In this document: in pieces, positions 1-64,000 of the stretch | Numbering within the stretch: position 1 is the stretch's first letter | Layout: each line of letters starts with the position of its first letter | Source of the DNA: Streptomyces asiaticus | GTDB lineage: Bacteria > Actinomycetota > Actinomycetes > Streptomycetales > Streptomycetaceae | Length of the DNA stretch: 64,000 bases | Direction of reading: 5' to 3' | NCBI RefSeq assembly: GCF_018138715.1 | Contig: NZ_JAGSHX010000006.1 | Coordinates: 9,920,001-9,984,000 of the forward strand | Program-made: the position numbers and the translations under genes | The notes under the pieces: generated by a model | The model's input: only the letters and a program-made list of their open reading frames with translations | Told to the model about the DNA's origin: nothing | The model's database searches: none

Positions 1-558
<558 letters not shown>

Positions 559-572
559 TGCTTCTCCTCGTC

Positions 573-1682
573 TCAGCTCGCTGCCATCGACACCGCGTGG
601 TCGGCGAGGATCAGCTGGCAGATCTCCGTACTGCCCTCGATGAGCTCCATGAGCTTCGCGTCGCGGTACGCGCGCTCGACCACATGACCCTCGTGCGCCG
701 CGGCCGATCCCAGGACCTGCACCGCCGTGGCGGCACCCTGCGCGGCCTGCGCCGCGCTCACCTGCTTGGCGAGAACGGTGGCGATGACCATGTCGGGAGA
801 GCCGCTGTCCCAGCCGCGGCTGGCGTGCTCGCACACCCGGGTGGCGATCTGCTCGGCGGTCAGCAGATTCGCCAGATGGCGGCCGACGAGCTGGTGCCGG
901 GCGAGTGGTTCACCGAACTGCCTGCGGTCGCGGGCGTGGCGGCGGGCGGCGTCGAGACAGGCCCGCAGGATGCCCACGCAGCCCCACGCGACCGAGATCC
1001 GCCCGTACGCCAGCGCCGTCGTCACCAGCAGCATCAGCGGCTGTCCACCGCCGAGTACCGCGTCGGCGGGCAGCCGCACCTCGTCGAGGTGTACATCCGC
1101 GTGGCCCGCCGCCCGGCAGCCGGACGGCAGCGGCACCCGGCGTACGGTGACGCCCGGAGCCGAGATGGGAACCACCACGGCCGCCGCACCGGAGCCGTAG
1201 CGGCCGACGACGACGATCACATCGGCGTAGTGGGCGGCGGTGGTCCACACCTTCCGCCCGCGGACGACGACCGCGTCCCCGTCCGGTTCGATGGTCGTGG
1301 TCATCGCCGACAGATCGCTGCCGGCCTCCGCCTCGCTGAACGCGACGGCGGCGAGCCGGCCACCGGCCAGCTCCGGCAGATACATCGCGTGCTGCCGCGG
1401 GCCGCCCAAGCGCTGGATGGCCCACGCGGCCATGCCCTGCGACGTCATCACGCTCCGCAGCGAGCTGCACCGGCTGCCGACATACGCCGTGAACTCGCCG
1501 TTCGCCGCGCTGGTCGCGCCAAGGCCGCCGAAGTCCGCCGGCACCCCCGCGCACAGCAGACCGCGGGCCGCCAGCCTCCGCAGCACCTCATCGGGGATCT
1601 CACCGGACCGATCCCACTCCGCGGCCCGGTCGCCGACGAGGTCGTCGACGAGCTCGCGCGCCCCGGCGAGCGGCTCAGGCAT
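573..1682 (-). CDS. fkbI: Acyl-CoA dehydrogenase-like FkbI (glyceryl-ACP oxidation)
   Basis: A 369-residue acyl-CoA dehydrogenase-fold flavoprotein. It carries VAFSEAEAGSD and VWTTAAHYAD in the FAD-binding middle domain, and a C-terminal helical domain with DRRQFGEPLARHQLV and AYRDAKLMELIEGSTEI, all family signatures. In methoxymalonyl-ACP pathways FkbI oxidises the glyceryl/hydroxymalonyl-ACP chain rather than a CoA ester. I chose ATG 1682, which overlaps the ACP stop by 8 bp, over the longer upstream reading that begins with a low-quality Cys/Gly/Pro stretch. It lies between the ACP and fkbH, all minus strand and tightly packed, so it is one operon. Confidence 0.88.
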   Translation of the reverse strand: MPEPLAGARELVDDLVGDRAAEWDRSGEIPDEVLRRLAARGLLCAGVPADFGGLGATSAANGEFTAYVGSRCSSLRSVMTSQGMAAWAIQRLGGPRQHAMYLPELAGGRLAAVAFSEAEAGSDLSAMTTTIEPDGDAVVVRGRKVWTTAAHYADVIVVVGRYGSGAAAVVVPISAPGVTVRRVPLPSGCRAAGHADVHLDEVRLPADAVLGGGQPLMLLVTTALAYGRISVAWGCVGILRACLDAARRHARDRRQFGEPLARHQLVGRHLANLLTAEQIATRVCEHASRGWDSGSPDMVIATVLAKQVSAAQAAQGAATAVQVLGSAAAHEGHVVERAYRDAKLMELIEGSTEICQLILADHAVSMAAS

Positions 1683-1953
1683 CGGCGGGCTGCCCGGCGT
1701 CGCGCAACCGCAGCACAAGGGCGGTCATGGCCGCCACGGTGCGGAAGTTGTCCCGCTTGAGGTCGTCCCCCAGGATCTGCACCGAGAACGCCTGCTCCAG
1801 GTGGACGACGAGCTCCATCGCGAACATCGACGACACCAGCCCGGAGGCGAAGAGGTCCTGGTCGGCGGGGACTTCCGCGTTCACCCGCCCCGAGACGAAC
1901 CCCGTGATCCCCTGCTCGATCCCCTCAGCGGTGATGGCCTGCTCCGCGCTCAT
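1675..1953 (-). CDS. fkbJ: Discrete acyl carrier protein, FkbJ type
   Basis: A 92-residue acidic carrier protein. The segment DQDLFASGLVSSMFAMELVVHLEQAF matches the phosphopantetheine site region; Ser41 or Ser42 would carry the prosthetic arm. FkbJ-type ACPs hold the glyceryl, hydroxymalonyl and methoxymalonyl intermediates and deliver the extender unit to polyketide synthase acyltransferases. The start ATG overlaps the stop of the upstream dehydrogenase as ATGA (1950-1953), and its own stop lies inside the start of fkbI, so translation is coupled on both sides. Confidence 0.88.
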   Translation of the reverse strand: MSAEQAITAEGIEQGITGFVSGRVNAEVPADQDLFASGLVSSMFAMELVVHLEQAFSVQILGDDLKRDNFRTVAAMTALVLRLRDAGQPADA

Positions 1954-2816
1954 GAAAGCACCCCTTCGTAGTCATAGAAACCGCGCCCCGTCTTGCGGCC
2001 CAAATCGCCGTGGCGCACCTTCTCCCGCAGCAGGTCACAGGGGGCGAAGGCGGGATTTCCGGTCCGCTCGGCAAGCAGCCGGAGAGCGTCCGCGAGATTG
2101 TCGAGCCCGATCAGATCGGCGGTGCGCAGCGGCCCGGTCGGATGACCGAGGCACCCTTGCATCAGCCGGTCCACGGACTCGACGCTCGCGGTGCCCTCGG
2201 CCACGATTCTCGCCGCCTCGTTGATCATGGGGTGCAGCAGCCTGCTGGTGACGAACCCCGGCGCGTCGTGCACCACGACCGCCTTCTTCCCCAATCGCCC
2301 GAGCAGGGAGAACACCGCGGCCACGGTGTCCTCGGCGGTCCGCGGGCCGCGGATCACCTCCACCATCTCGATGAGATAGGCCGGATTCATGAAGTGCACC
2401 CCGGCCAGCTCCGCGGGCCGCCGCACCGACTTCGCCAGCTCGTCGATGGGAATCCCCGACGTGTTGGTGATCAGCGTGGTCCCGGGGGCGACCACACCGG
2501 AGACCTCCGCCAGCATCCGCGCCTTGAGCGAGGAGTCCTCGGTGATCGCCTCGATCACCGCGGTGGCATCCGCCGCGGCCTCGCCGGACAGCGTCGTCGT
2601 CAGCGTTCCGGTCGCCCGGGAGCCCGGGAAGGCGCCCATGAACCGCCCGTGCCGCAGTTGCTGGGCGATTTCCGCCTCGGCGGCGCGCAACACCTCGTCC
2701 GAGACGTCGACGAGGACGACGTCCACCCCACGGCCCAGTGCCAGTGCGGTGATGCCGCACCCCATTACCCCTGCGCCGAAAACGGCGATCGTGTCCGAGC
2801 GCGGATTCGCCGTCAC
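1950..2816 (-). CDS. fkbK: 3-hydroxyacyl-CoA dehydrogenase-like FkbK
   Basis: A 288-residue NAD-dependent dehydrogenase with an N-terminal Rossmann motif (IAVFGAGVMGCGITA), the central HFMNPAYLIEMVEVIRG signature and a C-terminal helical domain ending GRKTGRGFYDYEG, as in 3-hydroxybutyryl-CoA dehydrogenases. In this context it is FkbK, which oxidises the hydroxyl of ACP-bound glycerate/tartronate. The start is GTG 2816 with GGAGG about 5 bp upstream. It is the first gene of the visible minus-strand operon; its promoter must lie in 2817-3004, shared with the divergent gene at 3005. Confidence 0.88.
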   Translation of the reverse strand: MTANPRSDTIAVFGAGVMGCGITALALGRGVDVVLVDVSDEVLRAAEAEIAQQLRHGRFMGAFPGSRATGTLTTTLSGEAAADATAVIEAITEDSSLKARMLAEVSGVVAPGTTLITNTSGIPIDELAKSVRRPAELAGVHFMNPAYLIEMVEVIRGPRTAEDTVAAVFSLLGRLGKKAVVVHDAPGFVTSRLLHPMINEAARIVAEGTASVESVDRLMQGCLGHPTGPLRTADLIGLDNLADALRLLAERTGNPAFAPCDLLREKVRHGDLGRKTGRGFYDYEGVLS

Positions 2817-2991
2817 TCTGCCTCCGTGATTCGTCCCGTTCGGTGTGCCATGACGCTAGTCGGCTGATCGAACAGCCCGGAAGGCAACTGGTATCGATCA
2901 AGGGCATCGGCGCCAGGGATACCGGACCTATCGAGTAAACCGCCCAGCGCGCACATACCGGGCCTCTCGGAGCTCGTCCGGAAGGCTCCTC

Positions 2992-3004
2992 TAGGATCTT
3001 CGGC
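2992..3004 (+). promoter_or_regulatory. Likely promoter -10 box for a leaderless transcript
   Basis: TAGGAT at 2992-2997 matches the actinobacterial -10 consensus and lies only 7 bp before the ATG at 3005. That spacing puts the transcription start at or next to the start codon, and no ribosome site precedes the ATG. I see no convincing -35 box at the right distance, so this is a reasoned guess. The rest of the 188-bp divergent gap shows no perfect dyad. Confidence 0.4.
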
Positions 3005-3652
3005 ATGGCGAAGCGCGCGGTCCATCGGCGGGCCCGGAAGATATTGGGCGAGGAACCCGTGGCCCTGGTCTGGTGCGAGATCCACAAGACCATTCCCACG
3101 CCGCCCGAAGAGGTGCACCGCGCCGCGGGCAGGGGGCGGCTGAAGCCGGGTCACCACTGGCTGCTGTACGTCGGTGCCGTGGTGTTCTTCTTCATCGTCG
3201 TCCCGATGATGCTGCTCGACAAGCTGGGCACGGGTCGACGTGACCGGCCGAACGCCCGCTCCTCCGGCTCCGGCTCCGGCCGTGATCGTGATCGTGATCG
3301 CGGGCAGGATCCGGCGAACGGCGTCTTCGACGGCGACTGGAGCCTGACGGCGGGCCAGTTGCTGCTGCACTGGTACGGGCACTCACCCAACCCCAAACGC
3401 CTGGTGATGCTGGCCCGCGATCGCGTCTGTGTCGCCACGTCCCCTCGGCGTCGGCTGTCGCCCACCAAGGCCGACGACTTCCGGATCGTCGCGGAGTTCC
3501 CCCTCGATCAGGCCCGCGTCGAGGCCGAGGCGGGCCAGCCGCGTGGATTCGCCACGTTCCGGCTCCGCTTTGCCGACGGCTCCTGGCTGGAAGCAGGACG
3601 GCTGGGCGAACCCGAGGACGCGGACCACTTCCTTCGCACCATCAACGGCTGA
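3005..3652 (+). CDS. Unknown single-span membrane protein
   Basis: I do not recognise the family. The 215-residue product has a basic N-terminal ~50 residues, one hydrophobic span (about residues 55-72, LLYVGAVVFFFIVVPMMLL) and a linker with an RDRDRDRG stretch from a GATCGT triplication. A C-terminal domain follows (about 100-215) with alternating strands such as FPLDQARVEAEAG and FATFRLRFADGSWLEAGRL, which suggests a small beta-rich (PH-like) cytoplasmic or surface domain. The start has no ribosome site and probably makes a leaderless mRNA. It is divergent from the methoxymalonyl genes, and the XRE regulator starts 6 bp after its stop. Confidence 0.75.
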   Translation: MAKRAVHRRARKILGEEPVALVWCEIHKTIPTPPEEVHRAAGRGRLKPGHHWLLYVGAVVFFFIVVPMMLLDKLGTGRRDRPNARSSGSGSGRDRDRDRGQDPANGVFDGDWSLTAGQLLLHWYGHSPNPKRLVMLARDRVCVATSPRRRLSPTKADDFRIVAEFPLDQARVEAEAGQPRGFATFRLRFADGSWLEAGRLGEPEDADHFLRTING

Positions 3653-3657
3653 CCGTC

Positions 3658-4524
3658 ATGACCACCTCTGATTCGCCCCTGTCCCGCGACGACCGGCGCA
3701 CCGAGCTGCGGGAGTTTCTGCGCAGCCGCCGGGCCCGGGTCTCCCCGGCCAATGTCGGCATGCCGGACGGCGGCCGGCGGCGCACACCGGGGCTGCGGCG
3801 CGAGGAGGTCGCGGTGCTGGCAGGCGTCGGAGTGTCCTGGTACACGTGGCTGGAGCAGGGGCGCGACATCAAGGTGTCCGAGCAGGTCCTCGACACGATC
3901 GCCCGGGCGCTGCTGCTGGGCTCCGCCGAGCGTGCCCACCTCTACCGCCTGGCAGGACTCAATCCGCCGCAGACCCCCTCCGCGCCCTCGGCGGCGCCCT
4001 CACCCGAGGTGCGGCGATTGCTGGACGCCTGGTCACCGCGGCCCGGCTATGTCCGCGACCGCCACTGGAATTTCACTGCCGTCAACGACGCGGCACGCGT
4101 GGTGTTCGGCTACGGCGACAGCGACCACAACTGCCTGGTCTCCTTCTTCACCAACGCCCGCTACCGGGTGCTGCACCGGAACTGGGCCGAGACCGCGACC
4201 GATGTGGCCGCCGCCTTCCGGGCCGACGCGGCGCGCTACCCGGACGATCCGGAGTTCGGCCGCATCGCCGCCGATCTGGCCGCGGACAGCCCCGAATTCG
4301 CCGAGCTGTGGGCGCGTCACGATGTGGCCGAGCACACCAGCGCGGTGAAGGCGGTCGATCACCCCGACGCCGGGACAATGATCTTCGATGCCACCCTGCT
4401 GCCGCTGCCCGAGCACCCCGGGCACCACCTGATCCTGCACAACCCACGTCCCGGCACCGACACCCAGCAGCGGCTGGAGGCGCTGCTGCGGCAGCACAGC
4501 CTGGTGGTGCCACACCCAGGATGA
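3658..4524 (+). CDS. XRE-family regulator with MmyB-like ligand-binding domain
   Basis: A 288-residue one-component regulator. Residues ~12-75 form a helix-turn-helix domain with the family signature RRRTPGLRREEVAVLAGVGVSWYTWLEQGRDI. The C-terminal part (about 110-275) has the MmyB-like pattern (DRHWNFTAVNDAARVVFG, EFAELWARHDVAEH, LILHNPRPGTDTQQRL), which is PAS-like and thought to bind a lipid or other small ligand. Family members often sit next to and control an oxidoreductase, and a quinone oxidoreductase follows 44 bp downstream on the same strand. The effector cannot be read from sequence. Confidence 0.9.
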   Translation: MTTSDSPLSRDDRRTELREFLRSRRARVSPANVGMPDGGRRRTPGLRREEVAVLAGVGVSWYTWLEQGRDIKVSEQVLDTIARALLLGSAERAHLYRLAGLNPPQTPSAPSAAPSPEVRRLLDAWSPRPGYVRDRHWNFTAVNDAARVVFGYGDSDHNCLVSFFTNARYRVLHRNWAETATDVAAAFRADAARYPDDPEFGRIAADLAADSPEFAELWARHDVAEHTSAVKAVDHPDAGTMIFDATLLPLPEHPGHHLILHNPRPGTDTQQRLEALLRQHSLVVPHPG

Positions 4525-4568
4525 GTGGACACTGCCCGCGTTGCCGCCGTGCCCGCAGGATCGTGGAC

Positions 4569-5552
4569 ATGAGCAACAGCAGCAGGCAGATGAAGGCAGT
4601 GACCATCCCCGAGTTCGGCGACGCCGAGGTGCTCCGCGTCGCCACCGTTCCCGTCCCCGAGCCCGGGCCGGGCCAAGTCGCCATCGATGTGGCGTACGCG
4701 GGCGCCAACTTCGCCGAGGTCCTCTACCGGCGCGGCGTGGTCGACGTGCCGCTTCCCTTTGTGCCCGGTATCGAGGTGTCGGGGCGGATCCGGGCGGTCG
4801 GTGAGGGCGTCGAGGACCTGACCGCCGGGCAGCCGGTGGCCGCGCTCTCGATCGTCGACAGCGGTGGTTACGCCGAGGTGGTGGTCACCTCGGCGGACCT
4901 GGTCGTGCCGCTGGACGGCCTCGGTATCGGGATGGACGTCGCCGCGGCGCTGCCGTCGAACAGCACTACCGCGTTCCTCGTGCTCGACCGGGTGGCCCGG
5001 ATCGAGCCCGGAGAACGCGTTCTGGTCTATGCGGCGGCCGGCGGCGTGGGAAGCCAACTCGGCCAGGCCGCCCGCCTGCTGGGCGCGGGCCATGTGGTCG
5101 GCACCGTCGGCAGTGCGGCCAAGATCGAGACCGCCAGGCGCTTCGGCTACCACGAGGTGATCACACGGGACCGGATCGCCGACGCGGGCGCGTTCGACAT
5201 CGTGGTCGACATGGTCGGCGGCCCGGCGCGCCGTGCGGGTCTTGACCGGCTGGCCCCGATGGGGCGCCTGGTGGTGATGGGCAACGCCTCCGGCGCCGAG
5301 GACATCGGTGTCCCGGCCAACGAACTGTGGTTCACCAACAGGACCGTCTCCGGCTTCAACCTGGCCGCCTTCTCCGCCGCCTTCCCCGCGGAGACACGCC
5401 GGGCGCTGCGCCGCGCGGTGGCGGCCGTGGCGACGGGAGATCTGCGGACGCGGGTCGAAACCCTGCCGCTGGAACAGGCCGCCGAGGCCCACCGCCGCAT
5501 CGAATCGGGCACGACCACGGGCAAGCTGGTGCTCGAGGTCGCGGCGCTGTGA
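4569..5552 (+). CDS. NADPH:quinone oxidoreductase / zinc-type alcohol dehydrogenase family
   Basis: A 327-residue medium-chain dehydrogenase/reductase. It begins MSNSSRQMKAVTIPEFGDAE, a standard start for quinone oxidoreductases, and has the nucleotide-binding loop VLVYAAAGGVGSQLGQAARL near residue 155. Zinc-ligand cysteines are absent, which fits the zinc-free quinone reductase branch. I chose ATG 4569 because the open frame upstream runs as a shadow through the XRE gene. It is probably controlled by the XRE regulator just upstream. The natural substrate is unknown. Confidence 0.88.
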   Translation: MSNSSRQMKAVTIPEFGDAEVLRVATVPVPEPGPGQVAIDVAYAGANFAEVLYRRGVVDVPLPFVPGIEVSGRIRAVGEGVEDLTAGQPVAALSIVDSGGYAEVVVTSADLVVPLDGLGIGMDVAAALPSNSTTAFLVLDRVARIEPGERVLVYAAAGGVGSQLGQAARLLGAGHVVGTVGSAAKIETARRFGYHEVITRDRIADAGAFDIVVDMVGGPARRAGLDRLAPMGRLVVMGNASGAEDIGVPANELWFTNRTVSGFNLAAFSAAFPAETRRALRRAVAAVATGDLRTRVETLPLEQAAEAHRRIESGTTTGKLVLEVAAL

Positions 5553-5589
5553 CCTACGGCCTTCCGGTGCATCGCACGAGACGTCGGGA

Positions 5590-5690
5590 CCAGACGCCGG
5601 GACGCGGGTGCCCGACGGGAAGGCGGGCGGGCAGGCCGCGCAGCAGTGTGTCGAGGAAGAGGTCGAAGCGGGGCGTGCCCGCCGTTTGAA
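5590..5690 (-). pseudogene. Remnant of a TetR-type regulator C-terminus
   Basis: On the minus strand this stretch reads [19 protein letters not shown], the usual closing helix of TetR-family regulators, but no start or DNA-binding domain is attached. It lies just past the stop of the intact tetR gene, in another protein context, so it looks like the tail of a lost second regulator or a duplicated end. The match is short, so confidence is limited. Confidence 0.35.
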
Positions 5691-5708
5691 GGCGATGCCG
5701 GTGCGCGC

Positions 5709-6389
5709 TCAAGGGCTGTCCTCGATGAGGCGTCGCAGCGAGGGGAGCAAGGTATCGAGGTCCTGGCTGGTCCGGAACGCGACGAGGGTGGTGCCGTCAT
5801 CGTCCCTCTCCCCGGGGGACTGAGGCGTCGGGAAGAGAGCGAGGACTTCGCGCATCGCCTCGTCGACCTCCGCGACGGGGTCGGCGGACTCGCCCCGGAG
5901 CCATCGGCGCAGTACGTGGTTGTGGGCCGCCACCACTGCCGCCGCCATGAGCTCGGCCCGAAGCGAGGCCGCCTCGGTGGGGTCTCCCATCCAGTCCGCG
6001 ATGAACTCGCGGAACAGTCGCTGGTAGCGCGCCACGCTGGCGATCTCCCGGTCCCGCAGGGCGGAAACCTTGCTGGTGAGCGCGTACCTGCGGCGCGCGA
6101 GGTCGCCCTCATCGATGTAGTGCAGCAGCACCAGGCGTACGGCGTCGGATACGGCGACCAGGGCGGTGCTGTCACTGGAGGTCGCCAGGCGGTCCCTGAT
6201 CAGCTCCAGCAGCCGGTCATGATCGGGGAAGATGACCGCTTCCTTCGACCGGTAGTGCCGGAAGAACGTCGTACGGCCCACTCCGGCCCGTTCGGCGATG
6301 TCATCGACGGTGGTCCGCTCGTATCCGCGTTCGTCGAAGAGAACGAACGCGGCGTCCGCGAGCCGGATCCGCGCGGCTGGCTTGCTCAT
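5709..6389 (-). CDS. TetR/AcrR-family regulator
   Basis: A 226-residue regulator with a typical N-terminal TetR domain: [44 protein letters not shown], the last part being the recognition helix region. The C-terminal domain is helical with no recognisable ligand signature. It is divergent from the acyl-CoA carboxylase beta gene. The shared ~100-bp gap holds a perfect dyad (6442-6456) that is the likely operator, so this protein probably represses itself and the carboxylase. The inducer is likely acyl-CoA-related by context only. Confidence 0.92.
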
Positions 6390-6441
6390 GACCGCTCATC
6401 CTTCCTTGTCTCAGTGCTCGGAGACCACTTGCCCCACCGTG

Positions 6442-6476
6442 CGGTACTGAGTACCGTTCATAAGACATTGAGTACC
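6442..6476. promoter_or_regulatory. Probable TetR operator with a second half-site
   Basis: CGGTACTGAGTACCG at 6442-6456 is a perfect 15-bp dyad centred on G6449. A further TGAGTACC at 6469-6476 repeats the right arm exactly 21 bp downstream, i.e. two helical turns on the same face. It lies in the gap between the divergent tetR (start 6389) and the carboxylase beta gene (start 6492), where a TetR operator is expected. Confidence 0.6.
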
Positions 6477-6491
6477 ACAGGAGGTTCCGGC

Positions 6492-8114
6492 GTGGATCCC
6501 GTTACGCAGAGTGAGTCCCGCCCGCGGCTCCACACCACCGCGGGCAAGCTCGCGGATCTCCAGCGCCGTATCGAGGAAGCGACGCACGCCGGTTCCGCGC
6601 GCGCCGTCGAGAAGCAGCACGCCAAGGGCAAGCTGACGGCCCGTGAGCGGATCGAGCTGCTGCTCGACGAGGGCTCCTTCATGGAGCTCGACGAGTTCGC
6701 CCGGCACCGCTCCACCAACTTCGGCCTGGACGGCAACCGCCCCTACGGCGACGGCGTCGTCACCGGGTACGGCACGGTCGACGGCCGACCGGTGGCCGTG
6801 TTCTCCCAGGACTTCACCGTCTTCGGCGGCGCGCTGGGCGAGGTCTACGGCCAGAAGATCGTCAAGGTGATGGACTTCGCGCTGAGGACCGGCTGCCCGG
6901 TCATCGGCATCAACGACTCCGGCGGCGCCCGCATCCAGGAGGGTGTGGCCTCCCTCGGCGCCTACGGCGAGATCTTCCGCCGCAACACCCACGCGAGCGG
7001 TGTCATCCCGCAGATCAGCCTGGTCGTGGGCCCCTGTGCGGGGGGAGCCGTGTACTCCCCGGCGATCACCGACTTCACGGTCATGGTCGACCAGACCTCG
7101 CACATGTTCATCACCGGCCCGGACGTCATCAAGACCGTCACCGGTGAGGACGTCGGCTTCGAGGAGCTGGGCGGCGCCCGCACCCACAACGCCACCTCCG
7201 GTGTGGCCCATCACATGGCCGGCGACGAGAAGGACGCCATCGAGTACGTCAAACAGCTGCTGTCGTACCTGCCCTCCAACAACCTCTCCGCGGCGCCGGT
7301 CTTCCCCGAGGAGGCGGACCTCGCCGTCACGGACGAGGACCTGGAGCTGGACACCCTCGTGCCCGACAGCGCGAACCAGCCGTACGACATGCACAGGGTG
7401 ATCGAGCACATCCTCGACGACACCGAGTTCTTCGAGACGCAGCCGCTGTTCGCGCCGAACATCGTCACCGGCTTCGGGCGGGTCGAGGGCCACCCGGTGG
7501 GCATCCTGGCCAACCAGCCGATGCGGTCCGCCGGCTGCCTGGACATCAAGGCGAGCGAGAAGGGCGCGCGCTTCGTACGCACCTGCGACGCCTTCAACAT
7601 CCCGGTCATCACCTTCGTCGATGTGCCGGGCTTCCTGCCGGGCGTGGGCCAGGAGCACGACGGCATCATCCGCCGCGGCGCCAAGCTGATCTACGCCTAC
7701 GCGGAGGCGACGGTCCCGCTGATCACGGTGATCACCCGCAAGGCCTTCGGCGGCGCCTATGACGTCATGGGCTCCAAACACCTGGGCGCCGACCTCAACC
7801 TGGCCTGGCCGACCGCCCAGATCGCCGTGATGGGTGCCCAGGGCGCGGTCAACATCCTGCACCGCCGCACCCTCGCCGAGGCGGAGGCCGAGGCCAAGGC
7901 CGGGACCGGCGGCCACGTGGAGGCGACCCGGGCGCGGCTCATCCAGGAATACGAGGACACCCTCCTCAACCCCTATGTCGCGGCCGAGCGCGGTTACGTC
8001 GACGCGGTGATCATGCCGTCCGAGACCCGTCGGCACATCGTGCGCGGCCTGCGTCAGCTGAGCACCAAGCGCGAGTCACTGCCGCCCAAGAAGCACGGCA
8101 ACATCCCCCTCTAG
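6492..8114 (+). CDS. pccB: Acyl-CoA (propionyl-CoA type) carboxylase beta subunit
   Basis: A 540-residue carboxyltransferase. The N-terminal half has the oxyanion-hole pattern [12 protein letters not shown] and [17 protein letters not shown]. The C-terminal half has [34 protein letters not shown] and [20 protein letters not shown]. The Asp after GGAY corresponds, as I recall the family, to the residue of S. coelicolor PccB (Asp422) linked to propionyl-CoA preference; this is from memory. Start GTG 6492 is preceded by AGGAGG with good spacing; the longer upstream frame is a shadow of tetR. It makes methylmalonyl-CoA with the alpha subunit downstream and could feed a polyketide pathway. Confidence 0.93.
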
Positions 8115-8174
8115 TCCGGACCGCTCCCACTGGCCTCGTCGAACGAGCAGACCCCGACTCTTGGAGAAAGCAGC

Positions 8175-8285
8175 ATGAACGACCTGTTGGAACGAACGGA
8201 GCGGGCCGGTGCCGTTGTGGCACCGCACGCGCGCGTGGTGCACCGGCCGACCGCGGCCGGGAACGAGCTGGAGTCGGCATGCTGA
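8175..8285 (+). CDS. Possible 36-residue small ORF between carboxylase subunits
   Basis: ATG 8175 follows GGAGAAAG with plausible spacing and opens a 36-codon frame that begins [19 protein letters not shown] and ends in Ala-Cys. Its stop (TGA 8283-8285) overlaps the alpha-subunit ATG at 8279. It is much shorter than known epsilon (PccE/AccE) subunits and has no similarity I recognise. It could be a coupling leader that helps translate the alpha subunit, or a small accessory peptide. Confidence 0.4.
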
Positions 8286-10036
8286 CGAAGGTGCTGATCG
8301 CCAACCGTGGCGAGATCGCCGTCCGCGTGGCCCGGGCCTGCCGGGACGCCGGGATCGCGAGCGTGGCCGTCTACGCGGACCCGGACCGGGACGCTCTGCA
8401 CGTCCGCGCCGCGGACGAGGCGTTCGCCCTGGGCGGTGACACCCCGGCGACCAGCTACCTGGTGATCGACCATATCCTGAACGCGGCACGCGAGTCCGGC
8501 GCGGACGCCGTCCACCCCGGCTACGGATTCCTCTCCGAGAACGCCGAGTTCGCCCAGGCCGTCCTGGACGCGGGCCTGATCTGGATCGGCCCCCCGCCGC
8601 ACGCCATCCGCGATCTCGGTGACAAGGTCGCCGCCCGGCATATCGCCCAGCGCGCGGGTGCTCCGCTGGTGGCCGGGACCCCCGATCCCGTCTCGGGGGC
8701 GGAGGAGGTCGTGGCCTTCGCCGAACAGCACGGTCTTCCGATCGCCATCAAGGCCGCCTTCGGCGGCGGCGGCCGTGGTCTGAAGGTCGCCCGCACGATG
8801 GAAGAGGTCCCCGAGCTCTACGACTCCGCCGTCCGTGAGGCCGTGGCCGCCTTCGGGCGTGGGGAGTGCTTCGTCGAGCGCTACCTGGACAAGCCCCGGC
8901 ATGTGGAGACCCAGTGCCTGGCCGACACCCACGGCAACGTGGTCGTGGTCTCCACCCGCGACTGCTCCCTCCAGCGCCGCCATCAGAAGCTGGTCGAGGA
9001 GGCCCCGGCGCCGTTCCTGTCCGAGGAGCAGAACGCCCAGCTCTACGCCGCCTCCAAGGCCATCCTCAAGGAGGCGGGCTATGTCGGGGCGGGGACGGTG
9101 GAGTTCCTGGTGGGGATGGACGGCACGATCTCGTTCCTGGAGGTCAACACCCGGCTCCAGGTGGAGCACCCGGTCACCGAGGAGGTCACCGGCATCGACC
9201 TGGTCCGCGAGATGTTCCGTATCGCGGATGGTGAGGCCATCGGGTACGACGATCCGCCGATGCGGGGGCACTCGTTCGAGTTCCGGATCAACGGTGAGGA
9301 CCCGGGCCGCAACTTCCTGCCCGCCCCGGGCACGGTGACCTCCTTCGTGCCGCCCGCCGGGCCCGGTGTGCGGCTGGACGCGGGCGTGGAGTCCGGCAGC
9401 GTGATCGGCCCCGCGTGGGACTCGCTGCTGGCCAAGCTGATCGTCACCGGCGCCACGCGGAAGCAGGCCCTGGAGCGGGCGGCCCGTGCCCTGGCCGAGT
9501 TCCAGGTCGAGGGGATGGCCACGGCGATCCCGTTCCACCAGGCGGTGGTGAAGGACCCGGCGTTCACCAGCGAGCCGTTCACCATCCACACCCGCTGGAT
9601 CGAGACCGAGTTCAACAACGAGATCAAGCCCTTTGCCGCCCCCTCGGACGCGGAGACGGACGAGGAGCCGGGCCGTGAGACGGTGGTCGTCGAGGTCGGC
9701 GGCAAGCGCCTGGAGGTCTCCCTGCCGTCCTCGCTGGGCCTGTCGCCGTCCCGCACCGGCCACGCCGCGGGCGCCCGCCCCAAGCGGCGCGCGGCCAGGA
9801 AGTCGGGCCCGGTCGCCTCGGGTGACACCCTCGCGTCCCCGATGCAGGGCACGATCGTCAAGGTGGCCGTCGAGGAGGGCCAGGAGGTCAAGGAGGGAGA
9901 CCTGGTCGTCGTCCTGGAGGCGATGAAGATGGAGCAGCCGCTGAACGCGCACAAGTCCGGCACCATCAAGGGCCTGTCCGCCGAGATCGGCGCCTCCCTC
10001 ACCTCCGGCGCCGCGATCTGCGAGATCAAGGACTGA
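8279..10036 (+). CDS. accA: Acetyl/propionyl-CoA carboxylase alpha subunit (biotin carboxylase + BCCP)
   Basis: A 585-residue fusion. Residues 1-~445 are the biotin carboxylase with its ATP-grasp domain ([78 protein letters not shown]). The C-terminal ~80 residues are the biotin carrier domain with [11 protein letters not shown], in which Lys550 is biotinylated. A linker of about 60 residues joins them, as in Streptomyces AccA proteins shared by several beta subunits. ATG 8279 overlaps a small ORF by 7 bp. It works with the beta subunit encoded upstream. Confidence 0.95.
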
Positions 10037-10166
10037 CGAACGCATCAGCCGGTCCTCGCGAGGTACACCGCTGAATGCCCTGATCTGCCACATCCGTGAC
10101 CAGGGCCGCCCTCGTTCCCTTCACAGGCCGTTCCACCGCACCAGGCGGCGGCCAGGAGAATTCGCC

Positions 10167-10601
10167 ATGTCCCATACAGTGATCGAAACCGCAGGCAACG
10201 GCCCCCTCGCAGGGGACGGCGTCCCGACTGCCGCGCCGCGGATTGACCCGGACCAGCGCGGCGGCCTCATCCCGGCAGGGGGGATCCGGGACGGGGTGCT
10301 GTACTTCCAGCGCTGCCGCTGGTGCCATACCGCAACCTTCCGCCGGCTGCTGTGCCCTGTCTGCGGCTCCACCGACATGGCCGAGGAACGCAGTGATGGT
10401 ACCGGCGTCATCCATCACGTCACCGTCGTCGGCCGCAGCGCGGGCAGGCCCCGCGCCATGGCCATCATCGACATGCGCGAAGGGTTCCGCATCCGCGCCA
10501 GGGTCAGCGCCGTGCCGCTGGCCAGGGCGTGTGTCGGAGCTCAGGTGCGGCTGGGGTTCGGGCCGCAGCCACAGGAGATCGCCTTTCAGCTCTGCGACTG
10601 A
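10167..10601 (+). CDS. Zn-ribbon / OB-fold (DUF35-type) protein
   Basis: A 144-residue protein with a rubredoxin-like zinc ribbon, CRWCHTATFRRLLCPVCGS (two CxxC pairs), followed by an OB-fold region (HHVTVVGRSAGRPRAMAIIDM). Such proteins pair with thiolase/KAS-like enzymes or acyl-CoA enzymes and are thought to bind acyl-CoA or help dock the thiolase. No thiolase is adjacent; the nearest acyl-CoA enzymes are the carboxylase genes upstream. The role in this strain is unknown. Confidence 0.8.
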   Translation: MSHTVIETAGNGPLAGDGVPTAAPRIDPDQRGGLIPAGGIRDGVLYFQRCRWCHTATFRRLLCPVCGSTDMAEERSDGTGVIHHVTVVGRSAGRPRAMAIIDMREGFRIRARVSAVPLARACVGAQVRLGFGPQPQEIAFQLCD

Positions 10602-10678
10602 AGTCCGGTGACCGACTAGAATCTGATCACGCAGTCGTCCCGCTGACGTCGTTCCGGACCCCGCGGGGGTGAGTACGG

Positions 10679-11650
10679 ATGACCGGTAGCCCGGGTGATG
10701 ATCCAAACCCCATGGCGCCGACCGGTGCGGGCAACGGCCCCGCCGTCTCCCGCCGGGAGTTCGACGCGATCTTCGAGGCGGTCCGTACGTGGGGCCGCTG
10801 GGATCCGGCCGATCGGGGCGCCTGGAACCGGGTGACCCCGGGCCATGTACAGCGGGCCACCGCCCGGGTGCGGTCCGGGACGGTCGTTCCGCTGGGTCTG
10901 CCCTGGAACACGCGGTCCGCACCGGACAACCGCGGGCCCGCCCTGCACCACATGACGGACCTCGGCGATGTGGAGGCCCCGGAGCCCTCCGTCCACAAGG
11001 ACTTCATCGCCGTCGACCACCACGGCAAGGGCGTCACCCACCTCGATGCCCTGTGCCACGTCGCCTATCGGGGGCAGCTCTACGGCGGGCGGACGGCACG
11101 CGAGGCCATCGACGCGTCGGGCGCCCACCACGGCGCGGTCACCGCGCTCGGCCCCCTCGTCACGAAGGGTGTGCTGCTCGACCTCCCCGCCGTCCTGGGA
11201 TCCCCCTGGCTGGAGCCGGGGCAGGCGGTCCACGCCGAGGACATCGCCGCGGCCGAGGAGGCGCTGGATGTGAGGATCGGCGACGGTGACGCGGTACTGC
11301 TGCGCTCCGGGCGCTTCCGTCGCCGTGCGGAACTCGGCCCCTGGGACGCCGACGCGGCCAGCGCCGGGCTGCATGTGGATGCCGTACCGCTGCTGGCCGA
11401 GCGCGGTATCGCACTGCTCGGCGGCGACGGTGACAGCGACGTACGTCCCTCGCCGGTCCCGGGTGTGCACTCTCCCGTCCATGCGCTCGCTCTGGCCGCG
11501 ATGGGGGTGCCGTTGCTGGACAACCTCGATCTCGAAGCGCTCTCCTCCGCCACCGCCGAGGCGGGCCGATATGAGTTCCTCCTGGTCGTGGCGGCCCTGA
11601 ACATCCCGGGGGGGACCGGCTCGCCGGTCAACCCGATCGCGGTTCTGTGA
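10679..11650 (+). CDS. Cyclase-family (kynurenine formamidase-like) metal hydrolase
   Basis: A 323-residue member of the cyclase/PF04199 family. The metal site is seen in FIAVDHHGKGVTHLDALCHVAYRG, a variant of the HxGTHxDxxxH signature. Further conserved elements are GVLLDLP, GDAVLLRSGR and PGVHSPVHALALAAMG. Family members hydrolyse formamides, ring amides or act on polyketide-like substrates, so the substrate cannot be named. ATG 10679 has a G-rich ribosome site (GGGGGTGAG). The next gene starts 67 bp downstream on the same strand. Confidence 0.85.
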   Translation: MTGSPGDDPNPMAPTGAGNGPAVSRREFDAIFEAVRTWGRWDPADRGAWNRVTPGHVQRATARVRSGTVVPLGLPWNTRSAPDNRGPALHHMTDLGDVEAPEPSVHKDFIAVDHHGKGVTHLDALCHVAYRGQLYGGRTAREAIDASGAHHGAVTALGPLVTKGVLLDLPAVLGSPWLEPGQAVHAEDIAAAEEALDVRIGDGDAVLLRSGRFRRRAELGPWDADAASAGLHVDAVPLLAERGIALLGGDGDSDVRPSPVPGVHSPVHALALAAMGVPLLDNLDLEALSSATAEAGRYEFLLVVAALNIPGGTGSPVNPIAVL

Positions 11651-11717
11651 CCTGCCGCCTTCTTCACCGCGTTATTGTCGAAAAGGGGATATTTTGGACT
11701 CATAGTCCGGGAGAGGC

Positions 11718-14486
11718 GTGATCCAGCGCGGTGCGGAACCGATTCTGGTGGGGCTCGCGAGAGGCGACATCGGGCCCGCATATCCGCGTGAGCGGTTCCT
11801 GGAGGGGGAGGCGGTCCAGGGCGGCGTCCAGGGAGGCGTGCGCAACCTCATCCTGAACTCATGGCAGCGCTGCCGGTCCCTGGGCCTGCCGCTGGGCGGA
11901 ATGGAGCTGCCCTACCGGGCGGACGTCGATCCGGAGAGCAGGCTGGTCCGGGCGGCCGGTCCGGTGCTCGACCGGCTGCGGGCCAGGTTCATGGGCAGCC
12001 AGATGAACATCTCGCTCGCCGACGGAAGCGGGATGGTGCTGCTGCGCCGCTTCGGCGACGAGTCGTGGGCCAGAACCCTCCCGGACATCCAGCGGGTACC
12101 GGGCTTCGTTTTCGCCGAGCGGTTCGCCGGTACCAACGGCATCGGCCTCGCGCTCATGGAGAGGCAACTCATCCAAGTCTACGGCGCCGAGCACTTCGCC
12201 GAGCGCGGCCAGGCGAACGGCTGTCGCGCCATACCCGTTCATGACCCGTTCAGCGGGCGCGTCGAAGGCATCCTGTGCCTCGGCTATCCGCGCGACGCCT
12301 CGCATCCCGCGCTGGACGAGGTGGTGCGCAAGGCGGCTCAGGCCATCGAATGGCGTCTGCTGGAGGAGAGTTCGGCGCGAGAGCGCGCCCTGTTGCGTGC
12401 GTACCTGGGGGCGGGCCGGGGGCGGATGGGGGAGCCGTCGGGAGGCGAGCAGGCCATCGGGGTGGACACGCTCGTCGAGCGGCTGCACGACCATGACCGG
12501 ATGGTGATCAAGGAGAAGGCCGCCGAACTGCTCTCCCACGCACAGCGGGCGGCCACCGCCGTGTCCCTGTCCGACGGACGGCGGGTCACCCTGATCAGCC
12601 GCCCCACGACGAGCGCGTCCGGAGTGGAGGGCATCGCCGTCGAGGCCGTCTTCCACGACGGCGCGCCCACCCTCCCGCGCCGTCCCGACATCCCGCACCT
12701 CGCCGCGCCGGGCCGGGGCGGTCCGGCCGCCGAGCGGACGACCGGCACGGTCGGTACCGCGGACGACCGGGCCAGAGGGCTGGTGCTGGTGGGCGAGCCG
12801 GAGGTGGGGAAGTACGCCCTGGCTGCGCGACGCCGCATGGAGCTGCTGTCCGAGGCCAGTGCGCGCATCGGCACCACCTTGGATGTGCACCGCACCGCCC
12901 GGGAACTCGCCGAGACGGCCGTCCCCCAGCTGGCGGACTTCGTCACGATCGACCTGCCCGACGCCGTACTGCGCGGCGAGGAACCCCTCGACCCCCGTAA
13001 CGGCCTGCGCCGCGCGGTGGTGCACGGCATCCACGACGACTGCCCCTTCTATCCGGTCGCCAAGCGGATCGACTATCGTCCGACCACCCCTCAGCTGCGG
13101 TGCGTGAACACCGGGATGGCGATTCTGGAACCGGACCTGGAGGCCGCGGCGGGCTGGCTCGCCCAGGACCCCGAGCACACCGGGCGGCTGCTGGCCCACG
13201 TCCGCTCCCTCATCGCCGTACCCCTGATCGCACGGGGTGTCGTCCTGGGCATCGCCAGCTTCTACCGCTCGCTCGACCCCGCGCCCTTCGGGGACGACGA
13301 CCGTTCGCTGGCCCAGGAACTGGCGTCCCGCGCCGCCCTCTCCATGGACAACGCCCGGCGCTACACCCGCGAGCACAACATGGTCCTGGCCCTCCAGCGC
13401 AGCCTGCTTCCCCACGGCGTGCCCGACCAGAACGCCGCCGAGGTGGCCCATCGCTATCTGCCCGCCGAGTCGCGGGTGGGCGGGGACTGGTACGACGTCA
13501 TCGCCCTGCCCGGCACCCGCTTCGGCCTCGTCGTCGGCGATGTCGCCGGTCATGGCCTGCACTCCGCCGCCACCATGGGTCGGCTGCGCACCGCCGCACG
13601 CAGCTTCGCCGAACTCGACTTCCCTCCGGACGAGGTCCTCACCCACCTGGACAACCTCGTGGTGCGCCTCGACCGGGAGGAACACGGCGAGGGGGCGGCC
13701 GACGGATTCGGCATCATAGGCGCGACCTGTCTGTACGCCATCTACGACCCTACTTCGCAGCGGTGCACCATGGCCCGCGCCGGCCACCCGCCACCGGCGC
13801 TGGTCAGCCCGGACGGCAGCGTGTCGTTTCCCGACCTGCCCGCCGGCCCCCCGCTCGGCCTGGGCGGATTTCCCTTCGAAACCGCCGAGATCGAGGCCCC
13901 CGAGAACAGTCAGCTGGTCCTCTACACCGACGGGCTCATCGAGGACCGGCACCGCGACATCGACGTGGCCCTCGACCAGCTCCGCGATGCCCTGGGCCAC
14001 CCGGAGCGTACGCCCGAGGACACCTGCCAGGCGGTCCTGGACGCCGTGGCCCCCGCCCATCCCGGCGACGACATCGCCTTGCTCGTCGCCCGCACCCATG
14101 CCCTCGCCCCCCACCGGATCGCCACCTGGGACCTGCCCGCCGACCCGGCCGTCGTCAGCGAGGTCCGTGCCGCCGCCGCCCGACGGCTCACCGACTGGGG
14201 CCTGGAAGAGGTCTCGTTCGTGGTGGAGCTGGTCCTCAGCGAGCTGGTCGCCAATGCCATCCGCCACGGCACCGGGCCCCTGCGGGTGCGGCTGCTCCAT
14301 GACCGCACCCTGATCTGCGAGGTCTCGGACACCAGCAGCACCGCGCCGCATCTGCGCCGGGCCGCCACCACCGACGAGGGCGGCCGTGGGCTGTTCCTCG
14401 TCGCGCAACTGGCCCAGGCGTGGGGGACGCGCCACACCCCGGACGGCAAGGTCATCTGGGCCGAGTGCACCCTCGGTCCACCCTGA
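11718..14486 (+). CDS. GAF-GAF-SpoIIE phosphatase with C-terminal HATPase domain
   Basis: A 922-residue soluble regulator. The first ~220 residues resemble the AcoR-type sensor start (NSWQRCRSLGLPL, then a GAF-like part with RFAGTNGIGLAL). A second GAF lies at about 375-545. A PP2C/SpoIIE phosphatase follows (about 555-790; GGDWYDVIALPGTRFGLVVGDVAGHG, LYTDGLIEDR), and the last ~120 residues form a HATPase anti-sigma kinase fold (LVLSELVANAIRHG, GGRGLFLVAQLA). Such proteins dephosphorylate anti-anti-sigma factors and may also act as the anti-sigma kinase, linking a small-molecule signal to a partner switch. Start GTG 11718 follows GGGAGAGG. Confidence 0.9.
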   Translation: MIQRGAEPILVGLARGDIGPAYPRERFLEGEAVQGGVQGGVRNLILNSWQRCRSLGLPLGGMELPYRADVDPESRLVRAAGPVLDRLRARFMGSQMNISLADGSGMVLLRRFGDESWARTLPDIQRVPGFVFAERFAGTNGIGLALMERQLIQVYGAEHFAERGQANGCRAIPVHDPFSGRVEGILCLGYPRDASHPALDEVVRKAAQAIEWRLLEESSARERALLRAYLGAGRGRMGEPSGGEQAIGVDTLVERLHDHDRMVIKEKAAELLSHAQRAATAVSLSDGRRVTLISRPTTSASGVEGIAVEAVFHDGAPTLPRRPDIPHLAAPGRGGPAAERTTGTVGTADDRARGLVLVGEPEVGKYALAARRRMELLSEASARIGTTLDVHRTARELAETAVPQLADFVTIDLPDAVLRGEEPLDPRNGLRRAVVHGIHDDCPFYPVAKRIDYRPTTPQLRCVNTGMAILEPDLEAAAGWLAQDPEHTGRLLAHVRSLIAVPLIARGVVLGIASFYRSLDPAPFGDDDRSLAQELASRAALSMDNARRYTREHNMVLALQRSLLPHGVPDQNAAEVAHRYLPAESRVGGDWYDVIALPGTRFGLVVGDVAGHGLHSAATMGRLRTAARSFAELDFPPDEVLTHLDNLVVRLDREEHGEGAADGFGIIGATCLYAIYDPTSQRCTMARAGHPPPALVSPDGSVSFPDLPAGPPLGLGGFPFETAEIEAPENSQLVLYTDGLIEDRHRDIDVALDQLRDALGHPERTPEDTCQAVLDAVAPAHPGDDIALLVARTHALAPHRIATWDLPADPAVVSEVRAAAARRLTDWGLEEVSFVVELVLSELVANAIRHGTGPLRVRLLHDRTLICEVSDTSSTAPHLRRAATTDEGGRGLFLVAQLAQAWGTRHTPDGKVIWAECTLGPP

Positions 14487-14502
14487 GCCGGCCGGCTCAG
14501 GG
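14481..14502. terminator. Perfect 22-bp palindrome at the end of the SpoIIE gene
   Basis: The two 11-bp arms CCCTGAGCCGG and CCGGCTCAGGG abut with no loop and include the stop codon of the phosphatase gene (14484-14486). No T-tract follows, so this is a hairpin-type transcription stop as is common in Streptomyces, or an mRNA-stabilising stem. Confidence 0.5.
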
Positions 14503-14678
14503 ACGGCGGCCGGGCACCGGGCGGACAGACGAATGTCCCGCCGATCAATGCCTGATCAACTGACCCGTTGGAGTAACAGAGCCCCGGAAGACCGCTGGAT
14601 TCCGGAGATATACCGGTCGCCCCCGCTACTGTCGTGGGTGATTTCGCGACAGTTCGCCAGGCCGACCCGGAGATGTCC

Positions 14679-16208
14679 GTGCATGACGCCACGTCGGTGA
14701 ACGCATCCCCGGCCGCCCGACCGGACCCCCTCGTCCGCATCCGGGGTCTCAGCAAGCGGTTCGGCGGGACCCTCGCGCTGGACCGCGTCGACCTCGATCT
14801 CCACGGCGGCAGTGTGCTCGCCCTCCTCGGCCCCAACGGCGCCGGAAAGTCCACCCTCATCAAGGTGCTCGCGGGAGTCCACCCCGCCGACGGGGGAGAG
14901 GTGACGGTGGCCGGGCACCCACTGGGGACCGAGGCCGCCGCTTCGGGCATGTCCTTCACCCACCAGGACCTCGGCCTCGTGGAGTGGATGACGGTCGCCG
15001 AGAACATCGCCCTGGCCACCGGGTATCCACGCCGCGGCGGACTGATCTCCTGGCGGCGGACCACGGAGCGCGGCACGGAGGTCCTGCGGACCGTCGCCGG
15101 GCACCTTCCGGCCGACGCCACGGTCGCCGACCTCGCCCCCGCCGAGCGTTCCCTGGTCGCCGTCGCCCGTGCCCTCGCCACGAACGCACGGCTCATCGTG
15201 CTCGACGAGCCGACCGCCAGCCTTCCCGCCGCGGACTGCGCCCGGCTCTTCGACGTCCTGCACACCCTGCGCGACCGGGGGCACGGCATTCTCTACGTCA
15301 CCCATCGCCTGGACGAGGTGTACGAGGTCGCCGACGCCTTCGCGGTGCTGCGCGACGGCCGCCTGGTCAGCCGGGGCCCGCTGGCGGACCACAGCCCCAC
15401 CCGGCTGGTGCGGGACATCGTCGGCGACCAGCCGACCGGCTACCGGCCCGGCACCGCCTCCGCCGGCGGCCCGGCCGTGCTGACCCTCGACGGCGTTCGG
15501 ACGGCACACGCCGGACCCGTCGACCTCGAACTGCGCGCCGGGGAGATCCTCGGTCTGGTGGGTCTCACCGGCGCCGGGCACATGGAACTCGGCCGCGCCC
15601 TCGCCGGCGCCCGGCCGGTCCTCGACGGGCGGGCCCTGCTCGACGGCCGGCCGTACCACCCCCGTACGGTCGCCGCCGCCGTCCGCTCCGGCGTCGGCCT
15701 GGTGACCGGCAACCGAGTGCAGGAGGGCTGCGCCGCCGAGCTGACTGTACGGGAGAACCTCCTGGCCAACCCCCGTGCGGGCGGTCTGCCGGCACTGCGC
15801 CGGCTCAGCCCCCGCCGCGAGCGCGCCGAGGCCGCCGCCTTGATCGAACGGTTCGCGGTGCGCCCCCGCGACACCGAGGCCCCGATCGCCACCCTGTCCG
15901 GAGGCAACCAGCAGAAGGTCATGCTCGGCCGGTGGCTCCGGGTGGGCCTGCGGCTGCTGATTCTCGAGGAGCCGACCGCGAGCGTGGACATCGGGGCCAA
16001 GGCCGCGATCTACCGCCTCCTCGACGAGGCGCTGGCCACCGGCCTCGCGGTACTGCTCATCTCCACCGACTCCGAGGAGGTCGCGGGCGTGTGCCGACGC
16101 GCCCTGGTGTTCGTCCGGGGCACCGTGACGGCCGAGCTGAGCGGCTCGTCGCTCACCGCCGCGGGACTCACCCGGGCCGTCTCGGCGATGCCGGCCCCCC
16201 GGACATGA
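14679..16208 (+). CDS. Sugar ABC transporter ATP-binding protein (two ABC domains, RbsA type)
   Basis: About 509 residues with two ABC cassettes. The first has Walker A LLGPNGAGKSTLIK and Walker B LIVLDEPTASLP. The second has a degenerate nucleotide loop (LVGLTGAGHMELG), the signature LSGGNQQKVMLGRWL and Walker B LLILEEPTASVD. This is the ribose/autoinducer-2/xylose importer class. I prefer GTG 14679, with GGAG six bases upstream; ATG 14673 and GTG 14634 are in-frame alternatives. The permease starts 7 bp after its stop. Confidence 0.92.
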   Translation: MHDATSVNASPAARPDPLVRIRGLSKRFGGTLALDRVDLDLHGGSVLALLGPNGAGKSTLIKVLAGVHPADGGEVTVAGHPLGTEAAASGMSFTHQDLGLVEWMTVAENIALATGYPRRGGLISWRRTTERGTEVLRTVAGHLPADATVADLAPAERSLVAVARALATNARLIVLDEPTASLPAADCARLFDVLHTLRDRGHGILYVTHRLDEVYEVADAFAVLRDGRLVSRGPLADHSPTRLVRDIVGDQPTGYRPGTASAGGPAVLTLDGVRTAHAGPVDLELRAGEILGLVGLTGAGHMELGRALAGARPVLDGRALLDGRPYHPRTVAAAVRSGVGLVTGNRVQEGCAAELTVRENLLANPRAGGLPALRRLSPRRERAEAAALIERFAVRPRDTEAPIATLSGGNQQKVMLGRWLRVGLRLLILEEPTASVDIGAKAAIYRLLDEALATGLAVLLISTDSEEVAGVCRRALVFVRGTVTAELSGSSLTAAGLTRAVSAMPAPRT

Positions 16209-16215
16209 GGGACCG

Positions 16216-17262
16216 ATGACGAGCCCTCCTCCGCCACGGTCCCGGACGGGCCCACTCGGCAGACCGGGCCGGGGGCGCGGCCGGGGCCGGGCGGGCGGGC
16301 ATCTGATCGGCACCTACGGCCTGCTGGCCCTCACCGCCCTGCTGTTCCTGATCTTCTCCGTGACCCTGCCGCGGACCTTTCCCACCCTGGACACCATCTC
16401 CTCGATCCTGACCACCCAGTCGATCCCGGCCATCCTCGCGCTCGGTGTGACGGTCCCCATCGCGACCGGCAATTTCGACCTCTCCATCGGCTACGGGCTC
16501 GGCCTGGCACATGTCCTGGTGATGCGGCTCATCGTGAACGAGGGGTGGCCCTGGCCGTTCGCCTGCCTCGCGGTGATCACCGGATCCACCGTCGTCGGCG
16601 TACTCAACGGTGTCATCGCCGAGTTCGGCCGGATCGACTCCTTCATCGCCACGCTCGGCACCGGCAGCATGCTGTACGCCTGCACTGGCTGGATCACCGG
16701 CGGCGGCAGGATCGTCCCCGGTCCGCAGGGGCTGCCGGCCGCCTTCACCGACCTCTACGACTCCACCTTCCTCGGACTTCCGGTGCCCGCCTTCTATGTG
16801 CTCGCCCTCGCGGTCGCCCTCTGGCTCCTGCTGGAGCGGCTGCCACTCGGCCGGTACCTGTACGTCATCGGCTCCAACCCGCGCGCCGCCGACCTCGTCG
16901 GCATCCCCACCCGTACGTACGCCGTCTGCGCCTTCGCGGTATCGGGGCTGGTCGTCGGCTGCGCCGGGGTGCTGCTCGCGGCCCAGCAGCAGATCGGCAA
17001 CCCGAGCGTCGGCATCGACTACCTGCTCCCCGCCTTCGCCGGGGCGCTGCTCGGCTCCACCGCGATCAAACCGGGCCGCCCGAACGCCCTGGGCACCCTC
17101 GTCGCCGTGGCGGTCCTCGCCATCGGACTCGCCGGTATCGGCCAGCTCGGTGCCCAGTTCTGGGCCACCCCGCTGTTCAACGGCGGCACGCTGCTCATCG
17201 TCGTCGGCCTGGCCGGCTACTCCGCCCGCCGCCGGCTGCGCACCGGGGTCGGAGAAGCCTGA
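16216..17262 (+). CDS. Sugar ABC transporter permease (RbsC type)
   Basis: A 348-residue integral membrane protein with about 9-10 hydrophobic spans. It has family patterns such as SIPAILALGVTVPIATGNFDLSIGY near residues 75-100 and LGTGSMLYACTGWITGGGRI near 150. The first ~30 residues are a Gly/Arg-rich cytoplasmic tail. It pairs with the two-domain ATPase upstream and the binding lipoprotein whose GTG starts 1 bp after its stop. Confidence 0.92.
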   Translation: MTSPPPPRSRTGPLGRPGRGRGRGRAGGHLIGTYGLLALTALLFLIFSVTLPRTFPTLDTISSILTTQSIPAILALGVTVPIATGNFDLSIGYGLGLAHVLVMRLIVNEGWPWPFACLAVITGSTVVGVLNGVIAEFGRIDSFIATLGTGSMLYACTGWITGGGRIVPGPQGLPAAFTDLYDSTFLGLPVPAFYVLALAVALWLLLERLPLGRYLYVIGSNPRAADLVGIPTRTYAVCAFAVSGLVVGCAGVLLAAQQQIGNPSVGIDYLLPAFAGALLGSTAIKPGRPNALGTLVAVAVLAIGLAGIGQLGAQFWATPLFNGGTLLIVVGLAGYSARRRLRTGVGEA

Positions 17263-17263
17263 C

Positions 17264-18403
17264 GTGCACCGCGACCGCGCCATCCCGCTCACGGCCGTCG
17301 TGCTGCTGGCGGCGACCGCCCTCGTCGGCTGCGAACGCGGCTCGTCGGCCGGTCCCGGAGAGTCCACCGCGGGCCCGAGCGGCTGCCCCGCGACCCTCGC
17401 CCGGGCCAAGGCCGCCGTCAAACGGGCCGAGCGGACCGATGTCCCCTGGAACGGCCCGACGAGCGGCCCCACGGCGGTGCGCGGCAAGACCATCGCCTAT
17501 GTGGCGCAGACCATGACCAACCCGGGCGTCGCGGGCGTGGCGCAGGGCGTCCGGGAGGCGGCGAAGGTCATGGGCTGGAAGGTCCGGGTGATCGACGGAG
17601 GGGGCACCCCCGTGGGCATCCAGGCGGCGCTGAGCGAGGCGATCACCCTCGAGCCCTCGGGCATCGTCATCGGCGGCTTCGACCCCAGGGCGACCGCCCG
17701 GCAGGTCGCCCAGGCCAACGCCGCGGGCATTCCGCTCGTCGGCTGGCACGCGGTCGGTTCCCCCGGCCCCAGCAAGCGTCCCGAGCTCTTCACCAACATC
17801 ACCACCGAGGTCGAGGAGGTGGCCGGGGTCAGCGCGGACTGGGTGATCGCACGGTCCGACGGCCGTGCCCGGGTCGTCGTGTTCACCGACGACTCGATCC
17901 CCTTCGCCAGGAAAAAGGCCGCACTGATCAGAAGGGGGCTGGCCAGGTGCCCGGGGGTGCGGCTGCTGGCCTACGCGAACATTCCGATCCCGGACGCCGG
18001 CAGCCGCACCCCTCAGGAGGTCTCCTCCCTCCTCTCGCGCTTCCCGACCACATGGGACTACTCCATCGCCATCAACGACCTGTACTTCGCGGACGCCGCC
18101 CCCGCCCTCCGGGCGGCCGGCAAACGGGGCACCGGCCCGCCCTTCAACATCGGCGCGGGTGACGGCGACCCCTCCGCCTTCCAGCGCGTCAACAGCGGGC
18201 AGTACCAGGCGGCCACCGTTCCCGAACCGCTGTCCCAACAGGGCTGGCAGGTGATCGACGAGTTCAACCGGGCCTTCTCCGGCCGGGCCCCCAGCGGGTA
18301 CGTCGCCCCCGTCCACATCGTCACGGCCGCCAACAGCGGAGGGGCCACGAGCTGGAATCCGCCCGGCTATCGACGGGCGTACCGCAAGATCTGGGGCGAG
18401 TGA
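17264..18403 (+). CDS. Sugar ABC transporter substrate-binding lipoprotein
   Basis: A 379-residue periplasmic-binding-protein-like fold (ribose/LacI type) with a lipoprotein signal: hydrophobic stretch TAVVLLAATALVGC, Cys23 being the lipid site. The core reads GKTIAYVAQTMTNPGVAGVAQGVREAA and later IVIGGFDPRATA, typical of the family. Start GTG 17264 immediately follows the permease stop; the longer upstream frame is a shadow of the permease. The ligand is unknown; the operon pattern suggests a monosaccharide or polyol. Confidence 0.9.
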   Translation: MHRDRAIPLTAVVLLAATALVGCERGSSAGPGESTAGPSGCPATLARAKAAVKRAERTDVPWNGPTSGPTAVRGKTIAYVAQTMTNPGVAGVAQGVREAAKVMGWKVRVIDGGGTPVGIQAALSEAITLEPSGIVIGGFDPRATARQVAQANAAGIPLVGWHAVGSPGPSKRPELFTNITTEVEEVAGVSADWVIARSDGRARVVVFTDDSIPFARKKAALIRRGLARCPGVRLLAYANIPIPDAGSRTPQEVSSLLSRFPTTWDYSIAINDLYFADAAPALRAAGKRGTGPPFNIGAGDGDPSAFQRVNSGQYQAATVPEPLSQQGWQVIDEFNRAFSGRAPSGYVAPVHIVTAANSGGATSWNPPGYRRAYRKIWGE

Positions 18404-18412
18404 CGCGCGAGG

Positions 18413-18442
18413 CCCCGCTTCCGCCGGCCGGCGGAAGCGGGG
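18413..18442. terminator. Bidirectional terminator between convergent genes
   Basis: A perfect 30-bp palindrome with arms CCCCGCTTCCGCCGG and CCGGCGGAAGCGGGG. It lies 10 bp after the binding-protein stop (plus strand) and 20 bp after the stop of the isomerase gene (minus strand). The position between convergent genes and the strength of the stem favour a two-way terminator, without a long T-run. Confidence 0.75.
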
Positions 18443-18461
18443 GCTCACGGGTGCGGGTGGT

Positions 18462-19460
18462 TCAGAGGGCGTCCGCGGCGCTACGGAGGTTCTTGGCGGC
18501 CAGGGCCAGACCCTCGGTCTGGGAGTAGGCGGCGTCCTCGTGTTCGATGTTGACGGCCATGTCGGGGTTCACCTCGGCGAGGGCGCGCAGGAACTCCGTC
18601 CAGAACGGCACGTCGTTGCCGAGGCCGACGGCGACGAACTTCCACGCCGGGTTCTCGGGCCAGGCGTTGCACCAGAAGCCGTAGCCGGTGGGGACCTTGC
18701 CGGGGGCGTCGGCGGGGACACGGGTGAAGGACGTGTCCAGGACGCCGCGGATGTCGGCGCCGGGGCAGAACGTGGCGTCCTTCGCGGCGGCGTGGAAGAC
18801 CAGCGGGCCGAGCCACTTGACGGAGGCGACGATGTCCATGCCCTGCCACATCAGATGGGAGGGGTCCATCTCGGCGCCGATGTTGGTCGCGCCGGTCTCG
18901 TCCACGAGTCGCTTCAGGGTGACCGGGGAGAAGACGACGTTGTGCGGGTGCATCTCGATGGCGACCCGGACGTCGTTCTCCCGGGCGAGCGCGTCGATCT
19001 CCCTCCAGAACTCGACGGCCTCGCCCCACTGGTAGTCCAGGACGTCCATGTAGACGCCGTCCCAGGGGTTGACGACCCAGGAGGGGTACGTGGCGTCGGG
19101 GTCGGAGCCCGGGGTGCCGGACATGGTGACCACGTGCCTGACGCCGAGCAGGCCCGCGAGACGGATGGTGCGGCGCAGGTCGTCGGCGTGTTTCGGGCCG
19201 ACACCGGGGAGGGGGTTGAGCGGGTTCCCGTTGCAGTTGAGGCCGGTCAGTTCCATCCCCCGGTCGGCGAAGGCCGCCAGGTACTCCTCGCGTGCGGTGG
19301 CCGAGGACAGCAGCAGGTCGACCGGGCAGTGCGGGGCGGGGATGAAACCGCCGGTGTTGACCTCGACCGAGGTCAGACCGTTCTCCTTCAGGATGTCCAG
19401 GGTCTCGGAGAGGGCGCGGTCGTGCAGACAGGCGGTGTAGGCGCCGAGCTTGAGGGCCAT
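18462..19460 (-). CDS. Sugar phosphate isomerase/epimerase (xylose-isomerase-like TIM barrel)
   Basis: A 332-residue AP-endonuclease-2/xylose isomerase-like barrel. Metal-site elements are VAIEMHPHNVVFSP, IGAEMDPSHLMWQGMD and VNIEHEDAAYS. It resembles the IolE/IolI group that dehydrates or isomerises inosose or keto-sugars. It is the last gene of the minus-strand set SBP, isomerase, Gfo/Idh/MocA, isomerase, starting 23 bp after the dehydrogenase stop. A clear terminator palindrome lies beyond its stop. Confidence 0.9.
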   Translation of the reverse strand: MALKLGAYTACLHDRALSETLDILKENGLTSVEVNTGGFIPAPHCPVDLLLSSATAREEYLAAFADRGMELTGLNCNGNPLNPLPGVGPKHADDLRRTIRLAGLLGVRHVVTMSGTPGSDPDATYPSWVVNPWDGVYMDVLDYQWGEAVEFWREIDALARENDVRVAIEMHPHNVVFSPVTLKRLVDETGATNIGAEMDPSHLMWQGMDIVASVKWLGPLVFHAAAKDATFCPGADIRGVLDTSFTRVPADAPGKVPTGYGFWCNAWPENPAWKFVAVGLGNDVPFWTEFLRALAEVNPDMAVNIEHEDAAYSQTEGLALAAKNLRSAADAL

Positions 19461-19483
19461 GGATACTGCTCCTTACGGGCGTT

Positions 19484-20680
19484 TCAGACGGCGGGCGGAA
19501 CGTCGACGGCGGTGCCGCCCTGACGCGAGGACTCGACGACGGCCTGAATGATCTCCATCGTCCGCAGGGCGTCGGCGAACGTGGCGCAGGACGGCAGCGG
19601 TTCGGCCACCCCCGCGACCTGGTCGAGGAAGGCTCGGGCCTGGTAGGTGAACATCTCGGCGTTGCCGCCGCCCACACCCGGCGCCTCCATTGGGTAACCA
19701 CCCTTGAAGTAGGGCAGGTTCGGGCCGGCGATGATCTGGCGGGCGCCGCTCGGGCGGGCGTCGGGCTGTGCGCCGTCGAAGAGGTACTCGGCCGGGCGGT
19801 GCTGGTCGAACGCGGCCCGGCCGCCCACGCCCAGGACGTCGAAGGAGAGCCCGTTGGGCAGTCCGAAGGCGGTGCGCGAGACCGAGAAGGTGCCGACCAG
19901 ACCGGACTCGAAGCGGGCGGTGAAGGACGCGGTGTCCTCGTTCTCGACCGCGCCGAGCTCGTCCGAGACCGGCGCGGCGTTATGGCCGACGACCGCGCCC
20001 AGCGGCAGGGGCCGCTGGGGGATCTGCGTCGACAGCGAGGCACCGGAGACCGTGGTGATGGGGCCCGCGATGTACTCGGCGGTGTCGATCACATGCGCAC
20101 CGACGTCCCCGAGCGCACCGGAACCGGGCCCGCCCTTGAACCGCCAGCTCAGCGGCCCCTTCGGGTCGGTCGCGTAGTCGCACCAGTACCGGCCGCTGAA
20201 CAGCGTCAGATCGCCCAGTTCATCGCGCAGGACATGATCGCGGATCGCGGCGATGGCGGGCGAGCGGCGGAAGGTGTACCCGACGGCGGTCACCACATCG
20301 GTGCCGCGCTCCAACTCGGCCATCGCACGGGCGTCCTCGAGCGTTCCCGCCAGCGGCTTCTCGCACAGCACATGCTTGCCCGCCGCGACCAGCGCCTCGG
20401 CGATCGGGCGGTGCAGATCGTTTCCCACGACGATGCTGACGGCGTCGATGGTCGGGTCCTCGGCGACGGCCTCCCAGCTCGGCAGCGCCTTCTCATAGCC
20501 GTAGCGGCGGGCGGCGTCCTCGCCGAGCGCGCTGTTGGCGTCGGCTATCGCGGCCAGCCGGACCGGCGACAGACCCGCGTCGAAGACGGTGTTGACGCCG
20601 CGATAGCCGGCGGCGTGGGCTCGGCCGGCCATCCCGGCTCCGATCACCGCGACGGAGAGGGGTCGGGCGGACGTGGTCAT
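19484..20680 (-). CDS. Gfo/Idh/MocA family NAD(P)-dependent sugar/inositol dehydrogenase
   Basis: A 398-residue dehydrogenase with an N-terminal Rossmann fold (LSVAVIGAGMAGRAHAAGYRG) and the family motif LCEKPLAGT containing the catalytic-region Lys. A C-terminal alpha/beta domain follows (GDVGAHVIDTAEYI). It probably oxidises a sugar, inositol or sugar-acid hydroxyl to a ketone, and the flanking TIM-barrel enzymes would take the keto-product further. It sits between the two isomerase genes, all on the minus strand with short gaps. Confidence 0.92.
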   Translation of the reverse strand: MTTSARPLSVAVIGAGMAGRAHAAGYRGVNTVFDAGLSPVRLAAIADANSALGEDAARRYGYEKALPSWEAVAEDPTIDAVSIVVGNDLHRPIAEALVAAGKHVLCEKPLAGTLEDARAMAELERGTDVVTAVGYTFRRSPAIAAIRDHVLRDELGDLTLFSGRYWCDYATDPKGPLSWRFKGGPGSGALGDVGAHVIDTAEYIAGPITTVSGASLSTQIPQRPLPLGAVVGHNAAPVSDELGAVENEDTASFTARFESGLVGTFSVSRTAFGLPNGLSFDVLGVGGRAAFDQHRPAEYLFDGAQPDARPSGARQIIAGPNLPYFKGGYPMEAPGVGGGNAEMFTYQARAFLDQVAGVAEPLPSCATFADALRTMEIIQAVVESSRQGGTAVDVPPAV

Positions 20681-20731
20681 GGCGGCTGCCTTTCGAAGGT
20701 GGGGGTGCGGTCGGTCAGGGGGTGCGGCCGG

Positions 20732-21589
20732 TCAGGAATGGGCGGCCAGATATTCGTCGATCTTCTTCCGCATGAAGGCGGAGGACTCCCTGGCCCGTTC
20801 CTCCCAGGCGAAGACGCAGGCGGTCAGGGTGGAGTCGAAGCCGTGTGCGCGCAGTTCGCGGAAGAGCTCGTCGAAGTCCACCTCGCCCTGGCCGATGTCG
20901 AGGTGCTGATGGATCCGGGCCGGGGTGCCGGGCGGGTTGAGGATGTAGCGGTTGCCCGAGGACGCGGTGTGGTCGAAGGAGTCCGCGAGGTGGACATGGG
21001 TGAGGAGGTCGCCCGCGTACTCGATGAGGCCGGGCGCGTCGTCGCCGATGTGGAAGGTGTGCGGGGCGCAGTAGAGGAAGCCGACGTGGGAGTGGTTGAT
21101 GCCCCGGATCAGGTTGATCGCGTCGTAGCCGTTCTCGATGAAGTCGTCCGGGTGGGGTTCCAGCGCGAGCTTGATGCCCTCGCGCTCGAACACCGGGAGC
21201 AGTTCCTCCATCGAGCGCCAGAACTGCGCCTCGCTGCGGTCCGGGTCCTCGGGGCGGCCGTTGAACTCCGAGATCATGCTGTCCACTCCGAGGTCCGCAC
21301 AGATCTGGATCGAGCGCTTCCAGTACCGGACCGCGGCCTGCCGTGCGTCCTCGTCCGGGCCGGACCAGCGGAACAGGGGCAGCAGGGAGGAGATTCCCAC
21401 TCCGGCCGTGTCCAGCGCCTTGCGGAACTTCCCCACGGTGGCGTCGTCGACACGGGGGTGGCGGAAGAAGGGGATGAAGTCCTCCCGGGGGGAGAGTTCG
21501 ATCCACTCGTAGCCCAACTCGGCCACCACCGAGGGCAGTTCGAGGAGCGGAACGTCGCGGATCATAAACGGGTCGAGGGCGATCTTCAT
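20732..21589 (-). CDS. Sugar phosphate isomerase/epimerase (TIM barrel), second copy
   Basis: A 285-residue xylose-isomerase-like barrel distinct from the one at 18462. Metal-site elements are IKLALEPHPDDFIENG, VGFLYCAPHTFHIGDD, LLTHVHLADSFDH and HLDIGQGEVDFDELFREL. The last two are characteristic of 3-keto-sugar or inosose-type epimerases. The order after the binding protein suggests it acts early in the pathway. The exact substrate is not readable. Confidence 0.9.
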   Translation of the reverse strand: MKIALDPFMIRDVPLLELPSVVAELGYEWIELSPREDFIPFFRHPRVDDATVGKFRKALDTAGVGISSLLPLFRWSGPDEDARQAAVRYWKRSIQICADLGVDSMISEFNGRPEDPDRSEAQFWRSMEELLPVFEREGIKLALEPHPDDFIENGYDAINLIRGINHSHVGFLYCAPHTFHIGDDAPGLIEYAGDLLTHVHLADSFDHTASSGNRYILNPPGTPARIHQHLDIGQGEVDFDELFRELRAHGFDSTLTACVFAWEERARESSAFMRKKIDEYLAAHS

Positions 21590-21662
21590 GGGGAATCCCT
21601 TCGGGCCGGGGGAAGATGGGCGGAGTGGGTTATGCGCGTCACCGGTTGGTGGGTCATGCGCG

Positions 21663-22691
21663 TCACCGGTTGCCCTTCGCGGCGAACTTCGCGATCGTGT
21701 CGACGTTGGACTTGTCGACGAAGGCCGGTCCGGTCAGCACCGGCTGCTCACCGCCGCCGCTGAAGTTGCCGTTGGTCCTGTGGAGCCACAGCGAGTCGAT
21801 CGCCAGATAGCCCTGTAGATACGGTTGCTGGTCGACGGCGAACTGGATGTCGCCCTTCTCGACGGCGGAGACGAGTTCCTTGTTGAGGTCGAAGGTGGCG
21901 ACCTTCGCCTTGCCGCCGCCCTCGGACACGGCCTGTACGGCGGTGAGCGCGATGGGGGCGCCGAGCGTGATCACCTCGTCGATGGAGCCGTCCTGCTTGA
22001 GCTTGGCGTTGATCGTGGACTTCACGGACGGCATGTCGGTGCCGTTGACGTAGAGGATCTCCGTCTTGCCGTGGAAGGTCTTCTTCACGCCGGCGCAGCG
22101 CTCTTCGAGGTTGACATCGCCCTGGGCCTGGATGACACAGAGGGCGTGCTTGGCGCCGGTGCCGTTGAGCTTGGTGCCGAGTGCCTGGCCGGAGACGGAC
22201 TCGTCCTGGCCGAAGAACGACAGCAGGCCCTGCTCCTTCCAGACGCTCAGCCCGGCGTTGAGGCCGACGACCGGGATGCCCGCCTTCTCGGCCTTGGCGA
22301 CCACCGCCTTCAGGGCGTCGGGCTTGGCGAGGGTGACGGCGATGCCGTCGCCCTTCTGGTTGATCGCGTTCTGCACCAGGTTGGCCTGGTCGCCCGCGTT
22401 CTCGTCGCCGGAGTAGATGAGCTTGACGTTGTCCTTGGCGGCGGCGGTCTGGGCGCCCTTGCGGACGGTGTCCCAGAAGGTGTCGCCGGCGGGCGCGTGG
22501 GTGACCAGCGCGATCGTCATCCGGGGGGTGCCGGCCTTGCCCGCGGGGACGCCGGCCTCCTCCTCCTGGGCCTTTTTCCCGCCCGAACTGCTGGAGCAGC
22601 CCGCGAGGGTCAGGGCGGCCGCGACGGCGACGGCCACGACGCGCGGGGATCCGGCGGATCTCGGGGGACGGGGGAGAGATATGCGGCTCAT
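21663..22691 (-). CDS. Second sugar ABC substrate-binding lipoprotein
   Basis: A 342-residue ribose-type binding protein. It has a lipoprotein signal (VAVAVAAALTLAGC, Cys32) and core motifs MTIALVTHAPAGDTFWDTVRKGAQTAA and GIPVVGLNAGLSVWKEQG. The start at ATG 22691 removes a low-quality upstream extension. No permease or ATPase follows it, so it may dock on the transporter at 14.7-17.3 kb or on one elsewhere. It is divergent from the LacI regulator, with a perfect operator palindrome between them. Confidence 0.92.
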   Translation of the reverse strand: MSRISLPRPPRSAGSPRVVAVAVAAALTLAGCSSSSGGKKAQEEEAGVPAGKAGTPRMTIALVTHAPAGDTFWDTVRKGAQTAAAKDNVKLIYSGDENAGDQANLVQNAINQKGDGIAVTLAKPDALKAVVAKAEKAGIPVVGLNAGLSVWKEQGLLSFFGQDESVSGQALGTKLNGTGAKHALCVIQAQGDVNLEERCAGVKKTFHGKTEILYVNGTDMPSVKSTINAKLKQDGSIDEVITLGAPIALTAVQAVSEGGGKAKVATFDLNKELVSAVEKGDIQFAVDQQPYLQGYLAIDSLWLHRTNGNFSGGGEQPVLTGPAFVDKSNVDTIAKFAAKGNR

Positions 22692-22806
22692 GCTGCGTGC
22701 ACCTCGCTGTGCGTCGGGGAGGGGAGGGTGGATCACCAAGCTGCCGGTCGGGCGGACGCCACGACGGCTCCGATCGGCGCAGCCTTTGTTGGAACGACAG
22801 GACAAT

Positions 22807-22820
22807 TTAAAGCGCTTTAA
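22807..22820. promoter_or_regulatory. LacI-family operator
   Basis: TTAAAGCGCTTTAA at 22807-22820 is a perfect 14-bp palindrome with the CG centre typical of LacI/GalR operators. It lies between the divergent binding-protein gene and the lacI-type gene. A TACTAT box at 22828-22833 on the plus strand is a fair -10 for the regulator, so binding would block both promoters. Confidence 0.75.
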
Positions 22821-22904
22821 GTCCTGGTACTATCGACCGTGTCGCGCGAGGGTGTCAAGGGTGTCGCACAAGGAGATTCGCGCCGGGGAGGCGGGGAGGC
22901 ACAG

Positions 22905-23936
22905 ATGGAGGACGGTGGTTCCGGACGTCACCAGGAGGGCGCGCCCAAGCGCCCCAGGCTGGAGGACGTGGCCGCGCGGGTGGGCCTGTCCACGGCATCG
23001 GTCTCCCTGGTACTACGGGGGGTGCCCGGCCCGAGCGAACGGACCCGGCAGCGCGTCCTGAAGGCGGCCGCCGACCTCGGCTATCAGGCGGACCGCACCG
23101 CCAGCACACTGGCCAGCAGACGCAGCCGCCTGCTCGGCGTCATGGTCGACATCCACAGCCCCTTCCACGCCGAACTGGTCGAGCACCTGCACACCGCGGC
23201 CGAGGAGGTCGGCTACGACCTGGTCCTGAGCACCCTCACCCGCACCCGCGACGAACGGACCGCGGTGGACACCCTGCTGGCCTTCCGCAGCGAGGCGCTG
23301 ATCCTGCTCGGCCCCACCGCACCCGCGGACGCGCTCGCCGTGCTCGACAACAAGGCGCCCGTGATCGTCGTCGGCCGCCGGATCGCGGACACCGCCCTGG
23401 ACGTCGTGCGCACCGCTGACGACGACGGCGTGCGTCAGACCATCGATCACCTGGTCGGACTCGATCATCGCGAGATCGTCCACGTGGACGGCGGTAAGGG
23501 CGTCATCGCCACCGACCGCCGCCGTGGCTACCGCACCGCCATGCGCCGCCACGGCCTCGGCGACCACATCCGTGTGCTCGCCGGAGACAACACCGAAGCG
23601 GCCGGCGAACGCGCCGCCCGCCACCTCCTCGACGGTGGCCGACTGCCCACCGCGGTGGTCGCGTACAACGACCAGTGCGCCATCGGCGTCCTGACGGCCC
23701 TCGCGCGCGCCGGAGTCGCCGTCCCGGGCGAGGTGTCCGTGGCCGGCTATGACGACGACACGCTCTCCCGGCTGAGCTGCTTCAACCTGACCACCGTCAG
23801 CCAGAGCGCCCGGGAGCAGGCCCGGCACGCGGTGACCGCCGCCGTGGAACGCCTCGACCAGGACCGCACCGAGCCCCGCGAGGTCGTCCTCACCCCGCGC
23901 CTCGTCGTGCGCGGCACCACGGCCGGGCGCGGATAG
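22905..23936 (+). CDS. LacI-family transcriptional repressor
   Basis: A 343-residue LacI/GalR regulator. The N-terminal DNA-binding domain reads PRLEDVAARVGLSTASVSLVLRGVPGPSERTRQRVLKAAADLGYQ (about residues 16-60). A ribose-binding-like effector domain follows (LLGVMVDIHSPFHAELVEHL, VVAYNDQCAIGVLTALARAG, VSVAGYDDDTLSRL). I chose ATG 22905 with GGGGAGG 5 bp upstream, not the longer frame from 22839. It very likely controls the divergent binding-protein/isomerase/dehydrogenase operon through the palindrome at 22807. Confidence 0.93.
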   Translation: MEDGGSGRHQEGAPKRPRLEDVAARVGLSTASVSLVLRGVPGPSERTRQRVLKAAADLGYQADRTASTLASRRSRLLGVMVDIHSPFHAELVEHLHTAAEEVGYDLVLSTLTRTRDERTAVDTLLAFRSEALILLGPTAPADALAVLDNKAPVIVVGRRIADTALDVVRTADDDGVRQTIDHLVGLDHREIVHVDGGKGVIATDRRRGYRTAMRRHGLGDHIRVLAGDNTEAAGERAARHLLDGGRLPTAVVAYNDQCAIGVLTALARAGVAVPGEVSVAGYDDDTLSRLSCFNLTTVSQSAREQARHAVTAAVERLDQDRTEPREVVLTPRLVVRGTTAGRG

Positions 23937-23984
23937 GGGGACGCGGCGCTCGACGCGGTCGTCTGCCGCGTTCACGCGCCGGGC

Positions 23985-24180
23985 TCAGTCGTTCCATTGT
24001 TTGCGCGCGAACGCGGCCGATCCGGTCACCAGGGTGTTGGCGGGAACGTCCCTGGTGACGACGGCTCCGGCGCCGACCACGGCACCGCGTCCGACCGTGA
24101 CGCCGGGAAGAACCGTCACCGCCGCGCCGAGCCATGCGCCGGCTTCGATCGTGATGGGTGCCCGGGTGATGAATTCGCTC
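23985..24180 (-). pseudogene. Maltose/galactoside O-acetyltransferase, C-terminal remnant
   Basis: Minus-strand residues [48 protein letters not shown] show the hexapeptide-repeat (left-handed beta-helix) end of a sugar O-acetyltransferase, ending KQWND. The ~120-residue N-terminal part of a normal enzyme is missing. Beyond about position 24180 the frame reads unrelated sequence that belongs to a LysR remnant on the other strand. It is therefore a broken gene. Confidence 0.75.
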
Positions 24181-24206
24181 CGCTCGGAGGCCGGGAGAGG
24201 GTCAAA

Positions 24207-24323
24207 GACCCGACCCCGCTCTACCCCCACTCGCTGATCTGGCGCACCCACAACCCCCACCCCTCCCTGGCCGCCCTGCGCCGCCACCTCACGGCCGCGT
24301 ATCCCGGCCGCCCCAACAGCGGC
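24207..24323 (+). pseudogene. LysR-family regulator, C-terminal remnant
   Basis: Plus-strand residues [35 protein letters not shown] match the closing segment of LysR substrate-binding domains in actinomycetes. No N-terminal domain remains: upstream sequence is the acetyltransferase remnant on the other strand. The two broken genes meet within about 30 bp, so a deletion or recombination joined them. Confidence 0.6.
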
Positions 24324-25056
24324 GCGTGCGCTTTGTCTTCACTGCGGTAGTGGCACTGGCGAATCCCGTGCACAGTCCGACTGTCCGAAGTGTGACGCGC
24401 AGCCCGGCTCGCCCTGCCGCCCGCGCGGTGCCGCGGTCGCCTCCGACTACCACACCCACCGCTTGGCTTCTGCGTTCACATCGTCCGCGACGATTTCTGG
24501 GACAACTGGACCGGAGTTCGTACGACTGGCTCCTACAGCATCACTGGTCCTACGACCACGTATAAGCAATGGGACAACGTCAACTCCCGTGGCTGCATCG
24601 TCGGCACCATGAACGTCGAAGGGCAGGGCCACTTCGACACGCTCTACGGCTCGCCCGGAAGCGGCCCAACTCACAGAGAACCCTGGCGCGTCCGGGAAAA
24701 GCCAGGACGAGGTGAAACGCACTCTGCCGCAGCTGCTCGACCGCACCACAGATACCGCCTGACGCTTCGCGGAGAAACGGATCGAGCACGCGCTCAAGTG
24801 GGAAGGCCTTCGGACCCGGAGGTCGAACTGGTCGAAGAGCACGGCGCGGACGTGGACGTGGCCGCGCTGTGGGCGGCGGTGAAGGAGGTCGCGCCCGGGA
24901 CCGCCATGCGCTCAGCCTTGGCCCGGTACAACACAGCCAGGCCGTTCCTCGCGCTGCTGGGCGAGTCGACGGCACTGTCGGCGACGGGAGGCGCCCGGGT
25001 GCTATCCGTGTTCCGCACTTCTGTTTCGCCCCCTGCAATCGGTGGACTACGTGGTG
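24324..25056. other. Gene-poor decayed stretch
   Basis: No intact gene is present. At about 24375-24465 (plus) a CPKCDAQPGSPC pattern with a following YHTHR resembles the small zinc-finger tail seen in some actinomycete mobile-element proteins. At 24480-24650 an aromatic-rich reading (FWDNWTGVRTTGSYSITG) looks like a piece of a secreted or surface protein. A transposase-like piece follows at 24795-25028 (separate entry). The composition is less biased than in the flanking genes, which fits mobile-element debris. Confidence 0.45.
24795..25028 (+). pseudogene. Possible Tn3-family transposase fragment
   Basis: Plus-strand residues VDVAALWAAVKEVAPGTAMRSALARYNTARPFLALLGESTAL resemble the N-terminal middle part of Tn3-type TnpA proteins (LWAAV...VAP...RY.TVRPFL). 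Only about 75 residues are present, with no catalytic core. The frame runs open into the BlaI gene, but no start or ribosome site supports translation. The assignment is tentative. Confidence 0.35.
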
Positions 25057-25072
25057 GCAGACGACCGTCTGC
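25057..25072. promoter_or_regulatory. Dyad upstream of the BlaI-type gene
   Basis: GCAGACGACCGTCTGC, a perfect 7+2+7 dyad, ends 4 bp before the ATG at 25077. Its position fits an autoregulatory operator. The half-site differs from the TACA/TGTA core seen at 29608-29623, so it may serve another regulator or only affect translation. Confidence 0.4.
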
Positions 25073-25076
25073 GAAA

Positions 25077-25466
25077 ATGAACGTCATGAGTGAGCAGCAC
25101 GGCGACCGCCGACCGGCTGGGGAGCTGGAAGCCAGTGTCCTGGCGGCGCTGTGGGCTGTGGGTCGGCCCCTCACTCCGGGAGAGGTCCGGGAAACCCTCG
25201 ACGCGGACTTGGCACGTACGACAGCGACGACCATCCTGACCCGGCTCCGCGAAAAGGGGATGGTCGACCGCGCTCGCCAGGGACGCGGATACGCCTACAC
25301 CCCCATCGCCGACAGCTCCGGCCTCCATGCCCGCCGCATGCATGCCGAGCTCGAACGTGGCGAAGACCGCAGCAGTATCTTGGCCCGGTTCGTCTCCGAC
25401 CTCAGCCCCGAGGACGAAGGGATACTCCGCGCGCTGCTGGCCGGCGACGAGGAGACCTGCGAGTGA
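25077..25466 (+). CDS. BlaI/MecI/CopY-family repressor
   Basis: A 126- to 129-residue winged-helix repressor; the start is ATG 25077 or ATG 25086 in the same frame. The DNA-binding part reads ELEASVLAALWAVGRPLTPGEVRETLDADLARTTATTILTRLREKGMVDRARQGRGYAYTP. The C-terminal part carries the family dimer helix and the LARFVSDLSPEDEGILRALL tail. Such repressors are normally cleaved or released by a membrane M56 peptidase encoded next door. Here that partner (25464 onward) is broken, so this looks like an orphan repressor that is still intact. Confidence 0.9.
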   Translation: MNVMSEQHGDRRPAGELEASVLAALWAVGRPLTPGEVRETLDADLARTTATTILTRLREKGMVDRARQGRGYAYTPIADSSGLHARRMHAELERGEDRSSILARFVSDLSPEDEGILRALLAGDEETCE

Positions 25467-25960
25467 TCTAAGCAGTATGGCTCCCCCTGCTGATACCTGT
25501 GATCGCCGCACCCGCCGCACCCGCCGCACCCGCCGCACGGCACACGGCCGACCACCTCGTCCCGCGGCCGCTGCCTGGCTCCTCGTCTCCTGCGCAGCGC
25601 CGCTCGCCTGCTCCAGCACGGCCGCCCTGGGCGCGCCGGCCTTGCTCGGCCTCCTGCGGCTGAACCCGATCGCCTCAGTCGCCGACTTGTCCCCGGGATC
25701 GCTGGACCAGCACGCCTCGCTGGCCCCGTGGACGGCGCCGGTGCCCATGGCCCTGCTGATCGCCGGACTCGACGTCGTCGTCAGCTCCGCCATGCTGCGC
25801 ACATTGCACCCGGGCGAACGCGAGGCGCTGTTCGCACACGAACGAGCCCACCTCTCCGGACAACACCGCCGCTTCCTCGCCGCGGGCCGGCTGACCCCCA
25901 TGCCGCACCCCGCGCTCCGCGGCCTGGGTGCTCGTGGGCGCGTGCTGGTGAGTTGGAGAT
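25464..25960 (+). pseudogene. M56 (BlaR1/MecR1-like) membrane peptidase, decayed
   Basis: The expected start overlaps the repressor stop (GTGATC at 25464), but codon 3 is TAA where homologs have an aromatic codon. The sequence then continues in frame as WLPLLIPVIAAPAA, expands through a 9-bp tandem repeat (about 25505-25538), and switches frame. AAAWLLVSCAAPL and MLRTLHPGEREALFAHERAHLSGQHRRFLAAGRL are in another frame. The HExxH-type zinc motif (HERAH) is still legible, but a middle segment is missing and the end is lost against the converging kinase gene. A non-functional relic. Confidence 0.85.
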
Positions 25961-25962
25961 TG

Positions 25963-27429
25963 TCATGGGCCGGGCGGATCAGCCGGAGGGGGTGCGGCCG
26001 GTAGGCGGATGACCAGGCGCGCCCCGCCGAGGCCGCCGGTGTCCGGGGCGGGGTCCTGGTCGGCGTGGACGGTGCCGCCGTGCACGGTGATGACCTTGCT
26101 GACGATGGCGAGGCCGAGGCCCGAGCCCCCGGCCTCGCGGGACCGTGCTTCGTCGAGGCGGGTGAAGCGCTCGAAGATCCGCAGCCGGTCCGCGGCCGGG
26201 ATGCCCGATCCGTCGTCGCTGACGGTGAGTTCGACGGTGCCTCCGCGTTCGCCCAGGGTGACCCGTACCCGCTGGTCGGCGTGGCGGTGGGCGTTGTCCA
26301 GCAGGTTGCGTATGACACGGCGCAGTGCCTCGGCGTCGCCCCGCACCCGTCCGCCCGAGACGCGTCGGGCGTCGATGTCCGCCCTGGCCAGGGAGCGCTG
26401 CCTGCGGACTTCGGTCAGGACCACCTCGTCCAGGTCGATGATGGGCGCGGCCTGGGACCGCGGCCGGGCGGGATCCTCACTGCGGGCCAGTGCCAGTAGC
26501 CCCTCGACCAGATCGTGCAGCCGTACCGTGTCCTCCAGCAGGGCGGCGGCCATCCGCGGGTCCCGGTCGGGGTCGGGGTAGCTGGACATGACCTCGAGCT
26601 GGGCCCGCAGGGCGGTCAGCGGGCTGCGCAGTTCGTGCGCGGCGTCGGCGATGAAGCGGCGCTGTGCGGCGGAGGCGTCGTCGAGGCGGGTGAGCATGTC
26701 GTTGAGGGTGACGCCGAGCGCGTGGATCTCGTCCTGGCAGGCGGGCAGGTCCAGGCGGCGGTGCAGATCGGTCGCGGTGATGTCGGCGGCCTGGCGGCGC
26801 AGGGTTTCCACCGGGCGCAGGGTGCGGCCGGCGGTGAGCGAGATCGTCCACGCCACCAGCGCGGTCAGCGCGGGCACCCCGATCACCAGGCCGGTGGTCA
26901 GGCTGGACAGGGTGTGCTCGGCCTGGGCCAGAGACACCCCCACGACGATGGTGGAGGGGCGGCCGTCGACGCGGATCGGCCGGGCCAGTACGCGGAAGTC
27001 GCCCCCGTCTCCGATGTCGAGATCGCGGAGGGTGGTGGGGTGCCCCGCGAGCACCTGCCGGGGGAGGGGGGTCGGGAAGCCGCTGGGACTGCCCGGGCGC
27101 GTGTCGAAGTCGGAGCTGGCCCGCACCTTCCCATGGGCGTTGAGCACTTCGACGACATCGGCGTCCCCGCCGTTGGAGGGAATGAGGGAGCCCAGCCGGT
27201 CGTGCCGGATGAGGGATGTGACGTCGGCCAGCCGCTGGTGGCCGGTGCTGTCCCGGTCGCGCCACATGGACTGCTGGAGACCGAGCAGCAGACCGAGGCC
27301 GGCCGCGACCATCGCGATCGCGACGACCATCGTGGCCCACATGGTGACCCGGGTTCGCAGGCTCATCTTCCGGGTGACCTGCCGCAGCCGGCCGGATGCC
27401 GGCGGCCGGATGGGAAGGCGCCGGGACAC
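25963..27429 (-). CDS. Two-component sensor histidine kinase
   Basis: A 488-residue kinase with two membrane spans (about 28-50 and 183-205) flanking an extracellular domain. HAMP follows, then the HisKA box DAAHELRSPLTALRAQLEV with the phospho-His, and the ATPase core: N box (LRRVIRNLLDNAHRHAD), G1 (VSDDGSGIP), F (FERFTRLDEARSREAGGSGLGLAIV). The GTG start at 27429 directly follows the TGA of the response regulator, so the pair is co-translated. The signal is unknown. Confidence 0.95.
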   Translation of the reverse strand: MSRRLPIRPPASGRLRQVTRKMSLRTRVTMWATMVVAIAMVAAGLGLLLGLQQSMWRDRDSTGHQRLADVTSLIRHDRLGSLIPSNGGDADVVEVLNAHGKVRASSDFDTRPGSPSGFPTPLPRQVLAGHPTTLRDLDIGDGGDFRVLARPIRVDGRPSTIVVGVSLAQAEHTLSSLTTGLVIGVPALTALVAWTISLTAGRTLRPVETLRRQAADITATDLHRRLDLPACQDEIHALGVTLNDMLTRLDDASAAQRRFIADAAHELRSPLTALRAQLEVMSSYPDPDRDPRMAAALLEDTVRLHDLVEGLLALARSEDPARPRSQAAPIIDLDEVVLTEVRRQRSLARADIDARRVSGGRVRGDAEALRRVIRNLLDNAHRHADQRVRVTLGERGGTVELTVSDDGSGIPAADRLRIFERFTRLDEARSREAGGSGLGLAIVSKVITVHGGTVHADQDPAPDTGGLGGARLVIRLPAAPPPADPPGP

Positions 27430-28107
27430 TCAGCCGCCCTTCGCGTCCAGCCGGTAGCCGATGCCGCGCACGGTCTCGATGGCCGACCGTCCGAAGGGGG
27501 TGTCGATCTTGCGCCGGAGGTAGCCGACGTAGACCTCGACGATGTTGGGGTCGCCCTCGAACCAGGTGTCCCAGACTTCCGCGAGCAGATTCGCCTTGCT
27601 CACCACCGTGTCGGGGTGGCGCAGCATGAATTCCAGCAGTCCGAACTCGCGCGGCGTCAGGTCCAGGCGCTCGTTGCCCCGGCCGCATCGGTGGGCGGCA
27701 GGATCCAGCCAGAGATCACCCGCACAGAGTACCGGTGACTGCTGTGGGTCGGTGCGGCGCAACAGCGCGCGGATATGGGCCAGCAGCACCACGAACGAGA
27801 ACGGCTTCGTCAGATAGTCGTCCGCGCCGAGGTCGAGAGCGTCCGCCTCGTCGTACTCCCCGTCCTTGGCGGTCAGGATGAGCACCGGGGTGGTGATGCC
27901 AGCGGCGCGCAGGGTCCGGCAGACGTCATAGCCGTTGCGGCCCGGCAGCATCAGGTCGAGCACGATCACCGCGTAGCCGTTGTGCCTGATCAGGCCGAGG
28001 GCCTTCGCGCCGTCCTCGGCGATGTCCACACTGAACCCCTCGGCGCGCAGACCGCGGTCCACGGCGGCGGCGATGTTCTGCTCGTCCTCGACAACCAGCA
28101 CCCGCAT
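27430..28107 (-). CDS. OmpR-family response regulator
   Basis: A 225-residue regulator. The receiver domain has the acidic pocket VVEDE and phospho-acceptor Asp51 (VIVLDLMLPGRNG), with the conserved Lys in LTKPFSF. The C-terminal winged helix carries LDLTPREFGLLEFMLRHPDTVVSK and YVGYLRRKID. It pairs with the kinase directly downstream. The 11-bp-spaced TCTCAG repeats at 28201-28248, between this gene and the divergent membrane protein, are the natural binding-site candidate. Confidence 0.95.
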   Translation of the reverse strand: MRVLVVEDEQNIAAAVDRGLRAEGFSVDIAEDGAKALGLIRHNGYAVIVLDLMLPGRNGYDVCRTLRAAGITTPVLILTAKDGEYDEADALDLGADDYLTKPFSFVVLLAHIRALLRRTDPQQSPVLCAGDLWLDPAAHRCGRGNERLDLTPREFGLLEFMLRHPDTVVSKANLLAEVWDTWFEGDPNIVEVYVGYLRRKIDTPFGRSAIETVRGIGYRLDAKGG

Positions 28108-28200
28108 GCGACATCACCCCATGATCGTACCGACGGGTCGGCCGGACGACTGATCCTCGGTTGCGAGTCTAGAGGCCGGACCGCAGGTCGGCCGCGCGTC

Positions 28201-28248
28201 TCTCAGCGGGCTCTCAGGGGCCTCTCAGCGCTCACTCAGCGCTCTCAG
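28201..28248. promoter_or_regulatory. OmpR-type direct-repeat operator
   Basis: TCTCAG occurs at 28201, 28212, 28223 and 28243, with ACTCAG at 28234. The starts are 11, 11, 11 and 9 bp apart. Head-to-tail 6-mers with 11-bp period are how OmpR/PhoB-class dimers bind one face of the helix. The array lies between the response regulator gene (start 28107, minus) and the AbrB-type membrane protein (start 28345, plus), about 100 bp from each start codon. Confidence 0.7.
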
Positions 28249-28344
28249 CGTGTGCACAGGCCGTACCCGACACAGTGGAGAGTGCCTGCTTCGCGCAGGC
28301 GTCGAGTTCAACGGACCCGCACCATCCGACGAAAGGCGCCCATC

Positions 28345-29535
28345 GTGGCACCGACTTCCGCGCCGCTGCGCACGGACGTACGTCCGTCCCCCACCGCCGG
28401 TAGCGCGCCGAAGCCTGCCCCGCGCATCTTCGGGCCCCGCGTCCCCCGCCCAGCTCCCACCGGACTCTGGGCCCTGATCGTCGCCGGGGGATTCGCCGCG
28501 GGCCTCGCGGCAGACGCCTTCGGTGTTCCCGCTCCCTACCTGCTGTCCTCGCTCCTGGTCGGCGCCGTCCTGGCGTTGTGCGGAGTGGTCCGCGACCGGC
28601 TCCCGGCACCGGCCCACCGGGCCTCGCAGGCGCTGGTGGGCGCGCTCATGGGTAGCTACCTCACCCCGTCCGCCCTCGTCTCCGCCGCGCCCGTCGCGCT
28701 GCCGCTGACCGTGGTCACCGCGGCCACCATCGCGCTGAGCGTCGCGGTTGCCTGGTTCCTGGCCCGCGGTGGCCGTATCAGCCGGCCCAGCGCCGTTCTC
28801 GGCATGGTGCCCGGCGGTTCGGCCGCGATCGTCACCTGTGCCGATGAGCTGAAGGCCGATGTGCGGCTCGTCGCCTTCACCCAGTACCTGCGCGTCGGTC
28901 TCGTCGCCACCACAGCCCCGCTGGCGGCCCACTGGCTGACCTCCGCGTCCTCGGCGGCCGGCGGTCACCCGGCCGCGGGTGGCGGCGCCGGAACCGGCCT
29001 CCTCCCCGTGGTCGCCGGGTCGGACCAGCTCACCGGCCTGTTCACCCTCGCCGTCATCGCCGTCGTCGGCTCCTGGGCCGGTCGGCGGCTGCGGGTGCCC
29101 ACGCCGTTGCTGATCGGGCCGATGCTGGTCGCCCTGGCCGCGACGCTCAGTGGCGCCGTGCCCGGCTTCGCGCCCGTCGGGGTGCTCCAGAACGCCGTCT
29201 TCGTCCTCGTCGGTCTCGACGTGGGCGTACGGTTCACCCGCCGGACGCTCGTCAGCGTGCGGCGCCTCCTGCCCCCGATCCTGGTCTGCATGGCGGTCGT
29301 CTGCCTCGGCTGCGCCGGGCTGGCGTGGGTTTTCGCCGGGGTGACGGGCACTCCGATCATGGACGCCTACCTCGCCACGACCCCCGGGGGAATCAACGCG
29401 GTCCTCGCCACCGCGGTCTCCTCCCACGCGGACGTCGCGCTGGTCTCGACCGTGCAGAGCCTGCGGCTCCTGGCGGTCATCCTGGTCACGCCGGTGATCG
29501 CCCGCCTGCTGGCGTCGCGGTGGTCACAGCCGTGA
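28345..29535 (+). CDS. AbrB-family (PF05145) integral membrane protein
   Basis: A 396-residue polytopic protein with roughly 10 hydrophobic spans in two similar halves. Each half carries a Gly/Pro-rich motif (AVLGMVPGGSAAIVTCADELKADVR, then YLATTPGGINAVLATA), the hallmark of this family. The name comes from an old link to ammonia monooxygenase; it is not the Bacillus DNA-binding AbrB. Its function is unknown, possibly transport. Start GTG 28345 follows GAAAGG. The upstream repeat array suggests control by the divergent two-component system. Confidence 0.85.
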   Translation: MAPTSAPLRTDVRPSPTAGSAPKPAPRIFGPRVPRPAPTGLWALIVAGGFAAGLAADAFGVPAPYLLSSLLVGAVLALCGVVRDRLPAPAHRASQALVGALMGSYLTPSALVSAAPVALPLTVVTAATIALSVAVAWFLARGGRISRPSAVLGMVPGGSAAIVTCADELKADVRLVAFTQYLRVGLVATTAPLAAHWLTSASSAAGGHPAAGGGAGTGLLPVVAGSDQLTGLFTLAVIAVVGSWAGRRLRVPTPLLIGPMLVALAATLSGAVPGFAPVGVLQNAVFVLVGLDVGVRFTRRTLVSVRRLLPPILVCMAVVCLGCAGLAWVFAGVTGTPIMDAYLATTPGGINAVLATAVSSHADVALVSTVQSLRLLAVILVTPVIARLLASRWSQP

Positions 29536-29606
29536 CCACGGTGCTCGCCCGCCGGTCGTTGGCGCGGGATCGGCAGGGTGGGGGGAACGACCTCCGCACT
29601 GCGAGC

Positions 29607-29643
29607 GTCTACAGTAATGTAGATCGTCTACGGGCTTGTAGTC
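29607..29643. promoter_or_regulatory. Tandem BlaI/CopY-like dyads upstream of the DedA operon
   Basis: TCTACA-GTAA-TGTAGA at 29608-29623 is a perfect 6+4+6 dyad with the TACA/TGTA core typical of BlaI/MecI/CopY operators. A second, weaker dyad, CTAC-GGGCTT-GTAG (29628-29641), follows 20 bp on; both share the opening GTCTAC. They lie about 60-90 bp before the DedA start codon. The intact BlaI-type gene 4 kb upstream is the obvious candidate to bind here, though this is inference. Confidence 0.6.
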
Positions 29644-29699
29644 GGATGTGGGGTTATGCGCCCGGTCGTCCGTAAGAAGTCGTCCCGGAGAAAGGGCTC

Positions 29700-30374
29700 A
29701 TGCCGATGACCACACCCGCATGGCTGTCATCCCCGTTGGCCGTCAACGTGCTCGACGCGCGGTCTCTGCTGGCCGCTTTCGGCGTGCTGGGCGTCGGCAT
29801 GGTGATGTTCGCCGAGACGGGGCTGCTGATCGGCTTCTTCCTGCCGGGTGACTCCCTGCTGTTCACCGCGGGCCTGCTGTGCACGGGCAGTGGCGGACAC
29901 GGCGTACGGTTGTCGCTGGGGCCGCTGCTGGTCGCCGCGGCGGTGGGTGCGCTGGCCGGCTCACAGTGCGGCTATCTGATCGGCCGCAGGGCAGGTGGCG
30001 CGCTGCTTGCCCCCGGTCGTTCCGTCCGGCTGCACGAGGGGATGCGGCGGGCGGAGGATCTGCTGGGGCGATACGGGTATGCGAAGGCGATCGTGCTGGC
30101 GAGATTCGTGCCGGTGGTCCGGACCGTGCTGAACCCCCTGGCCGGGGCGCTGAACGTGCCGGTCCGGCTCTTCACCGTATGGCAGGTGATCGGCGGGCTG
30201 GTGTGGAGCGTCGGGCTGACGCTCGCGGGGTACGCCCTGGGCTCCTCGATCCCGAATGTGGACCGCTATCTGCTGCCCTTGGTCGCGCTGATCGTGGCGG
30301 TGTCGCTGATTCCGCTCGGCGTGGAGCTGCACCGGAGTCGCAGGCACACGAAAGCGGAGGAGGCCGGTGGATGA
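29700..30374 (+). CDS. DedA-family membrane protein (possible undecaprenyl-phosphate flippase)
   Basis: A 224-residue membrane protein with 4-5 spans and both DedA signatures: ETGLLIGFFLPGDSLLFTAGLL near residue 45 and ARFVPVVRTVLNPLAGALNVP near 145, with the functionally important Arg/Pro. Some DedA proteins (UptA type) return undecaprenyl phosphate across the membrane. ATG 29700 has GGAGAAAGG upstream; ATG 29706 is an alternative. Its stop overlaps the PAP2 start by 8 bp, so the two are translationally coupled and may act on the same lipid carrier. Confidence 0.93.
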   Translation: MPMTTPAWLSSPLAVNVLDARSLLAAFGVLGVGMVMFAETGLLIGFFLPGDSLLFTAGLLCTGSGGHGVRLSLGPLLVAAAVGALAGSQCGYLIGRRAGGALLAPGRSVRLHEGMRRAEDLLGRYGYAKAIVLARFVPVVRTVLNPLAGALNVPVRLFTVWQVIGGLVWSVGLTLAGYALGSSIPNVDRYLLPLVALIVAVSLIPLGVELHRSRRHTKAEEAGG

Positions 30375-31140
30375 TCCCGTCTTTCGGCGGAGCGGTGGCT
30401 TCGTGAACCGCGAGGACGCCACCGGACTGGCCGGAAGCGCCGCTCTGGGCGCGTGGACGGGCCTGGGGGCGCTGACCATGGTCGTCGTGGCCGCCGCCGG
30501 TGCTCCGCTGTGGCTGGACAACGGCCTCCTCGGATGGTCCGTCGGCCACCGCCCGGATGTGATGCGGACCCTCGCCCGCGGAGTGACCGACACCGGGACC
30601 GGCGTCATCCCGTATATGCTCGCCGCACTTGCCGGCCTTCTGGCGGCACGAGCCGTGCGGCACCGGCTGCTCGCCGCCGCGTTCTGTCTCGCCTGTCTCG
30701 GTGTGGGGCAGGCACTGCGGAGCGGAATGATGGAACTTGTCCACCGCTCCCGCCCCCCGCGGGGCGACTGGGCGGCGCACGCGAGCGGCTGGGCGTTCCC
30801 CTCGGGACACGCCACCACGGGAGCCCTGGCCGCCGGGCTGCTGATGGTCGCGCTGACCCTGCGCGCCCCGCGCGGAGCGACACCGTTCAGGGTCGTCATC
30901 GGCTGCTGGGGCGTGCTGGTCGGGCTGACCCGTGTCTACCTCGGGGTGCACTGGTTCACGGACGTTCTCGGCGGCTGGCTGTTCGCCGTGGGCTGGCTGG
31001 GGGCGTGCCTGTATGCCGCGGGCCGATGGCTGCCCGCCCCCTTCCTCACCGACACCGCTTCCTTCCCCACCAACACGGGCCCCACCGCCAAGAGACCGCC
31101 GGAGGACCATGCGCCGCAAGATCCTGATCGTCGAGGATGA
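30367..31140 (+). CDS. PAP2-family membrane phosphatase
   Basis: A 257-residue type-2 phosphatidic acid phosphatase with about 6 spans. The three-part active site is complete: RSGMMELVHRSRPPRGDW, GWAFPSGHATTG and TRVYLGVHWFTDVLGG. Family members dephosphorylate undecaprenyl pyrophosphate (BcrC type) or other lipid phosphates outside the cytoplasm. GTG 30367 overlaps the DedA stop, and its last 32 bp overlap the response regulator start, so four genes (DedA, PAP2, regulator, kinase) form one coupled operon. Confidence 0.92.
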   Translation: MDDPVFRRSGGFVNREDATGLAGSAALGAWTGLGALTMVVVAAAGAPLWLDNGLLGWSVGHRPDVMRTLARGVTDTGTGVIPYMLAALAGLLAARAVRHRLLAAAFCLACLGVGQALRSGMMELVHRSRPPRGDWAAHASGWAFPSGHATTGALAAGLLMVALTLRAPRGATPFRVVIGCWGVLVGLTRVYLGVHWFTDVLGGWLFAVGWLGACLYAAGRWLPAPFLTDTASFPTNTGPTAKRPPEDHAPQDPDRRG

Positions 31141-31771
31141 CCACGCCCTGCGTGACGTGCTCCGCCGCGGTCTGTACGACGAGGACTTCGACCCCGTCCC
31201 GGCCACCGACGGCGCCACCGCCCTACGCCTGGTCAGCACCGAGATCGCCGCGGTCGTCCTGGACATCGGCCTGCCCGACGCGGACGGACGGGACGTATGC
31301 CAGGCCATACGCGCGGGCGGGTTCCACGCCCCGGTCATCTTCCTGACCGCACGGCACCACCTCACCGACCGGCTGTCAGGCTTCTCGGCCGGGGGCGACG
31401 ACTACTTGCCGAAGCCGTTCCACCTCGCCGAGCTCGCCGCCCGGCTGCGGGCGGCGCTCAAGCGGGCCGCGCCCCCGTCGGCCGCCTCGGCCGGGGCTCT
31501 GGCCCTGGACGCGGTCCGGCACAGCGCGACGGTGCACGGCACCCGGGTCGCCCTGTCCCCGACGGAGTTCCGGCTGCTCGCCACGCTCGTCGCCGCGGAC
31601 GGGGACCTGGTGCGCCGCCGTGATCTGGTCAGGGCGGGCTGGCCCGAAGGCGGACACGTCAGTGACAACACCCTGGATCAGTATCTGACCAGGCTGCGCC
31701 GGAAACTACGCGAGACGGGCAGCGGCCTGACCATCGCCACCGTGCGCGGGATCGGGCACCGTCTGTCATGA
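31109..31771 (+). CDS. OmpR-family response regulator (DedA/PAP2 operon)
   Basis: A 220-residue regulator. The receiver domain has the VEDDHALRD acidic pocket, phospho-acceptor Asp52 (VVLDIGLPDADG) and KPFHLAEL. The winged helix has LSPTEFRLLATLVAADGDLV and DQYLTRLRRKLRE. ATG 31109 has GGAGG three bases upstream and lies inside the PAP2 tail. It overlaps the kinase start as ATGA. It probably senses the state of the envelope or lipid carrier through the kinase and may autoregulate the operon; no direct-repeat site was found upstream. Confidence 0.95.
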   Translation: MRRKILIVEDDHALRDVLRRGLYDEDFDPVPATDGATALRLVSTEIAAVVLDIGLPDADGRDVCQAIRAGGFHAPVIFLTARHHLTDRLSGFSAGGDDYLPKPFHLAELAARLRAALKRAAPPSAASAGALALDAVRHSATVHGTRVALSPTEFRLLATLVAADGDLVRRRDLVRAGWPEGGHVSDNTLDQYLTRLRRKLRETGSGLTIATVRGIGHRLS

Positions 31772-33159
31772 GATCGGTCCGGCACCGACCGGTGCTTCGC
31801 GCCCTGGCTCCCCGTACCCTGCGCGGACGGCTCTCGCTCGTCGCGCTGACCACCGCCGCGCTGCTGATCACGGCGCTGACCGTCGTATTCAACACCGTGG
31901 TGGAACGACACCTGCGGCACCAGGCGGACGACGAGCTGCGGGCCCGGGCGACCGCCGTCGCCGCGACCGTCGACACCAGCGGCCCACAGGCGCGCGTCCT
32001 GGAGACCGCCAACGACCAGCTGCTGGACACGAACGTGTGGATCTACGCGGACAAGCGCCTGCTGGAGAAGCCGCCCGCCACCGCGGACGGCAGCCCTCTC
32101 ACCCGGACCGCCGGCCGGCTCGCCGCGCGGGGGGCGCCCGACTGCGCGACCGTCCACGCCGAGGGCCAACGGTCCGTCCGCCTGTGCGCCCGGCCCGTGT
32201 CCGGTGGCGATGTCACCGCCACCGTCGTCACGGCCCTCGACCTCGCCCCGTACCAGAGTTCGGCCGACACGCTGCTCATGGGATCGCTGATCCTGGACGC
32301 GGTCATGCTCGTCTGCGCCTACGCGCTGACACGTCTCGCGGTCGGCCGGGCCCTGCGCCCGGTGCGGACGATGACCGACCAGGCCACCCAGTGGAGTGCC
32401 GTGGCCTCCGAGACACGCTTCAGCACCGGGGGAGGCCCGGTCGAACTGGCCCGTCTGGGCACCTCGCTGGACGCGCTGCTGGACCGCATACGCGCCGTGC
32501 TGCGTCATGAGCAGCAACTGACGGGGGAGCTGTCCCACGAGCTGCGCACGCCGCTCACCCGGATCATCGCCGAACTCGACTGGTGGCGATCCAGGCCCCG
32601 CTCGGCCGCCGAGACCCGCGCCACTCACGAGGTGATCGACGAGGCCGCCCAGTCCATGCGAACCATCTGCGACACGCTCCTCCTCGACGCCCGCGAGAAC
32701 GTGGCCGAGACTTCGACAGCTCCCGGCACGGCCGCTGTCGCACCCGTCCTGCGCCACATGACCCAGCGCCTCGCCACACCGGCCCAGGTGAATGCCACGG
32801 TCGAGATCGGGGACGCACGACTGGAGGCAGGAGTGACACCGGCCTTTCTCGAACGTGTCGTCAGCCCGCTGCTCGCCAACGCCGTCCGCTACGCCTGCTC
32901 CACCGTCACCGTGACGGGACGGCGCACGCCCGGTGGTGTGGCGATCGACATCACCGACGACGGATCGGGCGTACCGGAGGCGTTCGTCGGCGAGCTCTTC
33001 CAGCCGGGGCGGCGCGCCGACCCCGACGACGGCCACCACGGAGCGGGCCTCGGACTGCCGCTCGCGCGCCGCCTGGCCCGCTCCGCGGGTGGCGAGGTGT
33101 CCTACGACGCCGGGCACGCGCCCGGGGCGCGATTCACCGTCACCCTGCCCGCTGGCTGA
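31768..33159 (+). CDS. Sensor histidine kinase (DedA/PAP2 operon)
   Basis: A 463-residue kinase with a span near 24-45, an extracytoplasmic domain of about 120 residues containing a Cys pair (PDCATVH and VRLCARPVSGG), and a second span near 170-190. HAMP, the HisKA box (GELSHELRTPLTRIIAELDWW) and the ATPase core (LLANAVRYACSTV, ITDDGSGVP, HHGAGLGLPLARRLA) follow. It is coupled to the regulator by an ATGA overlap. Its 3' end overlaps a converging gene remnant by 20 bp. Confidence 0.95.
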   Translation: MRSVRHRPVLRALAPRTLRGRLSLVALTTAALLITALTVVFNTVVERHLRHQADDELRARATAVAATVDTSGPQARVLETANDQLLDTNVWIYADKRLLEKPPATADGSPLTRTAGRLAARGAPDCATVHAEGQRSVRLCARPVSGGDVTATVVTALDLAPYQSSADTLLMGSLILDAVMLVCAYALTRLAVGRALRPVRTMTDQATQWSAVASETRFSTGGGPVELARLGTSLDALLDRIRAVLRHEQQLTGELSHELRTPLTRIIAELDWWRSRPRSAAETRATHEVIDEAAQSMRTICDTLLLDARENVAETSTAPGTAAVAPVLRHMTQRLATPAQVNATVEIGDARLEAGVTPAFLERVVSPLLANAVRYACSTVTVTGRRTPGGVAIDITDDGSGVPEAFVGELFQPGRRADPDDGHHGAGLGLPLARRLARSAGGEVSYDAGHAPGARFTVTLPAG

Positions 33160-33500
33160 CCGGCTCCTGCTCCGCGGTCCGCGAGCCGGAGGTCCGGCGC
33201 TCCTGCACGTGGGCGTAGGCCATCAGCCCGAAGAGGATGGCCAGCACTCCGATGACCAGGAGCGCGCCACCCGCGTAGCCCAGGCCGGAGCTGTCGGACA
33301 GGAAATCCCCCATCGATGTGCCGAGCGTGTTCGACACGAGGATCGCCGACCAGAACAGGGCCTCACCCCGGAAGGTGACGATGTCGCGGATCTGGAAGGT
33401 CATTCCGCTCGCCTTCCACGCCAGGAAGATCGCCAGCAGGATCGAGATCAGGATCGCCGCGCCCACTGGATAGCCCAGGCCGAGGCCCTGCGGGCCCCAG
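33140..33500 (-). pseudogene. COG4705-type membrane protein, C-terminal fragment
   Basis: Minus-strand residues include YPVGAAILISILLAIFLAWKASG, TFRGEALFWSAILVSNTLGTSMGDFLSD and YAGGALLVIGVLAILFGLMAY, i.e. three or four spans of the COG4705 membrane-protein family with its N[TF]LGT..GD motif. The N-terminal half is absent. Upstream it joins a Tat-signal protein in another frame near 33500-33520, where both sequences share GC-rich text. A GTG in that junction could allow short expression, but this is best called a remnant. Confidence 0.7.
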
Positions 33501-33509
33501 CCGAGCAGT

Positions 33510-33888
33510 GCGGGGCCCACTTGTTGGACACGATCGGGTTCGCCGGGTACTCCGTGAACGGGCCCTCCAGAGAGTTGCCGTAGGCGAGGCAGATGCCGCC
33601 GGGTGCGTCGTGCGGCGCGTAGTAGAGGTAGTAACGGCCGAGCGGCGACACCAACTTGTCGTAGACACCGCGCACGGTCGGGAAGATGATCTCGCCCGTC
33701 TGGTTGTACGTCAGCTGTGACGGCGTCAGCAGCGTCCGTACGTAGGTGTAGTCGGGGAAGCCTCCGGGCGCGGCCGACGCTACCTGCGCTACCTGCGTCG
33801 ACAGGCCGCCGAGGGTGAGCGCGGCGCCGGTGACGGCGGTGGCGCGCAGAAACATACGACGATCCGGGCCGGACTGCGGCTCTTGCAT
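33510..33888 (-). pseudogene. Tat-exported glycosidase-like protein, N-terminal fragment
   Basis: The start ATG 33888 has AGGAG upstream and gives a Tat signal peptide: DRRMFLRATAVTGAALTLGGLSTQVAQVASAAPG (the twin arginines sit in DRRMFLRAT). The mature part PDYTYVRTLL and GRYYLYYAPHDAPGGICLAYGNSLEGPFTEYPANPIVSNKWAPH looks like the first blade of a GH43/GH32-type beta-propeller. It breaks after that and runs into the COG4705 remnant out of frame. The rest of a normal enzyme (300 or more residues) is missing, so it is non-functional unless exported as a peptide. Confidence 0.65.
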
Positions 33889-33940
33889 GATCGGCTCCTG
33901 AGGTCGGTTGCTGTTCGGAGGGGTTGATGCCGGAAGGACG

Positions 33941-35227
33941 TCACAGTTGGGTCGCGGCGGTGACACACAGGCCACCGAGCGCCACGGCCCACACATACGG
34001 AAGCGTCCGCACCATCACCTGTTGCGGTGAGACGCCCGCGTACTGGGCGGCCCACACGGTCTGGGTGCCGGTCGGGTCGGCGACTCCGAAGACCTGGTTG
34101 TACGAGGTGGCCATGCCGAGAACGGCGGCGGCCGGATAGATGCCGATGGCGATGAGGACGCCCGCGATACCGGCGCCGAGGCCGAAGACATTGAGCGGGC
34201 CGCGGTACAGGCACAGCGGCACCAGCAGCGTGAAGACCAGCACGAACAGCACCGCGTTCTGCGGGCTGACCGCCTTGACCAGCGGCTCCAGCGCGTCGAC
34301 GGCACCGGGCAGCTTCACCGCGGCGAGCAGGATGCCGATCGCCACGAACAGCGTGATCGGGGGCGCCGCCACCTCGAAGCCGCCGTACAGGGTGCGCAGC
34401 AGGCGGCGGTTCATCTCGCGCGGCCGTGTCGTCGTCACCAGCGCGTACAGCACGCCCGCCAGCAGCGAGGGAATGATGGCCAGTTCGAAGCCGAGGGCCA
34501 GGACCAGCGGTACCACCGGCGTCAGCAGCGCGTACCACGGGGCGTCGCCGAGCAGCTGCCGTCGGCCGCGTGATGTCGGCCCGCCCTCGAGCGACTTGAG
34601 CGACCAGGTGTGCTCCACACCGCGCCGCCGCGACTCCACCAGGACATACGCGACCGCCGCCACCAGCGCGAACGGGAAGAGCTTCACCATGAAGCCGCGC
34701 ACGATGTCCACCGGCAGTTCCAGCGCCGTGGAGAAGAACTGCCACACCGGGAGCTCGAACGGGACACCCACCGCGATGCCCATGAGGATCGTGCCGGCGG
34801 CCGTCACCTTGGGGATGCCCACCGCGATCATGGCCGGGATCCCGATGAGCCTCGCGAGCATCGCCGCGGGCGCGGACCCCGTGACCGTGCCCACGAGGGC
34901 CGACACCGCGAGGACGCCGAGCGCCACGAACACCGGCCGGTCGCCGCCGAATTCCACGATCTTGCGGACCAGGGTGGCCGCGATGCCGGTCTCCTCCAGG
35001 AGCTTGCCGAGCCACGAACCGAGCAGGATCGCGACCATCGTGGCGGCCAGCGCGGGCGCGCCCTCCTGGAGCACCGTGTCGAGCACGCTGTTCTTTCCGG
35101 TCAGCGGCGCGCCCGCGGCGAACGCGATCGCCACGGCGGGCAGCACCAGCGCGAACGCGGTGGGCAGCCTGCGGGTGAGCATGGCGGCGACGCCCGCCGC
35201 CATGAGGAGCAGAATCACGACACCCAT
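33941..35227 (-). CDS. Ion-transporter-superfamily permease (citrate/gluconate/C4-dicarboxylate type)
   Basis: A 428-residue polytopic protein with about 11-12 spans in two halves. Helix-breaking Gly/Pro motifs occur at GSAPAAMLARLIGIPAMIAVGIPKVTAAG and LYRGPLNVFGLGAGIAGVLIAIG, as in CitM/GntP/DcuC-like carriers. I prefer ATG 35227 (MGVVILLLMAAG) over the longer reading from 35251. It slightly overlaps the HExxH gene upstream. The genes around it (hydantoinase-type, HExxH protein) suggest uptake of an organic acid or amide-type nutrient, but they are broken. Confidence 0.75.
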   Translation of the reverse strand: MGVVILLLMAAGVAAMLTRRLPTAFALVLPAVAIAFAAGAPLTGKNSVLDTVLQEGAPALAATMVAILLGSWLGKLLEETGIAATLVRKIVEFGGDRPVFVALGVLAVSALVGTVTGSAPAAMLARLIGIPAMIAVGIPKVTAAGTILMGIAVGVPFELPVWQFFSTALELPVDIVRGFMVKLFPFALVAAVAYVLVESRRRGVEHTWSLKSLEGGPTSRGRRQLLGDAPWYALLTPVVPLVLALGFELAIIPSLLAGVLYALVTTTRPREMNRRLLRTLYGGFEVAAPPITLFVAIGILLAAVKLPGAVDALEPLVKAVSPQNAVLFVLVFTLLVPLCLYRGPLNVFGLGAGIAGVLIAIGIYPAAAVLGMATSYNQVFGVADPTGTQTVWAAQYAGVSPQQVMVRTLPYVWAVALGGLCVTAATQL

Positions 35228-35840
35228 CGATCCGTCTCGCTTTCGGAACACGCGGTGGCCAGCGCCTCGGTGAGCAGCAGGGGGCTGCGGCCGAGGCCGC
35301 AGGCAGCGCGGGCGTAGGCATGCGCGGCGAGTTCGTCGGCGCCCGCGACATGCGCGTACAGAGGACGCGGCCCGAGCCGCAGCGCGGTGTGGCCGAGCGC
35401 CCGCTTGAACTCGGCCCGGACATGCGTGTGATGGAGCCAGGCATGCGCCCGCTCGTGGGCGAGGGCCGCGGCCAGCACCGACCCCGGGGGAAACCAGTTC
35501 CGCCAGCCGACTCGGTGCCGAGCCGTTCGGCGCGGTCGACCGTGTCGACGTACACCTCGACCACCGGTGGCCGCGACCGGTACCGGGCCAGCAGCCCGGC
35601 GGCGAGCCCGCCGTCCCGCTCGACCACCCGGACCGGCAGCGGACCGGGACTCATGCGGCGTCCGAACTCCTCGGCCGCCTCGGCCCATCGGCGCAGGACC
35701 AGCGGATCGCGACCCTCGTGCGTGGGCGTCCCCGCGAGCAGCCGCACGGCGAGGTCCAGGTCGTGGCCGAGACCGTGGTCGAGACCCGTGGGCGTGGGCG
35801 TGGGCGCGGCCGATGTCGTGGCCGTGGCCGTGGTCGCCAC
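35215..35840 (-). pseudogene. HExxH metalloprotease-like protein with a frameshift
   Basis: Two frames make one protein. From GTG 35840, MATTATATTS leads to the segment DLDLAVRLLAGTPTHEGRDPLVLRRWAEAAEEFGRRM and VVEVYVDTVDRAERLG. Near 35495-35520 the sense moves to the -1 frame, which continues WFPPGSVLAAALAHERAHAWLHHTHVRAEFKRALGHTALRLGPR and on to the stop at 35215. HERAH is a zinc-peptidase motif. The break lies at a T3C5G4 run, so a lost base, a sequencing slip or programmed -1 slippage are all possible. GTG 35840 sits on the TGA of the hydantoinase gene (coupled). Confidence 0.7.
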
Positions 35841-36917
35841 TCATGCGCGGGACTCCACGACCGCGACCATCGGCTCGCCGGCCGCGCGCGTACGCAACTC
35901 GCTGCGGGCCAGCGCCGGCAGCGCCTCGGGTTCGAGCACTCCGGACAGATCCGCGATCCGGCCGCCCACCAGCAGGCGCACCGCGGGCGCCCGCATCCCG
36001 CCGTCGCCGTACGAGGTGGCCTCCCGCACCAGCGAGGCGAGCGCCTCGCCGGCCGCGCCCACGGTCGTCGTCCGCACCCGCGCGTCGGAGACCCCGAGCC
36101 GCACCACCCCGTCCGCGTCCACAACCCGCACCGGCTGCCGCCCCGCGCGCAGCCGGCGCCGCACCTCCGTGCCGTACACCGTGTACGCGTCCGTGCCGGC
36201 CAGGATCCGCACCCGCGCCTCCTGCGCCCTGAGGCTGGCGGCGGCCGCGCGCAGCCGCTCGGCGTCATCGGCCCGGTGCGCCCGGTCCCGCGTGCGCAGT
36301 TCGGTCGCGCCGGTGGCGACGGCCCGTACGGTGCTGGTCTGCGGGTCGACCGTCACCTCGACCTCCACACCGTCGGCCGCGGCACCCTGCGCGACGACCG
36401 CCCGCTCGGCTTCGGCGCGCACGGCGAGGATGTGCTCCTGGGTGGCGCCGGGGATGATCCGCTCGACCTGCTCGCGGACCAGCGCGAGCGCCACCCCGAT
36501 CGGGCTGATGACCTCATGGTGACGGGCGACGCGCCCCTCCAGACCGGCGGCCCGGGCCAGATGCGGGGTCACGGCCGCCGCTCCGCCGCCCCCGCCCACC
36601 AGGACGGCGGTCTCCCGGCCGAACCGGTAGTCGCGGATCATGGTGTCCACGACCGCCCGCACCGACGCGGTCCCCGCGTCCAGCACGGCCCGCGCCGCGC
36701 CCGCCACATCCAGGCCGAGCAGGGCCGCGAGCGGGGCGAGCGCCGCCCGCGCCACCTCCGGGTCGCAGCGCGCGAAGTCGCCCTCGGGGACCCGGACGAG
36801 CGCGTTCGCCGCACACGTCATCGTCACGGCGAACCGGCCGCCCGCCGCGTCCTGAACTCGGGCGTGAGCTTCACCCACCGTCAAGAGCCAGGACGGAACC
36901 ATTCCCACGGAACGCAC
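35841..36917 (-). pseudogene. Hydantoinase/oxoprolinase family protein, C-terminal half only
   Basis: Residues 9-358 match the second half of HyuA-type proteins: TMTCAANALVRVPEGDFARCDPEVARAALAPLAALLGLD, VGGGGGAAAVTPHLARAAGLEG and HHEVISPIGVALALVREQVERIIPG. A full enzyme has about 650-700 residues with an N-terminal ATPase domain, which is missing here. The GTG at 36917 begins just beyond the break, in sequence unlike the family. Downstream it is coupled (ATGA) to the HExxH gene. I infer a 5' deletion that removed the promoter and first half. Confidence 0.7.
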
Positions 36918-37013
36918 ACCCCACGGAGCACGCGGCGATCACCGCCGCGCCAAGCCGACGCCCGGTCAGGCGGGCCGTGGCGGGCCAGTCGACTCGGGTA
37001 GTCTGACCATCAG

Positions 37014-37028
37014 GTTCACTTCGTGAAC
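37014..37028. promoter_or_regulatory. IclR operator copy 1 (before the iclR gene)
   Basis: GTTCAC-TTC-GTGAAC is a perfect 6+3+6 palindrome located 41 bp before the iclR ATG. The same pattern recurs at 39389 and 39484, which supports autoregulation and a local regulon. Confidence 0.75.
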
Positions 37029-37069
37029 ATGCGTGTCAGCTCCTCGATCACCATCCGGCGGAGGCTCCC

Positions 37070-37876
37070 ATGAGCAAGTCGACGAGGCCGTCCGATGCCG
37101 CGCGCGCGGACCGGGGCGACCAGGCCGATATCCAGGCGGTGAGCCGGGTCAGCCAGATCCTGTCGCTGTTCGAGCCCGCCACTCCGGAAGTGACCGCCGT
37201 CGAGGTCGCCGAGCGGCTCGGCCTGAACCGCACCACCGCATACCGGTACTGCACGTCCCTGGTCGCGGCGGGGCTGCTCGAGCGCAATGCCGAGGGCAGC
37301 TATGTGCCCGGCGGTCTGCTGCTGCAACTCGGCGCCTTCGCCATCGGCCACCGCAGTGTCATCAATCTCGCCCCGCGCCATATGAGGGCGCTCGCGCGCG
37401 CCACGCAGTCGACCGTGGTGCTCAGCCTCTGGGGCCTCACCGGGCCGGTGGTCTCCCGGGTCGAGGAGAACATCTCCGCCGTGGTCGTGGTGTCCGTGCG
37501 GGTGGGCAGCCATCTGCCGCTGGATTCGGCGCAGAGCAAGGTCTTCCTCGCCTACCACGCCGACCAGTTGTCGATGGAACGGCTGATGGCGAATCTGTCG
37601 GGCCAGGCGCGGGAGGAACTGCGCGCCGACGTCGAGCGGGTTCGCACTGTGGGCCACTGCTCCGCGATGAGCACTCCCGGTGTCGTCGCGGTGGGGGCGC
37701 CCGTGTTCGACGAGGACGGCATCTGTGCCACGATCGCGATCGTCGGCCCGGACAACACCCTGTCGATGTCCGACGACACCCCCGAGCTGAGTGTCGTCGT
37801 CGACACCGCGCGTGCGCTCACCCACGAACTCGGCGGCCACTACCGGCCCGACGACCTCGGCCGGCGGGCGGTGTAG
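37070..37876 (+). CDS. IclR-family transcriptional regulator
   Basis: A 268-residue regulator with an N-terminal winged helix (IQAVSRVSQILSLFEPATPEVTAVEVAERLGLNRTTAYRYCTSLVAAGLL) and the C-terminal IclR effector domain (HMRALARATQSTVVLSLWG, SAQSKVFLAY, VVAVGAPVFDEDG). ATG 37070 lies next to GGAGG. It faces the converging MFS gene. Its own promoter and the shared promoter region of the MFS gene and the six-gene operon all contain the same palindrome, so this protein is the likely local switch. Confidence 0.93.
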   Translation: MSKSTRPSDAARADRGDQADIQAVSRVSQILSLFEPATPEVTAVEVAERLGLNRTTAYRYCTSLVAAGLLERNAEGSYVPGGLLLQLGAFAIGHRSVINLAPRHMRALARATQSTVVLSLWGLTGPVVSRVEENISAVVVVSVRVGSHLPLDSAQSKVFLAYHADQLSMERLMANLSGQAREELRADVERVRTVGHCSAMSTPGVVAVGAPVFDEDGICATIAIVGPDNTLSMSDDTPELSVVVDTARALTHELGGHYRPDDLGRRAV

Positions 37877-37918
37877 GGCCGCGGCGGGGCGCACGGGGCC
37901 GGGCCGGGTGGCGCCGGG

Positions 37919-39316
37919 TCAGGCCAGTTTCGGGATCGTGCTGTCGTCGGCCATGTCGACGTCCCTGGTCTCCGGGCCGAGGAAGCCACCGAACGCGATC
38001 AGTGCGCCGGCGAGCGCGATCAGGACGGCAGGGGCGAGGTGCGAGGGCATGAAGCCGTCGAATTGCCGCAGATAGAACTGGTAGAACGCGGGCGCGATGA
38101 GCGCGAGGCTGTACCCGACGCCATAGCCCGTGGAGCGGATGCTCGTCGGGAACCGCTCGGTCAGATACGCGGCGATCGGGCCGAACGTGCCGACGGTGAA
38201 GACGCCGATCATGACACCCCAGCCGAGGGCGGCCCCCAGGCCACCGTCGGAAACCATGAGCAACGCGTATGAACCGGCGCCGATCACCATGACCGACAGA
38301 CCGTAGCCGATGTAGAACCGCCGCCTCCCGACGCGCTGGGAGAGCAGTCCGAACAGGGGGTAGGACAGCGCGGCGGAGGCGTTGATCACGAGCATGGTCA
38401 GTGTGACCTGCTTGCTCGACAGCAGAAGGTGCTCCTTGAGCTGCCCGGGGGTCACGGCGGCCTCCATATTGGTGGCCAGCCAGGTGCCGGTCATCAGCAC
38501 GAACACCTGGGCCAGCGATTTCGGGTAGCGCACCAGCAGCCGCGCCAACGGCAGTTTGTGCCGCGCCCCGGTGTACTCGGGCGGCGGCTCGTGCACCTGC
38601 GTGAGGTAGTAACGGAACAACAGGGCCGCCAGCAGCGCGCCGGCCACGAAGGGTATCCGCCAGCCCCACTGCACATAAGCGCTGTGCAGTCCGGCGGACG
38701 GCAGCGCTTGCAGCAACAGCAGGGTGAGCGCGGCGATCATCGCGTACGCGGCGGGGGAGGTCGCGGTGATGAGCGAGGCGTTGAGGCCGCGCTTGTGCCG
38801 TGGGCTCCACTCCATCGCCAGGGGCACCGCGGTGGTGTACTCACCGCCGAGGAAGATCCCGTCGATGAATCTCAGCGCGATCAGCAGGCCGACCGACCAT
38901 GTCCCGATCGTCTCGTGGCCCGGCAGACACGCGGTGATCAGCGTGATGATGCCGAAGCCGCCGACCGCGACGAGTGTGGTGCGCTTGCGGCCGACCGTGT
39001 CGGCGAAGTGGCCGAAGATGATCGCGCCGAGCGGACGGCCGATGAGCGTCGAGGCGAACACCAGCGATGCGAGCAGGGCCGTGGTGCTCGCACTCAGATG
39101 CGCCGACTGGAAGTAGTCCGTCGCGGGCGCGAGCACGACGATCGGCAGATAGATGTCGAACTGGTCGACGAAGTAGGCGAACGCCCCGCCACGCACCGCG
39201 GCGCGCGCCTTGGCGGTGTCCGGACCGTGCGGGGTGTTCGGACCGTGCGGGGCGTTCGGGCGAGCGTCGTCGTCCAAGGCCGCCGAATGCTGCTCTGCGG
39301 GGGGCAGTGGGGACAT
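37919..39316 (-). CDS. MFS metabolite:proton symporter
   Basis: A 465-residue carrier with 12 spans and the sugar-porter/MHS-type loop motif FGHFADTVGRKRTTLVAVGG between helices 2 and 3, plus RFIDGIFLGGEYTTAVPLAMEWSPRHKRG after helix 4. I chose ATG 39316 with GGAGG 5 bp upstream; the longer frame from 39394 would include the operator region. It is divergent from the catabolic operon and probably brings in its substrate, likely an organic acid or acidic sugar, judged by family. Confidence 0.9.
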   Translation of the reverse strand: MSPLPPAEQHSAALDDDARPNAPHGPNTPHGPDTAKARAAVRGGAFAYFVDQFDIYLPIVVLAPATDYFQSAHLSASTTALLASLVFASTLIGRPLGAIIFGHFADTVGRKRTTLVAVGGFGIITLITACLPGHETIGTWSVGLLIALRFIDGIFLGGEYTTAVPLAMEWSPRHKRGLNASLITATSPAAYAMIAALTLLLLQALPSAGLHSAYVQWGWRIPFVAGALLAALLFRYYLTQVHEPPPEYTGARHKLPLARLLVRYPKSLAQVFVLMTGTWLATNMEAAVTPGQLKEHLLLSSKQVTLTMLVINASAALSYPLFGLLSQRVGRRRFYIGYGLSVMVIGAGSYALLMVSDGGLGAALGWGVMIGVFTVGTFGPIAAYLTERFPTSIRSTGYGVGYSLALIAPAFYQFYLRQFDGFMPSHLAPAVLIALAGALIAFGGFLGPETRDVDMADDSTIPKLA

Positions 39317-39388
39317 CGCGTCCTCCGGGATCGATTGCTGGCTGCCCGCAGCTCTGAGGTGCCACATGCGGCGCGCTGCGAACTGCGT

Positions 39389-39403
39389 GTTCACGAAGCG
39401 AAC
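39389..39403. promoter_or_regulatory. IclR operator copy 2 (MFS side)
   Basis: GTTCAC-GAA-GCGAAC differs from the perfect copy at 37014 in one half-site base and in the 3-bp spacer. It lies 73 bp upstream of the MFS start codon, in the 196-bp divergent gap shared with the DUF6282 gene. Confidence 0.7.
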
Positions 39404-39483
39404 TGATGGCTACCCTAAAGTTGTGACTTGCGTCGCACAAGACTGCTGCAAGGGGTTGACTCGCGGTCTACAGTGAAACAGGA

Positions 39484-39498
39484 ATTCACAATGCGAAC
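39484..39498. promoter_or_regulatory. IclR operator copy 3 (operon side)
   Basis: ATTCAC-AAT-GCGAAC matches copy 2 in 11 of 12 half-site positions and keeps the 3-bp spacer. It ends 14 bp before the ATG at 39513, downstream of a TTGAC box at 39456, so binding here would block transcription or early elongation of the operon. Confidence 0.65.
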
Positions 39499-39512
39499 CG
39501 AGGTGGTCTCCT

Positions 39513-40403
39513 ATGAGGGAACGTCCTGCCATCGCCGCCGTCCTGGACGGACTGGTCGACATGCATGTCCACTCCGGCCCCAGCCCGTTTCCCCGTCGCT
39601 TCGACCACGTCGAAGCCGCGCAGGACGGTGCCCGGATCGGGATGCGCGCCATGGTCGCCAAGTCCCACCACCACAACACCCAGATGGACATCCTGGCGAT
39701 GAGGGGACGCCTGGACGGAGTCGCCGCGTCCGCCTACGGTGGCATCGCGCTCAACAGCACCGTCGGCGGTCTCAATGTGCACGCGGTGCGCATGTGTCTG
39801 CGCATGGGCGGCAAGGTCGTCTGGTTCCCGACCATCTCCTCGGGCCGGCACATCGACTGCCACCCCGAGGACGGGGCGTTCCCGACCACCACCGTGCCCC
39901 TGACCCTCGAACGCATCGACATCGTCGACGAGAGGGGTGAACTGAAGCCCGAGGCGGCCGAGATACTCGACGAGATCAAGGAGCAGGAAGCCGTCGTCAA
40001 CGGCGGCCATATGTACCCCGAGTACATCCGTACGCTGTTCCGGGCCGCGAAGGACCGCGGCATGACGCGGATGGTCGTCAGCCACCCCGACTATGTGATC
40101 GGCGCCGACCCCGAGCTGTGCCGCGAGCTCATCGCACTCGGCGCGTTCATCGAGCACGAGGTCGGCATGTACGACCCCGAGGGGACGCAGAAGAGGGATC
40201 CGAAGCGGCTGCTGACCTGGATCGAGGCGCTCGGCCCGGAGCACACCGTACTGGCCTCGGACTTCGGGCAGGCGATCAACCCGAAACCGGTGGACGCCTG
40301 GTTGCGGGTCGCCGGGGCGCTGCTCGACCTCGGCCTGCCGGAGAAGGACCTGCGGCGCATGGTCCGCGACAACCCGGCCCATCTGCTCAACCTCGACAGC
40401 TGA
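39513..40403 (+). CDS. DUF6282-type amidohydrolase-like metal hydrolase
   Basis: A 296-residue TIM-barrel metal hydrolase of the DUF6282 type. Metal-binding motifs are LVDMHVHSGPSPFPRRF near residue 16, VAKSHHHNTQMD near 48, GGHMYPEYIRTLF and MVVSHPDYVIGADPELC, and a late Asp in LASDFGQAI. It is the first gene of the six-gene operon and would hydrolyse an amide, lactone or ring in the substrate; the exact bond is not known. A strong ribosome site is not obvious (AGGTGG). Confidence 0.8.
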   Translation: MRERPAIAAVLDGLVDMHVHSGPSPFPRRFDHVEAAQDGARIGMRAMVAKSHHHNTQMDILAMRGRLDGVAASAYGGIALNSTVGGLNVHAVRMCLRMGGKVVWFPTISSGRHIDCHPEDGAFPTTTVPLTLERIDIVDERGELKPEAAEILDEIKEQEAVVNGGHMYPEYIRTLFRAAKDRGMTRMVVSHPDYVIGADPELCRELIALGAFIEHEVGMYDPEGTQKRDPKRLLTWIEALGPEHTVLASDFGQAINPKPVDAWLRVAGALLDLGLPEKDLRRMVRDNPAHLLNLDS

Positions 40404-40430
40404 GTGACAGCCGAGCGAAAGGACACCACG

Positions 40431-41339
40431 GTGTACGAGAAGGACGACCCCCGCTCCTCGCTCGCGACGGCGACCGCGCCACGGCCGGACAGCGGCGCCG
40501 CGATAGCCGCCGCGCAATACTTCGATCTGCACCGCCTCGCCCCGCCCGGCGCCGCGACACCGGACGCCCGTACCGCGGTCGTCCGCGCTCAGAACGTGGT
40601 GCTGGTGCACACCGAGGCGCGGGCCGGAGACGACCTCGACAACGGGACGCTCGACGGTGAGCTCGCCGTGGTGGTCACCGGCGCCTCTCCCGCCTTCACG
40701 GTGGTCACCGGCGGCGGCACCACACGCATCGACGCGCCCGGGCTCGTCGTGGTCCCACCCGGTGGCTCGCGGATCACTGTGCACGGCGACGGCCCGCTGA
40801 TCCGCCTGGTCGAGGCCGGCGAGCCGGCGTGGCGGGACCGGGCCGCCAACGCCGAAGCGTACGCGGAAGACCACCCGCGCGTCGCACCGCTTGAGCGGTG
40901 GCCGGAGCCCGTCGGCGGACCCGCCGTGCGATTTTACCCGCTGGCCGAGGTTCCGGATGACCCGGCACGGTTCGGCCGCATCTTCCGCACCCGGTCGTTC
41001 ATGGTCAACTTCCTGCCCGAACTGGACGGTCCGCGTGACCCGCGCAAGCTCTCACCGCACACCCACGACGACTTCGAGCAGCTGTCGCTGGCCGTACGGG
41101 GCCAATATCTGCACCACATCCGCACCCCCTGGCTGAGCGACAGCTCCCAGTGGCGCGACGACGAGCATGTGCGGCTCGGTAGCCCGTCCCTCGCGATCAT
41201 TCCGCCGCCCACCGTGCACACCTCCGAAGCCGCCGATCCCGATGTGAACCAGCTGATCGACATCTTCAGCCCGCCACGCACCGACTTCTCGGAGAAACCC
41301 GGCTGGGTGCTCAACGCCCACGACTACCCGATGCCATGA
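40431..41339 (+). CDS. Cupin-type protein, probable isomerase or dioxygenase
   Basis: About 302 residues from GTG 40431 (AAAGGA upstream); GTG 40404, abutting the previous stop, is an alternative. A C-terminal cupin motif is clear: SPHTHDDFEQLSLAVRG, with two His and Glu as metal ligands. An N-terminal half with LVVVPPGGSRITVHGDG suggests a second, degenerate cupin fold. I cannot assign the reaction; sugar-acid isomerases and ring-cleaving oxygenases share this shape. It overlaps the aldolase start as ATGA. Confidence 0.7.
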   Translation: MYEKDDPRSSLATATAPRPDSGAAIAAAQYFDLHRLAPPGAATPDARTAVVRAQNVVLVHTEARAGDDLDNGTLDGELAVVVTGASPAFTVVTGGGTTRIDAPGLVVVPPGGSRITVHGDGPLIRLVEAGEPAWRDRAANAEAYAEDHPRVAPLERWPEPVGGPAVRFYPLAEVPDDPARFGRIFRTRSFMVNFLPELDGPRDPRKLSPHTHDDFEQLSLAVRGQYLHHIRTPWLSDSSQWRDDEHVRLGSPSLAIIPPPTVHTSEAADPDVNQLIDIFSPPRTDFSEKPGWVLNAHDYPMP

Positions 41340-42124
41340 GCGCGCCACGACGCACCGGCGCCGGGCTGTTCGCACAGGACCGCGCCACCACCCCGCTCGG
41401 CACCTGGCTGAAGATCGCCTCGGGTGAGCCGGTCGAGATCATGGCGTACGCCGGGTTCGACTTCGTCGTGATCGACCTGGAGCACGCGCCGCTGGACCTC
41501 CAGACCGCGTACCGGCTGATCAACTCGGCCGCCGCGCTGGGCACGGTGCCCCTGGTACGGGTGCCGGACACGACGGCCTCGACGATCCAGAAGATCCTCG
41601 ACGCGGGGGCCATGGGCATCCTCGTACCCCACGTCGACACCGTCGAGGAGGCCGCCGCCGTCGGGCGGGCATGCCGGTTCCCGCCCCACGGTGTGCGCGG
41701 CGCCGGCGCCACCAGCCGTGCCGGAGCGTGGGGGCTCCGCCCCGGCGCCGACTACCTGGCCACCGGCAACGACGACGTGCTGTGCATTCCGCAGCTCGAA
41801 AGCGTCGAGGCCATCAGGGCCGCACCGCGGATCCTGGCTCTCGACTCCGTCGACGCGGTGTTCGTGGGCGCCGCGGACCTTTCGATGTCGATGGGTTCCA
41901 CGCCCGCCTCGCCGGAGGTGCTCGAACTCATCGCCTCCGCGCGGGAAGCCGCGCACACCGCGGGAAAGCCCTGCGGGCTCGCGTTCGGCGGCGCGCCCGA
42001 GCGTGCCGCGCGGGCGGTGCTCGACGGCTGTGACTTCGTCCTGCTCAGCAATGACACATCGATGCTGGCGGAGACCGCGCGCGGGCTGGTCACGGCGTTC
42101 CGGGAAGCGGAGGGTCGCCCATGA
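41336..42124 (+). CDS. HpcH/HpaI-family (class II) aldolase
   Basis: A 262-residue pyruvate-type aldolase. Family signatures include LGTWLKIASGEPVEIMAYAGFDFVVIDLEHAPLDL, LVRVPD, ILDAGAMGILVPHVDTVEEA and the metal-site part CIPQLESVEAI. These enzymes split 4-hydroxy-2-oxo acids to pyruvate (or oxaloacetate type) plus an aldehyde. Start and stop are both coupled: ATGA overlap with the cupin gene, and its TGA overlaps a short leader ORF. It probably performs the central retro-aldol step of the pathway. Confidence 0.88.
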   Translation: MSAPRRTGAGLFAQDRATTPLGTWLKIASGEPVEIMAYAGFDFVVIDLEHAPLDLQTAYRLINSAAALGTVPLVRVPDTTASTIQKILDAGAMGILVPHVDTVEEAAAVGRACRFPPHGVRGAGATSRAGAWGLRPGADYLATGNDDVLCIPQLESVEAIRAAPRILALDSVDAVFVGAADLSMSMGSTPASPEVLELIASAREAAHTAGKPCGLAFGGAPERAARAVLDGCDFVLLSNDTSMLAETARGLVTAFREAEGRP

Positions 42125-42186
42125 CGCTCTCCTTGCCATGCTCGGGTTCGGAGGGTCACCGATGACACTCTCCTTGCCGCGCTCGG
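42108..42186 (+). repeat. Imperfect tandem duplication of a translation start region, with a 14-codon leader ORF
   Basis: The 38-bp segment 42108-42145 recurs at 42149-42186 with 5 mismatches, offset 41 bp. Each copy holds GGAGGGTC, an ATGAC start and CTCTCCTTGCC. The first copy's ATG (42121) overlaps the aldolase stop as ATGA and opens a 14-codon ORF (MTLSLPCSGSEGHR). The ORF ends at 42165, overlapping the second copy's ATG (42162), the start of the oxidoreductase. The duplication thus made a mini-ORF between two coupled genes while keeping stop-start coupling at both ends. Confidence 0.85.
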
Positions 42187-43061
42187 CGCTGTCGATCGCC
42201 GAGCTGGACGACCTCGACCACGGGGGAGCGGTGCGCTTCCTCCGCCTACTGGAGGAGGCCGGCCATCCTATGGTATGGATCCCCGAGGTCGCCGGGCGCG
42301 AAGCGTTCACCACCGCCGCGCTCGCGCTCGGTTCGACACGACGGATGGTCGTGGGCAACGGCGTCGCCCGCGCACTCGAACGCGTGCCGAAGTCCGCGGC
42401 CTCGGCGGCGCGGGACCTCGCTGCCGGCTATCCCGGGCGCTATGTGCTGGGGCTCGGGGTCAGCGGCGCGGTCCGCGAGCGGGGTGTCGGCCCGTTGCCG
42501 TTCCTCCGCCACTACCTTGACGAAGTCGACGCGACCCTCGCCCGCCGCGGCGGCGGGGTGGCGGTGCCGCGGGTGCTCGGCGCGTACTCGCCCCGGATAA
42601 CCCGCCTCGCCTCCGAACGTGCCGACGGCCTCATCACCTTCCTCGTCACACCGGAGCACACCCGCTGGGCGCGCGAGACGATCGGGGACGATCCGTTCCT
42701 GTCGGTCGTCCAGTGGGCGGTGGTGGGCCGCGACCGCGCCGCCGCCCGCGAGGTGGCACGCAGGCGTCTCGCCTACTACCTGACGCTGCCGCACCAGATC
42801 GCGAAGCTGACCCGGCTCGGGTTCACCGAGGCCGACCTCACCCCGCCAGGGTCCGACCGGCTCGTCGACGCCCTCGTCGTCCGCGGCACACCGGAGCAGG
42901 TGCGCCAGGCGGTACGGCGGCAGTACGACGCGGGCGCCACGCAGGTCGCCATCAGCCTGGTCGGAAGGCTGGACGACGCCAAGCTCGACGCCTACCGGGC
43001 GCTCGCCCCCGCACACCATCCGCCCCCGCACACCAACCGAACGACGGGAGAGGACACATGA
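42162..43061 (+). CDS. LLM-class (probably F420-dependent) oxidoreductase
   Basis: A 299-residue luciferase-like monooxygenase-fold protein with the usual flow: FLRLLEEAGHPMVWIPEVAGREAFTTAALAL, LVVGNG-type strand, AGYPGRYVLGLGVSGA, RVLGAYSPRITRLASERADGLITFLVTPEHTRWARE. In actinomycetes such proteins usually use coenzyme F420. I chose ATG 42162, preceded by GGAGG. It would carry out a hydride-transfer redox step on the substrate. The frame upstream of 42162 (from ATG 42138) lies in the duplicated start region. Confidence 0.85.
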   Translation: MTLSLPRSALSIAELDDLDHGGAVRFLRLLEEAGHPMVWIPEVAGREAFTTAALALGSTRRMVVGNGVARALERVPKSAASAARDLAAGYPGRYVLGLGVSGAVRERGVGPLPFLRHYLDEVDATLARRGGGVAVPRVLGAYSPRITRLASERADGLITFLVTPEHTRWARETIGDDPFLSVVQWAVVGRDRAAAREVARRRLAYYLTLPHQIAKLTRLGFTEADLTPPGSDRLVDALVVRGTPEQVRQAVRRQYDAGATQVAISLVGRLDDAKLDAYRALAPAHHPPPHTNRTTGEDT

Positions 43062-43084
43062 CCACCACCGAGGAGAACAACTGA
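43058..43084 (+). CDS. Possible 8-codon coupling ORF
   Basis: ATGACC at 43058 overlaps the oxidoreductase stop (ATGA) and encodes MTTTEENN. Its TGA (43082-43084) overlaps the next ATG (43084). A GAGGAG ribosome site for the next gene lies inside it. It may be no more than a spacer between coupled genes, but the arrangement copies the leader ORF at 42121-42165. Confidence 0.35.
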   Translation: MTTTEENN

Positions 43085-44025
43085 TGCGGGCGGCCGAGAA
43101 GGTCATCATCACCACCGCGGTGACGGGCTCCGTACACGTGCCGTCCCAGAGCCCCTACCTCCCGCTGTCCGCCGAGCAGGTGGCCGAGGCAGCGCTCGAG
43201 GCGGTCGAGGCCGGATCCGCCGTCGTGCATCTGCACGCCCGGCAACCGGACGGGCGGCCCACGTTCGAGCCCGAGGTCTTCGAGCGGATCGTCGGGCGGA
43301 TCACCGCGCGGACCGACGCCGTCATCAACATCACGACCGGTGGTTCGCCGGCGATGACGATGGAGCAACGCCTGGCGGCGGCCGTCCGGCTCCGGCCCGA
43401 GCTCGCGTCGATGAACATGGGCTCGATGAACTTCGTGTACTCGGGGATGGCCGACCGGGTGACCGACTGGAAGCACGACTGGGAGCGGCCCCATGTGCTC
43501 ACGTCCTACTCCCGGCCGTTCATCAACACCTTCGAGACGATCGAACACGCCTTGCGCACGCTCGGCGAGTCCGGCACCCGGTTCGAGTACGAGTGCTACG
43601 ACATCGGACACCTCTACTCGCTCGCCCACTTCGCCGATAGGGGCCTGGCCAAGCCACCCCTGCTGATCCAGGGCGTGTTCGGCGTCCTCGGCGGCATCGG
43701 CGCCGATCACGAGAACCTGGACCACATGGTGCGCGTCGCGGACAAGCTCTTCGGCGACGACTACTCCTTCTCCGCCTTCGCGGCCGGCCGCGACCAGATG
43801 CGGTTCGCCACCCACAGCGCCCTGCTCGGCGGCCATGTGCGCGTGGGGCTCGAGGACAGCCTGTGGATCGGCAAGGGGCGACTCGCGGGGAGCAACGCCC
43901 AGCAGGTCAGGAAGATCCGCTCGCTCGTCGAGGACGCGGACCGACAGATCGCCACACCGGCCGACGCCCGGGCGATGCTCGCGCTGCGCGGCGTCACGGA
44001 CATCGACAGGAGCACGGTCTCATGA
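43084..44025 (+). CDS. Beta-keto acid cleavage enzyme (BKACE, DUF849 family)
   Basis: A 313-residue TIM-barrel enzyme of the Kce/BKACE group. Zinc-ligand and active-site patterns include VVHLHARQPDGRPTFEPEVFERIV and the INITTGGS motif after the fourth strand, then LASMNMGSMNF and FEYECYDIGHLY. Family members use acetyl-CoA to convert a beta-keto acid into acetoacetate and a new acyl-CoA. Its presence implies that the pathway passes through a beta-keto acid, giving CoA-bound products. Start ATG 43084 overlaps a tiny upstream ORF; ATGA overlap with the SDR gene downstream. Confidence 0.9.
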   Translation: MRAAEKVIITTAVTGSVHVPSQSPYLPLSAEQVAEAALEAVEAGSAVVHLHARQPDGRPTFEPEVFERIVGRITARTDAVINITTGGSPAMTMEQRLAAAVRLRPELASMNMGSMNFVYSGMADRVTDWKHDWERPHVLTSYSRPFINTFETIEHALRTLGESGTRFEYECYDIGHLYSLAHFADRGLAKPPLLIQGVFGVLGGIGADHENLDHMVRVADKLFGDDYSFSAFAAGRDQMRFATHSALLGGHVRVGLEDSLWIGKGRLAGSNAQQVRKIRSLVEDADRQIATPADARAMLALRGVTDIDRSTVS

Positions 44026-44780
44026 GCACTCCGCCACTCGCCGGCAAAGTCATCCTCCTCGTCGGGGCGAGCGCGGGAATCGGAGCCGACGCCGCACGCG
44101 TCCTCGCGGAAGACGGCGCCGCGCTCATGCTCGTCGCACGCACCAAGGAACCGCTTGCCGCGCTCACGGAGGAACTCGCCTCCGCCGGACACGACGTGGC
44201 CTTCACGATCGGAGATGTCTCCGACGTGGCGAGCGTGACCCGCTTTGTCGACAACACCGTCGCACGGTTCGGCCGTCTCGACGGGGCGTTCAACAACGCC
44301 GCGATGACCCAGGGCGGGCGCCTCGACGCGGTCCCGGAAGCGGACTTCGACCGGATCATGGCCGTGAACGTGAAGGGCACCTGGCTGTGCGTCCGCGAAG
44401 AGGTGCGCGTCATGGAGCGGCAGGGCTTCGGCTCGATCGTCAACGTGAGCAGCATCGGCGGTCTCCGCGGCAGCTCCGGCATGGGCGCGTACCAGGCCAC
44501 CAAACACGCGGTCATCGGCCTGACCCGCACCGCCGCCCATGACTTCGGACCCCTCGGAATCCGGGTCAACGCGCTGGCCCCCGGCCCGACCGAGACCCCG
44601 ATGCTCGCCGAGACACGGCGTGCGATCCCCGGCGGCGTGGAGGCCCGGATCGCCGCCACTCCCTTGCGCAAGGTCGGCACGGGACGGGAGGTCGGAGCGA
44701 GCGCGGCATTCCTCCTGAGCGACCGCGCCAGCCACATCAGCGGAGCCGTCCTGCCGATCGACGGAGGGCTCTGCGCCTGA
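44022..44780 (+). CDS. Short-chain dehydrogenase/reductase (SDR)
   Basis: A 252-residue classical SDR with the cofactor loop LLVGASAGIGADAARVLAEDGA, the structural NNAAM, the catalytic Ser (VNVSSIGG) and the YQATK active-site pair. The C-terminal ISGAVLPIDGGLCA is typical. It would interconvert a hydroxyl and a keto group, possibly making the beta-keto acid for the neighbouring BKACE. It is the last gene of the operon, coupled by ATGA; a converging pseudogene follows. Confidence 0.95.
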   Translation: MSTPPLAGKVILLVGASAGIGADAARVLAEDGAALMLVARTKEPLAALTEELASAGHDVAFTIGDVSDVASVTRFVDNTVARFGRLDGAFNNAAMTQGGRLDAVPEADFDRIMAVNVKGTWLCVREEVRVMERQGFGSIVNVSSIGGLRGSSGMGAYQATKHAVIGLTRTAAHDFGPLGIRVNALAPGPTETPMLAETRRAIPGGVEARIAATPLRKVGTGREVGASAAFLLSDRASHISGAVLPIDGGLCA

Positions 44781-44861
44781 ACCGCCCGCAACCCCCGAAC
44801 CGCCCGGAACCCCTGTGCCCACGCGGGCGCGCCCGGACACGCACCCGGTGCACGATCGCGG

Positions 44862-47696
44862 CTAGACCCCTTCCCGGCCGTCCGCCAGTACCACGCAGGC
44901 GCTGAGATGCCAGGTCTCGTCCTCCTTGGAGGACAGCTCCAGGTCCACCTCGCGTCCGGAGGCTCCGCCGTCCAACGGGATCCGGAGCCAGGTGAACTCC
45001 CGGCCGTCGAGCCGCTCGCTCCGGGCCTTCTCGACCCCGTCCACCCGGACGATCAGCGACCTGTTGAAGGTGTTGGGGCCGCCGGTGAGCAGATGCGCGG
45101 TGCAGCGCCCGGCCGGCAGCGTCAACCGCAGTACGGCCGGTGCGCTGTCCCGTACGTAGTCCCGGCGGACCACATCGAACAGTCCGGTGTCCGTGGCGTC
45201 GGGCGCGTTGCCGACCCAGCCGAACCCGGCGCCCTCGTGCCAGCCGGTGGCCGGCGACAGACGGGTGTAGTCCTTCAGCACCGGCGCCGAGGCGGGCCCG
45301 GCGTCCAGCGCGTGGACGCAACGCGCGGCGGGTGGGACGACCACGACCCTGGCCAGGCTGCGCAGCGAGGAGTCCAGCACCGGCACCGCGCCCGACCTCG
45401 GGAGCGCGTGCAGGGTGGCGAGCGCGGGGGCCGGGGGCGGCACCACGGTCATCCTCACCGTCTCGCCCTCTCGCGAGGCCACGTAAGCGGTCGCCTCCTC
45501 GGACCGCCAGCCCTCGGGAACGTCCAGCGTGGTCACCGTGCGCAGCCCGGAGCCCGTCGCGTTGACCACCCGCACCGGAAGCTCGTTGCGCTCCCCGCCC
45601 AGCAGCGCCGTGTCGGCCGGGGCGACGATCGCCTGGAGCCAGCCGCCGCGGTGCTCATCGCGGATCCGGCTCAGCTCGAACCAGTAGGCGGTCAGGGTGT
45701 CCCGCCACTTGGCGGCCTCGGTGAGCTGCTCCCCGAACTGGCGGTGCACCTGGGTGAACCGCCGGTGGTCGACCCGGCGGCGCAGCCCCTCCCAGTCCGT
45801 GCGCATCTCCGCCACCCGCGCCGCGCCGGAGAAGTGCGTGTCGTAGATGTGCTGGATCACGGTTTTGCCGCTGTCCAGCCGGTGGCTGTACGGGACGTGG
45901 TGAAGGAAGAGGAGCAGCTCCTCGGGGCAGTTCGCCAGCGACTCGTAGGCGTCCCGGGTCGCCGGAGCGTACAGCTCGGTGAAACCGTCGCCGGTGGCGG
46001 CGGTGCGGTCGTAGCCGATGCCCTCGCGGTCCGACTTGTGGAACTGGGTGGTCGTCGTCGGGCTGGGGTCGAAGTGCCCGGTCACCGAGCCGTCCGGCGG
46101 ATGGGTGAGATATCCCGTGCCCAGCGGCGAGGTGTAGTCCTCTCGTAGGTGCGCCAGGAGCCCAGCAGCAGGGCGGAGACGGTCTCGACGACGTACGGGT
46201 CGTTGCCGAAGGTCATCCGGGTCCACTCGTCGGCCAGATCCCGCGCGGACAGGTCCGGGTTCCAGGAGAGCCGTCCGTAGCCGTGGGTGTTGGCGGCGGC
46301 CAGGTGTGAGCCGGTCCAGTTCCTGGCATCGCCGAAGTTCATCACACCGGCGAATCCGAAGTGCGCGTTGGAGTGCACCCGGCCGGTCACGACCCGGGCC
46401 ACGGTGCTGCCCTCGCCCGCCTTGAGCGTGTCGAAGTCCAGGACTTCCCGCCACTGCGGGACCAGATAGCACAGATGGGTGGCGTGCCCGGTGTACTCCT
46501 GCGTCACCTGGAGCTCGATCATCGAGTTGGTACGCGGCAGCGAGCCGAAGAGAGGGTGGGCGGGCTCGCGGACCTGGAAGTCGATCGGCCCGTTCTTGAT
46601 CTGGACAATGGTGTTGTCCGCGAACTTCCCGTCCAGCGGTGTGAAGTCGAGGTACGCCTGCCGGTCCCACTTCGCGTCACTGTCGTGTACGAAGGCCCGC
46701 CACATCACGACCCCGCCGTACGGTCTCAGCGCGTCCGCCAGCAGGTTGGCACCGTCGGCGTGGGTGCTCCATAGTCCAACGGCCCGGGGCGGCCCTCGGA
46801 GTTGGCCTTCACCAGGAAGCCGCCGAAGTCCTCGATCCTGCCGTAGATCTCCTCGGCCTTCCTCGTCCACCAGCCGCGCACCCCCGGGTCGAAGGGGTCG
46901 GCGGTGTCCAGCCCGCCCAGGTCGATGGGGGCGGCGAAGTTCGCCGTGACATACAGCGCCACTCCGTAGCGGCGCAGGACACCGGCCAGCGCGGCCAGTT
47001 TGGTCAGGAACGGCTCGGCGAGGTAGTCCGCGGGCGTGTTGACATTGTTGATCACGGCGCCGTTGATGCCGAGCGAGGCCAGGACACGTGCGTAGTCCGT
47101 GTACCGGTCGTCGAGCCGCGGCAGCTCCTCCCAGTCGAAGAAGGACCGGCCCGCATAGCCGCGCTCGATCGAACCGTCGTCGTTGTCCCAGCGGTTGGCC
47201 ATGCGCAGCGGGGCGGCCGGGCGCTCCGTGAGGTCGACACGCTCCAGCGGCCGTCGGGTCTGTACGAGGCGCAGCAGATGGAACGCGCCGTAGAGCACAC
47301 CCCGGTCCGCGTGGGCCGCCACCACGGTGACGTCCGTGCCGCGCCGGGTGACCCGGCGGACGACGTAGCCCTCGTCGCCCAGCTCGGCCAGGTCGGCCGC
47401 GGGGACGAGCTCGCGGATCAGGGCGGAACTCGCCGGGGTGCCCACCACGAGTGCCGCGCGTGCGGGGGCGCTGGTGCGTGGCCTCACCCGGGTGCCGAGC
47501 AGCCCGCTGAGCCCGCGTACCAACTCGTCCACCGCCGACTGCTGTAGTGGACCGCCGCCTCCCTGCCAGACCAGGGTTTCTAACCCGGCCCGGTACCGCT
47601 TGAGTTGAGCGGGATCCGCCACCTGCCGGTACCGAAGCCACAGTTCGTACCCGTCCTCGGCGGGCAGCGCCCCCGCCGGCGCCTCGGTGTTTGGAA
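44862..47696 (-). pseudogene. GH67 alpha-glucuronidase, disrupted
   Basis: Three reading frames join into one glucuronidase. The first (to about 46770) has GYELWLRYRQVADPAQLKRYRAGLETLVW, RMANRWDNDDGSIERGYAG and INGAVINNVNTPADYL. The second (about 46770-46140) has FVHDSDAKWDRQAYLDFTPLDGKFADN, VQIKNGPIDFQVREP and NAHFGFAGVMNFGDARNWTG. The third runs to 44862 with DYTSPLGTGYLTHPP and LLFLHHVPYSHRL. Each join needs one missing base (DYG...STHADGAN near 46770; TYE...DYTSPLG near 46140). The 5' end lacks a start and stops against an IS701-type remnant at 47703. Alpha-glucuronidases remove glucuronic acid from xylan. Confidence 0.85.
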
Positions 47697-47702
47697 TTCG
47701 CC

Positions 47703-47835
47703 TAATACTCCAGTCTGACTTCGTGATCTATCCAGTGGGTTCGTTGGCGGTGCGGCGTCGGTAGTGGCTGCGGCGGGCTGTTGCCTGGTGGCGTCTGCGC
47801 CAGAGGGACCAGCTCAGCAGCCAAGTCGCCTTCGC
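47703..47835 (-). mobile_element. Remnant end of an IS701-family element
   Basis: The first ~20 bp (ATACTCCAGTCTGACTTCG) match the terminal repeat of the complete element at 53821. The following minus-strand codons read SLWRRRHQATARRSHYRRRTANEPTG, the same tail as that element's transposase (RRQHQATARRSHYRRCSSDEPTG). About 130 bp survive; the rest was replaced by the IS110 element. It lies directly against the truncated 5' end of the GH67 gene. Confidence 0.8.
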
Positions 47836-48083
47836 GGTCCTGCGAGAGGGCCGCTGGCCTCCGGGTCCGGTATGGCTGTTGCCCCCTGTCGAACCGATGA
47901 CCTGGGGGGTGGTGCCGCCGGGCCCGAGAGGCGCCGTGGGAGACGCTGATGAGAGGCCCGACCACCGCCTGGCCCGGCGCAATGCCCGGCCGCTTGCGGG
48001 CGGAAGGTCTGCATAACGTGGATGCGCGCACACGGCGCCGATGCCCTGGCCAGCACCGCACGAACCCCGTTCGGGAGGATGGG
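47836..48083 (+). ncRNA. Non-coding left end of the IS110 element, candidate bridge-RNA region
   Basis: The ~250 bp before the IS110 transposase start have no coding sense. They contain GC-rich inverted pieces, e.g. around 47900-47945 (CTGGGGGG...CCGCCGGGCCC) and 47985-48005 (GCCGGCCG..TTGCGGGCGG). In the IS110 group the bridge (seek) RNA that pairs target and donor is encoded here, upstream of the transposase. I infer this by position only and cannot fold the RNA or locate guide loops with certainty. The exact left boundary is also unknown. Confidence 0.35.
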
Positions 48084-49286
48084 TTGGATGACATCGACGA
48101 CGTGGGCGTCTTCCTCGGCCTGGACGTCGGCAAGAGCGCCCATCACGGCCACGGCCTCACCCCGGCCGGCAAGAAAGTCTTCGACAAGCAACCGCCCAAC
48201 ACCGAACCGAAGCTGCGGGACGTCTTCGAGAAACTGTAGGCCAAGTTCGGCACCGTCCTGGTGATCGTCGACCAGCCCGCCTCCATCGGCGCCCTCCCGT
48301 TGACGGTCGCGCAGGACACCGGCTGCAAGGTCGCCTACCTGCCCGGACTCTCGATGCGGCGGATCGCCGACCTCTGCCCGGGCGAGGCGAAGACCGACGC
48401 CCGCGACGCGGCCGTGATCGCGGACGCGGCCCGGACCATGCCGCACACCCTGCGCTCGCTGGAACTGACCGACGAGATCACCGCCGCGCTGACCGCACTG
48501 GTGGGCTTCGACCAGGACCTGGCGGCCGAGGCCACCCGCACCTCCAACCGGATCCGCGGCCTGCTCACCCAGTTCCCCCCAGCCCTGAGCGCGTCCTCGG
48601 CCCGCGCCTGGACCACCCGGCCGTGACCTGGCTGCTGGAACGCTACGGATCCCCCTCCGCCCTGCGAAAAGCCGGACGCCGCAGACTGGTCGAGGTGGTG
48701 CGCCCCAAGGCCCCGCGCATGGCACAGCGGCTGATCGACGACGTTTTCGACGCCCTCGGACGAGCAGACCGTCGTGGTCCCGGGAACCGGCGCCCTCGAT
48801 ATCGTGATCCCGTCCCTGGCCCGATCGCCCGGCGCCGTCCACGAACAACGCCGGGCCACAGAAGCCCAGATCAGCGCCCTGCTGGAGGCTCACCCTCTTT
48901 TCAAGGTCCTGACCTCGATGCCGGGGATCGCGGTCAGGACCGCAGCCACCTTGCTGGTCACCGTCGGCGACGGCACCAGCTTCCCCACCGCCGCCCACCT
49001 CGCCTCCTACGCCGGCCTCGCCCCAACCACGAAATCCTCCGGGACCTCGATCCACGGCGAACACGCACCCAGAGGCGGAAACCGGCAACTCAAACGCGCG
49101 ATGTTCCTGTCCGCGTTCGCCGCCCTGCACGATCCCGCCTCCCGCACCTACTACGACCGCTGCCGAGCACACGGCAAGACCCACACACAGGCACTTCTCC
49201 GCCTCGCCCGACAACGGATCAACGTGCTGTTCGCGATGCTCCGCGACGGCACCTTCTACGAACCCCGCACCCCACGCCTCGCTTGA
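48084..49286 (+). pseudogene. IS110-family transposase, disrupted
   Basis: The DEDD-type N-terminus VFLGLDVGKSAHHGHGLTPAG (TTG start 48084, GGAGG upstream) is followed by a TAG at 48237 where homologs have Gln. The text then continues IVDQPASIGALPLTVA, AKTDARDAAVIADAARTMPHTLRSL and LLTQF, changes frame near 48580 into TWLLERYGSPSALRKAGRRRLVE, and again near 48760 (one extra base). The C-terminal Tnp part LTSMPGIAVRTAATLLVTVGDG, YAGLAPTTKSSGTSIHGEHAPRGGNRQLKRAMF is intact to the stop. It cannot move on its own without readthrough. Confidence 0.85.
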
Positions 49287-49887
49287 CGAAACACATAGGT
49301 GCGCCGTGAAGCGTGTGCTGTTCGAGTGGCGGTGAAAGGACGCCACCGCCGTCCTGTCGCAGCAGGGCGGTTGAAGCTGAGGGCAGCCCGACCCGGGAGG
49401 TGCCGGGGAGGGTGGCAAGCGGCCCTGACAAAGCCGGGACGTATCAGCACTGCCAGATGGTGCGGGTCCGGCAAGCGAGACGGAAAGGAGTACGCGAGGA
49501 ACCGGCGTTGACGCCTCCTTACTCGTCACCAGCTCGAACCTGGCGGATCTGGGCTGGATGCGGTGCGTCCCTGTCTCCATGGAGATGGGGAACTTCCCGG
49601 GCGGTTGCTATGTGTCGTTCGGGGAGGCCACGGCGAAGTGCTGCGGGGTAGTCGTGGTGATGCCGCGGGGGTATAGCCGGGCTCCTACTCCGTCGATCGA
49701 ACAGCATGTGAACACGGGAACCGTTCCGGCCCTGACCTGCAACAACGCATCCAGCGAGGATGCAGGCTTGGCCCACCGTCGGCCGAACGGGCCGGGACGG
49801 GGCGGAGCCGCCGTAGTACTCCGCGCCGGGGAGAGCCCGGCACATGGGGAAGGGCGGCAGCGGAATCGAGAAGGGAAGGAGGCTGCA

Positions 49888-51354
49888 ATGCCGAAAGAAG
49901 CGCCGCTGAACAGTGGTGCACCGGAGACCCCGGTGGGGTCTCACCAGCGGGTATCGGGGATGCAGGCCAAACTTCACCGTTGGGCGGCGGCCGATCACGG
50001 CCGCAGGTTCGACGATCTGTTCAACCTCGTGTGCGACCCAGCGACGCTGCTCGTGGCGTTCGAACGGGTCGCGGGAAACAAAGGGGCCAAAACGCCCGGA
50101 GTGGACGGCCTCACCGCCGTCAACGTCGAGCACGAGATTGGCCCTCACGGGTTCCTGGAGGATCTTCGACACGCACTTAAATCGGGTGAGTTCCGCCCGC
50201 TGCCGGTACGCGAACGCAAGATCCCCAAGCTCGGCGGCAGCGGGAAGGTGCGCAAGCTCGGCGTCCCGACCATCGCCGACCGGGTGGTCCAGGCGGCCCT
50301 CAAGCTGGTGCTGGAGCCGATTTACGAGGCCGACTTCAAGCCGGTCTCCTACGGCTTCCGGCCCCTGCGGCGGGCACATGACGCGATCGCCGAGATCCAC
50401 TTCTACGGCACCCACGGCTACCGCTGGGTCCTGGACGCGGACATCGAGGCGTGCTTCGACTCGATCGACCACACGGCCCTGATGGACCGGGTGCGAGGAC
50501 GAGTCAAGGACAAGCGCGTGCTGCGGCTGGTCAAGGCGTTCCTCAAGGCCGGCGTCCTCACCGAGGACAACAACCGCGAGGACACCCTCACTGGCACCCC
50601 TCAGGGCGGCATCCTCTCCCCGCTCCTGGCGAACATCGCCCTGTCGGCGCTCGACGAGCACCTGACCAGGCCATGGGAACCGGACGGGGAGATGGCCACC
50701 AGCCACCTGCGCAGGCGTCGCCGCGCAACCGGACGTCCGAACTGGCGAATCGTCCGCTACGCGGACGATTTCGTCGTACTGACCGACGGTGAACGCGACG
50801 ACGTCGAAACGCTACGCGAGGACATCGCCGAAGTGCTGCAACCACTCGGCCTTCGCCTCTCCGAGGCCAAGACTCGGGTGGTGCACATGTCGGACGGGTT
50901 CGACTTCCTTGGGTTCCGCATCCAGTGGCGCCGCAAGCGAGGAACGGACAAGTGGCACGTCTACACCTTCATCGCTGATCGGCCCATCCGGCAGCTGAAG
51001 GACAAGATCCGTGCTCTGACGAACAGAACGTCGCAGCAGAACCCCAGGGACGTGCTGATCAGGCTCAACCAGATCATGCGCGGCTGGGCCAACTACTTCA
51101 AGCACGCGGTCTGCAAAGCCACCCTGAGCTCCCTGGCCAGCTTCACATGGCACCGGGTGATCAGCTGGTGGATGGCGCTGCACCGCTGGAAGTGGAAGGA
51201 AGTCCGCCGACGCCTCACCGACCACACCGGACGGTGGCAAAGGCCCTCGGCTGATGGGATCGAACTGTTCGACCTCCAGGCGGTGACGGTCACCCGCTAC
51301 CGCTACAGAGGCAACAGGATCCCCAACCCCTGGACACGTCTCAACCACGCCTGA
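49888..51354 (+). CDS. ltrA: Group II intron reverse transcriptase/maturase
   Basis: A 488-residue intron-encoded protein. The reverse transcriptase core has RPLPVRERKIPKLGGSGKVRKLGVPTIADRVVQAAL, YGFRPLRRAHDAI, TGTPQGGILSPLLANIAL and the catalytic VRYADDFVVL. Domain X carries IMRGWANYFKHAV. The C-terminus (VTRYRYRGNRIPNPW) lacks a CxxC/HNH endonuclease, as in many class C-like introns that insert without an endonuclease. I chose ATG 49888 with AAGGAGG upstream; the longer frame from 49558 runs through intron domain I. Confidence 0.9.
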   Translation: MPKEAPLNSGAPETPVGSHQRVSGMQAKLHRWAAADHGRRFDDLFNLVCDPATLLVAFERVAGNKGAKTPGVDGLTAVNVEHEIGPHGFLEDLRHALKSGEFRPLPVRERKIPKLGGSGKVRKLGVPTIADRVVQAALKLVLEPIYEADFKPVSYGFRPLRRAHDAIAEIHFYGTHGYRWVLDADIEACFDSIDHTALMDRVRGRVKDKRVLRLVKAFLKAGVLTEDNNREDTLTGTPQGGILSPLLANIALSALDEHLTRPWEPDGEMATSHLRRRRRATGRPNWRIVRYADDFVVLTDGERDDVETLREDIAEVLQPLGLRLSEAKTRVVHMSDGFDFLGFRIQWRRKRGTDKWHVYTFIADRPIRQLKDKIRALTNRTSQQNPRDVLIRLNQIMRGWANYFKHAVCKATLSSLASFTWHRVISWWMALHRWKWKEVRRRLTDHTGRWQRPSADGIELFDLQAVTVTRYRYRGNRIPNPWTRLNHA

Positions 51355-51371
51355 ACGGCAGAGTCTGTGGA

Positions 51372-51460
51372 GAGCCCGGTACTCGGAGACGGGTACGCCG
51401 GGTTCGGCGAGCGGCACGGAGAAACGGACCGGTGGCAACACCGGCACCGCGCTCCGTGCC
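51372..51460 (+). ncRNA. Group II intron domains V and VI
   Basis: Domain V (51372-51405) folds as an eight-pair basal stem, GAGCCCGG with CCGGGTTC, then a TACTC/GGGTA upper stem with a CG bulge. It contains the AGC catalytic triad. Domain VI follows: outer stem GGCACGGAG with CTCCGTGCC (51413-51460) and an inner hairpin CCGGTG-GCAA-CACCGG with a GNRA loop. These two stems are the main evidence for the intron's 3' end. Confidence 0.8.
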
Positions 51461-51468
51461 GACTCAAC

Positions 51469-51700
51469 AGGCACCCCCCCACTGCACGGCGTCACGCGGT
51501 CCACCTGACGCATCACGCTCATCGACCTCACGGAGACCGCCCCTTTTTCGCCGCGTCGCCGACCAGGCGCGCTCGGCAGCCGATCTTCATACAGGAAGGG
51601 CCTTCCGTCACGGGCCGGCAGGAGTCTTGGTAACCCCGTCTCGTGACCGGAAGGCCATTCTGCTTGCCAAAACCCTTTGCGGTGTCAGATTCCTACCGGG
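51469..51700. other. IS110 right end and downstream non-coding sequence
   Basis: The first ~20-50 bp after the intron are probably the rest of the IS110 end. An imperfect inverted repeat lies at about 51599-51654: GGCCTTCCG-TCACG with CGTGACCGGAAGGCC. It could be a terminator for the esterase that converges from the right, or a relic of another element. No gene is seen. Confidence 0.45.
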
Positions 51701-53344
51701 TCACCTGGCTCCCAGGGAATCCCAGAAGTCGCATTGGTTTGCGGCTGCATATTGCTTGTCGGAGATCACGGTCTGGCCATGTGTATCGACGAGCGCGACA
51801 GCCTTGGGGTGCGACTGACTGTATGCGGGCCACGTTGTGCCTTTGGGGCCGTTCGGATTTCCCGTGCGGGCGAAATTGGTCCAGGCCGTCATCAGCCGGC
51901 GAGAAAGGGCGGCCTGTTGCTGGTTGAGTGGATGGCTCATTCCGAGCGATCCGCCGTGAAATCCGGGGAATAGGTACTGGATGTCCGCAGTGTGGTCGGC
52001 CAGCGGTTCGAAACCGGGCATTGCCGGCAGCAAGGAAGGTGCCGTGCGATCGTCGAACTGATAGGCGTAGACGGTGGCCGCCTTTGATATCGGGGCAAGC
52101 CGCTTACGCGTTGCACACTGGAAGAGAATTCCACCCTGCGTCCCGATGGCTGCAATGGCACGCTGAGGCGTCGCATAGTCTGCGAGCGGATAGCGTGCTC
52201 GAATCTCGGTGATCAGATGAGGATCGCCGTTGGCGCGGTCCGCGACGAACGCGTCGTAATCGGATTCGGTCAGGGGCGTCGTACGGCCTGAGGTGTAGTA
52301 CTGGACACCCGTCAGGAAGTTCCACTCATCACGCGTGGAACTGCTCAGCACTGGAACGGCCGTGAAGCGTCCCGCTCGGAACGACGCCAGCAGCCCCGCC
52401 GACGGAACGATCTTCCCGTCGGCGACCACCCCGTCCGTGGTGGGGTACTCACCTGCCACGCCCTGTACCGCCATGAGACGCTCGACCGGCAGCTTGCGAA
52501 GACAGGCAGCCGATTGTGCGTTGTTACCACAGCCAGCGTCCGTCGAGAACCGTACTCCCAGGGCTTCAGCTTGCGTCAGCGGCGCGGGCTCTTCGACCCC
52601 GCTTTCCATGATTGCGCGCTGGAACAGGCCCCGGGCCAAGGGTGACACCATGTGTGCCTGCACGTCGAAAGAACCGGCCGACTGCCCGCCGATCGTCACG
52701 TTTCCCGGATCGCCTCCGAAAGCGGCGATGTTGGCCCTCACCCAGCGCAGTGCCATCTGCTGGTCCAAGAGGCCGTAATTAGCGAACAGGTGGCCTTCGC
52801 GGTCGAGGCCCGGGTGAGCTAGCCAGCCGAGTACGCCGAGGCGGTAGTTCAGTGTGACGACAATCGTGTCGCCCGTTTTGACGAGGCCGCTGCCGTCGTA
52901 TGCATCGCCGGCACCGGTGAAGTTGCCACCGCCGTGAAACCAGACGATCACCGGACGCCGGTGATCGGGCCTGGAAGTCTCCGGTGCGAACACGTTCAGG
53001 TAGAGGCAGTCCTCATTGTTGTTCGGCGGCCCCGCGAAGGTTCCCAGAGTGTTGATCTGGGCGCACGCCGGACCGAACCGGCTGGCGTCCCGGAGGCCGG
53101 TCCAGGCTGGCTGTGCTACTGGAGGCCGCCATCGCAGGTTCCCCACCGGCGGCTTGGCATAGGGGATGCCGCGAAACTGGACCGTGTCGTTGGCTCGGAC
53201 CCCGTGCAACGAACCCGCGGGCGCATCGACACGCACGTGGTCGCCCGTCCGTGCCTGTACCGACGTCGGAGGGCCGACACACATCGCCAGCACGCAGAGT
53301 CCTATACCGACTACTCTCCGAACAGTAATTCTTAGCACACGCAA
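51701..53344 (-). CDS. Secreted type-B carboxylesterase/lipase
   Basis: A 547-residue alpha/beta hydrolase with an N-terminal signal sequence (VRRVVGIGLCVLAMCVGPPTSVQA). The carboxylesterase-B pattern is clear: VQFRGIPYAKPPVGNLRWRPP, EDCLYLNVFAP, the oxyanion-hole HGGGNFTG and the nucleophile elbow GNVTIGGQSAGSFDV. Late acid and His candidates are DEWNF and GMSHPLNQQ. The start is TTG 53344 or GTG 53338 (AAGGGA upstream, better spacing). Codon use looks less GC-extreme than its neighbours, and mobile elements flank it, so transfer is plausible. Confidence 0.9.
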   Translation of the reverse strand: MRVLRITVRRVVGIGLCVLAMCVGPPTSVQARTGDHVRVDAPAGSLHGVRANDTVQFRGIPYAKPPVGNLRWRPPVAQPAWTGLRDASRFGPACAQINTLGTFAGPPNNNEDCLYLNVFAPETSRPDHRRPVIVWFHGGGNFTGAGDAYDGSGLVKTGDTIVVTLNYRLGVLGWLAHPGLDREGHLFANYGLLDQQMALRWVRANIAAFGGDPGNVTIGGQSAGSFDVQAHMVSPLARGLFQRAIMESGVEEPAPLTQAEALGVRFSTDAGCGNNAQSAACLRKLPVERLMAVQGVAGEYPTTDGVVADGKIVPSAGLLASFRAGRFTAVPVLSSSTRDEWNFLTGVQYYTSGRTTPLTESDYDAFVADRANGDPHLITEIRARYPLADYATPQRAIAAIGTQGGILFQCATRKRLAPISKAATVYAYQFDDRTAPSLLPAMPGFEPLADHTADIQYLFPGFHGGSLGMSHPLNQQQAALSRRLMTAWTNFARTGNPNGPKGTTWPAYSQSHPKAVALVDTHGQTVISDKQYAAANQCDFWDSLGAR

Positions 53345-53820
53345 TTCCCTTCTGATGGAGCTTCCTGCTGAATCATCAGGCGCGGCGAGGAAGGCACGGC
53401 GGGACGCCCTGAAAATTGCACTTCGTATTTTCCGATCCCGGACGGCTCGCCGTGGCGCGCACTACCCCGCCCAGGCCGGTCTTCGGTCGCATACATGCGG
53501 GTCGCAGGCACAAGCGAAGCGACAGCATTCTGGATTCCGTCCGGACTGTCGTAACGGTCGAAATGCACACCATGCAGGTGTTGTTCTCGCCCGCTTTGCG
53601 GAGTCGGCCCGCGGAGGCAGGCGTCAGGATTCACACCCCCTGGGTGCAGGAGTACCGGCCCGCATCGGTGAATTCGACGGGCGCACTCCACGGTAGGGCC
53701 GGCCATCCATAGAAACAAATTAATAATATGACTGCTAGGCATTGGCAGTGTCTATGGTGAGCCCCCAAAGGCCCCGAACGGGTCCGCGTCACGCGTCGGC
53801 GCGCCACCGCTTGTTCGCCT
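53345..53820. other. Non-coding stretch between esterase and IS701 element
   Basis: This 476-bp gap should hold the esterase promoter. Short open frames exist on both strands, but none has a ribosome site, a familiar motif or normal codon bias. The composition is milder (about 60% GC by eye) than the flanking chromosomal genes. I see no operator dyad of note. Confidence 0.5.
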
Positions 53821-55270
53821 AGTACTCCAGTGCGGTTTCGTGATCTATCCAGTCGGTTCGTCGCTGGAGCATCGTCGGTAGTGGCTGCGCCGGGCTGTCG
53901 CTTGGTGTTGTCGCCGCCAGTCGGACCAGTGCAACAGCGTGGCCGCTGACACGGCTGGTGGGTTGAAGAAGGCGAGTAGGTGTCGGATCTCCGGGACGGT
54001 CAGCTTGATCGCGGGGTGATCGCTGGTGAGATGGGCCGGCTGGGCGGGTCGCGCGTGGGCTGAGCTGGCGGCGACGGCGGTGAGGAAGGCCAGGGCGAGC
54101 ATGACGAGGGTGATGTGCCGGTGCCACGAAGTCCAGTTGCGGACTTGGTAGTGGTCGAGTCCGACCTGGCTCTTGGCGGCCTGGAAGCACTCCTCGACGC
54201 TCCAGCGGACACCGGCGACGCGGACGAGTTCCGCAAGGGTGACGGTGGTGGTTGACCAGCACAGGTAGAAGGCGAGTTCACCGGTCGTGCGGTTGCGGCG
54301 GATCAGCAGGTGGCGGTGGCCGCCGGTGCCGATGTGGATCCAGGCCCAGTCGTAGTAGCGCGGCCCTTTCGCACCAGCCCCGGCGCTGTGCCGCTGCCAG
54401 GCCGTGGCGGGCAGACGTTCGGCGACGGTGTCCGCGCGGATGGCGGTGCGGCCTGCGTTGATCCGTACCCGCGCCGAGCAGGCAACGGCCATGACGTAGC
54501 CGGTGCCGCGCGTTTCCAGGGCGGCGCGAAGCTGCGGGTCCTGCCCGTAGGCTTCGTCCCCGGTCACCCACCGCGCCTCCACCCCGGCCTCCAGCGCGGC
54601 GGCGATCATCTCCCAGGCCAGGCGGGGTTTGGTCCGGAACTGTACTTCCTGGGGTATCCCGGCAGCGTGGCGGCGCTCGGAGTCGGCGCACCACGAGTGC
54701 TCAGGCAGGTAGAGCCGGCGGTCGATCAGCGTCCGCCCCCGGCTGGTGGCATAGGCGAGAAAGACCCCGACCTGGGCGTTCTCGATGCGTCCTGCGGTGC
54801 CGGTGTACTGGCGCTGCACCCCCGCCGAGGCGTGGCCCTTCTTCACGAAACCGGTCTCGTCCATGATGAGCACGCCGCCGTCGGTGCCGAGGTGCTCGAC
54901 GGCATAGGCGCGGAGGTCGTCACGGACGGCATCGGCGTCCCAGCGGGCGTAGCGCAGCAGCCGCTGCATCGACCCCGGCCGCGCGTGACCAGCCTGTTCC
55001 GCCAGCTGCCAGCAGTTCTTCCGTTCCGCCGTCGACAGCAGCCCGAGCAGATAGGCACGGGCACTCGCCCTCGGCTCAACCCGGCCGAAACGTCCCGCGA
55101 TCCGGGCCATGGCCTGGTCGAACATCTCCCGCCAGTGAGCAGGGTCTACGCTATGGCCCGCGGCCACCGCACGATCTTCGTTTGTCCACACACCAACCGA
55201 TGATCACGCGGTGGCCGTACCCGTGCCCAGCCGCGTCCGCGACAAGATCGCGAAACCAGACTGGAGTACT
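53821..55270 (-). mobile_element. Complete IS701-family insertion sequence
   Basis: Terminal inverted repeats are AGTACTCCAGTGCGGTTTCG (53821-53840) and, on the other strand, AGTACTCCAGTCTGGTTTCG (55251-55270), 18 of 20 identical. The element is 1,450 bp and carries one transposase gene. No clear 4-bp target duplication could be confirmed because the ends overlap flanking TA bases. A related remnant sits at 47703 in the same orientation. Confidence 0.9.
53845..55191 (-). CDS. IS701-family DDE transposase
   Basis: A 448-residue transposase, intact. Acidic residues of the DDE site are placed in GVLIMDETGFVKKG, WVTGDEAYGQDP and VRWSVEECFQAAKSQVGLDHYQVRNWTSWHRHITLVMLALA, as expected for the family. 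The N-terminus WREMFDQAMARIAGRFGRVEPRASARAYLLGLLS matches IS701-type transposases. Its stop lies 24 bp inside the left terminal repeat. It should be able to act in trans on the remnant at 47703 if that end is still recognised. Confidence 0.93.
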   Translation of the reverse strand: MWTNEDRAVAAGHSVDPAHWREMFDQAMARIAGRFGRVEPRASARAYLLGLLSTAERKNCWQLAEQAGHARPGSMQRLLRYARWDADAVRDDLRAYAVEHLGTDGGVLIMDETGFVKKGHASAGVQRQYTGTAGRIENAQVGVFLAYATSRGRTLIDRRLYLPEHSWCADSERRHAAGIPQEVQFRTKPRLAWEMIAAALEAGVEARWVTGDEAYGQDPQLRAALETRGTGYVMAVACSARVRINAGRTAIRADTVAERLPATAWQRHSAGAGAKGPRYYDWAWIHIGTGGHRHLLIRRNRTTGELAFYLCWSTTTVTLAELVRVAGVRWSVEECFQAAKSQVGLDHYQVRNWTSWHRHITLVMLALAFLTAVAASSAHARPAQPAHLTSDHPAIKLTVPEIRHLLAFFNPPAVSAATLLHWSDWRRQHQATARRSHYRRCSSDEPTG

Positions 55271-55280
55271 AACCGAGCGA

Positions 55281-56894
55281 TCAGGTCCTCCGCGTCGGGC
55301 CGGGAGGCTGGAGCTGCTGGCCGGACTCCACGAGATCCAGTGCTCGTAGCGCGAGTGAGAGGCCCCCGCGGACCTCGGGGTCGTCCACTGATCTGCCGAG
55401 CAGGCTGTTGAGTCGCTCGATGCGGTAGTAGAGCGTGCGGCGCTGGATGAAGAGGGTCTCCGCCGCGCGGGACTTGTTGCCGTCCGCGGCGAGGTAGGCC
55501 CGCAGGGTCGGCAACAGGGGGTTCGCCTCGGTCGCGTCATGGCGCAGGAGCGGCCCGAGTTCGTCGTCGACGTATCGCCTGAGCTCCGGGCCTTCGGCGA
55601 GCGCGACGAGCAGACGCAGGACGCCGAGCCGGTCGAAGTGCAGCGCTGTGGGCTTCTCGCGGGTGGCGGCGACGGAGGCTGCGGTACGCGCTTGCCGTGC
55701 CGCATCCGCGAGCCGACGGGCCGGACCGCTGCGACTGACGCCGGCTCGGGCCCCGCGGGTGTCCAGTTCGTCGGCGAGCTGTTGCGCAGACAACTGTTTC
55801 GTCAGACCGACCACGGCGAGGACGTGATCGCCGATGTCTGCTACGACGGCGGGCGCCTTCAGGGATTTCAGCGCGGGTTCCAGCGCGGCCTCCGCCACGC
55901 CGTCCGAGTCGGGCTCCTTGCACAGTACGACGACGGCGAGAGGCCGGTCCCGCAGGTCACGGCCCACCCGCAGCGCCCGGTCGACGAACTGCTCACCGGT
56001 GATGTCGCCAAGGAGCAGCCGATTGATCAACGAGCTCTGCCGGTGCGAGGCCCGGACACCGCTCTCCCGGTCTCCGAGCAGCGCGATGGCGATCGTGTCG
56101 GCGGCCCGGTCGAGGGCGTAGGCATGCACACCGGTCAGCTCGCCATCGCCGTGGAAGACATGGATCCAGCCCCATGCCTCGCCCCTGAGCACGATCATGC
56201 GTCGGGTGCAGCCCGGCTCGTCGTGGGACTGGACCATGGAGGACTTGTTGTGCTGACCCCCAGGGGTACCGGCCTGGTGGGCCATCCTGGCGTGCAGGCC
56301 CCAGTTCCGCATCAGCAGATCGGTTTCGGTCGTTCCGCCGGCGTAGGCCACGACCTGGTGATCGGTGTCCTCCAGAACCACGGGGGAGCCGACGTTATGG
56401 GCGAGCGCCTCGGCGAACGAAACATGGTTGCGGCTGGCGAGCAGGAGCTGGATGAAGTCCGCGTTGAGACGCTCGAACGCGACAAGATCGGAGTTCCGTT
56501 CATCCGCGATCAGCTCGTGTACCTGGGCGGACACCTCGACGAACGGCAGTTCGTCCGCCAGGCCGATGAGGGGGAAGCCGAGCCGCTCGGCCTCGTCGAT
56601 CATTGCTGGGGGCATCGTGGTGAAGGCGCGACCGCTGAGCTCGATGACGAGTGCCGAGGCGCCCGCCGCACTCACCTCGCGGATGTAGCGCCGCTGCTCA
56701 CTCGCGGTCCGGCCGGCACCCAGGCCGGCGGTCAAGAGCAGCTCGCCACCGGTCAGGAACTGACCGATGTCGGGGATTTCCACCGGGTGGACCCAGCGGA
56801 TCGTATGGCCCAGGTTCTTCTCGCCCGCGTATACGCGGACGGTGGTGCGGCTGAATACCTCCAGCTGCAAGGCGGCTGCTACTGACAGAGCCAT
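55281..56894 (-). CDS. PucR-family transcriptional regulator
   Basis: A 537-residue regulator. The N-terminal PucR domain reads TIRWVHPVEIPDIGQFLTGGELLLTAGLG; a GAF-like middle (VVLEDTDHQVVAYAGG) follows. The C-terminal helix-turn-helix reads NKSRAAETLFIQRRTLYYRIERLNSLLG. I chose ATG 56894 (AGAGG upstream) over a longer frame from 57101 with low-quality N-terminal text. PucR-type proteins often activate purine, amino-acid or sulfonate catabolism; here the gene is divergent from a dehydrogenase. The IS701 right end lies 10 bp past its stop. Confidence 0.9.
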   Translation of the reverse strand: MALSVAAALQLEVFSRTTVRVYAGEKNLGHTIRWVHPVEIPDIGQFLTGGELLLTAGLGAGRTASEQRRYIREVSAAGASALVIELSGRAFTTMPPAMIDEAERLGFPLIGLADELPFVEVSAQVHELIADERNSDLVAFERLNADFIQLLLASRNHVSFAEALAHNVGSPVVLEDTDHQVVAYAGGTTETDLLMRNWGLHARMAHQAGTPGGQHNKSSMVQSHDEPGCTRRMIVLRGEAWGWIHVFHGDGELTGVHAYALDRAADTIAIALLGDRESGVRASHRQSSLINRLLLGDITGEQFVDRALRVGRDLRDRPLAVVVLCKEPDSDGVAEAALEPALKSLKAPAVVADIGDHVLAVVGLTKQLSAQQLADELDTRGARAGVSRSGPARRLADAARQARTAASVAATREKPTALHFDRLGVLRLLVALAEGPELRRYVDDELGPLLRHDATEANPLLPTLRAYLAADGNKSRAAETLFIQRRTLYYRIERLNSLLGRSVDDPEVRGGLSLALRALDLVESGQQLQPPGPTRRT

Positions 56895-57224
56895 GACTGA
56901 CCTCTTTGGAACCAAGGGGGAGATTGCCCGCTGCGCGGACCGATCAGCCGTTACACGGATCATGCATTCTGGTGGCGCAGTCTTGCACATGCTGTGTCCG
57001 CCTTGTAGGCCCGCGGTCGACCATGCCAGGGAGCCGCCGCCAGGAGTGATCTTCCGTGGTCGTGAACACAGTGTGCAGAGCACCTGGGATCTCATTCTCA
57101 TTGTGTGTCTGTGATGCGGTGGCGCGCCACGGCGAGACTTGCTCTCGACAGCGCTACCGGTGCCTCATGGCGGCAGTGCGGGAGCGCCGAGAATCCGTTG
57201 AACCACCTGCGAGGAGACCCAGCC
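56895..57224. promoter_or_regulatory. Divergent promoter region of the PucR and dehydrogenase genes
   Basis: This 330-bp gap has no gene. A 12-bp perfect palindrome, GTGGCGCGCCAC, lies at 57119-57130, about 95 bp before the dehydrogenase start. It is a modest operator candidate because GC palindromes of this size can occur by chance in such DNA. No typical -10/-35 pair stands out. Confidence 0.35.
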
Positions 57225-58553
57225 GTGCCCGTCGTACTCAAGTCCGCGGCGTCCAAGAACACTGTGCGCAGCAGTCGTCCCGATGTCGTCGACACCGTGG
57301 CTGAGGTCATCGCGGACGTGCGCGCCCATGGTGACGAGGCCGTCCGCCGCTACTCGATGAAATTCGACGCCTGGGACCGGGCCTCGTACCGGCTCGGTCC
57401 CGACGAGATCAGGTCGATCGTGTCCGGGGTCCCCACGAGCGTCCTGGAGGATCTGCGGTTTGTGCAGCGGCAGGTCCAGAATTTCGCTCAGGCGCAGCGC
57501 GACTCCGTGCATGATTTCGAGATTGAGTCGCTTCCGGGTGTTTACCTCGGCCAGCGCAATATTCCCGTGACCGCGGCAGGCGCTTATGTCCCCGGTGGCC
57601 GGTACCCGCTCACGGCGTCGGCCCACATGACCATCGTCACGGCGAAGGTCGCCGGTGTGGAACGGGTGGCCGCCACGACCCCGCCCAATGAGGGAGCCCC
57701 GCCGCCCATCAGCGTCACCGCGATGCACCTGGCCGGCGCCGAGGAGATCTATGTGCTCGGCGGTGTGCAGGCCGTGGCCGCTCTCGCGCTGGGGACCGAG
57801 ACGATCGACCCGGTCAACATGGTGGCCGGTCCCGGCAACGCGTATGTGGCAGAGGCCAAGCGGCAGCTGTTCGGCGAGGTCGGCATCGATCTGTTCGCGG
57901 GCCCCACCGAGGTGCTGATCGTCGCGGACGAGACCGCGGACCCGTTCACCATCGCCGTGGACCTGCTCAGCCAGGCCGAGCACGGCCCCGATTCCCCCGC
58001 GGTGCTCATCACCACATCGCGCGAGGTCGGCCTGGGCGCCATCGAGCACATCGACGCGCTGCTGCCCGGTCTGCCGACCGGCAGGGTCGCCGGCGCGGCC
58101 TGGCGTGACCACGGTGAGGTGCTGCTGGTGGAGAACCAGGAGGAGGCATTCGCCCTGGCCGACACCTACGCCAGCGAGCATGTGCAGATCTTCACCGCCG
58201 AGCCACGGGACGCGCTCGCGGGGATGCGGGACTACGGGGCGCTGTTCCTCGGCCAGGACACGTGCGTCCCGTATGGCGACAAGGTCATCGGTACCAATCA
58301 TGTCCTGCCGACGCTGGGTGCCGCCCGCTACACGGGCGGTCTGTGGGTCGGGAAGTATCTCAAGACCGTCACCTACCAGGAGATCCGCGACAAGGACAGC
58401 AGCGCGATGCTCGGTGAGCTCTGCGGGCGGGCCTCGCGGCTGGAGAACTTCGAGGGACACGCCCGCTCCGGCGATCTGCGCGCCGCACGCCACGGCGGTG
58501 CCGCCCTGCCCTGGGCCGACCACGACGTACGCCTCGGCGACGCAAGGGCGTAA
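57225..58553 (+). CDS. Histidinol-dehydrogenase-family enzyme (sulfopropanediol dehydrogenase-like)
   Basis: A 442-residue HisD-fold NAD enzyme. Motifs include AAGAYVPGGRYPLTASAHMTIVTAKVAGV, NMVAGPGNAYVAEAKRQLFG, LLSQAEHGPDSPAVLIT, YASEHVQIF, GTNHVLPTLGAARYTGGLWV and a late GHAR. These match the catalytic and zinc residues of the family. The GRYPL.ASAHM pattern and PucR neighbour fit the HpsN-like group (2,3-dihydroxypropane-1-sulfonate or related diols) better than true histidine synthesis, since no his genes are present. Start GTG 57225 with GAGGAG upstream. Confidence 0.85.
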   Translation: MPVVLKSAASKNTVRSSRPDVVDTVAEVIADVRAHGDEAVRRYSMKFDAWDRASYRLGPDEIRSIVSGVPTSVLEDLRFVQRQVQNFAQAQRDSVHDFEIESLPGVYLGQRNIPVTAAGAYVPGGRYPLTASAHMTIVTAKVAGVERVAATTPPNEGAPPPISVTAMHLAGAEEIYVLGGVQAVAALALGTETIDPVNMVAGPGNAYVAEAKRQLFGEVGIDLFAGPTEVLIVADETADPFTIAVDLLSQAEHGPDSPAVLITTSREVGLGAIEHIDALLPGLPTGRVAGAAWRDHGEVLLVENQEEAFALADTYASEHVQIFTAEPRDALAGMRDYGALFLGQDTCVPYGDKVIGTNHVLPTLGAARYTGGLWVGKYLKTVTYQEIRDKDSSAMLGELCGRASRLENFEGHARSGDLRAARHGGAALPWADHDVRLGDARA

Positions 58554-58766
58554 AGCCGTGACCGCCTCCCGCTTGTCCGCCTTCCCGCGCACCGGATCTC
58601 CAGCGAGCAGAGCTGGGATGCCGGAACCCGATCAGTTCGACGATCCGGCCCTGGAGCGGTTCGAACCCTTCCCTGCCCCGCGATCGGCCACGAACCCTCC
58701 GTCCGGGAAGCGGCCGACGCCCGTGAGGTACTGAGAAGCTGCCCCCGTGCTGCCCGCTTACCCGGG

Positions 58767-59504
58767 TCAGGGGAGGAGCGAGCGGCTGGTGGGTGCCAGT
58801 CTCAGTGTCCGGGGGACCGCCGTCTGTTCTCTCCCGATGCTCGTCAGGATTTCCCGGGCGCGGGGGTGGACCCGCATCTCGGCCATGTGCCGGCGATGCG
58901 CCCTTTCGTCGGGGTAGGAGGTGAAGACGACGGCGGCGTTCTCTCCGGTGCGGACCGGCAGCCTGGCGAAGGTGTTGTGCGCCGTCTCGGTGGTGAGGGC
59001 GGCCAGTGGCGCGGGTCCGGTCTCGTGGAGGACGGGCAGAAGGCCGTGCCGGATGAGTGCGATGCCCTCGGGCTGTCCGGGAGGGAAGGACCACACGGTG
59101 GCGGACACGAATCCCTCCGGTGCCGGCGCCCCGGGTCGGGTCCGGTGGGAGGGGCGGACGGTGAAGCCGCTCCCGGCCGTCAGGGGCCGTAGCAGCAGCA
59201 CATTGTCGGAGTCGGCCATGGTGGCGTTGGCCTGGGGGCCGTGTTCTGCCCAGACGGGTCCGTCGTAGAAGGCGGTCAGCGCATGGTGCCGTACCGTCAT
59301 GTCCTCGAACCCGCGCAGCCAGACGAAGCGGTCCGGCTCGTCCAGGTCCCGGAACTGGCCGAGTACGAGCATCCCGGTCTCTTCCTGGGTTTCGATGAAC
59401 TCCCGGTCGAAGAGTTCGATGAGTTCCTCACGCCGGCCGGGGCGCAGCGTGTACTGGCGAAGCTCGATCACAGCAGGGCTGCTGACGGCGTCGATGGGGG
59501 TCAT
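58767..59504 (-). CDS. NIPSNAP-family protein
   Basis: A 245-residue protein with the ferredoxin-like NIPSNAP pattern IELRQYTLRPGRREELIELFDREF and QFRDLDEPDRFVWLRGFEDMTVRHHALTAFYDGPVWAEHG. A second half has similar rhythm (IALIRHGLLPVL, VVFTSYPDERAHRRHMAEMRVHP). The biochemical role is unknown, though related proteins bind small hydrophobic or carbonyl compounds. I chose ATG 59504 with AGGAG upstream. It is divergent from a WYL regulator. Confidence 0.85.
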   Translation of the reverse strand: MTPIDAVSSPAVIELRQYTLRPGRREELIELFDREFIETQEETGMLVLGQFRDLDEPDRFVWLRGFEDMTVRHHALTAFYDGPVWAEHGPQANATMADSDNVLLLRPLTAGSGFTVRPSHRTRPGAPAPEGFVSATVWSFPPGQPEGIALIRHGLLPVLHETGPAPLAALTTETAHNTFARLPVRTGENAAVVFTSYPDERAHRRHMAEMRVHPRAREILTSIGREQTAVPRTLRLAPTSRSLLP

Positions 59505-59535
59505 GTGGGGACTCCTGCCCGGGCGTCTTTCTCCA

Positions 59536-59609
59536 GGTGTGCCACGTCCGGCCGGTTCGGTCGGTCGGGGCCGGACACCGGCTGACGCTAGGGGAGTGGT
59601 GTGCCACGT
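59536..59609. repeat. Exact 12-bp direct repeat in the NIPSNAP/WYL gap
   Basis: GGTGTGCCACGT occurs at 59536-59547 and again at 59598-59609. A further CTGAC...GTCAG pairing (about 59581-59617) brackets the second copy. The repeats lie between divergent genes and could be binding sites for the WYL regulator encoded at 59641. Confidence 0.4.
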
Positions 59610-59640
59610 GCTGTCAGGGTTTCCGGGCAGAATTGCGTCC

Positions 59641-60618
59641 ATGTCCGCCGGCCGGTTGCTGTCGCTGTTGTTGTTGCTGCAATCCCGCGGCCGCGTCTCC
59701 GCACGCGCCGTCGCCAGTGAGCTGGGGGTGTCCGTGCGGACCGCCTACCGCGATCTGGCACGCCTCCAGGCCGCCGGTATCCCGGTCTACGCCGAGCCGG
59801 GCCGTGGGGGCGGCTATCAGCTGCTCGAGGGCTATCGCACGCGCCTGACCGGAATGAGCGAGGGCGAGGCGAGGGCGCTGTTCTTCGCCGGACTGCCCGG
59901 CCCGGCCGCTGACTTGGGCCTGACGGCGGAGGTGAGCGCCGCGCGGCTGAAGCTCCTGGCCGCGCTGCCGGCCGGGCTGCGTGAGGAGGCGGCGCGGACC
60001 GCGGCGGTGTTCCACCTGGACGCCCCCGCCTGGTACCGGGAACCCGAACCGACCCCGCACTTGGCCGTGTTCGTCGACGCGCTGCTCACCGGGCGTACGG
60101 TGGAGGTGCGCTACCGTCGCTGGCGCGCACCGCAGGAGGTCGGCCGCCGCCTGCGTCCCTACGGCCTGGTGCTCAAATCGGGTATCTGGTACCTCGTGGC
60201 CGCCGGGGAGAGCCGGATCGCCACCTACCGGGTCGCCCAAGTCCTCGACGCGGTCCCGAGCGAGGAGCGGTTCGACCGGCCGCAAGGATTCGACCTGGGC
60301 GCGTACTGGACCTCCTACCTCGAGGATTTCCAGGCACGCCGCTACACCGGCACCGCCACCGTCCGCCTGTCCCCGCGGGGACGCCGGCGCCTGCCCGACA
60401 ATGTCCCCCCGGAGGTGATCCGGGCAGTGGACTCCACCGCGGTCCCCGTCGGCGACGACGGATGGGTCGAGGCCGTCATCCCGACCGAGAGCACCGACCA
60501 CGCCTGCGGCGAGCTGCTGCGCCTCGGTACCGACATCGAGGTCCTCGCACCGGCCGGACTGCGCCAGGCCATGACGGCCACTGTGGGCGCACTCGCCCGG
60601 ACGTACGGACTCCACTGA
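59641..60618 (+). CDS. YafY-type HTH regulator with WYL domain
   Basis: A 325-residue one-component regulator. The N-terminal HTH reads RLLSLLLLLQSRGRVSARAVASELGVSVRTAYRDLARLQAAGIPVYAEPGRGGGY. The middle WYL domain has RTVEVRYRRWRAP, LRPYGLVLKSGIWYLVAAGE and YRVAQVLDAVP, followed by a C-terminal WCX-like extension. ATG 59641 has no clear ribosome site and may be leaderless. It likely controls the divergent NIPSNAP gene; its ligand is unknown. Confidence 0.92.
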   Translation: MSAGRLLSLLLLLQSRGRVSARAVASELGVSVRTAYRDLARLQAAGIPVYAEPGRGGGYQLLEGYRTRLTGMSEGEARALFFAGLPGPAADLGLTAEVSAARLKLLAALPAGLREEAARTAAVFHLDAPAWYREPEPTPHLAVFVDALLTGRTVEVRYRRWRAPQEVGRRLRPYGLVLKSGIWYLVAAGESRIATYRVAQVLDAVPSEERFDRPQGFDLGAYWTSYLEDFQARRYTGTATVRLSPRGRRRLPDNVPPEVIRAVDSTAVPVGDDGWVEAVIPTESTDHACGELLRLGTDIEVLAPAGLRQAMTATVGALARTYGLH

Positions 60619-60678
60619 CCGTGGGCCCCGCTGCGGCGGGGAAGATGGGGCCGGGCCGCGGCGGTTGCGCTCGTGCGG

Positions 60679-61025
60679 CTAGCTTCTCGGCTCGTACCGC
60701 ATCGCCACCGCGCCCGAGCCGAACTCCAGCCGGCTCACGAGCTTCAAGTCGACATGCTTCGACAGTCCGGCGAACAACGTCGGCCCGTGGCCCGCGAGCC
60801 TGGGCTGAACCACGAACTCGTACTCATCGATCAATCCCAGCTCCGTCAACGGCGGCCGCCACGCCTCCTCCATCATTTCGTACGTCACCCGGCCGAAGAG
60901 AAGCGCATCGGCCTGGTCGAGGTTCCCGGCGTGGTGACGATGCATCTCTTCGTCCGGAACGATCGCACGGTGATCGCAGCACCCGTCCAATGTGACGTAT
61001 TGATGGAGTACCGAAGGGGCCGCAT
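60679..61025 (-). pseudogene. Dihydrofolate-reductase-family protein (RibD C-terminal type), broken
   Basis: The family start is seen as MRPLRYSIN at ATG 61025, but the text then moves to another frame (VTLDGCCDHRAIVPDEEMHRHHAGNLDQADALLFGRVTYEMMEEAWRPP). It then jumps straight to LGLIDEYEFVVQPRLAGHGPTLFAGLSKHVDLKLVSRLEFGSGAVAMRYEP. About 70 residues of the middle domain are absent compared with normal members (~190 residues). A frameshift plus an internal deletion make it non-functional. Confidence 0.8.
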
Positions 61026-61239
61026 TTCGCAAGAGTACCGCCGCTGCCGGCACCTGACACGATCGTGGCCGGTGGCGGCCGGGGCGTAGGTGTCGCTGAG
61101 GTGTCGCCAACCCCCCTTCGGGATCCTGGGGCTGGCCCCCGTGCGGCCGGGGTGTTGACACCATGGCGCCGCATGGCCCCCGGTCCGTACGTTTAAGCAG
61201 GTCAGAGCCCTGCTGACCGATTCAGGACCGGAGCCCTTC

Positions 61240-62292
61240 ATGTCTCAGGCCACCGCGCCGTCCCTATCCACCGCACCCGTCGGCGCCACCGCGCAGCAGG
61301 GGAGCGAGTTCACCCCCCTGCTGCGGAAGGTCAGGGGACGGGGGCTGCTGGAGCGTCGCAAGGGCTGGTACGCGCGGATGATCAGCGTGAACCTCCTCGC
61401 CCTGGCGGCCGTGGTGACAGGGTTCGTCCTCGCCGGGGACACCTGGTGGACGCTGCTGCTCGCCGTGCCGCTCGCCATCCTGTCCGCCCGTACCGCCTAC
61501 GTCGGCCACGACGCCGGGCACGCCCAGATCGCCGTCGGCCGCCGGGCGAACCGCGCCATCGGACTCCTCCACGGCAATCTGCTCCTGGGCATGAGTTACG
61601 CGTGGTGGAACGACAAGCACAACCGGCACCACGCCAACCCCAACCACATCGAGAAGGACCCGGACGTCGGCGCCGGCGCACTCGTGTGGACCACGGAGCA
61701 GGCCGCCGTGCGCCGCGGATTCGCCCGGTGGGTCACCCGCCACCAGGCCTGGCTGTTCTTCCCGATGCTGCTGCTCGAAGGCATCGCCCTGAAGGTGAGC
61801 AGTGTCCAGGACCTGCGGCGGCAGCCGGTGCGCGAGCGGGCCGTCGAGGGCGCGCTGCTGGCGCTGCACATGGCCGGTTACGCCGCCCTGCTGCTCACCT
61901 GCCTGCCGGTGGGCAAGGCCGTCGCGTTCGCACTGCTCCATCAGGCGCTCTTCGGGCTCCACCTGGGCATGGCCTTCGCGCCCAACCACAAGGGCATGGA
62001 TATGCCCGACCCGGCGGGCGAGCGCTGGGGCCATCTGCGCCGCCAGGTCCTGACCTCGCGGAACGTCCGGGGCGGGCCGGTCACGGACTGGCTCCTCGGC
62101 GGGCTGAACTACCAGATCGAACACCACCTCTTCCCGAACATGCCCAGGCCCCACCTCAGGCTCGTACAGCCCCTGGTCCGGGAACACTGCCGCGACCTCG
62201 GCCTCCCGTACGCCGAGACCGGGCTGCTCGACTCGTACCGGCAAGGGCTGCGGCACATGCACACGGTCGGCGGTGCGGCCCGGCCGGAGTGA
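61240..62292 (+). CDS. Membrane fatty-acid desaturase (DesA type)
   Basis: A 350-residue di-iron desaturase. All three His boxes are present: HDAGHAQ (about residue 90), HNRHHANP (about 127) and NYQIEHHLFPNMPRPHL (about 290). Hydrophobic spans lie between them. Such enzymes introduce a double bond into membrane or CoA-bound acyl chains. ATG 61240 is the clear start. A strong terminator follows its stop, so it is transcribed alone. Confidence 0.93.
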   Translation: MSQATAPSLSTAPVGATAQQGSEFTPLLRKVRGRGLLERRKGWYARMISVNLLALAAVVTGFVLAGDTWWTLLLAVPLAILSARTAYVGHDAGHAQIAVGRRANRAIGLLHGNLLLGMSYAWWNDKHNRHHANPNHIEKDPDVGAGALVWTTEQAAVRRGFARWVTRHQAWLFFPMLLLEGIALKVSSVQDLRRQPVRERAVEGALLALHMAGYAALLLTCLPVGKAVAFALLHQALFGLHLGMAFAPNHKGMDMPDPAGERWGHLRRQVLTSRNVRGGPVTDWLLGGLNYQIEHHLFPNMPRPHLRLVQPLVREHCRDLGLPYAETGLLDSYRQGLRHMHTVGGAARPE

Positions 62293-62319
62293 GAACGCCG
62301 TCGGCCGCGGGTCCACGGA

Positions 62320-62370
62320 ACCGTTTCCCCGGCCCGGAGGCTCTCCGGGCCGGGGAACGGTGAACTTTTT
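62320..62370 (+). terminator. Rho-independent terminator after the desaturase
   Basis: A long stem pairs positions 62320-62338 (starting ACCGTTTCCCCGG) with 62344-62361 (ending GGGGAACGGT), with a short GGCTC-type loop. CTTTTTC (62365-62371) follows. It lies 28 bp after the desaturase stop. Confidence 0.9.
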
Positions 62371-62508
62371 CGGATGCTCGTGTGCCGTAATCCGTCACGC
62401 TCGACGCCATCCGCGCATGCGTACCGGAACTGCGGGCGTTACCCCTTCGTAATCCCGGGCGGTGCCGGATCACCTGGCTGTGACCAGGAGAGATGCAGGA
62501 TTCCGTCA

Positions 62509-62544
62509 TTGACGGGCGGAAAAGCGCTGATTAGCGTCCGCCCC
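62509..62544 (+). promoter_or_regulatory. Housekeeping-type promoter for a leaderless Lrp gene
   Basis: TTGACG at 62509-62514 and TAGCGT at 62532-62537 are exactly 17 bp apart, matching actinobacterial sigma-70-type elements. The -10 box ends 7 bp before the ATG at 62545, so transcription should start at or beside the start codon and no ribosome site is needed. Confidence 0.7.
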
Positions 62545-63552
62545 ATGACCCACCGAGCTCCCGCGGACACCATCGACGACCTGGACCGCCGTGTCATCGC
62601 GGCGCTCCAGCTCAACGGTCGCGCCCCGTGGAGCGCGGTGGCTCGTTGGGTGGGTACGAGCGAGACGACCGCCCAGCGGCGCTACAAGGCCCTGCGCGAG
62701 CGGGGAGTGCTGCGGGTCGTCGGCAGTCTGGAGCTGGACCGCACGCGGGAGGGCTCTTCCATGCTGGTCCGGGTGCAGGCCAGGCCCGGCCGCGGGCTGG
62801 ACCTCGCGGATCAGCTCGCCGTCAGCCCGGACGTGCGCTTCCTGGCCGTCGTCACCGGTGCCGCCGATCTCATCGTCGATTTCGTTGCCCGCGACAACGA
62901 GGAGATGATGCGGATGCTCTTCACCGACCTGCCCGGGGCCGACCTGATCACCAGCACCGAGGCGGTCGCCGTCATCCGTGCGTTCACCTCCGCGTCGATG
63001 TGGGACACCGGGCTGCTGCCCGCTGAGGCGGCGGCGGACCTGCGGCCCGCCACCCTCGCGTCGTCCTGCGACCGCGCCGACTGGGACCAGGCGCCAAAAG
63101 CGCTGACCGGTCTGGAGCAGGAGGTCGCCGCGGCTCTCAAGGAGGACGGCCGCGCCCAGGTCAGCACCCTGGCCCGGCACCTGGGCCACACCGAGTCCGG
63201 AGTCGCACGGGCCATGGACCGGCTCATCTCCCGCGGCATCCTGCAATTCCGCACTCTCGTCGAACCGACCCTGCTCGGGTACGACGCGGAGTTCATGGTG
63301 TGGCTGTCGATCGAGCCCGACCGGCTCGACGCCGCGGGGCGGCAGCTCGCGCGGCATCCGGGAACCAAGTTCCTGGGCGCGGCGACCGGGCGCTTCAACC
63401 TCGTCGGACACATGGTGCTGCCCCGCCGCACCGATCTGTTGCGCTACACCAGCGACGTCATCGGGGCACTGCCCGGGCTGATCGCCTCCGACGTGACATT
63501 GCACCTGGCCACCCTGAAGTACTCCTGGCACCGGATGGTCCGCCCCGTCTGA
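62545..63552 (+). CDS. Double-length Lrp/AsnC-family regulator
   Basis: A 335-residue protein, about twice the usual ~150. It has two tandem halves: an AsnC helix-turn-helix (IDDLDRRVIAALQLNGRAPWSAVARWVGTSETTAQRRYKALRERGVLR) with a ligand-binding RAM-like part (DVRFLAVVTGAADLIVDFVARDNEEM). A second HTH (LEQEVAAALKEDGRAQVSTLARHLGHTESGVARAMDRLISRGIL) follows with another RAM-like part. ATG 62545 rests on the promoter spacing upstream. It precedes a polysaccharide deacetylase-like gene and may control it. Confidence 0.9.
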   Translation: MTHRAPADTIDDLDRRVIAALQLNGRAPWSAVARWVGTSETTAQRRYKALRERGVLRVVGSLELDRTREGSSMLVRVQARPGRGLDLADQLAVSPDVRFLAVVTGAADLIVDFVARDNEEMMRMLFTDLPGADLITSTEAVAVIRAFTSASMWDTGLLPAEAAADLRPATLASSCDRADWDQAPKALTGLEQEVAAALKEDGRAQVSTLARHLGHTESGVARAMDRLISRGILQFRTLVEPTLLGYDAEFMVWLSIEPDRLDAAGRQLARHPGTKFLGAATGRFNLVGHMVLPRRTDLLRYTSDVIGALPGLIASDVTLHLATLKYSWHRMVRPV

Positions 63553-63658
63553 CCCCGGCCGGTTGTCGGGCACACCGCCCGGTGGTGGCCCCGCCGTACC
63601 GTCGACCGCCCTCTTCCCACCGTCTCCTTCCCGTCCCCCGATCCTTGTGGAGACCACC

Positions 63659-64000
63659 ATGCCCACAGACGACTTCGGCCTGCCCTCGGAGAGCTGGCGC
63701 TGGCCCGAACACACCTGGCGCGGCCATGTCGACGCGGTCCGCGCCGGACGGCGGCTGGTCCCCGACCGCTGGCCGGGCGGTGCCCGGGTCGCGGTCGCCC
63801 TCTCCTTCGACTCCGACCACGAGACGATCCCGCTGCGCGACGGCGAGACCAGCCCCGGACGGCTCGCCCAGGGCGAGTACGGCGCCCGCGTCGGCGCTCC
63901 ACGGATCCTGGACCTCCTGGCCCGCTACGGCGTCCCGGCGACCTTCTTCATGCCGGCCGTCTCCGCCCTCGTCCACCCCGAGGAGTCCCGCGCCTACACC
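63659..64000 (+). CDS. Polysaccharide deacetylase-family protein, partial (runs off the right edge)
   Basis: The visible 114 residues begin MPTDDFGLPSESWRWPEHTW and include the NodB-type motif VAVALSFDSDHETIPLRDGE, with the metal Asp pair. GVPATFFMPAVSALVHPEES follows. GGAG lies upstream of ATG 63659. Family members act on N-acetyl groups or, in this subgroup, on allantoin- or cyclic-imide-like compounds. The missing part prevents a firm choice. Confidence 0.85.
   Translation, partial: MPTDDFGLPSESWRWPEHTWRGHVDAVRAGRRLVPDRWPGGARVAVALSFDSDHETIPLRDGETSPGRLAQGEYGARVGAPRILDLLARYGVPATFFMPAVSALVHPEESRAYT

What the first reader, a model, noticed from the sequence alone, without database searches (positions are those of the whole stretch)
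37919..44780. Undescribed catabolic pathway: DUF6282 hydrolase, cupin, HpaI aldolase, LLM/F420 oxidoreductase, BKACE, SDR and MFS symporter
Six enzyme genes are translationally coupled and share one regulator. An HpaI-type retro-aldolase plus a beta-keto-acid cleavage enzyme plus an SDR imply a hydroxy/keto acid broken to pyruvate-type and CoA-linked pieces. The DUF6282 hydrolase and F420 enzyme would prepare the substrate. I know of no pathway with this exact set, so it is the strongest novelty candidate in the window.
Basis: inference. Interest (0 to 1): 0.75.

Follow-up and report, generated by a model that had tools for sequence, protein, structure and literature searches.

The report
Conserved acid-degradation operon with DUF6282 hydrolase
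A soil bacterium carries a well conserved set of genes, found again in distant bacteria, that probably opens a small ring-shaped acid, adds water and splits it into pyruvate and a second small keto acid; the chemistry resembles the recently solved breakdown of vitamin B2, but the starting compound is unknown.

Summary
The cluster is real. The enzyme order DUF6282–cupin–HpaI–(LLM)–BKACE–SDR recurs in 29 of 32 close actinobacterial loci, with IclR and a divergent MFS gene in 27. DUF6282, cupin and HpaI recur in 22 of 23 distant loci and on alphaproteobacterial plasmids, one carrying DUF6282, HpaI, cupin, BKACE, SDR and IclR. GTTCACN3GTGAAC occurs 58 times in these 55 loci, always at the cluster's promoters (Markov controls 0, 1, 0); genome-wide, 17 sites, one perfect, upstream of iclR.

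Best reading: hydrolase (DUF6282), hydratase (cupin), retro-aldolase (HpaI), giving pyruvate plus a β-oxo acid used by BKACE+SDR. Relatives carry acetoacetate-CoA ligase or CoA-transferase instead of BKACE; DUF6282 also precedes PIG-L and CHA-aldolase genes elsewhere; LumW–LumY(cupin)–LumX of riboflavin catabolism do this chemistry (PMC12746152).

Against: HpaI is missing in two BKACE loci, LLM in 12 of 30; many DUF6282 loci lack these partners; kinship to LumWYX is untested; substrate unknown. "Undescribed pathway" is partly supported: new variant of a known kind.

The parts
37014..37028 (.). operator-like site 1, perfect GTTCACTTCGTGAAC, upstream of iclR; also about 100 nt upstream of the divergent hydantoinase_A-like ORF
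   Evidence: only perfect copy in the 11.88-Mb genome; a site upstream of iclR in 22 of 32 close loci
37070..37876 (+). IclR-family regulator (268 aa)
   Evidence: PF09339 and PF01614 over cut-off; no NCBIfam cut-off reached
37919..39316 (-). MFS transporter, metabolite:H+ symporter type (465 aa)
   Evidence: PF07690 and PF00083 over cut-off; TIGR00883 200 bits, below its 443 cut-off
39389..39403 (.). operator-like site 2, GTTCACGAAGCGAAC (1 mismatch), in the divergent MFS/DUF6282 gap
   Evidence: a site within 1 mismatch upstream of DUF6282 in 32 of 32 close loci
39469..39498 (.). second conserved element with GTGAA...TTCAC arms and a GAAC half-site upstream of DUF6282
   Evidence: seen by eye in the part of the gap alignment that was printed; not scored statistically
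39513..40403 (+). DUF6282 protein (296 aa), proposed pyrone/lactone hydrolase
   Evidence: PF19799 226.6 bits; invariant H18, H20, H52-54, H166, H191, D250 in 26 aligned sequences; alternating strands and helices as in a beta/alpha barrel, pLDDT 89
40431..41339 (+). double-cupin-like protein (302 aa from GTG 40431; 40404 is an alternative start), proposed dienedioate hydratase
   Evidence: no family hit; predicted structure pLDDT 88; invariant H207, H209, E213, H260, numbered from window 40440
41336..42124 (+). HpaI-type retro-aldolase (262 aa)
   Evidence: PF03328 117.8 bits; D-x-E-H, R, E and D aligned with 4b5s (residue roles recalled)
42121..42165 (+). short imperfect tandem duplication at the HpaI/LLM junction
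   Evidence: sequence; 13 of 18 LLM-bearing close loci have a 4-nt overlap here
42162..43061 (+). LLM-class flavin/F420 oxidoreductase (299 aa), accessory
   Evidence: PF00296; TIGR03620 216.2 bits, just under its 219.8 cut-off
43084..44025 (+). [quoted passage not shown]
   Evidence: PF05853 336 bits; NF053538 495 bits, cut-off 430; 358-378 bits to 3e02, 3e49, 8rio
44022..44780 (+). SDR oxidoreductase (252 aa)
   Evidence: PF13561 208 bits; no NCBIfam cut-off reached among the 25 models shown of 230

Best explanation
This is a one-regulator operon for an imported carboxylic acid. DUF6282 opens a 2-pyrone-type or related lactone carboxylate by hydrolysis; the double cupin adds water to the resulting 2-hydroxy/2-oxo-dienedioate; the HpaI aldolase splits the 4-hydroxy-2-oxo-dioic acid into pyruvate and a beta-oxo acid R-CO-CH2-COOH. 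In this lineage BKACE, with the SDR, disposes of that beta-oxo acid through acetyl-CoA, giving an acyl-CoA and acetoacetate; relatives use acetoacetate-CoA ligase or CoA-transferase with or without thiolase instead. IclR binds GTTCACN3GTGAAC upstream of its own gene and in the divergent MFS/DUF6282 gap. Shown here: gene set, order, conservation, the palindrome and its places, alternative downstream modules. Inferred: every enzymatic step, the order of steps, that IclR binds the palindrome and represses. Unknown: the substrate and R. R is probably not methyl, since BKACE acting on acetoacetate would give no net reaction.
For: (1) Enzyme order conserved in 29 of 32 close loci; cupin and HpaI both present in 22 of 23 distant ones, with IclR in 23 of 23. 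(2) Across phyla: DUF6282, IclR, HpaI, cupin, TRAP transporter, BKACE and SDR together on a Pseudosulfitobacter plasmid; other plasmid loci. (3) BKACE, CoA-transferase or acetoacetate-CoA ligase in 31 of 32 close, 7 of 23 distant and 7 of 25 plasmid loci, against 0 of 20 evenly spaced 20-kb stretches of the own genome; three of those 14 non-close hits are BKACEs of only 31-35% identity. (4) One R. opacus open frame of 923 aa joins an HpaI domain (51% identical to the window's) to an acetoacetate-CoA ligase (TIGR01217 813 bits, cut-off 521), right behind a cupin 50% identical to the window's. (5) DUF6282 lies directly before a PIG-L protein and a CHA aldolase in Thermus and in 2 of 17 stretches from the family of L052, and before a PIG-L protein in Alicyclobacillus: constant hydrolase, exchanged partners. 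(6) LumW, LumY (a cupin) and LumX do hydrolysis, hydration and retro-aldol cleavage to pyruvate + acetoacetate (PMC12746152). (7) Small cupins in two DUF6282-HpaI loci match the C-terminal half of the window's cupin (8.5e-6 and 6.8e-5, but for a two-sequence comparison only). (8) Palindrome.
Against: HpaI is missing in L026 and in the BKACE-bearing L122; cupin and HpaI are missing in L043. 16 of 23 distant and 18 of 25 plasmid loci show no beta-oxo-acid gene by the probes used. 7 of 17 stretches from the family of L052 show none of the expected partners, and in Novosphingobium, Rhodococcus WAY2 and haloarchaea DUF6282 has other neighbours, so its role may vary. The fusion is in a single unannotated record. 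No sequence of LumW, LumX or LumY was available, so likeness to them is by reaction only; LumW is 40 kDa and LumY 16 kDa on gels, against about 32 and 33 kDa here. 15 of the 17 genome-wide near-matches to the palindrome lie outside the cluster and were not examined. The need for the SDR and LLM is not explained.
Confidence: 0.58

Rival explanations
1. Protocatechuate-type: the substrate is 2-pyrone-4,6-dicarboxylate or a close analogue; HpaI gives pyruvate + oxaloacetate, and BKACE+SDR serve a side product.
For: DUF6282 beside catechol 2,3-dioxygenase, a PIG-L protein and a CHA aldolase (NF006731 193.9 bits, cut-off 179; but TIGR02798 only 180 of 304.5) in Thermus, and beside PIG-L and CHA-aldolase relatives in 2 of 17 stretches from the family of L052.
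Against: BKACE and acetoacetate-CoA ligase partners fit neutral beta-oxo acids better than oxaloacetate; no ring-cleavage gene among the eight genes of the window cluster.
Confidence: 0.12
2. 4-Hydroxy-2-pyrone or cyclic 1,3-diketone route: hydrolysis gives a 3,5-dioxo acid such as 3,5-dioxohexanoate, which BKACE cleaves; HpaI acts on another branch.
For: BKACE passes the model named 3,5-dioxohexanoate:acetyl-CoA acetone transferase; a cyclase-family gene (PF04199 tested for L122) lies in some variants, the family name given for the phloroglucinol ring-opening enzyme (PMC10470551); cupin IfcD acts on a 2-hydroxy-4-pyranone (PMC11069340).
Against: BKACE15 of the same group takes several substrates in vitro (PMC11961710), so the model name is not a physiological assignment; the HpaI is unexplained; homology to IfcD was not testable.
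Confidence: 0.13
3. Sugar-acid route: lactonase, cupin isomerase, 2-keto-3-deoxy acid aldolase (HpaI), SDR and BKACE as in deoxyribonate degradation.
For: SDR+BKACE+lactonase+MFS is the Pseudomonas simiae deoxyribonate set (PMC6365646, passages); HpaI also scores well with the GarL and 2-keto-3-deoxy-L-rhamnonate aldolase models, though below their cut-offs; two plasmid loci, Roseomonas and Agrobacterium tumefaciens, have enolase-superfamily genes, a superfamily that includes sugar-acid dehydratases (recalled), near HpaI or the cupin.
Against: Other relatives keep company with ring-cleavage-type dioxygenases, monooxygenases and acetoacetate-CoA ligase; the two enolase-superfamily cases are 2 of 25 plasmid loci, one of them without DUF6282 or HpaI by the probes.
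Confidence: 0.12
4. Loose assembly: the genes serve separate routes and only share a promoter.
For: LLM, HpaI and the DHOD-like gene come and go.
Against: Order and strand conserved over genera; cross-phylum recurrence of the set; shared palindrome.
Confidence: 0.05

Closest known systems
Lower lumichrome (riboflavin) pathway LumW-LumY-LumX, Nocardioides simplex (PMC12746152)
   Same: hydrolase, cupin and aldolase as successive steps; products pyruvate and a beta-keto acid (as proposed here)
   Different: the upstream lumichrome enzymes are not among the window cluster's eight genes; cupin about 33 kDa against 16 kDa; BKACE+SDR added; homology of the three enzymes not tested (no sequences)
Protocatechuate 4,5-cleavage lower pathway (PDC lactonase, OMA hydratase, CHA aldolase; details recalled)
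   Same: hydrolase-hydratase-aldolase order; DUF6282 sits beside a PIG-L/CHA-aldolase pair in Thermus and in two stretches from the family of L052
   Different: other protein families for the proposed hydratase and aldolase; no ring-cleavage enzyme in the window cluster
Oxidative deoxyribonate pathway (SDR, BKACE, lactonase, MFS; PMC6365646)
   Same: SDR and BKACE as an acetoacetate-forming module, with MFS transporters
   Different: DUF6282, cupin and HpaI are not mentioned in the passages seen (they were not search terms)
Anaerobic phloroglucinol pathway of Clostridium scatologenes (PMC10470551)
   Same: a BKACE-family enzyme cleaving a beta-keto acid, and an SDR
   Different: aldolase not mentioned in its text (0 hits); its cyclase-family ring-opening enzyme is not in the window cluster, only in distant variants
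Isoflavone ifc cluster of Variovorax (PMC11069340)
   Same: flavin monooxygenase, glyoxalase-type dioxygenase, hydrolase and cupin, as in locus L063 and, with another monooxygenase type, L071
   Different: aldolase not mentioned in the text (0 hits); sequence relation of its cupins to this one not tested

Membership tests
DUF6282 (PF19799) | profile match over gathering score | tested here: met
   226.6 bits against 26.8
BKACE (PF05853) / NF053538 | curated cut-offs and Zn-site motif HLHAR with R-x3-E-D | tested here: met
   336 and 495 bits; motifs aligned to 3e02, 3e49 and 8rio; residue roles recalled
BKACE: physiological 3,5-dioxohexanoate enzyme | substrate preference | not testable with these tools
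   several in vitro substrates reported for BKACE15 (PMC11961710, passages)
HpcH/HpaI aldolase (PF03328) | profile match and catalytic D-x-E-H, R, E, D | tested here: met
   residue roles recalled
HpaI equivalog TIGR02311 (4-hydroxy-2-oxoheptanedioate aldolase) | score over equivalog cut-off | tested here: not met
   173.8 against 368.8 bits
TIGR03620 F420-dependent LLM | score over subfamily cut-off | tested here: not met
   216.2 against 219.8 bits, a near miss
Cupin superfamily | sequence profile match | tested here: not met
   no Pfam or NCBIfam hit at E<=0.001
Cupin superfamily | double beta-barrel fold and HxHxxxE...H metal set | tested here: inconclusive
   strand-rich model pLDDT 88 and invariant residues; weak profile match to a PDB cupin, E 0.044; fold search switched off
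Lumichrome pathway | homology to LumW, LumY, LumX | not testable with these tools
   their sequences were not at hand
Lumichrome pathway | upstream P450, Rieske, xanthine-oxidase-like and extradiol enzymes in the cluster | tested here: not met
   none among the eight genes of 37070-44780; the rest of the genome was not searched for them
Deoxyribonate pathway | SDR+BKACE+lactonase+MFS | tested here: inconclusive
   SDR, BKACE and MFS present; whether DUF6282 is a lactonase is unknown; extra HpaI and cupin
Protocatechuate 4,5-cleavage | ring-cleavage dioxygenase, OMA hydratase, CHA aldolase | tested here: not met
   not among the cluster's eight genes; the rest of the genome was not searched for them

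The most novel reading that the evidence does not exclude
DUF6282 is a broad new family of pyrone/lactone hydrolases and this double cupin a new class of dienedioate hydratase. Together they form a portable hydrolase-hydratase-aldolase unit whose hydratase and aldolase are exchanged for unrelated enzymes between lineages, as is the module behind them. In this window R is hydrogen, the aldolase yields malonate semialdehyde, and BKACE splits it to formyl-CoA and acetoacetate, which would give a natural role to the reaction engineered in the CORE cycle (PMC11961710).
Probability: 0.15. Interest if true: 0.75.

Novelty: new variant of a known kind. Interest (0 to 1): 0.52.

Why it matters
It gives a testable function to DUF6282 (949 relatives at E<=0.001 in one search; no paper naming it found) and to an unnamed cupin family (890 and 2608 relatives in two searches that may overlap). 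It suggests that the final chemistry worked out for vitamin B2 breakdown may be a general module that bacteria attach to different ring-opening routes. It also offers one predicted regulator with a clear candidate operator, so that inducer screening could reveal the substrate directly.

Tried and rejected
Phloroglucinol degradation as such: the BKACE model name suggested it, but its cyclase-family ring-opening enzyme is not in the window cluster and BKACE15 of the same group takes several substrates; the SDR could in principle be a reductase of that kind, so it is kept inside a rival. RutA-like pyrimidine oxidation (LLM, flavin reductase, NMT1-type transporter in some variants): an idea from gene types, not tested, left out. 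Hydantoin: the hydantoinase_A-like ORF lies just upstream of iclR on the other strand, and operator-like site 1 is about 100 nt in front of it, so control by IclR is possible here; but of L003-L034 only L003 has a match to it, about 3 kb from iclR, so it is not counted as part of the unit. F420 enzyme as an essential step: rejected, absent in 12 of 30 loci with BKACE. DHOD-like gene: 11 of 18 LLM-bearing close loci have it, 0 of 12 LLM-less ones do (in L008, one of the 18, the upstream side is not held); relatedness of strains confounds this. A sigma-70 promoter at the conserved TTGAC upstream of DUF6282: spacing does not fit; not claimed. Homology to LumWYX or IfcD: no sequences; the third protein search showed no Variovorax name in the 120 rows listed of 2608. 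A phylum sample of 296 genomes found the cupin only in the window's own genome, and BKACE of this clade (E<=1e-60) is in 3 of 199 genomes of the genus, own included, so the cluster is rare. A second operator pattern (GTGAAN6TTCAC) gave 7 scattered hits, none in the MFS/DUF6282 gap.

Papers seen: PMC12746152 (abstract, sections 8 and 15, passages), PMC11069340 (sections 15-17, passages), PMC6365646, PMC11961710, PMC8552027 and PMC6449761 (passages), PMC10470551 (outline with abstract, passages); others only as search listings.


Full report
What is there. The window carries eight genes: iclR (37070-37876, +), an MFS transporter (37919-39316, -), and on the + strand DUF6282, cupin, HpaI aldolase, LLM oxidoreductase, BKACE and SDR (39513-44780). 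Two of the five enzyme junctions overlap by 4 nt; the others leave 27, 37 and 22 nt. The 37-nt HpaI/LLM gap comes with a short tandem duplication; 13 of 18 LLM-bearing close loci have a 4-nt overlap there. Named close relatives of the DUF6282 protein are in Streptomyces iranensis and S. rapamycinicus (97%); the genome has 11.88 Mb.

Conservation. A genome scan with DUF6282 gave 55 loci. Of the 32 closest (L003-L034), 30 have BKACE; L028 has a CoA-transferase instead, and L030 is a contig ending after DUF6282. All 30 have SDR and cupin, 29 have HpaI (missing in L026), 18 have the LLM (truncated in L034). IclR and the divergent MFS gene stand in front of the full enzyme order in 27; in L008 the contig begins at DUF6282, and in L015 the iclR match is 8 kb off. 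In the 23 distant loci iclR is found in all, cupin and HpaI both in 22 (neither in L043); a BKACE is found in one (31% identical), CoA-transferase in 5, acetoacetate-CoA ligase in 1, thiolase in 7. By the same probes BKACE, CoA-transferase or acetoacetate-CoA ligase occur in 31 of 32 close, 7 of 23 distant and 7 of 25 plasmid loci, and in 0 of 20 evenly spaced 20-kb stretches of the own genome. The controls come from one genome and do not share the relatedness of the loci; the probes were made from members of these very loci; 8 of the 25 plasmid loci have no DUF6282 match over the threshold.

Other lineages. tblastn on plasmids found DUF6282 in 46 records and the cupin in 27; 25 stretches were fetched, three of them without annotation. 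Pseudosulfitobacter pSMR1-3 has DUF6282, IclR, HpaI, cupin, three TRAP genes, BKACE, an NAD(P)H oxidoreductase and an SDR. Paracoccus, Gemmobacter and Agrobacterium leguminum have TRAP, DHOD-like, DUF6282, HpaI and cupin genes, the last two with a small cupin and a semialdehyde dehydrogenase (the Agrobacterium DHOD-like gene is annotated only as hypothetical). Microvirga has HpaI, cupin, DUF6282 and CoA-transferase. In five loci without a DUF6282 match (R. opacus L063 and L068, Pseudosulfitobacter L071, Streptomyces L157 and L158) cupin and HpaI relatives sit with a glyoxalase- or extradiol-type dioxygenase and a hydrolase; four of the five also have a monooxygenase-type gene (none seen in L068), and four have BKACE or acetoacetate-CoA ligase (not L063). 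L157 and L158 are nearly identical to each other. The dioxygenases of L068 and L071 score below the catechol 2,3-dioxygenase cut-off. In haloarchaea, Novosphingobium and Rhodococcus WAY2 DUF6282 has other neighbours. Roseomonas and A. tumefaciens loci have enolase-superfamily genes nearby.

Second look. In a sample of 391 genomes of the order, 14 strong cupin places were found in addition to 13 weak ones (E 4e-5 to 8e-4), which were left aside. Twelve of the 14 were fetched; the others are the window itself and L122, fetched before. At least three of the twelve are genomes (equal contig lengths), so they are not all new. Five have the close type of enzyme order without the LLM; one has DUF6282, cupin, HpaI, CoA-transferase and thiolase; six have cupin+HpaI, two of these with acetoacetate-CoA ligase. 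In the family of L052 (a Marmoricola MAG; Nocardioidaceae by recall), 17 of 294 genomes had DUF6282 at E<=1e-15. Of 17 stretches read, 7 to 20 kb long, 3 have cupin, HpaI, iclR, CoA-transferase and thiolase; 2 have DUF6282, PIG-L and CHA aldolase in a row; 2 have catechol 2,3-dioxygenase and CHA aldolase in the stretch; 1 has CHA aldolase and cyclase; 2 have HpaI and an iron ADH; 7 have none of these.

Regulation. GTTCACN3GTGAAC with at most one mismatch occurs 58 times in the 1.06 Mb of the 55 loci, against 0, 1 and 0 in three first-order Markov controls. In the 32 close loci it lies upstream of DUF6282, in the MFS gap where that gene is held, in all 32, and upstream of iclR in 22. The three hits in distant loci fall between iclR and the divergent cupin gene by comparison with the gene maps; the other 20 distant loci have none. 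Neither test corrects for common descent. In the own genome there are 17 sites within one mismatch, one of them perfect (reversed-pattern control 2); two are in this cluster, the perfect one upstream of iclR; the 15 others were not examined, so a wider regulon is not excluded. Site 1 also lies in front of the divergent hydantoinase_A-like ORF of the window.

Function. DUF6282 is predicted to be a beta/alpha barrel with conserved metal-type residues. In Thermus it stands behind a catechol 2,3-dioxygenase and a GntR gene and in front of a PIG-L/CHA-aldolase pair; that this is the place of a PDC lactonase rests on recalled knowledge of that pathway. The shared logic, hydrolase then hydratase then aldolase with partners exchanged, suggested that HpaI releases a beta-oxo acid. 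A natural HpaI/acetoacetate-CoA-ligase fusion behind a cupin relative agrees with it, but it is one record. The published lumichrome pathway gave the closest chemical match: 4-methyl-6-carboxypyrone is hydrolysed by LumW, hydrated by the cupin LumY and split by LumX into pyruvate and acetoacetate. The terms beta-keto and thiolase do not occur in that paper's main text. BKACE acting on acetoacetate would be a null reaction, so this window's pathway probably makes a different beta-oxo acid; which one is open. The SDR may reduce or form the BKACE substrate.

Verdict. A real, conserved catabolic operon of unknown substrate, probably under one regulator; its likely core chemistry has one in-vitro precedent, its enzyme set and downstream module are a new variant.

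Noticed in passing
44862-47641 (-): A large gene that resembles an alpha-glucuronidase (recalled resemblance, no family search) is spread over several frames in the window, while a relative has one long ORF there (L004 15288, 942 aa).
   Followed up: partly
35215-36917 (-): A hydantoinase_A-like gene (PF01968) appears split into two frames here; one relative has a single 713-aa ORF (L003 2298). Operator-like site 1 (37014) lies about 100 nt in front of it.
   Followed up: partly
42121-42165: Short imperfect tandem duplication at the HpaI/LLM junction; most close relatives have a 4-nt overlap instead. Could be real or an assembly error.
   Followed up: partly
L068 12885-15656: Single 923-aa open frame joining an HpaI aldolase domain to a nearly full-length acetoacetate-CoA ligase; the only plasmid record covering 80% or more of it.
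   Followed up: yes
L122 (G326:C135): Streptomyces variant with DUF6282, BKACE (72-73%), cupin, ABC transporter, IclR, cyclase and iron ADH but no HpaI match in the 18 kb read.
   Followed up: partly
G000:C6:5448484-5449344: A second BKACE in the genome, 31% identical; no other cluster gene matched in the short locus held around it.
   Followed up: no
48261-49286 (+): ORFs that look like a broken IS110-type transposase (recalled resemblance) beyond the glucuronidase-like gene.
   Followed up: no
L159-L162, L069, L070: Cupin+HpaI pairs with SnoaL-like proteins and, where tested or annotated (L160, L070), DUF3500, a two-component-type flavin enzyme or a Rieske protein: perhaps another branch of the same chemistry.
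   Followed up: no
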